Source of the DNA: Jaapia argillacea MUCL 33604
Taxonomy: Eukaryota; Basidiomycota; Agaricomycetes; Jaapiales; Jaapiaceae
Direction: 5' to 3'
NCBI GenBank assembly: GCA_000697665.1
Contig: KL197736.1
Location: forward strand, 104,273-156,185
DNA: 51,913 nucleotides
Of this stretch, positions 1 to 51,913 are shown in pieces. The position numbers were made by a program, and so were the translations under genes. Below the pieces are notes generated by a model. That model was given only the letters and a program-made list of their open reading frames with translations. It was not told the DNA's origin and searched no databases. Position 1 is the first letter of the stretch, and each line of letters opens with the position of its first letter.

Positions 1-3162
<3,162 letters not shown>

Positions 3163-3244
3163 TTCGCAAAGTCTATGCTACATCGATGAGTGGTATTTGG
3201 TGTACAATTGTCGTGTAATGCAGTCTACGAATCTACACCCCCAT

Positions 3245-6200
3245 TCACAAACTCTCCCACCCTCCGCTGTCTACGGTACTTTCTAATTTCCGAGCAACCA
3301 GTGTTGGGATTCCGTGTGTTAACCATGTCTTGCGCACCTCTTCCCACCTCGCTTGGTGTAAGTACTGTCTTCGTCCTCGTCTGGTGTGGAGTCATATGGA
3401 AGTGAGACAACGAGTAAACGACGAACAGAAGGAACATACCTCATCGAGATGTCCACTTCGCCATGAACGTCTAAGTATGGCGGAGAGGCGAATGTTCCAT
3501 TGGTGGCATAGATATAGAGTACAGCACATCTCCGCACTAGGAAGTAAATTCCGATGGCTCCTCCGCATCTGATCGGTCGAGAAGATAACGTCAACGTCAA
3601 GCTATAGAAAAGGAACTCAACAACTCACTCTCGGGTGTGCATATTGCATTCTCCCTTGCCTAGTTCTTGGTCCGAGCAGCAATGGCTCTGAATACAACAA
3701 GTCGTCCCACAGATCAAGCAGATCGCAGCATCGAATGGTACTGTCTTGCAACGAGGGCACTTGACCGCCTTTTCATATTCGACAAATAGATTGTCGAGCA
3801 CGAGAGGGAGATTTGCGATGCGGTAGATGCCAGGGTGATCTAAATTTACAGCGCAGTTGAACTGTGAAGCAGCATGCGAATGGCCATAGTGAGCACACCA
3901 GCCGGACAGGCAGTTCTGTAGGGTATCCTGGTTTGGAAGCTCAGATAGAGGAGGAATATCCAGCATAGTGAGTAGACGGCGATATTCGCATTGCTCGTCT
4001 GCACCAAAGGATGGTGTGGGGAAAGCTGAAGGAAGAATTGCGCGGCACAGGATGGCGGCTCGTCGGAGGAAGGGTAGTGTGAACGTGTACATCAGTCGCT
4101 CCAGTCGCTCCTCGCCGAACGTCTGGAGTGCCAAGGTAGCGCTGTGCTCAAACACAGGCGAATGGCGTGCCACCGACATGAAAAACATTCGAACGTCACC
4201 GAAGATGTCCTCGTAACTCTGATGTCCGGTCAAAGGCGTATTGACGGTCCTAGTCTTGGTGCAGAGGAAAACGAGGCCGACAACCGTCCGAGCCAAGTAG
4301 GCATAATAGGTCAAGATAAGAACTTGGCGTAGCATATCGGGAGCAACGGCGGCGGTTTCGATCAAGATGGTGAAGGGATCTCGGAGGAGCAAGGGGTAAG
4401 AGAACGAGGTAAGAGAGGTGCGACTCCATTCTGGCAATAACCTCTTGATGATGGCTTGACGGACAGCCTCCCGGCCATCATCAGCTCGGCCTTTGAATTG
4501 CAGAGCCGAAAGTTTGCTCAGGCAAGCAATCAGACCTCTGATGCAACGCATTTGTGTTTCTGGAACAGTATCGGAGATGAGAGTCCCAGGGGATCCCGAT
4601 CCTCTTTGAGCTGCCTCCATAGAGGCGATGGTGTAACCAACCAACTCCTCGGGAAGGTAGATACCTGCTCCCCGCTCTGTAGACTCCGGCTCGGGGCGGT
4701 CACGAAGGTGACGGGTTTGTTGCGAGATGCTCTTGGTGATGACCACAACCGTATCCACCATTTTATGCAACTCCATATTCTCCCACTTGTCTGGATGTCG
4801 AGAGTACGAAACGTATCCTGGATCCTGAACACCCCAAAACACAAACTCGCCGGTTCCGTTCCGGAATTGAAGTGAATCTAGTAAAGGATCGGGCTTGGAT
4901 TTCAAGATGCTGATCCCAGACGCGCGTATCCAATCGGGGAACGGCACAGGATTAAGTGGAGCCTTGGCAGGTAGGGCAAGAGGCATGATGACGTTCCCAA
5001 GACTCTTGCAGAGCGGACAAATGTACTCTTTTCGAGGGATATTCTCGGGATGATTACGAGTAGCTTGGGCGCGGTGTCGCTGTCGAACAGAGATGCTATA
5101 GACCTGAAAACAATCCAAATGCATCATATGATTACAAATGGATCCATGGACCCCAAACCGAGTGGACTGTGGCGGGAATCCATCAAAGCTGGGAGTGTTC
5201 GCAACCTTTGCGTCTTCTTCTGAATCGACTTGGGGAGGGAATGTCGCGCCGTCGGAGTTCGAGGGGGATCGATCCAAAGACAAAGGTGTCTGCAAAACAT
5301 CGTGAAAGTAGGATTGTTGTCCGTCAGGTTGTCGTCGAAGGAGTCGGCTAGGCTGTAAAAGCCCGAGTGTTCCAAATGCCTTCGTAGAATTGAGCTCCTC
5401 TTGACAAACGATGCAGGTACCATATGACACAGGTTCCTCCGGCGTCTCTCCCAAATCTTCATCACCATCTTCATCCTCCACATCCTCGAAATTGATCGCA
5501 AAGCTAGCCTGCTGAGCCTTCATCTGTTTCATGATAGCTGCCTGCCTGGCTTTCGCAGCCCGTTTCTTCTCCTCTTCAGCATTGGGTGGCTGATCACCAG
5601 ACAAGTCAATAACTCGACGTCTAGCACGGACCTCCTCAGGAGCATGACGCGCGATATTCGTCAAGATCCAATCGACGCGCTCCTTGTAAGTCTTGTACTG
5701 TTCGTGATGTTCGAGAGTGCAAAGAACGTCGATGAGGGTCTTCTGGTCATCGAAAGATTTGACGCCGCAAAGGTGACTGAAAACCTCGGCGCGTTCGACG
5801 ATGGCCAACATGATCAGATGTAACGCCTGATCGAGGATAGCTTCACCAGAAGGCGGTGGCGTCCCAGCCGACGCAGTGAGTTCGAGGATATTGTGAACCG
5901 CGTAGAACATAACCTGCAACAAAGCCTCCGACTCAAACGTATGCGCCAAAACCGCAAACGGTCCAAAAGCAATATCCAACGGTTTCGGCACGATGACCCC
6001 ACTCCCCACTCCCTTCTTCCCTCCCTTCTTCGCCGCCCTAGCCTTCAAAACAGTCTCCACCTCCTCCCTCTTATTCCTCGTATAATGATAAAAGAACGGA
6101 TTAACCTCATCAAACACTTCATCCTTCAACTCATACATCCCCGAATCCGAAATCGATTCCGGTGGCTTGAAAGTAGCCACTTGTTTCAACACCCTCTCAA

Positions 6201-9200
6201 AACAAACATCATCCACCATCCTCTCCGCAACCCTCTTCACCAAATCCGTAAACGTACAAGGCCCAACAGCCAACGCGTGTACAATCTCCCTCCTAACCGC
6301 CACCGGTAACGGCAACTTTGCAGCGTTGGCTTTCTCGCTTAGGATAGTGATGAACACATACAACACTTCTTCCACCATACTCATCAACTGAGCTCCTTCG
6401 TAAACAGGATGAACGGTCGCGCCGGAAAAGTAGTCGAGGAGTTGGAATCGGTCGAGGATGGATACCATGACTAGGTCGGGGTCTAGGACGACTAGAGCGG
6501 TTTGGACGATGAAGAGATCTTGGTCGTAACATAATTCACGAAGCATGAAATCGCGGTAATGGAGGAGTTGACCACGGATAGCGAATCCATTCCGGACCCA
6601 CAAACCCGTTCTGATCTGGGCAATCATCGCCAACACTGTTCGCACACAAACCCACCATCAGTTCTAATCGTCATAGAGGGGGCGCGAGAGCCCAAACACA
6701 GGAACCCACCTCTCAAAGGGAAATCCACAACAGTCAAAACAGCTCTCTCGCTCGCATTCCTCAACAACACATCCCTCAAACTCCCCAACCCAACCTCTTC
6801 CAACCTCTCCTCGCTCAACAACTCCACATGTTTAAACAACTCCGCAAGTAACCAATGTAAACTATGATGAAAGCTCACCCATCCTTCCAACACATCAAAA
6901 TGGACGGTTTGATATGAAGTAGAGGAGAATGTGACGGTGTGGAACGCGATAGGCTGGAATTTCGTTCGGTCGAGGATATCGTTCGAGAGTGTGCAAACCA
7001 TCAAGATATGATGGATAACAGTCCCAATAGCACCAACCAACTCCCCAACCCCACTCCCCGTCCTCCTTCCCCCTCCCCCTCCAAACCCTCCCCCTCCAAC
7101 CTCCAACCCACCAAAAGCCTCCCCCCAAACCTTAATCACCCGACTCAAACTCAACGTAACATTAAACACACTAATCCACGCATCGCTCTCAAACTCAACA
7201 TGATCCCTCCCACCCCCCACCCTCCTATTAGCGTTCAAACACATGAACAACGCACAGCATTTCACAAAGGCTCCTATTAATTGGGGGGAGCGAGGGATCA
7301 AGGCGAGGATGGGGGGTGTGTGGGAGAGGTAACGGAGGTCGGAGAAGACTGGCATGAATCTTTTGGATTTGAATGGGAATGCTTCGGGATCTATGGGTGT
7401 GGATGGGAGGGAGAGGGTGGTTGTCGTTGACCCAGGACCTGAGCCTGAACTTGGGGCTCCTAGACTTGAGTTCCCTGAGCCGACTGAGGTCGACTGCGAA
7501 GAAACGGGAACGGATAGAATCTGGTTATTCTTGATTTGATTCGTAAAGAACGCGGTGATGATGTTCAACAACCTAACGATCAGGTTATGTTCTTTCACGA
7601 TATGAAGTGCGATACTCGGGACGGTGAATAACTGAAGGGCGAAATATTTGATGGAGGTTTCTGCTTCTCTGTCGACGAGGAGGTAGGCGTCTATGACTCT
7701 ATGATAGACGTTTGCGAATCGGGATGCTACGAGATGGAGGGTTAGATTATAGCAACATGGGACAGAGCAAGTACCGGGGGAAGGAGGGGGGGAGAAAGAC
7801 AAGAATGGAACGGGAAAGAGACTCACCAATAGCCAACTTATGCTCATGACCCAAATTCAAAATCCCCACATAAACCTCTTTCAAACTCAACCTCGGTTTC
7901 TTCCACAACCTCGTATGAAACAAAAACAACCAATCCAACCTCCTCGGATCCTCAATCCCTCTCAACTCTTCCATAACCCCTCCCACACCCTCCTCCTCCC
8001 CACCCACAACAGCGGGTCCTTGTAGGTCAGCCGGAAGTGGTTTCCTTTCCAACAAGACTTGAGCTAGGATTTCTCGCAGGACGACAGCGTCGGTCCCGAT
8101 TCGAGCATGTGTCAAGTCCAAGAGGAACTCGATGAGGACTCCTACTATTTGTTCGCGGAAGGTATCGTAGGCTCTTCGGACGGTGATGCCGAGGTCTGTT
8201 TGGTGCATCATCTGTGCGATCTCGAGTAACCTGGCTGTGGTAACCATCGTCCCTCCTCCTCCCGCCGTTGCCATCCCAGTCCCAGTTCCACTAGAGCCGG
8301 TACCGGAACCTCCCATAAGGACGACCTCTCTACCTTCCTCATCAACCCTCCCAACAATCTCTCCGACTTCCTCCCCCTCCATCCCACAACAATCTCTCAA
8401 AAGCACACCCACCTCTCCAAAACTATGTTTATCATCGTTCCAAACGACCACACACCATAAATCCTTACTAAGGGGGTCGGCAGTTGGTTGGAGGTGTAAA
8501 GCGCTCAAGGTGGTAGGGAGAGTGGTTGTGGGGGGTGAGAGGGAGAGCGTGGAGAGGATGAAATCGAGGAGGAGGGAGAGGGTGCTTTGGATTGTAGGTT
8601 GGAGGGTGGGTGGTAGGGGGACACGATGCGGGTAGGATGGAAGTGGGGGTGGGTAGGGTGCCGGAGAGGAAGTTGGGGTTGGAGATGAAGATGAAGACGA
8701 AGATGATATTGAACGGGGGATAGCTTTAGGTGTTGTATGTATCGATGGTCCATACCCCTCTCCCTCTCCTTCAACTTCGGAAGAAGAAGAAGGAAGGTGA
8801 AAAGGACATGAGATGGGGTTCTGCCATGCTTCGGGATCTCCACAATCGCATGAACCTCCGGATTGTTGAGCGATGAAGAAGGAGACGTTATGGTCTGTAT
8901 GGTTAGATGCGTGGAAACATTTTGAGCAGAGGACGCAGGAGTCATCTAGGGCGCAGTCTCTGGAAGTAGAGGAGGCATTGTCAGATCGGATGGAAAACAT
9001 ATGGAAGACAAAAGATCGGGAGATATACTGACTTGCACCTAAAACAACTCTCGCCCCTCTTGAATATATGCCCACAACTACCTCCTTCACCCTCTTCCTC
9101 GCCTCCCGCACCCCCAAACCCCAATTTCGCCTGTACCTCGCCAAGTAAGGCACCCATAGGCAAACTGGAGTTTGAATTTGGCAAAAATAGGTGAGCATAT

Positions 9201-9442
9201 GGACCCCAGAATGCTGAGTACACCTCGGAGAGGATCTCGGAGCGGACGGAGGGAGTGAAGGTATATTTGCGGGATTGGGGGAGGGTTTCGAGGAAGTAGC
9301 GCAGGCGGGATAGGGGGTCTTGGGTTCGCGAAGAAGTGGGCGTGGCGGTTGAGGTTGATGGAGGAGGAGGGGGAGGAGGGGGTTGGGAGGGGGTCATTGA
9401 GTTTAGCAGCTTGGCGGGGAAGAAAGATGAGAACGAGGACAT
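3245..9442 (-). CDS. UBR1: UBR1-like E3 ubiquitin ligase (N-recognin)
   Basis: Recognises destabilising N-termini and ubiquitinates them (Arg/N-degron pathway, cytosol/nucleus). Exons in minus order: 9442-9033, 8959-7827, 7726-6710, 6635-3629, 3568-3440, 3380-3245. They sum to 5832 nt, 1943 residues, all phases consistent. The UBR box runs from CGHIFKRGE (about residue 122, end of exon 1) through FRCKDCALDD, CVLC, GGSCDCGDPEAW and CPFH. A ClpS-like N-domain follows, with VVVWNDDKHSF. The RING-type region starts at CIVCQEELNS (about residue 1260) and ends near EYICPLCKS. The C-terminal UBLC cap includes CPRCKTVPFD, CCIQSHCC, CGGAIGIYFLVRR and the terminal TWLTHGIPTLVARKLEST. Start is the first ATG of the open frame; ATG 9397 is an alternative. 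The N-terminus carries a poly-Pro run. The tail needs two short exons beyond the main open frame; without them the conserved cap would be lost. Confidence 0.95.
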
Positions 9443-10625
9443 TGTGGAACTGTTGATCTAGTTTATACACGGAGTCGAGTGGTCTGTGTTGATGTCGTGT
9501 GATGGATCGATGGAATCGAAATGAAGAGAAACGATAGAATAGTCGTAAGTGAAGCTAGTGGCGATGACGTCTGATCAATCTTGGGCTACAGCGGACAACA
9601 TCAACCACAAAATACTCCTCCGTCGGTGAGAGCAAGATCAACGCGTACGCCTCCCAAGATCCCGACAAAGCGACACTCAGCCATCCTCGCATCTCTCCAC
9701 TCCGCCTCCGCATCAACTCTCGTCTCGGACACAAGCGTTCGCCATCCTAGAGCATCATACGTGCACATCCTACTCAAATACCCGTGTCCTCGACACCTTT
9801 TCATCTCTTCCCCCCGGTTATTGACTCAACTAACCTACCTCGCCCTGAACTATAAACTAGTGCGACGCCTTCCACTCCTTGTATCCCTTCGGTCTCATCC
9901 TCTCCCCTCATTCCCAACAAGATGAGATACTCTACTAACTACCCAGCATGGAACTGATATCGCAAATCCGCACTCTTTCGTACGGGGCTATGGTGATCTC
10001 TAACACATTGTGCTATACTCTGACGAGAGTAACATCTCGTCACCTATGCTAAACGCCACGGTACACTATCAGTGACTCCCGTCCGTGCACACCGTGCATT
10101 TCTCTTTCAAGATGATCTCATAGACCTGTTTTTGTTGTGCGAAGGTTTGGTGCATTACTGAGCTATAGAGCCGTCTTCTGATGGATGGTAACGGGCTCCA
10201 CCGTGCTTGTGTGGCCCTAGAGACTTATGCATTGACATTCAATCAGCATATGGGTTGTAGGACTTGCACTTGACAAGCTCAGGGCAGGAGTCACGATGTC
10301 ACTCAATCGCGACGGGGTTCACTTTGCAAAATGACCGACCCTCGCAGCTCCCATCGAAATCACCAAGTACCCAATCATTAATATTTCCAACAATAACAAG
10401 AAGACATCAAGAAAATATACACATTTTCATATCCAACTTGAACATAGAACCACAACGAACCGATTCCCAACACACATCATCCTTCCAGCCCAAGCTCCAA
10501 ACGTCTACCTACCAAGTAGTTGGACCGAAAGTCGATCCTCGCTCGAGAGATTTGATAGGCGTTCCCATACCGTCGGCGCCAACGAAAGGGGCCTAGTCAT
10601 AAACACACTTGAGCTAAAACCTCAC
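9443..10625. other. intergenic: UBR1 promoter and OPT gene 3' UTR
   Basis: Nothing here resembles a protein family on either strand. The right half follows the stop codon of the OPT gene on the minus strand, so 10360-10625 is probably its 3' UTR. The left half should contain the UBR1 promoter. The open frames at 9581-9925 and 10264-10596 are compositionally plain and are not supported. Confidence 0.5.
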
Positions 10626-13600
10626 TCAACGACCACGAATCTGAGTACGAACCGTGTTGCCCCACCAACCAGCGATACTATTCTCTCCAATCTAAAAGGC
10701 AACACGTCAGCCACCAAGCGAAAATGACGTGGAAAGTAACACTGACTTTTCCATGCTTCGGATATTGGAGGCTAAAAGATTGTTAGTGAAACCGTCAAAC
10801 AGAGGAGGTCGAAACTTCACTCACCAGAAAAAAATCACAAGAACCGAGATGGCCAAACCAGCGTTCAGACCAGCAGACAAGACATCTACCATAAAAGCCA
10901 GTTAGCCATTTCTAGCGAGGTAGACCTACCGCGAAACTTACAGTTGTACTTTGTCCACCAGGAGAAATGACGCCTACATCGAAAAATTCGCGAGTGGTTT
11001 TTTTACCAGAAAGCAATGGCAACGGAAGCCTTACCTCCGGATTACATATTGGAAGATGAACCCAACCACCCTGTACATGAAAAAGATAAGCCTGGTTTTC
11101 CACAAAGGTGAAAATGGTGACTTACGCCCAAGGGACGTAGTTTATAGCGGTTGCCGGAGGGATGCCGCTGGTACCATTGAAGATGATGGGGCTATCAGAG
11201 TGTCCAGTCAACCTCGACGAGATGAGATCAAGATACGAATAAATACTCTTACAAACTAGTGAAACGAACGTCATAAGCGAAGAAATCTTTGGGAAGACGC
11301 AGCGGGAACTCACTTGATATATTTGAAGAAGCTGTTGGGATACCTCTTGTTGATGAGCCAAGGGATGATGGGCGCAACAGCTCCGATTAAGAAGAAGAAT
11401 GTCAAAGCTAACTTGCGACATCAGGCTGACTGCGGGTATTGGGAAAAGGATAGTTCTTACGGCTATGTAAGATTGTTGTGAGCAGGTCAAGACAGAGAAG
11501 AAGTGAGATTGAGACTCACTAGTACGTCTGACCCTTCGAAAATTGAAGCTTGGGACCGATGACACCTACAAAACATACTCAGCCATACCGAAGGTCAATT
11601 TAGCGCAACCAAATGTACCCCAGATAATCGAAGCTGTGCCAAACACCTCTGTGCTAGGGCAAATGAACCCGTCTTTCTGTTTGGGTGAGCACATGTTACT
11701 ATGCGCAAAGTCGAATCAGAAACGTTTAATCGGATACGAGATGTTTGCTGAAGGACGCACGGAATGTTAGTGAACATCCATTCTTGTACACCGAGTTGCA
11801 CAGTGCCTGCAATGACCGTCGCAACGACCTATGATTTGATGTAAGCTCGACCCGTCGCCCCTCTGCTTCGTAGGCAACTCACCTGAGACCAGAACATAGG
11901 TTTGGGAGGAATCTTCATGTAATGGCCGAGCTTGAAGTCGGATGTGAAAGTCAAGGCTTGTGCCATAGTCTTCATGGTAGTGGTCAGTAGGATTGAAACT
12001 GAACGAAGATCGAAGGGTCCTTACGATGTAACCCCAAGTCTTGAACATCATCATGGCAATGGGACGTCCGGGGAGGATGTAGCTGACAACACAAGTTAGA
12101 AACGCGTTACAAAGAGTTGCCAATCCGTGCTCCTTACCTAATGATAAGCTCGGTAATGACACTAGAATTAGGGGGAAGGGTTTAGCTGTAACCCACGCAA
12201 CATAAGGGATGGCGTCGTACTTTAAGCTCACTTGATGGTTGGTGATGGCTTGAATCATGCCAACCGGGACAACATACGTGAAAGCTACGAGAGGCCGTAC
12301 GGTTATTCTCAGAGAAGTCCAGGTAACACCCGCATACGCACCGATCACCAATGCGAGAACGAATGCCCAGACTGGTAGTTCAGTGGGCCACACCTCGATA
12401 CTGACTATCCCCAAGATAAACATGACAAGGAAGAGGCACAGATACCACCACTCGGGAACTATTGGGAGGATCATTAATGGGGACTGTGGCAAAGGGGTGC
12501 TTGCGACTTACCTTGAGGGTACCTTGACATGAGCCGAGCGTGAATGTCAGGTTGATCACTCAAGGAACGGTGAGACTGAGCCCAGATTTGCTTGCGGAAG
12601 TTGAGGACTGTGTGCGTCAAAACCGCTGGACGGAGGGACTTTCAACACTTGGACAAGTTAGTTACTATCAACCATACCTGTAATGGAGGCGAAGGACAAC
12701 CTGGCGATAGAAAAGACTCAATATGACGCATACATGAGAATCGGTTTCACAACGTACCCATAAGAGATTGCGAACGTCGTCCTACAACCCAAAAGAAGTG
12801 TTATCAGTCGCGTATGGATACTTTTCAATACACAGACACGCACGAAAGGAACAAGGGGCTGTATGCGAGGTATTTTTCATAATTCAACGTCGAGTCGGGG
12901 TTGAGAATCCGAGTCACATTGTAAGACGACAGGGTATTGTCGTAGGATTTTCGCGATGAAATACTGCAAGGGGAGACAATTTCGGGCTTTAGTGCTTCAG
13001 TTCTCGCCTATAATATGATGGTTGCTACATACGGCATGTACTCCGCATACCAGGTATTTGTGAACTGAGATCAAAACACATGATGTCAGTTTCAACATCG
13101 TGAAGGATTTGGAACTACATACGTAAAGGATAGGGGTCAAGAACCCTAAAGAAACGGGTGAGCGCAGAAGTGGTTCCCATCATAGTAGGACACATACAGA
13201 AGAAAAACAGGAACCCAGCGAAAACATTGGCCTCAGCCCACCCTAACCAATATGTTCAGTTGTTTCACAGATAATGATCTATGACGAAGGCGCTCTCACA
13301 AGGAGTGACCAACGGGGAACCAATATAACTGAAGAGACATAAAGTGAGCCCTACACAAAGAAATCGAAGGGCTCCACATACGCGATCTGAGCCCAGTCGA
13401 AAGTTAGCACCGACATGCCCTGGAATGAATCGGTGTAAATGTCGATGGCGTACAGGCATGGTTGAAGGGGACGAATCTCACCAATCCATGATTATATCTG
13501 ATGCGAGAATATTGATGAAATCAGCACTGCAGAGCATCCCGGGGAGCATTTGAGTAGACTTACCCGAACAATTGAGCAACGGCTGCATGACAGTTTTCAA

Positions 13601-14930
13601 ATCGAGTCGACAGGTGAAAATCATGTTGACTTACAAGCGTCCTGAGGCCAGATCCAAGTCACCCAAGAGAAGTACGAAAGCGCTTGGACTGAAGGACAAT
13701 GGTCTCTCTCAGTAGACTCAACGCTATCAGGCTGAACGTGACCTACACAAATATCCGGGGAAGAAGTCTACACGGATGTCAGGCGTTACGCTCCAGACAA
13801 TACGGAGGAAATCCACGTACACCAAGTGAAAGAGCCCAAAAGTGCAAAAAGGAATAATCTCTCGCGACTGATGCCTCCACGCTTCCCAATGCCGGCATAT
13901 TGCTGAGAATGGAGCGTGTTGTACAGGGCACAGTCGACCAAGTTTGAGGGCCAGATCATGGAAGGTGGAGCAACCAAGAAACGACGAGCAACTCCTCCGA
14001 TGGAGAATCCGATGAGTTGGGTCGACATCACAACAAACCATTGGTCTGGAAGTTCAGTGAGCAAAAGAAGGCCAACCAGAGTCGAGGATTACTTACAGCT
14101 GAAGTTATAGGTCTGGTTGTAGAAGACACGTTGGGTTGCAACAATGTCTGTCTGCGTTGAGGATAAGTTCAGATAATAGAAAATTTTCATAGTAGGAGCG
14201 GAAACCTACAGCGTAAGCAGATCCTGCACCAACCGAAGCCATGATCTACGAGGCAAATTAGTACAGGAGGTAAAAGTGCCAGAAACGTTTAATTCTACCG
14301 TGATGAGAACATGCTCCTTGATGGTGAAGGGACCAGGATTGATGGAGACGCCAAAAAATTTCCAATGAGGCATATAAGCAGCCCACGCACGGCCGATGGG
14401 GAAGGTGACCAGTTGGGCAATGGTTCCTCCGACACCAACCGACGGATATCGGAAGAAGAAGAATTGATTGATTCCCGGAAGCAAGACTGCCCAAGTAAGA
14501 CCAAGAACCCTGTCACGACGACGGTTAACAACGGGTAAGAGGAGAATCAGTCACTATATACCAGGTACGGAACGTGGAAGCTGGCATGTCCAGGTCATCA
14601 GTGTTCGCGACAGCGCATCGGACTTCTGGGTAAGGTGAATCTTCATCGATGTCTAAGAGGTTGGACCTGTCAAGATTAGGATCGTCTTCCAACTCCAACA
14701 ATCCCTTCTTTTTTGATGACGTGAGATGTTGTGTTTGAAGGCTTGGGAGGCTATTCACTGACCGTTATATCAGGCACTGAGTGAGACCGCGGTTAGGCGA
14801 TGAATCAATTCCGATTAAGTTTCGAAAGCTTCTCACCTCCATTCTGGACGTCCGCATCGTACTTCTCTCTGTCGATGCTAGAGTCGCTACCTCTGACTTC
14901 GGGATCTTGAGTCCGTTCAAGAGTTATCAT
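10626..14930 (-). CDS. oligopeptide transporter (OPT family), 36 exons
   Basis: Proton-coupled import of small peptides, or related ligands, across the plasma membrane. Exons in minus order: 14930-14837, 14757-14562, 14509-14299, 14245-14210, 14151-14097, 14045-13821, 13767-13747, 13688-13635, 13582-13564, 13497-13482, 13419-13382, 13328-13300, 13242-13198, 13145-13123, 13064-13033, 12963-12844, 12781-12758, 12700-12678, 12625-12512, 12458-12342, 12284-12221, 12161-12138, 12082-12025, 11969-11883, 11828-11761, 11698-11610, 11565-11520, 11462-11461, 11407-11314, 11255-11253, 11191-11126, 11070-11035, 10973-10942, 10885-10825, 10771-10747, 10691-10626. The sum is 2313 nt, 770 residues, normal for the family. 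Landmarks: [83 protein letters not shown] and [15 protein letters not shown]. The N-terminus is acidic and hydrophilic. Two exons are only 2 and 3 nt long. Confidence 0.93.
11253..11255 (-). other. 3-nt micro-exon of the OPT gene
   Basis: On the minus strand TTT sits between acceptor CACTAG and donor GTAAGA. The flanking introns are 58 nt (11256-11313) and 61 nt (11192-11252). Splicing AA + TTT + CCCC... yields Tyr-Ile-Asn-Phe-Pro-Ile-Ile-Phe-Asn-Gly, the conserved OPT segment. Skipping the three bases would not shift the frame but would lose one residue of the Asn-Phe-Pro motif. Confidence 0.75.
11461..11462 (-). other. 2-nt micro-exon of the OPT gene
   Basis: On the minus strand the dinucleotide CC lies between a strong acceptor (ACATAG) and a strong donor (GTAAGA). 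Flanking introns are 57 nt (11463-11519) and 53 nt (11408-11460), the usual size in this gene. Exon 11520-11565 ends with TA and exon 11314-11407 starts with CT. Only the insertion of CC restores the frame, giving Tyr-Pro-Leu-Thr-Phe-Phe-Phe, as expected for the family. No single-intron alternative across 11408-11519 that retains the full upstream exon keeps the frame. Confidence 0.8.
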
Positions 14931-17175
14931 CCTAAAAGCTGAGAAAACTGGGGGGGTTTCTGGCAAGGGATGCAATGAAGAGAGAGCTGGTGCAATAACA
15001 CCTCTTATTTATAGGCACGGGAAGCTCCCCCTCACAGTGGACGAGAGGAGAAAAAACGGCATCGTATGCTCAAAGTGAGATAGCCAAGGCGCTCGTGTCC
15101 CAAGGCTGTGGCAGCAAAACAAAACGCGGTAGGCATACAAAACCTACCATAGCGAGGATGGGCTCTAACAGAAACGTCATAGAACCGCTATCGGACTTGC
15201 GAATATGGGTTCGGCATGGGGAGAGCATCCAGAGAGGAGCAGTTTCATTTCGAGCAGATGGCACGACAAAAGGCCGATGATCCGACCCCAGCGAGCAGGT
15301 GCTGCTAGTGCTGCTAGTAAGCAAGTTCCACAGTTAGGAGTTACTGAGGATAGGCGAGCACAACTCCCTCAACGGGGCGCTCCGCAAGATTAACGACATG
15401 TACAAAGAGTTGAAACCAAAGCCTAACGCCACCCGTCACGGGTCACGTGAATTATTCTGGGTTTTGCACCTCCGCGTCAACTGCGCGTCGCAACGACCTC
15501 TTGACCTGGATGCCGGTGACTGGATTGTTCGGGCCTCTGTCTCCGTCGATATTTAAATTTCACTCGTCTGCTCGCCTTCTCGATTCTTTGAATTGCACTT
15601 ACGGGTCTCCTCTATACAACTGCTTGTCGTTGGGAGCATGAAGGGGTCCAGCGCCACTTCTTACAGTTTGATACTGCAGGAGGAAACCTCCTCGCCTTCA
15701 AGATAATTATTCCCCGGAGCCCGTCCAGCTGGAATTCTGAGTATTTCCTTGATTCTGCCTGGATTTATCCAAGTTGTCCTATCCCTCATTCACATGTGCC
15801 ACAGGCACGCAAACCCCTCGGCGTTGCGAGTGTGCGATCTGCTAGTGTCGACTTCGCATTGTTTCAGACCATGAGCTTGTTGCACCACCAGCGCTGCCTT
15901 TACCCAGCAATGAGGAGTAGATGGAGCTCAATGCCATACATGCTCTCACAACCTGTCGATCATGATTCGCTTTTTGTCATCCAGACTAGTTCTTGTCAAT
16001 CTTCTGCATCCGCTATTCTTACAGCGTCCCCATCCATGTGGTAATTCCTCTTAAGAGTAGGCGCCATGATCTCCACGTCGATGCGATAAGCCATCTGCTA
16101 GTGCCGATCGCCAATCTAGTACCCCCACTTGCTGCCAACTGCGAGGTGCTCGGTTAGCCCCACTCTTCAGCGCCTGCTCTATCGACTTGGTCGAGTCCAT
16201 TCACTATTCGGCTTTTATGCCCCCTTGGAGACAGGATCCGTCAATTCACTTCCGGTGTGTTGCCTTGTCCCAATCGGGAGCATATCGACATCGATGGATG
16301 AAGTCCATATTTCTACCTCTTCCCCAAGTTGCCCATGCACCGATTTTAGCAAGCCCCACTCCGTCAATTGGGTTCCTCGCCGCACGAAGTTGCGAGATCG
16401 GGAAGAGCATCAACTCACCACAGAGTTACTGCTCCTTCGAGTTGTCTCCGTGATACACGTCGATGTACACCAATCCTTGTCTTTGTGACTTCAAACCCTT
16501 CAGAGTTCTCGGATCTTCGCACTTCATCGCCGCCACCATGAGGCCATGACACACATCTCAGCCCTTCTCGTTCAATCTTCCAACCTCAACCCGATTTGCC
16601 AGACGTTCCGAGTGAGCGAGTCCTCCCTTAATTAAATTTCCAAGAACACCCTACTGATCGTCCCCTCGATGATCGATTGATCCAAAGCAGTACCAGCTTT
16701 CCACTCAACCTTAACCTTTCTCGTGAGTTATAGGATGATAAATCGTTCGGTTCCGGCGACTCTTCTTCGTCTGCACTGGTTTCAGTACGTAAGACCGTCT
16801 TTGATGCTCAGCAATAGTCACTACGCTATGTTTCATTGCGTTTCAGTTCGCCCTCCTCAACCGGTCATCTGTCACCCACCCCACTGGAGATGATCGTACC
16901 TGTAACGACGATTCCCGTATTGATGACTCTCGAAGGCACCCCTAAAATTGAAGAACTGATCGCTAATATTAGGATAGATGAAGAGAAGATGACAATTTGA
17001 GAGGTAACTTGAATCGTGGCAAGGCAGACTCAGGCAAACATCGTATACACATCATACGTATCCCTTCAATAGATACTTTCCGAACCATGGTATGGGGTGC
17101 ATATACGACACAGTTCCTACAATAACTGTCATTTCACCCGCACCTCGACCTCACCAGTGCCCTCATATATCCGAC
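14931..17175. other. intergenic region without a recognised gene
   Basis: This is 2.2 kb between the start of the OPT gene and the end of the NCWW-domain gene. The left end must hold the OPT promoter. An AT-rich TATTTAAAT box lies at about 15550, but no convincing coding sequence follows it. Open frames at 15447-15641, 15796-16044, 16129-16488 and 17097-17477 show no family resemblance, and the last is antisense to the NCWW gene. I see no repeats or transposon ends. A spliced non-coding transcript cannot be excluded. Confidence 0.45.
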
Positions 17176-17989
17176 TTACACCGCCACTTCACTCGAATCC
17201 TTCCTCCGTATCTCGTACCCAACGTCGACATAGGAGTTTTCTTCAGATGCTTTTTCTACCCAACCACGGGCTATTTCGTGGATTTCCTTCGCACAATACA
17301 CTCGAATCTCTTCCGATGCCTTGGAGACGTCGTCCAACTTCTTGCCTGCCCTTTGACCGGGGAGTGCTCGCCGGGCGGTTAAGAGATGCGCTTGGAGCAG
17401 TTTTCGAGGGAATATTGTGGCCTCCCAATCGAGAGGTCGAAGCGACGTCCCGGCGTGAACTTGAACCATCTCTCTAACCATCTCGTCGTCATGAGTTCCC
17501 GCGTTCAATTTGAATACGACCTCGGTACCGCTCTGCCTCAACCAGTAAGCAACACTCTCCCAGATACATCCGGCGTACCACCAGCAGTTGAAGGTGGTTA
17601 GATCGTACACGGGAGCCTTTTCGTTCAGCTTATGCTGGAGTAGAGACAGATGCAAAAAATGGATTGCACTAGACTGTTGGGAGCGAAACGAAGGCATTTA
17701 TTCAGGAACTGAGGTTAGAATAGCCACAAAAGCCACGTACATGCTCGTTGGAAACGGTGATGGAGGCCATAAGCCTATCATGTGGTTTGGTCAGTTCCGC
17801 AATCCCATCTCGAACTTTTAGCATATCCTTGCAATTACGCCTCGCCTCTTCTTGCTGCCCGAATACAGACAGCCACGATGTGCTATCCCGCTCCATGCGG
17901 ACCCAGGTCGATGTATATGGAGCTGTGAATTTGAGTACGATATATTCATGACCGGGCGCCTCAGGCTCCTTGCACCAGTGCATTTCCAC
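17176..17989 (-). CDS. His/NCWW-domain protein of unknown function
   Basis: Not assigned to a named family. Exons in minus order: 17989-17741 and 17673-17176, intron phase 0 with donor GTACGT. They give 248 residues. It matches the N-terminal part of the protein starting at 37814. The shared motifs in order are PGHEYIVLKF (H14 here), TWVRMERD with a Trp shortly after, then YDLTTFNCWWYAGCIWE (Cys about 113). The C-terminal third is helical and charged. It lies 133 nt downstream of the GTPase at 18123-19459 on the same strand. An alternative splice from that gene (donor at 18262, acceptor near 18133-18138) would keep the frame through about 45 more codons upstream of the chosen Met and would fuse the two. 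The catalytic idea (His before Asn-Cys, as in permuted papain-like folds) is inference only. Confidence 0.65.
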
Positions 17990-18122
17990 AAGTTTCGAGG
18001 ATTGGTGTCCAGGTCGGAGGGACCAGCGCTGAAAAATGTTCCATTGAGACTGAAGAGCTAAATCAAAGCGCGACCTTTGCGACTCGGAGGGATCCAGTGG
18101 TCTAGGGAAAGTCTGATTAACT

Positions 18123-19459
18123 TCAACTCAATAGGACATAGGAATGTGTCATACAAGTTTGGGTATAAGCTGTGTAATTCAGGAGGGGATGTAACTGGGG
18201 GGCTAAAATCATACCGAAGGTTGGATGGATCCCCCAGATAAAGGAGCCCCGCCAAATCTTACCTGGTAAAAGTCCTGACAGTCCCTTGACCAAGTCCACC
18301 AAACCAACCCCCCTCAGATGGCTGTTTTCCTTCTTCTTCTTCGGCCTGCGAAATCTAGGCTGTGGTTTGAGATAGCGAAATATTGTCATTGCAATACACT
18401 CACCATTGCGGCCAGTAAAAGTTCGCTCTCAATTTCACTAGCCAAAATCATCACCTTCTCCTCCGGCATCCATCCGTCTTCACACACCGCCATGTGGAGG
18501 GTTCCCAAGAAATCATCAGGTTCTACGCCAGCGAGGACGCGATTGACATCAGAAACTACACGGGTAACGCCAGGCAGGAGGCGGTTGACACGAGGAAGAA
18601 CACGCCCGGCGCCAGGAAGTGAATGGACAATCCCAGGAAGTGCGCGGGCGGCATCACGGGCAACTTCGGGGAGCATGCGAGAAACCCCTTCGAGGGGGGT
18701 TTTGCGCAGCGCAGAGTGTCGGATCGTCTTCTCCGTTATCATCATCCATGGTTCGGGTGAAGACCACTGAGTAATGAGATCCACTACTTTCGGTCTCGAT
18801 TTACTATACATTCTCTGATGCTTGGAGTGGTCTGTGGTGGCCGTGACGCAAGCCTGACCGGAATACACCATTCCCCAGTCATTGAATTCGTGACGGTGCT
18901 TACGCCACCAACGGTCGGGATCCGATTCATGTTCAAGGCCAGTAATGACGAGGACGATGGGGACATGCCTTTGGCAGAAACCCTTGAAAACCATGCGATA
19001 ATGATGGGCAATCAAGGCCGTGATCCCGGAAGCCTTGACGACATGGACGAGGAGGTTCAATCCGCCTTCGAGATTATGCACGAGTAGGTACAAGTCCTTG
19101 ATGGCGTCGATGGACTGTGTGGTCCACTCTGAATCTCGGTTCAGGCCAACCGTGTCGAAAAGATTCAGGGTCATATGGGGAGTGGGGACAACATGCTTCT
19201 GAGATCTGAATGTGCAGCCAGTCTCGGCTGTATTGGCGACCTGCAACCCCGCTACTAGATTGATCACAGAGCTCTTCCCCACCCCAGATTCACCGAACAC
19301 GATGACATTGCGTGTCAGAATGCCGGGGGGATCGCTCTCCGACTCTGCAATGCTAACCGCTCATCAAGACAGAGAAAAGCACCAATGAGTTGCTCCTCAC
19401 TGTGCAATAGCCTTGCGTGACAAAGATGCCAGAGCTTGATGGTGATGCTTTTGGAACAT
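18123..19459 (-). CDS. P-loop GTPase, fungal AIG1/GIMAP-related
   Basis: Predicted guanine-nucleotide-binding protein of a family expanded in mushroom-forming fungi; its cellular role is unknown. Exons in minus order: 19459-19401, 19352-18404, 18359-18263, 18202-18123, giving 394 residues with consistent phases. The G1 P-loop is FGESGVGKSS in the 949-nt exon, G3 is LFDTVGL, and the strand-5 region reads VPIVLVITGLEHE. No canonical NKxD motif is visible, as is common in this subfamily. The C-terminal half contains imperfect LP-rich repeats (variants of RLLPGV, RVLPRV) followed by a basic KKKKE patch. Unlike the GTPases at 38-50 kb, its P-loop is not on a separate exon. The start is the Met of MFQKHHHQ; an in-frame Met lies 156 nt further upstream. 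The last two exons are less certain than the GTPase core. Confidence 0.72.
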
Positions 19460-21225
19460 AGCGAGGGTAGGGTGTTCTCGAGGGATGGTGGTTGAGGATA
19501 ACGTCGTACCCTGGTACTGCCGGCTCCCAGTGCCATTCCTCAAAGATAGTGACGGGAACACATGTCGAAGGACGGAAGGTTTCCCTGATCGGAATACTAA
19601 ATTAGGGACCGACATCGACCTAAACGCCCGCAGATCGCATCTTGCACTGCAGAAGCGCTCATTCTTTTCGGGCCTGATTGGGGTCTACGGAAGTAGTGGG
19701 TGACCGATGACCTGGTGATTCTGCAGGTGGGATGCTGGGAATTTAATTAGTCCCATCGGTATAAAGTTGCAAAACCAGAAGCTATGGTCTGGGGAGAATG
19801 CACACCGTACGACGCAGTTGAGCAGAGTTGCATGAACCTCGTAGATAATCGTCACGGTATCCCTGATATTTTCTTCATACTGTAGTTGCAATCGAATTTC
19901 GTCGAAAAAGGGCACAGTTCTGAAAGTTTGGCTATCCCAAGTTTGACATCCGGGGCCAGAAAGTCTCCGCGATGCAGGGAAGCTACCGCAGTAGGCACTA
20001 TCAGAGGATCACCAAAGAAAATAAGGCTACACTGACAATTGTCAACGTTCGACGTCCGAGACGCCTCGTGGTCGATATCAGTACTCGTGTATCGTTATCC
20101 ATCGATCTCGTGCCTGATACAGTCTCAGGCTGACGCTATACACCCCCCGCGGAACTCAACGCCAGATGGAGTCAACTACACTCCTTCAAAGTCGTTTTGC
20201 CATGGGAGAGCCTACGACCGACCCTATCTCTTCCGATGCCCTCACCCGAGCTGCTACCAACACTAACTCAAGACTTGGACAAGTTTTCGCCATTACCCAA
20301 TATAATTTCCCCCGCAAGAAGGTGGAACGACTCATACAAGTCAAGCTTCCTGGGAGGTTCGCCTAACCAAGTTCAGATATGAGGTAACGAAAGTGGTGTA
20401 GAGAAACGTACCAGAATATGTCGTTGCGAGTATCGAATGGCGTTCCATGCATCCAATTGAATGTTTATATGGTCCCGCCAACACCAATCATCCCTTGCTC
20501 ACTCAACCCCATCATTCTCGAGCGCTAATGACCCATCACCGGAAGATAGATAAATCTCTTGCTCGGCCTCCACTTGCCTTCTCAATTTCGTCAGAGCGGC
20601 CGAAAGGAAGCTTCCAATAATCCAGCAATTGTGAATCATTCGTCGAAAGTGTAGAGGAAGCATAGAATGGTTGTACTCGGGAGAGGCGATGAGGATACAC
20701 CACAAGAGTGGACCAAAGTTGCCACATGAGAGAATGAACCAGGGTGTGGGCGGTTGCACGTCGGGTTAGGGATGGTAGGAAGTTTCTGGAATGCTGGTCC
20801 ACAGCGCATTGACTTCCCTCAGCCTTGGTGAAAAGGGATGACCTCCTAAAGACTTTCAAACCACCGCAAGTAGTTGTTGAGATGGGTGACAGGCGCTGGT
20901 GTTTGTGTCGACCCGGATGTTGGTGCCATGATTGGATGATTCCCATGCACTGAAAAGTCATCGACCGATTGGGCGATCAGGATATAGGCAGACAGACGTT
21001 ACTGTGATATACCCAACACGGCAAGCCAAGATGCCTGGAGGCTAGTTCAGTGCAGGATCTGAGCACCCCCACACTCAAACTGCGAATGATTTAGTAAGAA
21101 AGGATACAAGCTGCACGGGGCATCAATGCCCACAAATCTTGATCTAAAGGTTGCCGCCACCCACCACCAAAACCACTTTCCCACTCACGCCGATCACAAC
21201 CCGCACACCTATAAATCCACCCAAA
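19460..21225. other. intergenic region with isolated coding-like fragments
   Basis: Two minus-strand stretches look protein-like but do not assemble into a gene. One is 19685-19915, with VPFFDEIRLQLQYEENI and then TVTIIYEVHATLLNCVVRC. The other is 20499-20930, which starts with MAPTSGSTQTPAPVTHLNNY in one frame and reads WFILSCGNFGPLLWC in another. They could be upstream exons of the GTPase gene, exons of an unrecognised gene, or relics. The 3' UTR of the MFS gene should occupy part of 21000-21225. Confidence 0.3.
20499..20930 (-). pseudogene. possible remnant of an unidentified gene
   Basis: A Met-initiated stretch (MAPTSGSTQTPAPVTHLNNY, then LRWFESL) is followed after a TAG by a frame reading SPRLREVNALWTSIPETS. 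A third frame then gives a hydrophobic segment and a helical tail LTKLRRQVEAEQEIYLSS. Three frames must be joined, and no clean GT-AG pairs connect them all. It is either a decayed gene or one with exons I could not place. The family is not recognised. Confidence 0.25.
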
Positions 21226-23740
21226 TCACAACGAGGCTTTACCCCTAGGATCAAACGGCAACAACAAAGCAATCAACCCCGAGATCAAGAACAACGCCCC
21301 ACTTATCCAAATCGGAACTGAAGTCGTCAAGTTCGCGTAGAGCGCGATAATGGGTGCCTAAAAATCGTTCACCGGCGTCAGTGCACAGCTCAGAAGACAG
21401 GAAACACGATCGCAAAAGAAAGGAGGTGGTATCCAAGTATGAACACAGAGGGATGCTTACCATGATACCGAAAACCCTATTAGCACTAGCGACGATGGCA
21501 TTCCCCGTCCCCCTATCCTTCGTAGGGAACAACTCGGGAGAGATGGCATACAACACACCATACATGATGTTGGAAGTGAAGCTGTACCCGCAATTCCAGC
21601 CAAGGAGGGCATTGGACGTTCGGGCCGTCGTAGCCGCGAAGAGGAATACGCCTGTCAGGACTGTGAATGTAACATATGAGTATCGAGAGGATAGGTGGGA
21701 CAAAGGATAGTCGCTGAGTGTCGTACTGGTCGAGATAGACAAGGTACCACGGCGACCCAAGTAGGGTAACTCTACACACCACCCAGCGAGTAAAGCACCA
21801 GGTACACCAATAACGCTAAGGATAACTTGCTGGATATTCCAAGAGGCGTTAGTTGTTTGTTTGAATGCGTAGTGGGAGTTGATAGGGCAAGTATTGATGG
21901 GTGACATAGGGGAAAGAAGGACTTACGTTTCGATATGTGATGTAGACTGAACCGTCTCCGAAATCCGCCCCTCGGGTGGCAAGGCTTCAAGTTCAAAGAA
22001 TGTGAGAGCGATCAAGGAAGACGGAGGAGTTTATACGCACAAGTATGTAACGAAGCCGTTATACCTAAGGGCAAAGCGATTCATTTAACCGAGGCTCAAG
22101 AGCGTTGAGGGTGAAAAGGAACGCACAAAGGGAAGGCCAAGCCAATTAACGCTACATCGCAACCCAAATCAGCAACTTCATGAACCCAGATAGGTGGGAA
22201 ACTTACCCCAAAGAATAATCAACAAACTAGTTGACCAAGCCAATTTCCTGGTAGCAAACAAACTCTTGACATGATGCCCGCTAAACACCTCCAACTTCCT
22301 CCTAATCACTCCTCTCACACTCGTGTCCATTACCCCTCCTCCCTTTCCCTTCTCCTCATCCGTCTGGCCCTTCAACTCGCCCACCTCCCTGAGTTTCTCC
22401 AGCGTCAAATTCGATCGTGTCCCATTATACTCGGCGACTTTAAGCACGACCTGCACAGCCTCCTCGTCCCTCCCCCTTCCCATCAAATACTTTGGACTTT
22501 CGTACAAGTGAAAGACGAAGAAACGAAGAATAAAGAGGACGAGCATTAGGCCTCCCATTGCATAGAGGAAGTAACGCCAGCCCATATTGGAAGAGCGAGG
22601 GCAGGGGGAAGGAGGGACGGTTGTTGGGCAGGAGTAGTGAGATAGGAGAGGCCAGGCTACGAGAGATCCAAGGAGTTGGCCGAAAGCCCACCAGATGGAG
22701 AGAACTGTTAATAGGTACTGATGCGATGCTGGCACAAATTCTACATATTTCCTCGGTCAGCGTTGCGTTATATGATGGGAAAGCGGGTAGGAAAGCGTTC
22801 ATAGGCAGAAAAGTGAAACGGAATCGAGAAGAATGAAACTGAGACTTCACGTAAAGCAAGGGGCACCTCATCCTCAGGAGTGACAAGGTATCCTACATGA
22901 AACCAAACCGAAAACGAAAAGGGAACAGTGATACGTACCAAGGAAAACAGCAGAATCAACAGGTAAGTTTCCACCAACCCCCACACCCCACAACGCAGCT
23001 AAAGTGCACAGGGTGATGTAGTCATTAGAACCTCCAGCTGCAGTTGCGAATACACCTGTGATGAAGAGCGTTATATTGAAGGACCATCTGTGAAGGAAGT
23101 TACAATGCAATTAGTCCGCAAAACCCCCAAGAAAATATGGCAGGGAGAAGTATGTGAACGGTGGAGACAGGGGGGGTATGAGAAAGAAATCAAGCCAACG
23201 AGCAGAATGGACGTACTGTCGACCCCAAATATCCGACCCAACGCCCCAGAAAGCAGCTCCGACCAGCAAACCGATGTTTTGACCCAACTTGAGGAAGGGA
23301 CCTTGGAAGTTGAATTCGTTGACGACTTGGGTTAGAATGAGGCCTGTTACGACCTGTGGAGATCTTGTGAGTTCATGAGTCGGAGAAAGAGACGAATACT
23401 TGCTGGCCATAAATTGTCTCTGAAAGCGAAGTAAGAATGGCGCTCATGTTGTGGGATTGGAAGACTCACGACAGCCAGCCAAAGCCGGCCACTATGAACA
23501 GGTACCACTAGCAGCGAATTGATTGAGATGTAAAAAAGATAAAGGAAGACGGCGTACCTGATACTTGCCCATCCCGATTTCCTGAAATGCATCATTTAAT
23601 ATCCGTGCCTTGGCCTGATATACAGGATCCAGCGAGTCATCACGATAGATATCCTGAGTCTCAACACCAATCACCCCCTCCTCTTTCGATGCCTTGTCAT
23701 TATCCTGGTCGTTTATGGACAACTGTTCGATGCTGGGCAT
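21226..23740 (-). CDS. MFS transporter, SV2-like / sugar-transporter type
   Basis: Predicted 12-helix major facilitator; substrate unknown. Exons in minus order: 23740-23558, 23508-23471, 23419-23400, 23343-23217, 23087-22939, 22740-22207, 22151-22127, 22064-22041, 21984-21927, 21829-21727, 21660-21461, 21357-21226. They sum to 1593 nt, 530 residues, all phases consistent. A cytosolic acidic N-terminus of about 50 residues leads into AFQEIGMGKYQWYLFIVAG. Family marks are GWLSDNLWPASLILTQVVNE, GSDIWGRQWSFNITLF, WGVGVGGNLPVDSAVFLEFV, then the charged central loop (KGQTDEEKGKGGG), GADFGDGS in the mid-domain, LYAISPELFPTKDRGTGNAI and ANRVFGIMAPIIALY. Unrelated fungal SV2-like proteins have the same layout. 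The gene is compact, with the smallest exons at 20, 24 and 25 nt. Confidence 0.93.
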
Positions 23741-24419
23741 GTTGGGTCGTAACAAAGAAAGGATCTCAGGACATGGTTGGCCATTGTTCGATAAAACCCA
23801 GGCATGCTGGAGTGGGTTCCTTTTGACGTGCCTGGGAGGGAGTAGATAAGTGGAGGCAGACGTATGTTGTAAAAGATCTGTAAAGGGTACGAAACCCACC
23901 CAGGTTGTGGTGATGTTGAATGTGGCGTGTAAGCCTGCCAGTGGTTCCGACTACTCACTCTGGTGGGTTCACCGCAGTCTGTAGTACTGCAGGGGTTTCC
24001 CCTAAGGCCAAGGTTGCGCTAATGCTAAACGCCAGAACACGCAAATAACTCGGAAACGAAAACGTCTCGGATTTTTTTGTGATGGAGCAGAAAAACGGCA
24101 AGCAGTCTGCAAACATTATCAAACATTATGAACGTCCAAGACCCACGACCATTATCAAGTAGCTGCACAGTGGAAGATTCGAAGAAAGCGTTCATGTTGG
24201 CATTGAGGCAAAATAAGTGACGCGTCGACCTGAAGAATAATTATTGATCCCTTCTCCGGACACGGCATTGATGCATTAGAGTCTGGCATGGATGTCTTCC
24301 GAACCCTAGTAATTGGTATGGGGCTCATACATGTCGAACACAGTCCTCGGGGCCCACAGCAACCGTTGGTCATTTCCTTGCAATTTCCACCCACTGGTGA
24401 TCGATCGTTTGTCAATGGG

Positions 24420-24690
24420 CCTCTCCGATATCATAGTGTCTTTACTTCTCCCTCTGATATCCGAGATCTATGTTTATCTGGCTCGCCAAGCGGGTCGAAG
24501 AACAGACCTGGAAGCCCTTCGGAATGCTCTTGGCCTCGAGTTGTCGACGAATTATCCTACCTGAGCAGAGTATGATCACCGCTCACCGGCCTCTCCTGCT
24601 CAAGGGCGATGAAAACGAACCCTTCAACTGGCGGAACGTCATCGCTTTTAATTATGACTATGCCCTCCCAACCTCGATGGGTCTGGTTTG
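24420..24690 (+). pseudogene. decayed fragment of a GT25 glycosyltransferase gene
   Basis: The translation contains ISEIYVYLARQAGRRTDLEA and RNALGLE, then in another frame LLLKGDENEPFNW. These match, in order, the segments ISEIYVVSLARRADRRAEME, RNALGLE and LRLRSEENELFNW of the intact gene on the minus strand at 28103-29245. The fragment has small deletions, frame changes and a stop soon after the first segment. It lacks the DxD region and the whole C-terminal half. It is in opposite orientation to the intact copy, 4 kb away. Confidence 0.75.
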
Positions 24691-26437
24691 TCGTCAAACC
24701 CAGCACATGCCGAACTTGTGAGTGCCTCCGAAGAACTTCCTCGACATTTGGGTTAATAGGAATGGCAGAATGGGTGATAGTAGTCGATGTCAAATCGATT
24801 TCACTGCAACCTCATTGCCTTATCATTCTGGGATTGCTCATCGTTGAGCTTAGACTCATCGAGACTTTGCCAATCAACGAGTCGGTGTCTTCGGTGCCTT
24901 GGATCGATTTCTCGATTTTTGGTTTCAGATAGTACTGCGGTATCAGCCCCTCCTTGTGCCTCATAGAGCCGATCGAACATCCCCTCCGCTATGTTGGTCT
25001 TTCTGTCAGCCCCTTCTATGGTGCCTGAAGCATGTGCAATCCCACCCTCTTCGCTTGCGCCTGCGCTCAGCTCCGTCCACTCTTGGTGATCAGCTGGACA
25101 AGTACCCAGTGTCATCTCTTTTAAGGCGAGTTCTGATGGAGCGAAGGGAGCGTGGTGAACTGCGCTTCTGGAGCCACCTGGTTTATCATCCAGTAAATGA
25201 TCGCGCCCTCTCTCTGTTATTTTTACCCTGGCGCGGCGATGAGGAAAGGTCCCTCCAGGTTGGTTGGATCGTCACCTGGATTACATTTCATGCATTAGGC
25301 TCCGATCTTATCGTGGTAAACAAGAAACTCAAGGTGTGTTCAGCTCAAGCTCCACTGGATGGGCACTTACAATGTGTCGCGCACAAGCCACCCATCATGC
25401 AAACTGAAGCTGAAGGGAAAGAAACTCTGGAATTTTTGTCCACAAGTCGCGATCTTGCGAGACCTTTGTTTGTATCCATCACCATCAAACTTTCATCGCT
25501 TTCCGGTTGGTCTTCCTCTAGCGTTGGGTAGAACCAAGGTGCCTGTAAAACTCTCAGGAATATATAGCAGTGCTCGCGAGAAGCTACATCCATATGGTGA
25601 TGTGGTTTATTCGACAGCCCTGGAGCCTCCGTCGAGCTTGGTTACGAAAAGGGGAATATTACTTCGGAAGCGTTCGCCGAAGTCAGATCGTCTGGAAAAT
25701 CAAGGTGTAACCGTCCCCGAAGCTGCACAATATCGTTCTTCATTTCGGTATTCGGTACGAATCCTTCTGAGGTTACTTAGTGGTTAATGACCTGAGGTTG
25801 ACCACGCCGCATGTGTGCAGGGGAAGTCGGGCGGAGCATCACTCGAATTTTTTGCGCCGGTTACCGTAGGTACTATGCTGCGGTTAAGCATGGCATTGAG
25901 GGTTTGCCCTGTTCGGGGAGCTAGGAATTCGAACCAATAATGATCGTCGATGCACCCCGGAGATCGGCGACCTCTCGCTGTGATGGAGCGATTCTACTGG
26001 TTACACAAACACAATCCTACATCATCACTATTCACGGTTGTCATTCGACGACATCTCTGGAATCAATCCGTTCCTTATCTGTTACTTGCCAATCCGTCTT
26101 GAATGATTTCTCCTTGGATGGAAATTCATACAAAACTTGTGCAAACGCCCTCAAACTGGGTGCTGGATTATTAATTACGTGCATTCCCCGTATTGTGCTG
26201 GGTAGGACCTCCATGATGCAGCATGGATGCCCGAATCATTGACTGAGATACTTAATGTGAGGAATGATACAACCCAAGCGAGACACTGGACAGGGTATTG
26301 CCGGGCCTTACGAAAGCAATTCCAAGCTCCGCGCTTCTTCCAAGAAGCCCACGTGTAGAACAAGAATAAGGTTTCAATCCAGGCCTTGTCGAAGTCAAAC
26401 ATGGACATGATCATGTTTTCTCTCAGTTTCTCTAAAG

Positions 26438-26447
26438 TATATAAGGA
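26438..26447 (+). promoter_or_regulatory. TATA-like element of the zinc-finger gene
   Basis: The sequence GTATATAAGG lies about 55 nt upstream of the chosen ATG at 26500. It argues against the upstream in-frame ATGs at 26386-26413, because those would place the element inside the coding sequence. Confidence 0.45.
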
Positions 26448-26499
26448 GGGCAAGAGTTACGGCTCGAAATATCGCCCCGCCCCAGCACCATCCTACCTG

Positions 26500-27884
26500 A
26501 TGAATACACCATCGTCCTCTCGAACGTTCCCCGGTGAATTCGCGCCCCTACTTAACGATGACGGCCACACAGCCTTGTCGAAGCATTCTGGCAATCTGAT
26601 TTACTTGAGCGGTTCGGCATCGTCCTCTATAGGGCATCCATATTATTTGACCCAAGAGACAGATCCAGGCGTTATCGATACGGCGGCTGCGGCTGCAGCG
26701 GGGAGTTATCTAGTTAATCCCTTTGCCGTTTCGGATGGTACTTCACCGTCAGGTTGGACAATGAATCCGGCTTCTGTGGCGGACTCGCAGTCACCGGACG
26801 TGATGGCGTCCTGGATTTCCACCGTCGCATTCGATAAAAGTCCAGCAATCCCAATTGCGGACTCATTTGCCCTCCCCTCTACGTCCTACATGATGGCGAT
26901 ACAAAGCAAACATCACGAGCCTGCTCTACCTTTTCCCGGTCAGCATATTCTTCCACCACGTCCGACTTCACCTTCAACGACTCCCCCCATGCAGTCTACT
27001 CCACATCATCAACCTCCTGGAGACGATGAACCGACCTCGGATGTCGAAACACAGCCGAAAGAGAAGCCGAAGGAGAAGAAGCATGCGTGCTGGATGTGCC
27101 ACAAGGCGTTCGACAGACCCAGTACTCTTAAGAAGGTCTGTCATCAATCCCCCTTCACTTTTCATTGTACACTCAAACAGAACACCTAGCATCTACTTGT
27201 CCACACGGGAGAAAAAGGTTAGATCCCGATCGTCGATTTACTTCCGTGTCGCCGATCTCGATCAACTCTGACCGAAATTTCCTTGGTTCAGCTCACGCTT
27301 GTAGCATATGTAGTCGACGTTTTGGCGTCTTATCGAACCTCAATCGCCACATGAAGCGATGTGCGCAGAAACCCGTCAACGCGGCCAAGTCGTTGTCGGG
27401 ATCCAACTCTGGAAGTAACTCCCCTTCGGAGCCGCCCACCCCGAGCTCTTCGAAACTCCCACCCGCTCAGCTACAGGTCCCTCCGAGAGGACGGAAGCGA
27501 AAAGCTTCGCCCAATCCTTCGTCGCCACCGCCGACCCCTGAGATTGGCGAGGCCCAGCGAAGGATCTCCAATTCCCCACCCGCTGATCAGAAGCCCAAAC
27601 GCCGGCGGCGAGCCCCGTCGCCATCTCTCTGGATACCCGAATCCCTTCGTGACTTCAACCTCGCATTTTATCCCAAAACCGCATCCATGCCCCTACCTCC
27701 AGTCGTATCTTATGGTACTCCAGACACCGGTAGCATGTGGGAGGAAAGGAATTCGTATGATAACGAGGACGAAGATGAGAATTGTAATTTTTATCATCCG
27801 AGGGGGTGGAAAGGCACCTTGCCTGGGCCTGGTTTGCTTGGAAGGGATGTCTTGAATACCAAAGGCAAACTTCTTGTGTTCTAG
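26500..27884 (+). CDS. C2H2/C2HC zinc-finger transcription regulator
   Basis: Likely DNA-binding regulator in the nucleus. Exons 26500-27135, 27190-27217 and 27292-27884 give 418 residues. A long Ser/Pro/Ala-rich N-terminal region, with an Ala run, precedes a basic linker KEKPKEKKHA. Finger 1 is CWMCHKAFDRPSTLKK plus HLLVHTGEK, a C-x2-C-x12-H-x3-H pattern. Its two cysteines and its two histidines are on different exons, and the 28-nt middle exon carries the histidines. Finger 2 is CSICSRRFGVLSNLNRHMKRC, ending in Cys instead of the last His. The C-terminal part is Pro/Ser-rich with basic KRKASP and KRRRRAPSP patches that may serve as nuclear localisation signals. Target genes cannot be inferred. 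Confidence 0.85.
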
Positions 27885-28102
27885 GTGATTTTGGACGAGT
27901 TGTTCTTCACGATTGTTCAAGCGACTGTCTTCGTTACATACCCGTTATTTGCACGCTGTATTGTCCCGTTTGATACCCGTTGGAACTTCTCAGAATTTTT
28001 GGTGAGTTGCGGCGCCGCTCGTTGCAGATGGCTGGAGCAAGGTGTTGCCAACGATGTACTACGGCTCAGCCAGTCACCAATGCCATCATAAAAATTCGAT
28101 TT

Positions 28103-29245
28103 CTATCCCCCTCTGGACCCAAGAACTCCTCTAACCAAATCCTCGCGCCATCCGCTACCATTACCCGTTCGACCATTCCTGTCAACCCAAATATCGCTCT
28201 TGTCGTTTTTTCTCTGCACCACTACACTCGGAACGACCGAGAACGCCTTTAATCTCCCACTCTCTACCAACCACGCGTATGCTTGATCCAATGCACGCGA
28301 GTATGCAAAGGGTGGATAGCGAAGGTGCAATAGGGCACGTCGGGCACCAAGAGTGGTAATCGCATAGGCGTGGGTGCATTTGGGTCGATGGGAAGGGTGA
28401 ATATGGGTCACTTGGTGGGATGAAGGGTGCACGAGTGGAGGGTAGTACGTCTCGTTTGACCAGCAATGCCCTGAGCGGTGTGAGGCGAAACCGAATGAAA
28501 ACATTTGAATACACTTACCTAGGAAGAGTAAATCCCATTCGTTGGGGAGTGCATCCCACATCTCGGCCAACCGAGACTTGATATCCCACTCCATGTCTAC
28601 ATCATCTTCTAAGATAACGGAAACGCGATCAAGACCGCCAGGGGCGTTTGCGATCCGCTTGAGGACTGACAGATGGGAGTGCCAACAAGCCATTTTTGAA
28701 GCAGTGAGGATTTTTGAAACATGGAGCGACGAGTTGTACGGTGTGATTTTGTCGTTTTCAGTGGCACAAGTCAGCGGAGGTTCTTCAGAAGTATCCACAA
28801 GTTCGGTAGGCGCTGAAGGGTTCGACCATAAGTCAGACCCGTCCGGACCAAGAGGACCTAGCGATAGAGGCATAGAATCGGTGTCATCCGGCCAGTTGAA
28901 GAGTTCATTTTCTTCGCTCCTGAGCCGGAGCGTCCTGAGCGATCGTACTCTCCGAGATATTTCGCCAATGACCGAGTCTGTAGCCTCGGTAGCATCAACA
29001 TAGGCCCACTCAAGTCCAAGAGCGTTCCTGAGTATTTCCATTTCCGCCCTTCGATCCGCTCGGCGAGCCAGAGACACAACATAGATCTCCGATATTGTGG
29101 GTAGGAGAGTTTGATTACTGGGATTTCCAAAAGAAAGGCCGACGACGTCAGAGAGGCTCAAGCGATTAGGGAAGGGAATGGCAAGGAAATAGAGAAGTAT
29201 AACGACCGTTCCTGTGAGAACTATGTGTAGCAAATATGAGGCCAT
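28103..29245 (-). CDS. glycosyltransferase family 25 protein
   Basis: Predicted Golgi/ER type II membrane glycosyltransferase; acceptor and sugar unknown. Exons in minus order: 29245-28519 and 28470-28103 (intron donor GTAAGT, phase 1), 364 residues. The N-terminal hydrophobic anchor (MASYLLHIVLTGTVVILLYF) is followed by the GT25 opening strand EIYVVSLARRADRRAEME. The acidic metal-site motif is VILEDDVDME. The domain closes with FLGHCWSNETYY, HAYAITTLGARRAL and ALDQAYAWLV. Upstream in-frame Mets at 29275 and 29350 are possible starts. I chose the one that begins the anchor. Without removing the intron, the conserved FLG-HCWSNE junction would be interrupted. A degraded partial copy lies at 24420-24690. 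Confidence 0.85.
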   Translation of the reverse strand: MASYLLHIVLTGTVVILLYFLAIPFPNRLSLSDVVGLSFGNPSNQTLLPTISEIYVVSLARRADRRAEMEILRNALGLEWAYVDATEATDSVIGEISRRVRSLRTLRLRSEENELFNWPDDTDSMPLSLGPLGPDGSDLWSNPSAPTELVDTSEEPPLTCATENDKITPYNSSLHVSKILTASKMACWHSHLSVLKRIANAPGGLDRVSVILEDDVDMEWDIKSRLAEMWDALPNEWDLLFLGKCIQMFSFGFASHRSGHCWSNETYYPPLVHPSSHQVTHIHPSHRPKCTHAYAITTLGARRALLHLRYPPFAYSRALDQAYAWLVESGRLKAFSVVPSVVVQRKNDKSDIWVDRNGRTGNGSGWREDLVRGVLGSRGG

Positions 29246-29629
29246 ATCGTGGTTCAGAAGACTCAAGTCACCCATGAACTTGAAGGAGCGACATGAGACG
29301 GCAGGCCGGGCCGGTATACCGGTACGAAACAAGCCACCGCCGACCAACATTCATGTTGTCCTCCTAGTCCTTACCGGCCTTCCCAGTGATCAGCGCTCAG
29401 CCCTCGAGGCCTCACCCACCAGATTAATTGAAGACCAATGTCATGATAAAGTACAGTCCGGTATTTACACGAATAACGCGGTATAAGTTACTAACTCAGC
29501 CCCTCAGCCTCGTGACTGCATAGAAAGCGAACAACAACGAAAAACATGGTCAAGAGCCAATGCCAAAGGGAATAAAAAGGACAATAATGATACTACACAC
29601 CAAATCGCTTCAACACAATCATAACCCGC
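29246..29629. other. intergenic: GT25 promoter and 3' UTR of the Ser/Pro-rich gene
   Basis: No feature beyond ordinary AT-rich flanks. The left end upstream of the GT25 start remains open in the GT25 frame to 29350, so a longer N-terminus is possible. Confidence 0.4.
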
Positions 29630-32600
29630 TTAAACGCCATCGCCAACCGACGCACACCTACACATCTCCATAACCGCCCCCAAATTCGTGGGTAACTCAA
29701 CATCGAATCCCAACATCTTCACCTCACCTCCCTTGCCTGATAGTGGGTCTAACCCTTCAAGTTCCACATCCAACCCCCCAGGCTTCTCACCTGCCTCTAC
29801 GTCATGGTTCGGCTTCGAGAAGATCATCGTCATCCCTCCATCCACCGTCTCAGCGAGCATCACTCGCACCACCTCCCTTTCCCTCTTCTGAGAATCAACG
29901 TCAACCCGAACGTCCTTCCACCGCCCACAAAACCTCATCAACCCACTCCACCCCGATGCCGCCTCCAGCCTCCATATAAGCGCACCTCCCTCCGAGTCTC
30001 CCAAAACCATCGTAGTCCCCATCATCTCCTTCTCCTCCTCATCCTCCTCGTTTCCATCTGGTCGCACATGGATCACCCTCACACCTGGAACCTCGGATGC
30101 TAGCGCTAGATGAGAGAAAGACGATCGGGCGCTGTAAAACGTCTCTTCTGGGCTCCCCATGTCGACTTGCAGAAGGTGTCGGATGTCAGGATGTTGACAT
30201 GTCTACATTCGACAAAATCGAAATCGCAACAGTCAATTTCAACGGCGTTCAGAACTTCAAACCACCAAAATTCGCTCACCTCGGATGACGGAACCACACC
30301 CGTCCAACCCCCACCCCGCGTAGCCTCCTTCTGGCATTCATCTTCACGTGTTTCAACAAGAGACAGAGGGAACGGACTCCCACTCCTCGTACGCCTGATA
30401 TGATCTCTTCTCACAAGAACCGGTGGAATATCAGCCGGACTGAAGGTCATCTCGGGTATTTCGGCGAGAGTCACTGGTAGTACGATGGAAGATGGACATG
30501 GAGAGTCGATTGGAATGTGGGGAGCGACGCCAAAGGATGGTTCGAAAACAGGCTCCGTTAGGCGACCAGAGGAGGTCAGGTCGCCTGAGGGCGAAGTTCC
30601 TAGGAAGAGCGAGCGAGTCGGCAGCACGATGGAAGATGAACATGGAGAGTCAGTTGAAAAGTGGGAAGCGACGCCAAAGGGTGGTTCTAAAACGGGGTCC
30701 GTTAGGCGGTCAGAGGAGGTCACGTCGCCGGAGGGAGGATTTCCAAGGAAGAGTGGGCGAGTCAAGAGTTCCGATGGCAAATCTCCAACGTAACCAGCCT
30801 CAAGCCCTAATATCCCCGCCAAAGCCAAATTCCTCATCCGTGGAGGGACCAAGTACTCTTCCGCACATTCTTCCTCCAACCCACTCGATAGTGACGAAGA
30901 AGTACCATCTGGGATGTGTGCTCGATCGCCGCGACGAGAGCCGGAGTCGGAGCCAAGCCAATCGTCTACTCTCTGAGGGATCACCTCTTCATCCTCGCAC
31001 CTCTGACCCAGATTCGAGCCCGATCCACCACACTCATACCCATATCCATATCCATACTCCCCACCAACAAACTCACTCTGCCCGCTCGCACACTCCCTCT
31101 CACTACCCCACACCACCTCAACATCACACTTCCTAAACGGGTCTTCCTCAGGTGTCAACACCCTGCCCATCCTCAAACTATCCCTCCTCAAATCATCACC
31201 TCCCCTGTCCCTGCCTCCTTCATCCCTCTCCCTCTCCCTCCGCCTCTGATAATCTCGAAACTCCCACCTCTCACCCGGAGACACCACCCCCTCCTCCCCA
31301 TCCAATCGAGAATGAGCCAAATCAACACCAAACCCGCCATCCAAAGCAGGAGACGGCGCAGCACTCCCACTACCACTCCCACTCCCAAATCCACTCAACG
31401 TATCCCGACTCCTCATATACGCCTCTTTCAATCCACCCAACCCTAACCCAACAAGCGAAGCCAACGAAATCGAAGCGGCGGAATTCCTCTTCCTCTCCTT
31501 CCTCGCCTCGGACTGGTCCTTCGCTTTCCTAGTCTTCCCATCTCTCCGCTTGCTCCCAGCGCCGAACACCTCATGATCCGAAACCTTGATGGTATCGTCG
31601 ATATCAACATCACCCATATCGGTATGACCTTCCGAATCACCACTCCCTCCCACCTCAGAATCAACATCGTCAAACCTAAAATCCGGATCGAAGAACGAGA
31701 AGCTCGTTCGGAATTGTCCCTTTTTCCTCTGCTCCGGGCTCTGCCGAAGCTGCACACCCTCCTCCGGCCTCTGAAGAAGACGGACACCCTCCTCCGGCTT
31801 CTCCAAACGAAAGAAACCCTCCGGTTTATCCAAACCACCATCCCACAACCCTCTCCTCCCAAAAACCCTCTCCCGATGCAAACTCCCATCACCTTCCAAC
31901 CCAAACACGTCCCTCAGCACAGGAGCACTCGCAACCCTCCCCAATCCCAATCCCTCTCCTCTGAGTGAGAGGGGAGGTTGTTCGTCGCGAGCGGAAAGGG
32001 TTCCGTCGTTAGGGTGACGGTGACGGTGACGGTGAAGGCGTGATGGATGAAGGGGTGATGGAGGGTGTTGTTGAGATAACGAGAAAGGATGACATGACGG
32101 AGAACGGTATTGGAATAACGAAGAAGGTTGAGATAACGGAGACGGAAGCGCCTTAGAAGAAGGAACAGGCGAAGGCCAAGAAGATTGAGGAGTCAAAGGC
32201 GTCCAAGGCGATCCCTCCGTCGAATTCGATCCTGGAGATTCTGAAGAGGAAGAACCACTCCCTCCTCGCTCCTCTTCCTCCTCGACCTTTGCAACAAAAA
32301 CACCTCTCCCACCTCCAGCTCCTATCCCCGCCAACCCACCCACAACCCCACCACCAGATGTAGACCTCACAGCCCCCCTCCTCGAAATCAGTACCCTCCT
32401 AACCCTCTCTTCAACCCCAGAATCTTTGGTTGGAGGTAAAGGAGGTAAAGGTTCTGTTGGGGGAGGCGAGAGCGGGGGGAGAGGGAGAGGTTTTTCTCGA
32501 TTGGGTCTGTCCATTGACTGGTTCGAGTCGCATGAGTATACATTTCGAGTTTGCGAGAGTGGACCCGGATGGATATGGGAGGGAGGGGGGACTTACCACA

Positions 32601-33136
32601 TCGATCCAGCTTTCTCGGATCTGGAGCCAAGAATTCTGTCTTTTCACTTGCGGAGTAGCTTTCAAGTCGTCACCCAACCCTTCCCTCGAACCAAACTTCG
32701 ACCCCGAATCAAAAGCCAGAGCAACAGGAACCCCTTCAGACCCCATCCGACTCTTCCTCCCATCCCTCCCATCCCTCCGGTCCCTCCAACTCCTACACCC
32801 ACCTTCACTCTGAACCACAAAAACCGGACGCCGAGTCTCTCCCTCCGCAAATTCCACATCTCTTCCACCAGACCCTCCCAAGCCACCTCCAGGAATAGGA
32901 GCGACCCTAGGATCCATAAACGGACTAGGCGCTCTCGAATCCAGTTCCAACCCATCAAAAGGGTACGCGCTCGAATTCAACGGGAGGGGTCTACCTGGTC
33001 TTGGGAGGGGTATCGTTGATGGGCTTGATGTGCGATCGTTTGGGCCTGTGGGGCGTGTCAGTTGGGGTATTCATCTCGGAGGCAGAGGAGCGAGAGAAAA
33101 TGAGAGAAAGAAAGGAAGAGAGAGGGAGAGAGGAGA

Positions 33137-33173
<37 letters not shown>

Positions 33174-34496
33174 CGAACGTGAAGGCGACACACCACCCCC
33201 TGCCAACCTCAGCGTAAACGCACTAGGCTTAAACGGCGAAGTCTTCACCCTCCCTTCCCTCGATTTAGTCGACGAAGATCGGCTGAGAGCAGCTGCTATC
33301 ACTTTGATTGGCGAAGTCGGTTTGATGGGCAGAGTCGGTTGTTTCGGTTTGGGTTTCGACTTGGTGGAGAAAAAGGCTCGGATGCCTTTCTTTGTGAGGG
33401 TTGATTTGGGTGTTTCGTCCGAGTCTTTGGTGATGGAGTGTGAGGGAGGATGAGGTTGGTAAGCTGGGAAAGGGAAAGGAGTGGAAGGAGTAGGTGTTGC
33501 TGAACGAGAATCCCCACTCCCCTCTCCCTCCCGTCCGTCTCTAAGTTCCACACCACTCTCGCTTCTGACTTCAGCCTCTACTTTATCATCATCATCCCCC
33601 GACTCGAAACTCGACTGTGATTCCTCCTCGTCACTCTCGTCATCTCCAAGACCGCGAGGAGCGAGAATGACTTTCGCAGGTGGTGAAAGAGGAGGAGGAG
33701 AGCTGTAAAAGTCGCTTTCGTATAAAGTGTCTCCGTAGGCGTTGGGGTCTCCGTAGAATTCTAGGGATGGAGGTTTTGTTCGAGGGAATGGGAGGAGAGA
33801 GCCGGAGAGGGGTGAGGGAGAGCTGGAGAGGGAAGGGAAACGGGAGGTAGATGGAGAAGGAGGGAGGGAAGGTGTGGAAGGGATACGATGGATGAATGGA
33901 GTTGTGAATTGTGGTGATGCGCGTTTGGAGGGGATGGTCGCGGGGAGGGAGTTACGGTTGGGACTGGAGTTGGGATTGGAGTTGCGTCTAGGTTGAATTG
34001 CGTTTGAATTGCGTTTGGTCTGGATGGGACTCGAGTTGCGTTTGGGTTGAACGCTCCTCGTGAGTGTGTGGTTCGCATTGGGGTTGGCTGATCGAGGAGT
34101 GGGATTCGCTGGGCGGACGAAGGGAAGGTAGGATGGATGGGAGTCGTTCATGTGGAGGAAGGACAAGGGCTGTGATTTTGAACGGGGACGGGCGGGTGTA
34201 TGCGTCGTGACTGTTGTGATCGAGTGAAGGGCAGGAGTGACAGGGGTATCGCTGGAGATGGAATGGGAGTGGAGGACGAGGGCACTGGCTCTGGTCCTGA
34301 CTTTGTTGAAGAGGGTGTTTGCGGTGGATGCTCTGGATGGGAACGGGTGGGTGTCCGACTTGTGGTGTTGCTCGGATGTGTAGTCGGGGAAGTGCAGAGC
34401 TGGAGATGGGACGTCGAGGGCTGTGGTCACCAGTTTGTGGAACTCCGCAAGGCTGAACGCAGGCTCCCTTTTGGTCTCGCGCTGTGTGTCACCCAT
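29630..34496 (-). CDS. large Ser/Pro-rich, mostly disordered protein of unknown function
   Basis: Not recognised. Exons in minus order: 34496-33194, 33045-32597, 32517-30280, 30202-29630. They sum to 4563 nt, 1520 residues, phases consistent. The N-terminus has a conserved-looking segment (SLAEFHKLVTTALDVPSPAL) also kept in the decayed copy at 45.99-46.18 kb. The rest of exon 1 is Ser/Pro/Asn-rich low complexity, ending in a KKGIRAFFSTKSKPKPKQ basic stretch. The middle holds acidic and Gly-rich tracts and a two-copy 49-residue repeat. The C-terminal ~190 residues look globular (ETFYSARSSFSHLALASEVP, SGWSGLMRFCGRWKDVRVD). The first intron contains a TC/GA microsatellite next to its acceptor. 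The start is the Met of MGDTQRETKREP; an upstream in-frame Met at 34532 is possible. Signalling or cytoskeletal scaffolding would be a guess. Confidence 0.72.
30482..30775. repeat. two tandem copies of a 147-bp coding repeat
   Basis: Units 30482-30628 and 30629-30775 are near copies (for example CGATGGAAGATG-ACATGGAGAGTC at each start). On the minus strand they encode 49-residue units of the form LFLG..PSGD.TSS.RLT.PV.EP.FGVA. The decayed paralogue at 43.9-44.0 kb has one unit only. Confidence 0.85.
33138..33170. repeat. GA/TC dinucleotide microsatellite in intron 1 of the Ser/Pro-rich gene
   Basis: An uninterrupted GA run, read as TC on the coding strand, lies inside the first intron, upstream of the acceptor used at 33045. 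The paralogous intron at 45.87-45.89 kb keeps the same repeat, so it predates the duplication. Confidence 0.85.
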
Positions 34497-37400
34497 AGGA
34501 GATATGGTGGACGTCGTTTGGAACAAACCCATGTCGACGACGAAATCCTCTGGGGGACGAGAAAGGAGATTGAACAGGAGATTCGCATTCATACTCGGCT
34601 TAAAGCACATCTCCTTTCCTCCCCCAACAATCAGCCACAACACGAATCAAGTGCGACGCTTACCTCTTTCGGATCCCATCACTCCCATCCATGCTTCGGA
34701 TCTTCTGCTTTGCTTCAACTTCTGATAACCAGGCGATGCTTTTCGTTTTGGTGGCGCACAGTATGGACGTGATTTGCAAATGAGTGGTGGTGGTGATGTC
34801 ATTATGCACGATGCACGTGGTTAATGGACGCTTTGCCCCTAACCCCATGCGATCAGGCAACCACGGAGAATCTTCATCCCCGACCTCCTAGTCCATTATT
34901 CGGCAACCCCAGAAATTTGCATTCGTCCTCCCCGCATACTAGTGTCGCTCCCTCACGACGAGGAGTTTGGACTACCCAAAGTTCCTTGACATTCATTCCG
35001 CGTCATGCTGCCCTCCGTTCGTTCACCGCATCTCAAATTCAACTCGTCATTCAATCACCATTTTACATTTTCAACCCGGTCATCTGCGAATACCTAAACT
35101 CCTGTGTTTCAACTCCTGAAGCTGCGCCACCGACGCGCTCTCGTTACCTCCCTAATCACTTTCGGCCTATACATCTTCCCCGTCTCACACAGCCACAATT
35201 CCATCCATCGACATTCGCCACCAGCACACCCACTATTCAACGTGACTCCAACTCCACATCGCCTCTCGACTTGTCCTTTTGTAAGCCTAGCACCCCAGAC
35301 GCGCAAAGTCCAAGTCGGCTACAAGAAAACTTCATATCTTGTTAAAATATCCGAGGGACCAATAATCGCGATGCGGTCTGATACGACGACAGCACCCACT
35401 TTCCCGGGCTCCCGGCAGCGAGATATCGGTATGGAGGGTTAGTCGACGAGGAAGAATGGGGTCTTGGGTCTCGGCGCCGAATGAGTTAATCTCGGTAGTC
35501 TGCAATGAGTTCCAGTTGTGAAAAGGAGGGTGAAATGGGCCGCTAATCATCCATTATGTCGCAGAGGAGAGAGGAACGAAGACATGTTCCTATCGAAAGG
35601 AAAGGTGTTTGTGTTTATGCGTCGATGCGTCGAACTGGTGGAGACGACAGGGTGCGGATGGATAGAGGAGAGGCGCACCACTACACCCACAAATCCCCGC
35701 AATCCAACTCCGTCACCTTTCGACGTGATCGGATCCTGCTTAACCTGGCTCCGAGGTCCACCACCATGTCCTGCCACGTCGGCTAGCCTCGGGTTCGCCA
35801 CTACAGTGCTGGACCTCAACAACGTCGCGAAAACGCAGTGGATCTTTTGTGAGTTGTAATAGGAGAGACTGGACTAAATTGGACCCGGCGAGGTTCTTGT
35901 GTGTCGCTGAGCGTTTGTTTTGAACAGGTGTACAAAAATGCGAAATTCCGTTGGGAAGAATGTTGCAAATGTTGATTCACCACCCCCTTCCGCTTCCGAG
36001 GTCTACGAGAAGGGTTCGATCGTCGCCGATCTAGTGCGCTTGATATCTTTCGTGTCGAGTCTTCCTGCCCTGAGTTAGGGCCGCTCAGGTCCGTATCTGT
36101 TTGATCCCGCAGGATTTTGTGCAGTAACTCATGACTCGTCAGTTCATCTTTCTCTTTAGCCAGTATCGTGTATTGTCGCCGACTCACTGACCCCCCGTCA
36201 AATATAGACCATCAGTGGTAAGCAAATCCGTAGCCTCATGATGAGGAGCTGTTACTGAAACCGGAAAGATCCACAAGAGAACAACTTCGACACTGGAAGT
36301 CTTGAGAACCAGACTTTCCAGCCGATGTGTCGTGCGTCGTGCGTCGTTTCTACAAGACTACAAGCACCTGAGCTTCTGGCAACACTCGAGCAACGTCGCT
36401 AGCTTGTCGGCGGGATTCCGAATCTCAACGTAATGGACAGTAAGTAACGCAGGTGTTGCGGATTGTGACTCCTCCCTCCCACTTCAACCGCCCTGTTTGC
36501 GTTGGTCACCATCGCGTGGCTGCTAGTATTCCGAGGAGTTGATGAACAAAATAATATATGCTGCAATGTGTTTTGATTTACTTTGGGTGTGTTGAGCTCT
36601 CGAGGTCCTAACATGCTCGCAAGAGCTCTGGGAGGCGGAAAATTCGCTCAATCGTCAGTCAGCAATATGCATGACTAAATGTCACATTTCGTGACAAATG
36701 CGACACCTTGTCAATCTCTGGCCGATCTTTGGGATTGGCGAAGGAACGTCGCCCCGGGGCCCCTTGACACCCCTCGCCAACATCGTTCTTGGCAATGATC
36801 CCGACGACTCACTCCACCCGATTATCTTTATCTCCAGTATACTAAGTATCAACCGCGGTCCACCCATAGCATTCGTCCTGAACTCCTGCCCACCGTGTTT
36901 ACAACATCATGTGACGGTCCAAACCTAATCAGTGGTGGCTCAGACGAAGGGGTGCGCGCTCTCTCAAAACCGTGTCGACAGACTCGACACTGGGACGGGT
37001 GAGTTCTATTTGATGGGTTCTATATGAGCGATGCGTGCTTCTGTGGGACGACAAACGCAGTTGTGTCTCTGAGGCACAGTTAGAGACGTGTGCTGATGTG
37101 CTCAATGTACCTATTCAGCTCGAACACACCGATTCGATACCAATCTACCTAGCGTGCCACCCCCTTCTCAAATCCATTCACCTTGTCAAACCTGCAGTCC
37201 TCCACGATGAACTGGGGTCCCCCTTCCCTCCTCACACACGTCGTCACGCAGGCAAAACACGGGGACCAATTGTAGGGTTTTGCCGTGGTATTGCGATCAT
37301 AAATTGCACCTCAATCATATTTTCGTGACCGTCCCCTTACGGCTGAGGAACTGTGATGGGAGAAACGTTGAAGCCACGCGCAGAAGTAGTCCCTGAACAG

Positions 37401-37813
37401 CAGTTTTAAACCTTGGGTCAAACCTTCCTTGCTCGTGCAACAGAAACGAGATAACTCCTAACGCCCGGGTGCGTCAATCACCACCATTTCACACGTTCAT
37501 TTCCCTGATCATCGGTTTTAATCTACTGAGCCAGGTGCTTAATCGCTGCATCACGGCAAGACATGCTTTACACACCTGACGACCATGAACTTTCCACATA
37601 CTTGGAAATCTTTGTGCCGTATGTTCACACAGCTGCATTCGACTGACTGCGTATAACTCTCCGCCAACTTCGTCAACCCATCCTAAACATCCATCGACAT
37701 GCGTCGAAATGATCCTGACCCTACTCAATCTATTTTTTGGCCCACGGTCATGGTATGTCGCCTGTTACTGCAGTTGGTCCGCGTCAATGTATTTGCACTT
37801 CTTATAGCTGGAT
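34497..37813. other. promoter of the Ser/Pro-rich gene and long gene-free stretch
   Basis: About 34.5-35.8 kb is upstream flank of the Ser/Pro-rich gene. It recurs, diverged, at 46.18-47.31 kb, which explains the open frames that appear in both places. I see no supported gene in 35.8-37.8 kb. A GTG-led open frame at 35816-36187 (-) with RRQYTILAKEKDELTSHELL could be an exon but has no partners. A ~75-bp element at 37322-37400 recurs inverted at 43.12-43.20 kb. Confidence 0.5.
37322..37400. repeat. dispersed ~75-bp repeat, copy 1 (inverted relative to 43.1 kb)
   Basis: The reverse complement of this stretch matches 43119-43200. Shared blocks include TTCAGGGACT, GTGGCTTCAACGTTTCTCCCA and TCAGCCGTAA. 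No coding content is evident. It may be a small mobile-element end or a duplication boundary. Confidence 0.7.
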
Positions 37814-40800
37814 ATGGTTGCCAGGAGAACCCCCGATCTCCTTCAGCTGCCATCCGCTCGCAAGGCTAACTTGCCCCGCAAGACCACCGTCGACACGTTT
37901 CTTGGCTGGCTGCAAACTGATACTACACGTGCCGATGGAGTCCCTGAATCACCCCTTCGCAACATTGCCTGGATGAGATCACCGGGCAGACCCTCACACG
38001 ATTACTTAATCCTGCGGTTCGACTGCTCGTGGTTACGTATGGAGCGAGATTATACAGAAAATTGGCTCTCTGCCCTTCTGTTTGGGCAGAAAGCCGCGTG
38101 CATAGATAAGATCACGTTCTCACAGAACTTCGACGACCTTCGTGATCCTCTTGATCAAGTCCTCGCATCACTCTCAGTTCAACCTGGCGCCATCGATTTG
38201 GTAAGCCTCGCTTGCCTTCTCAGAGCCATCATCTCCGATGTCGATTACTACAATCTCGACACCTTCAACTGTTGGTGGTTCGTCGACTGTGTCTGGAGCA
38301 ATCTTGTCGCTCGGACTGACCCAGCTGGTTCTGTGTTCTGTATCTGGGGGGGCGGGGACACGGTCTTTGCCGCTGTCCAGCTTTTCGCGAGATCCTTACC
38401 CACTGAGGCGGAATGCGATGCTGAGACGTTCGCTCGCATCCAGCGGCACATCCATTTGGAGGGGGTGAAGCTTTTTTTCGGGGCTGGAAAGCCGAGGGAC
38501 GAAATGTTGCGGATCTCTGCAAACATAGAGAAAGCTTATATCGAAGCGTTGCGAGATCTAGCCTTCGAGAGAGCTCTTCTCAAAGGAGTGGGGGCTCAAA
38601 GGATATCTTTCCTGTGAGTGTCATCTTCGTGTCAACTATCATACTGACAACTGACTTTCCAGAGTGTTGGGTCCGTCTGGAGTGGGGAAATCCTCAGTGA
38701 GTGGATCACTTGTATTGGAGGGGAATTTTTCTGAATCATCTCGTAGTTTATCGCTGCGGTCACGGGGAAGGATATACCTTTGGGGAAGGATAGTTTATCG
38801 CCGTGCACTACGGACATCAGCACCATTCCATTCCGAGAGACCATCAAATTCATCGACACGCCACCGAGTGATGAGGATGGGTTTTACTGTGACCTTAAGA
38901 CTTCAAAGGCGATTCTCCAGAGAACGTAGGTCCCCCCTCGAGACCCTTGTTCGATATCGGTACTCATCAATCCATGCAGTGAAGGAGGGTGCACGATCGT
39001 CCTATACTTCCACTCAATTGATCGCAATCGCCTTACTTGCAATCTTGCCAATCTCAATGATTTTTGCAAAGATATGCACCTTAAACAAATCGTGTTTGTC
39101 ACAACGATTTGGGACGAGGTCCCAAATGATATAGCTGTACAAAGAGAACGAGAGCTCATGGAATCCTGGTCTTCAGTGGGTCCGGATGTGAAGGCGAAGA
39201 CAGGCCGATTCATGCAAACACGAGAGTCTGGGTGGGCCATCTTGCATAAGGCTGCAGGATTTACGCCACTGCCGTACTGCCCCCTCCAGGCTTCCGCGCC
39301 CAATTCATCCAAGGGTTCCGACACCGAAGGATCCTCCAAATCCCCGGCGGCGGCGGCGGCGGCAATTCCTGAAAAACTACACCCTAACGGAATTGATATT
39401 ACCCAAGCGCTGGTTGGTACTATCACCTTTCCAGTTGGTCCTGGAACGCCCTCCCCCATGGAACAGCTGAGCGTGCGCCAGTGAGTAGTCTGGTAGTGCG
39501 AGAACGTCAGTCGCTCATCTACTTTATACAGGGCTGGTACCCCCCCAGATGATGCACAATTGACTCTGACGGGTGTAGCTATGAATTTGTATGCTCCGCC
39601 ATGTTCGCTTTGTCACAGTACTGACCATCCCCTCGGTATTCGTAGTACATCGAATCCCATCCCTGTTTGGAATGCGGGGAGGACCAGTTTGGGGACTCGG
39701 GAAGGGCCAGTCGAGTTGCTCGACAACAATGAGTACCCTGCTTCGGCCACTGGTGCTGAAAATCAACACATCAGTGTTGTCGATTCCTCAGTTACTGCAG
39801 TAACACCCTCTCCCACCGACCCACCCAGCGGGTAAGTAATCTGGCCATGTGAGAACCTTCGGGACCGCTGACCTACCTCTTACAGAACTGGTACCTCTCC
39901 AAACGATGCACAATTGTCTGTGTCCGGTCCGGCTATTAATTTGTATGCTCCGCCATGTTCACCCTCCCGCACTACTGACCCCTCGGTATTCGTAGCACGT
40001 CGAATTCCATTCCCGTTGGGGATGCGGGGAGCACCAGTTTGGGGACTCGGGAGGAGCCCGTCGAGTTGCTCGATAACAAGGAGTACCCTGCTTCGGCCTC
40101 TGGTACTGAAAATCAACACATCAGTGCTGTCGATTTCTCAGATACTGCATCAACACCCTCTCCCACCGACCCACCGAGCGGGTAAGTAATCTGGCCATGT
40201 GAGAACCTTTGGGACCGCTAACCTACCCCTTACAGAACTGGTACCTCTCCAATTGATGCGCAGCTGTCTGTGTCCGGTCCGGCTATTAATTTGTACGCTC
40301 CGCCATGTTGACTCTCCCGCATTACTGACCATCCCTTCGGCATTCTTAGTGCGTCGGATCACATCCCTGCCGGGAATGCGGAGAGTACCAGTTTGTGGAC
40401 TTGGGAGAAATTCTTCATGTTGCTCGAAGACACCGAGTTCTCTTGGTCCCATGCTTCGACCACTAGTGCTGAAAATCAACACGCCAGTGCTGCCGATTCC
40501 TTACTTGTTGCAGTAACACCCCCTCCGACCGACCGACCGAGCGGGTAAGTAATCTGGCCATATGAGAACCTTCGCGGCTTCTGATCTGCCTCTCACAGAA
40601 CTGGTACCTCTCCAGATGATACACAATTGTCTTTCATGAATACGTACGATCCGCCATGTTCACCTTACCACACTACTGATCATCCCCTCAGTACTCGTAG
40701 TACGTCGAGTCACTTCCCTGTTGGGGATGCGGCGGGTTCAATTTCGGGGTCTCTGGAGAAGCTTGTCGAGGTGCTCGAAGACAACTTGAAGGAGCTCTCC

Positions 40801-41553
40801 AGGTCCCAGACTTCGGCCGCTGGTGCTGAAAATCAATGCGCTGGCAGTGTCGGTTCTTCAGTTGCTGAAGTAATACCCACTCCCATCAACCAATCGAGCA
40901 GGTAAGTAATCTGGCCATATGAGAGCTTTCGAGGCCACTGATTTACTTCTCACAGAGCTAGAGACTCTCCAGATCAGTGTCCCCACTCGTGCGACCAATT
41001 TTCGCGTTAATACCCTAGAGACTGGTTAACGATCCCCCCAGCATTGGTCAACAGTGCGATCCACGAAGCTCAGATAGTGATGCGGAGGTCATCGGCTCGG
41101 GGTTTCAGGAGAAGCAATCTACTAAGGAAGTCGAATCCCCCCCTTCGGCTTCAGTGCCCTGCACTGAAAGTCAGGGACACGCCCACGGAGCCGACGCTCC
41201 CCTCTCGATAGTGACTGCAGGCGCATCTTTCAACGCTGATAAACCGAACAGGCGAGTGGTCTGATGATATGAGTTCCTCACGGGTCGCTGACTTACTCCT
41301 TTTAGAATTTTCTCGATGGATGAGGTGTGTATTATTTCCTCACCTCGTGACTGGGAATCAATGTCCTGATCAACCTCGATTAGGACCCTCAGCTGTATGC
41401 TCCTTTTATCTTTCTCAAAATAGGAGATACTGATACACTTGCGGCTGGATCAACCAATTGGAAAATAGTCAAGGATCGGGGGGCTGGAATCCGTAAGTGT
41501 TTTCACTTCTCAGCCCGGCGGTCCCCTGTGATGCGTCGCTCCTCACAGTGTGA
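37814..41553 (+). CDS. mosaic protein: His/NCWW domain + AIG1-like GTPase + five tandem exon modules
   Basis: Function unknown; predicted GTP-binding. Exons: 37814-38613, 38663-38696, 38747-38925, 38980-39480, 39532-39588, 39646-39831, 39886-39942, 39996-40181, 40236-40292, 40350-40544, 40599-40643, 40701-40901, 40956-40988, 41042-41251, 41306-41324, 41384-41492, 41549-41553, giving 957 residues. N-terminal domain: PSHDYLILRF (H62), SWLRMERD, YNLDTFNCWWFVDCVW (C153). The GTPase follows: FLVLGPSGVGKSS (P-loop, residues 270-278, on its own 34-nt exon), KFIDTPP as G3 with Pro in place of the usual Gly, and VFVTTIWDEV as G4. Then come a poly-Ala run and five copies of a low-complexity module (TGTSP.DAQLS...SAENQH...TPSPTDPPSG). 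The intron after 41251 uses a GC donor. The frame closes at CTG-TGA after 41548. A 1-nt shift there would continue into the next GTPase, so the 3' end is uncertain. Confidence 0.68.
39532..41305 (+). repeat. five tandem ~355-bp exon-intron-exon-intron modules
   Basis: Modules start at 39532, 39886, 40236, 40599 and 40956 (lengths 354, 350, 363, 357 and 350). Each holds a short exon (33-57 nt), an intron of about 53-57 nt, a long exon (186-210 nt) and an intron starting GTAAGTAATCTGGCC in modules 1-4. All exons keep phase 1+3n+2, so any number of modules preserves the frame. Modules 1-3 are most alike, 4 is diverged and 5 is the most diverged. A further diverged trace occurs near 49.2-49.4 kb. 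Confidence 0.85.
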
Positions 41554-42826
41554 GGAAGGTGAAGGCGTTTGTTGGGAATCGCTTAGTATGTACTATCCCG
41601 CGCTCTAGCTGATTTGAGAAATGACGACCGTGTAGCTTAAATGGGGCGACAATCCGAAATTCCTGTCACGCAAAGGCTCTTTTGAACGATCGTCTTTCCG
41701 CGCACAGCTCGTCAAAATCGACCTGAGCCCCGAGGACATAGTTATTGCGTGAGTCGTGTACCCTCCTCCTCAGACATCCGATGTTCTCACACGTTATATC
41801 TCTAGGGTGATGGGCCCCATTGGATCTGGGAAAAGCACGGTGAGAGAAGTCGGCGTCATACCTAGATGGTACCCCCTCAGCCTCAAATGAAGTTTGTCAG
41901 CCATCTCACCGGAGCGGAAAGGAAAATCGGTTTGCAGTCGTGCACGTCAGAGATACAAATAATCAAGCTTCAATCCCCGAATAGCGGCTACGACGTGGTC
42001 TTCGTTGACACTCCTGGATTTGATGATACGCACAAGTCGGACACAGTCATTCTGAACTCGATCTCGGATTGGTTGAATGAAACGTATGTCTTCGTCATTG
42101 CTTGGGAGCGTTTTGTTCACCTGTCCCAGGTATAATAACCAAATTCTTCTGAGTGGCATTCTCTACTTCCGCCGTATTTCCGACAATCGTATGGCGGGTA
42201 CGCCACTCAAAAATCTTGATATGTTTCAGAAGCTCTGCGGGAAAAAAACACTCGAGAACGTCATTCTGACAACGACTATGTGGGACGAAGTCGATGAGTT
42301 CACGGGGAACGCACGGGAAGAGGAGTTGAAGTGGAAGTACTGGGATTATATGTTGTCGAAGAAATCGAGAATCTCGCGCTTTCTCAATACCCGCCAATCG
42401 GCTTGGGCAGTTCTAGACCCCATACTAGGCTCGGTGCATGAGGAACGTGCCTTACTGCTCCAGACGGAAATGGGGGAGTTGAAGCGTTGTCTCCCCGAAA
42501 CTTCAGCTGGGCACGGGCTCTTCAGCACCATGGAGGAACTTCTCAAGAAGGAGCAGCACGTGCTTCGGAGGCTTCGGGAGGAGACGATCAAGTCGACTGA
42601 TTCAGACGCTCTGGAGACCTTAACAGCCGAGTACGGTGGGCTTCAGCAGGAAGTTGGCAAGACGGTGGAGCAGATGCAAGCCTTGCGATTGCCGATGGGG
42701 AAGCGCTTGCTCTTCAAGCTCCCGTCGGCTCAGCCGATGACTACCAGGTGTTATGTACGATTTCCACTTGTTTTTCGACAATTTCTAATAGTCGTCTACA
42801 GCATTGACAATGATGGTCCATTCTGA
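41549..42826 (+). CDS. AIG1/GIMAP-like GTPase region, separate gene or 3' half of the mosaic gene
   Basis: Exons 41636-41748, 41806-41839, 41893-42083, 42130-42747 and 42802-42826 join in frame to 326 residues. Upstream, 41549-41585 encodes VRKVKAFVGNRL and connects in phase 0. Motifs: DIVIAVMGPIGSGKST (P-loop on a 34-nt exon), SCTSEIQIIKLQSPNSG, VVFVDTPGFDDT (G3), ILTTTMWDEVDEFTG (G4), then a helical tail with LLKKEQHVLRRLREETIKS. The domain itself is intact. No good ATG begins it. The preceding exon (41384-41492, ending phase 1) and 41549 differ by one nucleotide in phase. So either this is the second GTPase domain of the mosaic gene broken by a one-base change, or it is translated from an unseen start. 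Confidence 0.6.
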
Positions 42827-43020
42827 GATAAACTCTCACCCGCACGGCTTCGCTTCCTGCCTGAATCGTTGTTGTTCCTGCATTCGTAACCATGTTTCAC
42901 TTCAAAGCATATTGTTTGTTTGGATCCGCTTCCCAACCTTCAAGCTTCCAGGGTGAATTCGACCGGGAACTCCTGTTTAGACTTACAGGGGGAGCGAAAT
43001 TTCTTTATTGATCTTCGTCT
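42827..43020 (+). repeat. 3' flank shared with the 49-51 kb GTPase copy
   Basis: Bases after the stop codon closely match 50940-51130 (for example GATAAACTCTCACCCGCACG and the block ending in TTATTGATCTTCG). The match ends near 43020/51135 and marks the right boundary of the ~2 kb duplication. Copy 2 of the 75-bp dispersed repeat follows at 43119-43200. Confidence 0.8.
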
Positions 43021-43118
43021 GAAGTTATCAGGCCGTCGTTCAAAAAGGAGGACGATGTACCCGATCCAGATCTTGTACCCCTCTTGAATTATGTACTCAT
43101 GTGAGGGGGCAGTGGGTG

Positions 43119-43200
43119 ATTCAGGGACTGCTTGTGGGCGTGGCTTCAACGTTTCTCCCACCACAGTTTCTCAGCCGTAAAGGGAAGTCACCAAAATACA
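43119..43200. repeat. dispersed ~75-bp repeat, copy 2
   Basis: Inverted relative to 37322-37400. It lies exactly between the end of the GTPase duplication and the start of the Ser/Pro-rich gene copy, so it may mark a junction. Confidence 0.7.
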
Positions 43201-43254
43201 GTGGAAGGTGTAACTTACGATCTACCATGAACCCAAGCTCCTCAAACCGTCTGT

Positions 43255-46178
43255 CGCCAGTCGCTATAGCTCCCCAGGGTCTTGGTTCGCTTCTGCTTCA
43301 CGTCATGGTTCAGCTTTGTGAAGACCATCACGATCCCTCCATCCACCGTTTCAGCGAGCGTTACTCGCACCACCTGACTTCCCCTCTTCTGAAAACTACT
43401 ATCAACTCGAACGTCCTTCCACCGCCCACAAAACCCCATCAACCCACTCCACCTCGACGCCGCCTCCATTATCCAACGTCCATATAAGCGCACTTCCCTC
43501 TCCCAATACCATCATCTTGCCCATCATCTCCTCCTCTTCCTCACTTCCATCTGGTCGTATCGCGCATGAATCATCCTCATACCTCCATGAAAAAAATGGA
43601 ACCTCGGATACTAGAGAAAGACGATCGGGGTCTCTTCTTGATTCCCGATGTCGACTTGCAGAAGGTGTGGGATGTCAGGGCGTTGACGTCTCTGCATTCG
43701 ATAAGATCACAATCGCACGTCAATTCCAGCCACGTTCGAACCACCAAGATTCGCTCACCGATGGAACTACACCTTTCCTACCCCCACTCCAGCTCAGCCG
43801 ACTTCCGGCATAGATCTTCACGTGTTTCAACAAGAGACAGAGGGAAAGGATTCCCACTCCTCGTACGCCTAATATAATCTCCTCCCACAAGAACCGGTGG
43901 AATATCAGCCAGACTGAAGGTCATCTTGGGTATCTCGGCGGGAGTCACCGGTAGGATGATGGATGATGGACATGGAGAGTCGGTCGGAAAGTGGGAAGCG
44001 ACGCCAAAGGCTAGTTCGAAAACAGAGTCTGTTTGGTGGCCAGAGGAGGACACGTCACTCGAGATACCACTCCGAGTCGATGTAGATGAAGAAGTACCAT
44101 CTCAGATGTGGGCTCGATCGCCGTGACCGCGGCCGAGCCAACCATCGACACCCGGGGGCCCCAACTCTTCATTCAGGCACCTCTGACCACAACTTGAGCT
44201 CGATCCACTTTATCCATACCCACACCCATACTCCCCACACACACACCGATTCTGCCCACTCGTCCCACTTCGTCCCACTCCCTCTCACAGCCCCATACAA
44301 CCTCAACATCACACTTCCGAAATGGGATATCTCAGGTGTCAACACCCTCCCCATCCTCAAACTAAGTATCCCTCTCCATCTCATCAACTTCCCTCCCCCT
44401 CCCTATCTCATCCCTCTCCCTCTCCCTCCGCCTCTGGTGGTCTAGAAGCTCCCGCCTCGCACCCGGACAAACTTCCGCCTCCCCTCCAAATCCACTCAGC
44501 GTATCCCGACTGCTCATCTCTTTCGGCCCACCCAACCCTAACCCAATAAAGGAAGCCGTCCTCCAGTCTCTCCATATCACGATCCAACAAACCCAGCCAC
44601 CCAAAACCCTCTCCCGATGCAAACCCAGATCATCCAACAACCCAATCACATCCCTCAGAGCAGGAGCACCTCCTACCCTGACCCAACCCCAACCCCAAGC
44701 CGTATCCTCCTAATGTATCTTTGCGTGGGGGTGTAGATGTTGTTCGTGATGAGCGGAAGGGGTCCGTCGTGAGGGTGACGGTCACGGTGTGATGGAGGGA
44801 GGTAACATGGAGGGAAGTGCTGAGATAACGAGGAAGGATGAGACGATGGAGAAGGATATTGACCACGAGGAAGGATGAGCCAACAAAGAATCCACTCGCG
44901 CCACCTCAGCCGAAAACGCTTTAGAAAAGGAACGGGCGAAAGCCAAGCAGATTGAGGGGTCAACGGCGCCCATGTCGATCCCTCCGCCGAATTCGATCCA
45001 GGAGAGTTCGAAGAAGAACCACTCCTCCCTCCCTCCTCCTCCTAAGACCTTTGCAACGAAGACACAACCCCAACCTCCACCAGATCGAGTCCTAACAGCC
45101 TTCCTCCTCGAAACCAGAACCTCCTAACCCTCTCCTCACCAACGCCAAAATCCTTGGTTGGAGGTAGAGGAGGCAGACGTTCTGTTGGGTTGGGCGAGAG
45201 TGGTAGGAGAGGGAAAGGTTTTCTCGATTGGGTCTTTCCATTGACTGGTTTCGTTTGCAACGTCAGGTCTCGTGAGTATGCAACCCCGGATCGATGTGGG
45301 GAGTGAAGGGAGATGGAAACGTACCAAGTCGATTCAGCTTTCTCGGATTTGGAGCTATGAATTCTCTGTTTTTCCTTGTAAACCGGCCTACGAGTTACCG
45401 CCGAACCCTTCCCTCAGATCTAAAGCGAGAGCAACAGGGTCCCCTTCAAACCCCATCCTACTCTTCCTGACATCCCTCCCGTCCCTCCAACTCTCTCCAC
45501 ACCCACCTTCACTTTGAACTTCAACAGCCGGACGCCGACTCGCATGATCGTCTCCCAAAAATGGACACCAACTCGTATCCCCCTTACCAAATCCCGCATC
45601 TCTCCCACCAAACCCATCAGTACCCTCAGGAACAGTAGCAACCCTAGGATTCATAAACGGTCTCGGCGGTCTCGAGTCCACCTCCAACCCATCAAAAGGG
45701 TATGCGCACGCGCTCGAGTTCGAATGGAGAGGTCTACCAGGTCTCGGAAGGGGGAATAGTCAATGCAGTCTTGTTTGGTCCTGTGATGATAGTTGGTTCA
45801 GTCAGAGTCAGGATGAGAGGCAGGGGAGAGAGAGACAGAGGCAGCGACAAAGAGACAGAGACAGAGATGGAGAGAGAGAGAGAGAGAGAGAGAGGAGATG
45901 AACCCGAAGGCGACCCACCCCCAGCCCCGCCAACCCCAAAGTAAACGCACTAGGCTTAAGGACGGGCACTGGCTGTTGTCCTGACTTTATTGAAGAGTGT
46001 TTGTGGTGGATGCCCCGGGACGGAGCCGGTGGGTATCCGACTGGTGATGTTCGGATTTGTAGTCGGGGAAGTGCAGAGCCGGAGTTGGGACATCGAGCGC
46101 TGTGGTCACCAGCTTGTGGAACTCCGCCAGGCTGAACACTGGCTCCCGCTTTAATGTCTCCTGCCGTGTGTCGCCCAT
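43255..46178 (-). pseudogene. truncated, decayed copy of the Ser/Pro-rich gene
   Basis: Segments match the gene at 29.76-34.50 kb in order and orientation. At the 5' end MGDTRQETLKREP and SLAEFHKLVTTALDVPTPAL are kept (46178 downwards), but the frame stops at about 45987. Most of exon 1 is deleted up to the microsatellite intron (GA run 45868-45893). Exon 2-like sequence follows (FMNPRVATVP, 45640 region), then the Pro-rich start of exon 3. Near 43.9 kb are SPCPSSIILPVTPAEIPKMT and DIPPVLVGGDYIRRTRSGNP. The 3' part near 43.3-43.5 kb also matches. Multiple frameshifts, large deletions and one instead of two 147-bp units show it is not functional as the full protein. Confidence 0.85.
45868..45893. 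repeat. GA microsatellite in the decayed copy
   Basis: Orthologous position to the GA run at 33138-33170, with the same downstream block containing the exon 1 donor. Confidence 0.8.
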
Positions 46179-47315
46179 GGCAGATGTGTTGGAGGTCGTT
46201 TGGATCAGACCGATGTCAGCGACGAAAAGGAGATTCGCAATTTCTACATTCGTACTCGGCTTAAAGCACACCTCCTCTCCGTCCCCAACAATCAGCCACA
46301 ACACAAATCAAGTGCGACTCTTACCCCTTTCGGATCCCATCACTCCCTTCCATGTTTCGGATCTTCTACCTTGCTTCACTGGGCGATACTTTGGTTTACG
46401 AAAGTGATTTGCAAATGAGTTGTGGTGAAGTCGTTTTTGAAGGATACACGTGGTTACTGGATGCTTTACCCCTAACCCCACAAGATCAGGGCAACCTCGA
46501 AGAATCTTCATCCCCGACCTCCTTTTCCCGTTATTCTCCACCCCAGAAATTTGCGTTCGTCGTGCACGTACTAGCGTCGCTCCCTCGCTACTCTCACATC
46601 CGAAGATTGGACTACCTAAAGTTTCGCCCCATCCTGCTCTCACCGATTCAACTCTCTCATTCAATTATCCATATGTTCCCCATCTTGCACAGCCACTATT
46701 CCAACCGTCGACATTCGCCAATACCCACGAATCGGCGCAACTCCACATCACCTCTCAACGTGACCTTTACAACTGAATCTTGCACCGCATGGCGCGCAAA
46801 GTCTAAGGTTGGTTTACCCAAAATTAATCGAGAAAACTTTGCGTCTTGTTAAGAAAGCCGACGAACCAAGAATCGTCGTCTCTCCCTCATCGAACCGTCC
46901 CCTGTCGTCTCCACCAGATCGACGCATCCACCCACGAACACAAGCACCTTTCCTTTTGTTGCGAACCTTCATTCCTTCCTCTCTCTCCTCCGCTATCTAT
47001 CATTGATCATACCAGCCCATTCACCCTCTTATCGCTAGTAGGAAGTCATGGTATCAGGAAATAGGTGAGGTTTTTTGGGAGATGGACGTCGCGGAGCAAG
47101 CAATGGATCCATGATCGCCTCCCGTTTGGAATATCGGGCGAATGCCGTGTATGTGTTTTCGAAATCTGCATATTTGAGGGCCCGAAAATCGACATTCGCC
47201 TCTCCGCAGACAGCAACCCTTGGACCCCCGAACCCTCTCCGAACTTGCATATTTGAGGGTCCTGCTTGACCTGGCTCCAAGGTGCCGCCACCGTGTGCCA
47301 GCCTCGGGTACTGGG
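46179..47315. repeat. duplicated upstream flank of the Ser/Pro-rich gene with an internal inversion
   Basis: 46179-46880 matches 34497-35385 in direct orientation with indels. 46900-47028 matches 35521-35655 in reverse orientation (blocks CCTGTCGTCTCCACCAG and CACCTTTCCTTT). 47255-47315 is again direct (CCTGCTTGACCTGGCTCC versus 35735-35760). Open frames at 46352-46852 arise from this shared non-coding DNA. Confidence 0.75.
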
Positions 47316-47612
47316 CACACTACAATATTAATAGCTTCGCGTGCTCCCCTGCCAGTATACGACTCGAAGTATCATAGCTAGATCCGCATCAGCTGTACGC
47401 AAGATTCTCGTTCATTTCAGAGGTAACCGGATCTCGGTAGCTTTCTTTGAAGTTCTCCTTTGGCTGTGAATAGGAAATAGTTCCCCAACAAAAGATTATC
47501 GTCGAAGCAAACTTATCATCGCTCCATGACTCGCACATTGAACTATCAAAACAAAGGACCATCATCGGACTCGACTGCATAAATACCCCAACTTTTAGCA
47601 TGCCAAAATCGC

Positions 47613-48411
47613 TTATCCACCGTAAGGAGAATCCCCAATGCAATCTTGTAAGAAGCACCTCACCACGTTCCGAGCAGATTCCCTGCTGTGGTAGTGGCGT
47701 AGCGGGTGAGGGAATGGAGCTCGCCAGTAGTTCTCCCTTATTTCTTCCTCCCTTCTCTCGCCCACTAGTCTCTCGCTCAAGTCATCCCAATGTGTCGTCA
47801 CCAAAAACACTGTCTTGTCAAAGCTCACTCCGTAAAGCTTTGCGAAATCCTCGAGCTGTTTGAGGGGTGGCTTCGTCGCCCGGTTGTCCGTTATTCTATC
47901 CAAATACAAGATGCCTGCTATCTCGCCTTTCTTGGCACTGCATGGAACGATGTTAGAATGGCGTCGTATTGGTTCGGGTCCATTATGGACTTACTTCTTT
48001 CTCCGCCAAGCGGCAATCTTCGATTTGAGTTCCGACTGGCCAGTCTCGTCACCCCGATTCAAACCGGGAGTATCCACAAAGATGATTTTGCGGGTTTGGC
48101 CTCCATCACCGTAAGGGAACTTCATATCAACATGTGTGACCTTGCATCGATGCGGTTTCAGTTTGTGATTCACCGGCATCGTTTCAGAGCCGAGTGCCTT
48201 GTTTATGAACTAAATACATCGCTCAAGGTCGTGTCGGGATCCAAAGCGGTTCCGGGTGCAGACTCACTGAACTCTTCCCAGCCCCCGTTGGACCGAGGAG
48301 TCTGGCGTGTGGAGAGTCAGGCACTTTCATCGTTTCATGAATGCGTGCTCACAGTATCATGATAACGTCGTTCGAGCCGGGATTGGAGGATTTCGACGGT
48401 TTGCCACCCAT
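47613..48411 (-). CDS. small AIG1/GIMAP-like GTPase, probably 3'-truncated
   Basis: Exons in minus order: 48411-48353, 48301-48268, 48209-47995, 47937-47613; 633 nt, 210 residues, phases consistent. The start MGGKPSKSSNPGSNDV leads into IMILLLGPTGAGKSS (P-loop on a 34-nt exon, phase 2 in and 0 out, as in the other loci), then FINKALGSE, KIIFVDTPGLNRGD (G3) and VFLVTTHWDDLSE (G4). After ENYWR the sequence no longer follows the usual family continuation, although HSRESARNVV resembles the TRESAW block seen elsewhere. The C-terminal coiled tail is missing. It could be a functional minimal GTPase or a gene cut by a rearrangement. Confidence 0.6.
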
Positions 48412-49129
48412 GTGAGCGAGGTGAGATGAATGATAGTAGGCTACCACTTGAGGCCACTGGATGGGCAATATCTATACGACATGGGGCGATCGACCTCGAG
48501 CAGAACTCGTGCCAATTCTGAACTTTCCTGTGGGTCAATTTCGCCGCAACTGACAGAAAACCTGAGACATAGCTTGAGTCTGGCAACAAGCCTGCAAGCC
48601 CTACCCTCTGAAACCCCGTGGTGTGATAGAGCTTAAACCAAGCTCAAACTACCTTAATCGCCCGCTGATGATGCCACGTTTCAACCCTCACTTTCCGGCG
48701 TGGCTGAGATAATTATTGCTTATGTCTTTCCTCCGAGTCTTTTTAAGATGGAATGCGACCTATGCAAACGCCCTTCATTCTTTCGGGCGTGGCTGTCGCA
48801 CACCGTTCCATCTCCAGCCCCATCACGCATTTGAGGCACCGCATCGCAAGGAGGACATCGCCTCTGATTCGATCAATCTAAAGGGATCTATGAAGGCATG
48901 AGGAGAGCACGGTTTCGAAGCGAAACCACCCACCCCAGTCGTTGTGTTGGCTCGTTGGACATATTGACGGCACACATCCCTTCTCTATAACCTCCTTGAA
49001 TGCTTCATTGAGTCGCAACTTGGACTTTGCTCTCATACAACCTCTGATCCACCCAACATGGCGAAAAAATCGTACGCTCCACTATATTCATGGTGATGCC
49101 AACAGCCCCACTGACAATCCGCTTACCGC
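48412..49129. other. intergenic stretch without a recognised gene
   Basis: Upstream flank of the minus-strand GTPase on the left and left boundary of the 2-kb duplicate on the right. Open frames at 48430-48636 and 48716-48901 have no support. Confidence 0.4.
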
Positions 49130-50858
49130 TTAGTAGCAATAACAGTTCAAATTCGATCCCGGTTAGGAATACGGGGTTCACCAGCTCCGGAGTTCAGGAG
49201 AACAACGGAGTCAAGGGAGTCGAATCCCAAAAATCATGGCCCCCGCGAGCTTTCAGAGGCTAGCGCTGAAAATCTAGGACACGCCAACGCAGCTAGCACT
49301 CCCCGAACCCGTGCGGGTATCGCTGAGGGAGTGACTGCATGCACATCATCCAACGCTGACAAACCGAACAAGTGAGTAATCTGATGATACAAGTTCCTAA
49401 CGGGTCGTTGACTTACTCCGGCAGAATTCCCTCTACGAACGATGTGTGTATTATTTCCTCATCTCGTGGCTGTGAATCAATTTTCTGATTCAATCCTGTG
49501 CCAGGATGCTCAGTTGTATATTGTCATCTTTCTCGAGATAGGAGGTACTCATACGCTTGCTGTAGGGTCGAACAATCGGACAACAGTAAGGGATCGGGGG
49601 TCTGGAATTCGTAAGTGTTATCGCTTCTCAATCCCGCGGTCCCCTCTGATGCACCGCTCCTCCCAGCCTGAAAAATATGTTTTGGACGCGCTCGGCATGT
49701 ACCCTTCCTGTCATCCAGTTGAACCGAGTAATGACGACCGTGTCAGCCTAAGGGAGGTGACAGTCCGAAAACCCAACAACGTAAAGGCTCTTTTGACCAA
49801 ACCTCTTCCCGCGCAACCGTCGTCAACATCGACGACCTCGGTACAGAGGACGTGGTTATTGCGTGAGTCGCTTAACCTCATCGTCAGATATCTGATACTC
49901 TAATATGTTCTATCCCTAGGGTGATGGGCCCGACAGGATCTGGAAAAAGCTCGGTGAGAGAAGTCAACTTCATACTCAGATAGCACCCGCTCAGCCTCGA
50001 ATAAAGTTTATCACCATGTCACCGGAGCGGAAGCGAAAGTTGGGCACGGTTTGCAGTCGTGCACATCAGAGATACAAGTCATCAAGCTTCAATCCCCGAA
50101 TAGCGCCTACGACGTGGTCTTCGTTGACACTCCTGGATTTGACGATACGCCCAAGTCGGTTACGGTCATTTTGAACTTGATCCCGGATTGGTTGAATAAA
50201 ACGTATGTCTTCTCCATCACTCAGGAGTGCTTGGTTTACCTGTCCCAGGTATAATAACAGAATTCTTCTGAGTGGCATTCTCTACTTCCACCAGATTTCC
50301 GACAACCACATGGCGGGTACGCCACTCAAAAATCTTGATATGTTTCAGAAGCTGTGCGGGAAAAACGCACTCGAGAATGTCATTCTGACAACGACTGTGT
50401 GGGACGAAGTCGATGAGCGAACGGGGAGCGCACGGGAAGAGGAGCTGAAGTCAAAGTACTGGAGTTCTATGTTGGCGAAGAAATCGAGGACCTCGCGCTT
50501 TCTCAATACACCCCAATCGGCTTGGGCAGTCCTGGACCCCATACTACGTTCGGCGCATGAGGAACGCGCCTTCCTGCTCCGTACGGAGATGGGGGAGTTG
50601 CGGCGGACTCTCCCCGAAACCTCAGTTGGGCACGGGCTCTTCAATACCATGGAGGAACTTCTCAAGAAGCAGCAGCACGTCCTTCGGAGGCTTCCGGAGG
50701 AGACGATCAAGTCGACTGATTCAGACATTCTGGAGACCTTAACAGCCGAGTACTGTAGGCTTCAGCGGGAAGTTGGGGAGACGATGGAGCAGATGAAAGC
50801 CTTGCAGTTGCCGTTTGGAAAGCGCTTGCTCTTCAAGCTTCGTCCATTCAACCGATGA
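49130..50858 (+). pseudogene. duplicated GTPase module, frameshifted
   Basis: Direct copy of 41.04-42.85 kb. Upstream pieces retain a module-5-like exon and an exon at 49505-49611 (DAQLYIVIFLEIGGTHTLAV). The P-loop exon 49920-49953 (VMGPTGSGKSS, 34 nt) is intact. Directly after it, around 50010-50025, one base is missing relative to the parent copy, so the downstream frame (SCTSEIQVIKLQSPNSA, VVFVDTPGFDDTPKS, ILTTTVWDEVDERTG) is not reached in frame. The exon matching 41549-41585 is unrecognisable. The 3' end stops earlier (FKLRPFNR). The downstream GTPase frame is otherwise open, so decay is recent or the coding part uses another splice. Confidence 0.7.
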
Positions 50859-51913
50859 CTACCAGGTGTTAGGTACGATTTCCACTTGTTTTTCGATAAT
50901 TTCTTATAGTCGTCTACAGCATCGACATTGATGGTCAATTCTGAGATAAACTCTCACCCGCACGACTTCGCTTCCTGCCTGTATCGTTGTTTTTCTTGCA
51001 TTCGTAACCATGTTTCACTTCCAAGCGTACTGTTTGTTTGAATCCGCTTCCCAACCCTCAAGCTTCAAGGGTGGATTCGACCGGGGAACTCCTGTTTGGA
51101 CTTACAGGCGGAGCGAAATTTCCTTATTGATCTTCGCCATATCCTTTGGTTCTATATGATAACACTCAAAGCGCCATCCCATTGAATAGTCCTTGGTGGC
51201 TGGGATACACTGGCTCACATACTAGTCCGAGAATTGAAGTTGGAGGAAAATACGAACGAAAGACATAGGGCTCTGCATTTCTCACAAAGTACAACTAACT
51301 CGAAACACGGAACGTGTTATGATTAGGAGGTAATGGAATGTAAACCTCTTCTCGAACCAGGGAAAGGAGAACAAATGGAGAGGACGGACACTACAAGGAA
51401 GTGACGTGGATCATTTGGGTAATTGATATACTTACCTGGGTGCCGTTAGCGACTGCCACTTGGTGAACTGGTAGTGGTGGATCTATCAAACTCTGAAACA
51501 AAGCATACATACGGATACATGAGTAAGAAATTCGGGAGGGCGATGTGCTTGTCCCTGACCTTTCTCGCCTCAGAGACAACCATGACAAGCGAAGCTGGAG
51601 GTAACAAATGACCCGACTGGTAAAGTCTGAGAGCTTGACATGAGAACACAGAATGAGATAGAAGATGATAAGTCTTACAAGTGCCTTTAAGAACAAGCAC
51701 GCTATAGCTAGGGAGCTGGGGACAGATCCCATTGGGAGGAAGAATTGTATAACTAGGGAGTTTGCACAAGCATTTGTTTGTCCATATTTGTTGCTACAAA
51801 GCACCACATTTCAAGCGTTGTAGCGAAACTTATGGTGTAGCTCACTAGACAGCACCGAGACATGCTGTTTTTTTGTATGATATGGCATTATGTAGATCTA
51901 TGCTTGATGTTAC
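50859..51913. other. right edge: end of the duplication, then unassigned sequence
   Basis: 50940-51135 is the 3' flank shared with 42830-43020. Beyond it, a minus-strand stretch (51391-51807) reads QFFLPMGSVPSSLAIACLFL and, in another frame, LLPPASLVMVVSEARK, with donor-like GTAAGA and GTCAGG sites. These could be exons of a membrane protein, but I could not join them in a consistent phase, so I do not call a gene. Confidence 0.3.

Follow-up and report, generated by a model that had tools for sequence, protein, structure and literature searches.

A candidate family of permuted papain-like cysteine enzymes joined to GTPases in both domain orders in the fungus Jaapia argillacea

Introduction

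At two places in the genome of the basidiomycete Jaapia argillacea MUCL 33604, a domain marked by the motif NCWW lies beside a P-loop GTPase, once in front of it and once behind. Both places fall within one 51,913-nucleotide stretch (contig C28, positions 104273–156185), which we refer to as the window. The arrangement raises the question of what the NCWW domain is, whether each pair is a single gene and whether the two orders arose separately. Our preferred reading, to which we assign a probability of roughly 0.55, is that the domain represents a new family of H-box/NC (LRAT/PPPDE-type) cysteine enzymes with about 66 loci, that it has been fused to TRAFAC GTPases at least twice and that the fusions act as GTP-switched thiol acyltransferase or hydrolase effectors. 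If true, the permuted papain-like enzymes would gain a eukaryotic family, and orphan fungal AIG1 and MMR_HSR1 GTPases a testable role in switching a thiol enzyme on and off. That fusion occurred independently in the two orders would also predict direct functional coupling, perhaps extending to copies that are not fused. A literature search, outside whose scope lay most subscription papers and bioRxiv preprints, found no paper on the NCWW domain.

Results

Occurrence and conserved residues of the NCWW domain

We searched the 43.7-Mb genome (95 contigs) exon by exon, a procedure that makes the locus counts lower bounds. The 76 matches to the NCWW domain merged into about 66 loci; letters over the domain were read at 58 of these, and the remaining eight are represented by coordinates only or in part. 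Matches to the two GTPase families searched lie within 5 kb of 14 loci and are absent from that distance at the other 52. The preliminary description of the window had proposed a functional link between domain and GTPase, and had held that homologs mostly lacking a GTPase neighbor would speak against it. That is nearly the situation within this genome: the pairing with a GTPase is real and repeated, but is confined to a minority of the copies. Judged by eye, other copies appear to bear coiled coils or tails, a membrane tail among them, or to occur by themselves. No significant match to the domain was found in Pfam, NCBIfam or PADLOC, and it constitutes a large uncatalogued family of probable cysteine-enzyme domains.

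Twelve columns are invariant in a 27-row alignment, A1 (W54, H63, R76, E78, R79, Y147, N153, C154, W155, W156, W162 and N164); A1 was drawn from L001–L030 with L003, L005 and L013 omitted as broken or degenerate, and 'invariant' thus excludes the motif-breaking copy L005. Several tryptophans are as strongly conserved in A1 as the histidine and the cysteine. A second alignment, A2, takes in more distant rows; it omits L042, L043, L052 and L054 of L040–L059 and holds L009 twice, as a core and as a longer sequence. Among its 44 rows beside the reference, the histidine and the asparagine are each present in 44, the cysteine and the glutamate in 43 and the aspartate in 42. We predict an active site composed of H63, E78 or D80, and N153–C154 (A1 numbering). 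The copies that have lost the cysteine have also altered both acids (NC to SS, E to Q and D to K in L005; C to G, E to D and D to A in L047), a joint loss that would be expected if these residues act together. In both copies the reading frame across the domain is still open, and they are possible pseudoenzymes.

Relationship to known cysteine enzymes

Two AlphaFold models of the NCWW domain (pLDDT of 86.4, with a pTM of 0.86, and of 88.1) agree in their order of elements: a strand, a strand starting at the histidine, a strand with the acids, two strands, a helix and a helix starting at Asn-Cys. This is the order expected of LRAT, PPPDE and other papain-like enzymes with a circular permutation. 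The known LRAT fold order, used for comparison with the models, is similar to theirs, and the H-box/NC proteins of the LRAT/PLAAT group (HRASLS, PF04970) likewise place a histidine first and open a late helix with Asn-Cys, in the motif YN[LV]xxxNCxxFA. A published classification describes the permutation and gives LRAT a CHH triad (PMC10318531). Near the place of the second LRAT histidine, the NCWW domain has Glu/Asp instead, such that the third active-site residue would differ. Whereas LRAT reads NCEH(F), nearly all rows here read NCWW(F), with the first histidine kept in 44 of 44, and the NCWW domain, unlike LRAT, carries extra N- and C-terminal helices.

Profile searches gave weak matches to two families. 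No row of 45 matched LRAT (PF04970) in Pfam at E ≤ 1, and the Pfam family touched by the most rows was Peptidase_C97/PPPDE (PF05903), with 3 of 45, a best E value of 0.023 over a stretch that includes NCWW, and a score of 15.0 bits against a cut-off of 29.2. We also collected at least 117 bacterial LRAT-type stretches, with the motif in 80 of 80 loci among the matches listed; all three sequences tested in Pfam were LRAT, and the 30 that we aligned share H16, H28 (at least 90%) and NCEHFA. In hhalign against these 30, YNVxTFNCWWFA fell on YNLxxNNCEHFA with E values of 0.006, 0.0053 and 0.0026, over 14–15 columns only and with a reported probability of 6–11%; one of 600 column shuffles scored as high. 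A looser setting also paired the conserved histidines of the two families, without confidence, and aligning the domain with LRAT over its whole length by hhalign was unsuccessful (E = 0.83).

Structural searches gave a comparable picture. Foldseek returned no significant match among PDB entries (best E values of 0.13 and 0.64) or viral models (0.053), and both PDB lists were headed by unrelated folds. Weak matches placed PPPDE at rank 2 and LRAT at rank 3 in the viral search, and the 2A proteins of parechovirus and ljunganvirus at ranks 6, 7, 24 and 29 in a PDB search; parechovirus 2A is an H-box/NC protein. With one short pattern per scan, we retrieved 35 stretches from prokaryotic and 161 from viral contigs, none of them a confirmed relative. 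The conserved residues, the model topology and the weak profile and fold matches together point to a permuted papain-like fold, none being decisive alone. On these grounds we hold it quite probable that the NCWW domain forms a family of permuted papain-like (H-box/NC) enzymes. A nature of this kind, likely that of an LRAT/PPPDE-type cysteine enzyme, had escaped the preliminary description.

A tentative alternative, which we rate as rather improbable, is that we are dealing with a protease of the permuted papain-like kind, or a deSUMOylase/deubiquitinase, of PPPDE/C97 (DESI) type that the GTPase delivers to protein targets, with no lipid chemistry involved. PPPDE enzymes have the permuted order predicted for the NCWW domain, show a weak profile match around NC, and have the most Pfam matches and the second rank in the viral search. 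The Pfam matches lie far under the C97 cut-off, however, and the LRAT profile match is similarly strong, with hhalign run against LRAT only. The genome carries a separate PPPDE gene on contig C3.

It is unlikely that the conserved residues are structural, with the domain serving for binding or as a scaffold and its fusions to GTPases being some of many chance shufflings within an expanded family. The 52 loci without a nearby GTPase, the tryptophans that rival the histidine and cysteine in conservation, the lack of a significant fold match and the open frames of the two cysteine-lost copies would all suit such a module. Against it, both models place the histidine, the acids and Asn-Cys at the active-site positions of a permuted papain-like enzyme, and independent fusions in two orders would be hard to obtain by chance when the loci of the two GTPase families, together with their 5-kb flanks, cover 0.8% of the genome.

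Fusion to a GTPase at 37.8 kb

At 37.8 kb, an open frame on the plus strand (37808–38617) carries the NCWW domain with the motifs SHDY, MERD and NCWW. The following features make up this fusion, which we call fusion A, and its 3′ flank.

37814–38613 (+): exon 1, NCWW (H-box/NC-like) domain; open frame, 27-row alignment with 12 invariant columns, AlphaFold pLDDT 86.4 and pTM 0.86
38614–38662 (+): intron 1, 49 nt, at the boundary of NCWW domain and P-loop; GTGAGT...TTTCCAG, corresponding donor position in L002, L003 and L005
38663–38696 (+): exon 2, P-loop VLGPSGVGKSS; spliced reading frame
38697–38746 (+): intron 2, 50 nt; spliced reading frame
38747–38925 (+): exon 3, GTPase (FIAAVTGKD...FIDTPPSDEDG); MMR_HSR1 25.7 bits in the spliced model
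38926–38979 (+): intron 3, 54 nt; spliced reading frame
38980–39484 (+), 3′ limit approximate: exon 4, GTPase (VLYFHSI..., VTTIWDEV); spliced frame and open reading frames
39527–40632 (+): tandem array, unit length 350 bp, 3.1 copies with 82% matches; repeat analysis and open frames

Exon 1 ends with two bases of a codon that the first intron splits. The predicted splice of 38613 to 38663 reads ...RISF-LVLGPSGVGKSS-FIAAVTGKD... and stays stop-free up to 39484, passing through GPSGVGKSS, FIDTPP and VTTIWDEV. The spliced protein satisfies the Pfam model MMR_HSR1 (PF01926) with 25.7 bits against a cut-off of 21.9, and gives no AIG1 match in Pfam. That the NCWW domain at this place runs in frame into a GTPase, as the preliminary description had claimed, is thus borne out, and the predicted gene structure confirms that the two are joined at 37.8–39.5 kb through a 49-nt intron.

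The junction region of fusion A, with both its donor and its P-loop, recurs in L002 on contig C26 and in L003 and L005 on contig C24. L003 has an in-frame stop inside the NCWW domain, and L005 has SSWW in place of NCWW and a P-loop degraded to GSSGMWKSS; judged by these lesions, two of the four copies of fusion A are decaying. dN/dS values for fusion A of 0.50–0.64 indicate weak constraint.

Just 3′ of fusion A, each unit of the tandem array contains, by eye, an exon-like frame and an intron-like stretch. The array is possibly a repeated tail of fusion A.

The reverse order at 17–19 kb

The second pairing, fusion B, lies on the minus strand and is read as five exons, listed here from the first to the last.

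18404–19360 (−), 5′ limit approximate: GTPase exon (VFGESGVGKSS); MMR_HSR1 34.6 bits, AIG1 21.7 bits (below the cut-off of 27), splice chain
18263–18354 (−): linker exon (ISQAEEEEGKQPSEGGWFGGLG...); matching exon in L035 and L037
18155–18202 (−): 48-nt exon (PPVTSPPELHSLYPN); splice chain and alignment
17741–18101 (−): first exon of the NCWW domain (GHEY, MERD); splice chain and alignment
17176–17673 (−): second exon of the NCWW domain (YDLTTFNCWWYAG), terminating in a stop codon; open frame and splice chain

Joined across introns of 49, 60, 53 and 67 nt, these exons form a single frame of 651 codons with its sole stop at the end, in which the GTPase comes first and the NCWW domain follows in two exons. 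The preliminary description had suggested a splice able to fuse the two parts here; its donor near 18262 stands, and the preferred acceptor is at 18101, with the 48-nt exon before it. Five loci on contig C7 repeat the order and strand of fusion B, with 348–591 bases between GTPase and NCWW domain, and an alignment of these type B copies shows donors and acceptors in common. The three inter-domain introns lie at matching places in L035 (51, 57 and 56 nt) and L037 (51, 57 and 59 nt).

In a looser path test, which allowed up to three introns, the GTPase could be connected to the domain without a stop at six of six type B loci; when no more than two introns were allowed, this held for one of the six, L039. 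When the inter-domain stretch was shuffled, a path with at most three introns appeared in 1 of 100 trials for the window, 1 for L035, 9 for L036, 1 for L037, 10 for L038 and 0 for L039. For L036, L038 and L039 the test concerns the existence of some path, the intron places being unmatched to other copies. Hand-set intron choices yielded no open path in L039; its GTPase frame has an early stop, and this copy may be decayed. Between fusion B in the window and L037, dN/dS is 0.19 for the GTPase and 0.12 for the second NCWW exon; over the computable type B pairs it ranges from 0.12 to 0.81, dS being too high in many comparisons.

We consider it very improbable that the GTPase and the domain at 17–19 kb are separate adjacent genes whose spliced fusion is only occasional: retention of the second intron would bring an immediate stop in the window (...RTFTR, stop), AGGTAA at that site is common to the aligned copies, and a stop separates the adjoining GTPase frame and NCWW gene at C28:218905, but the five-exon frame is open from end to end, the window copy agrees with L035 and L037 in its introns, and, with all six loci open at three introns or fewer, five have no path at fewer than three.

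The GTPase of fusion B satisfies MMR_HSR1 with 34.6 bits (cut-off 21.9). The window copy does not reach the Pfam cut-off of 27 for AIG1/GIMAP (PF04548), at 21.7 and 22.5 bits; its type B paralog at C7:1176701 does, with 45.8 bits. That cut-off is passed at 17 of 25 places in the genome, among them the type B paralogs C7:1176701 and C7:1100045. By its paralog C7:1176701, the window copy is classed from sequence as AIG1-like. The GTPases of fusions A and B are distant relatives (23% identity, E = 7e-6). They have the P-loop and G domain in common with the AIG1/GIMAP and MMR_HSR1 (TRAFAC) GTPases and, unlike these, are joined to a thiol-enzyme-like domain.

Independent origin of the two orders

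On the predicted gene structures, the GTPase stands in front of the NCWW domain at 17–19 kb and at the five C7 loci, and behind it at 37.8 kb and in three copies elsewhere. Nine of the 14 GTPase-near loci are fusions of type A (C28:142086, the C26 copy and C24:334920) or type B (six loci); one is a further fusion on contig C4 (C4:959771, L041). The remaining four are neighbors, comprising three in a C4 cluster and C28:218905, where the GTPase frame runs into a stop roughly 0.5 kb short of the frame of the NCWW domain. L003 (C24:351487) has the P-loop junction and is outside the 14, as no GTPase match fell there. The 14 loci compare with 0.5 expected, an enrichment that is overstated, tandem duplicates not being independent; our case is built on the tree and the fusions instead.

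In a tree of 54 rows, which leaves out L003, L013 and loci without fetched letters, the three A rows and the six B rows form separate groups, divided from each other by a split supported at 98/90. Because the A and B clades are separated in this way, the two domain orders arose separately. The GTPase–NCWW pairings, both involving TRAFAC-type GTPases, are thus best read as at least two independent joinings in opposite orders, in agreement with the independence claimed in the preliminary description.

The NCWW frame at C4:959771 stays open across two introns, 51 and 56 nt long, and reaches GATGTGKSS-FIKSI and FIDAPG. This copy sits in a third place in the tree, apart from both A and B, and probably represents a third joining. 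Alternatively, it could be a remnant of an older fusion common to A, followed by losses; descent of A and the C4 copy from one old fusion is possible because their P-loop exon and intron places are identical. No P-loop is seen within the 1.3–1.4 kb downstream of the domain in any of the eight loci of the C4/C9 group, nor downstream of L004, which the tree places nearest to A. We lowered an initial figure of three or more independent fusions to at least two and probably three, as the C4 copy has the intron places of A.

Discussion

Proposed mechanism

Under our preferred reading, that of a GTP-switched cysteine enzyme, the GTPase would bind GTP and self-associate at a membrane or target, and this assembly would bring or unlock the adjoining thiol enzyme. 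The cysteine might then form an acyl-thioester with lipid, as LRAT-type enzymes do, or alternatively cut an isopeptide bond, as PPPDE enzymes do. Since GTPase and enzyme are not arranged in the same order in all fusions, they seem more likely to be coupled through proximity or joint assembly than through one fixed interface. AIG1-type GTPases are tied to membranes, and for this reason we lean toward a lipid substrate.

The copy number, the tandem clusters and the varied partners would fit a fast-changing set of intracellular effectors for defense or self/non-self recognition, and a role of the NCWW–GTPase pair in immunity or such recognition is plausible. A more specific proposal strikes us as doubtful: that the roughly 66 loci constitute a fungal defense or self/non-self system in which GIMAP-like GTPases, recruited two or three times and placed on either side, gate an LRAT-like enzyme acting on membrane lipids.

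The Hog domain, a Hint-type autoprocessing domain with a fold other than that of NCWW, acts through a cysteine. GmGIN1 from Glomus mosseae is described as combining a Hog domain with an AIG1-like GTPase (PMC2362128), to that extent a parallel in which a fungal AIG1-like GTPase is combined with a cysteine-dependent domain.

Additional observations

Several further features were noted around copies of the NCWW domain. The domain of L025 is followed on its own strand, some 0.7 kb further downstream, by a STAND-type NTPase (NPHP3_N, 44.3 bits; positions 3103–3501), an arrangement that fits effector use. Five of the eight C4/C9 copies (L180, L182, L183, L185 and L187) share, by eye, a tail resembling GPxxDGxYRIQNL, which a strict pattern finds in L180, L183 and L185 and which occupies the place of the GTPase in the C4 fusion. 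A ricin-like beta-trefoil, suggested by eye for the C4/C9 tails, was rejected, with Pfam blank for the three tails tested; an SH3 domain at the end of L015 was likewise rejected, with Pfam blank for that protein.

Elsewhere in the window, two similar GTPase-type frames, at 42077–42826 (TTMWDEV) and 50196–50858 (TTVWDEV), are 81% identical. Each alone is without a Pfam match, and their family has 34 matches, 27 of them on contig C28. On the minus strand, an open frame at 3625–6657 is of the UBR1/UBR2 E3 ubiquitin ligase type (E = 8.4e-47 to UBR2) and may belong to a single gene together with the frames that extend to 9393.
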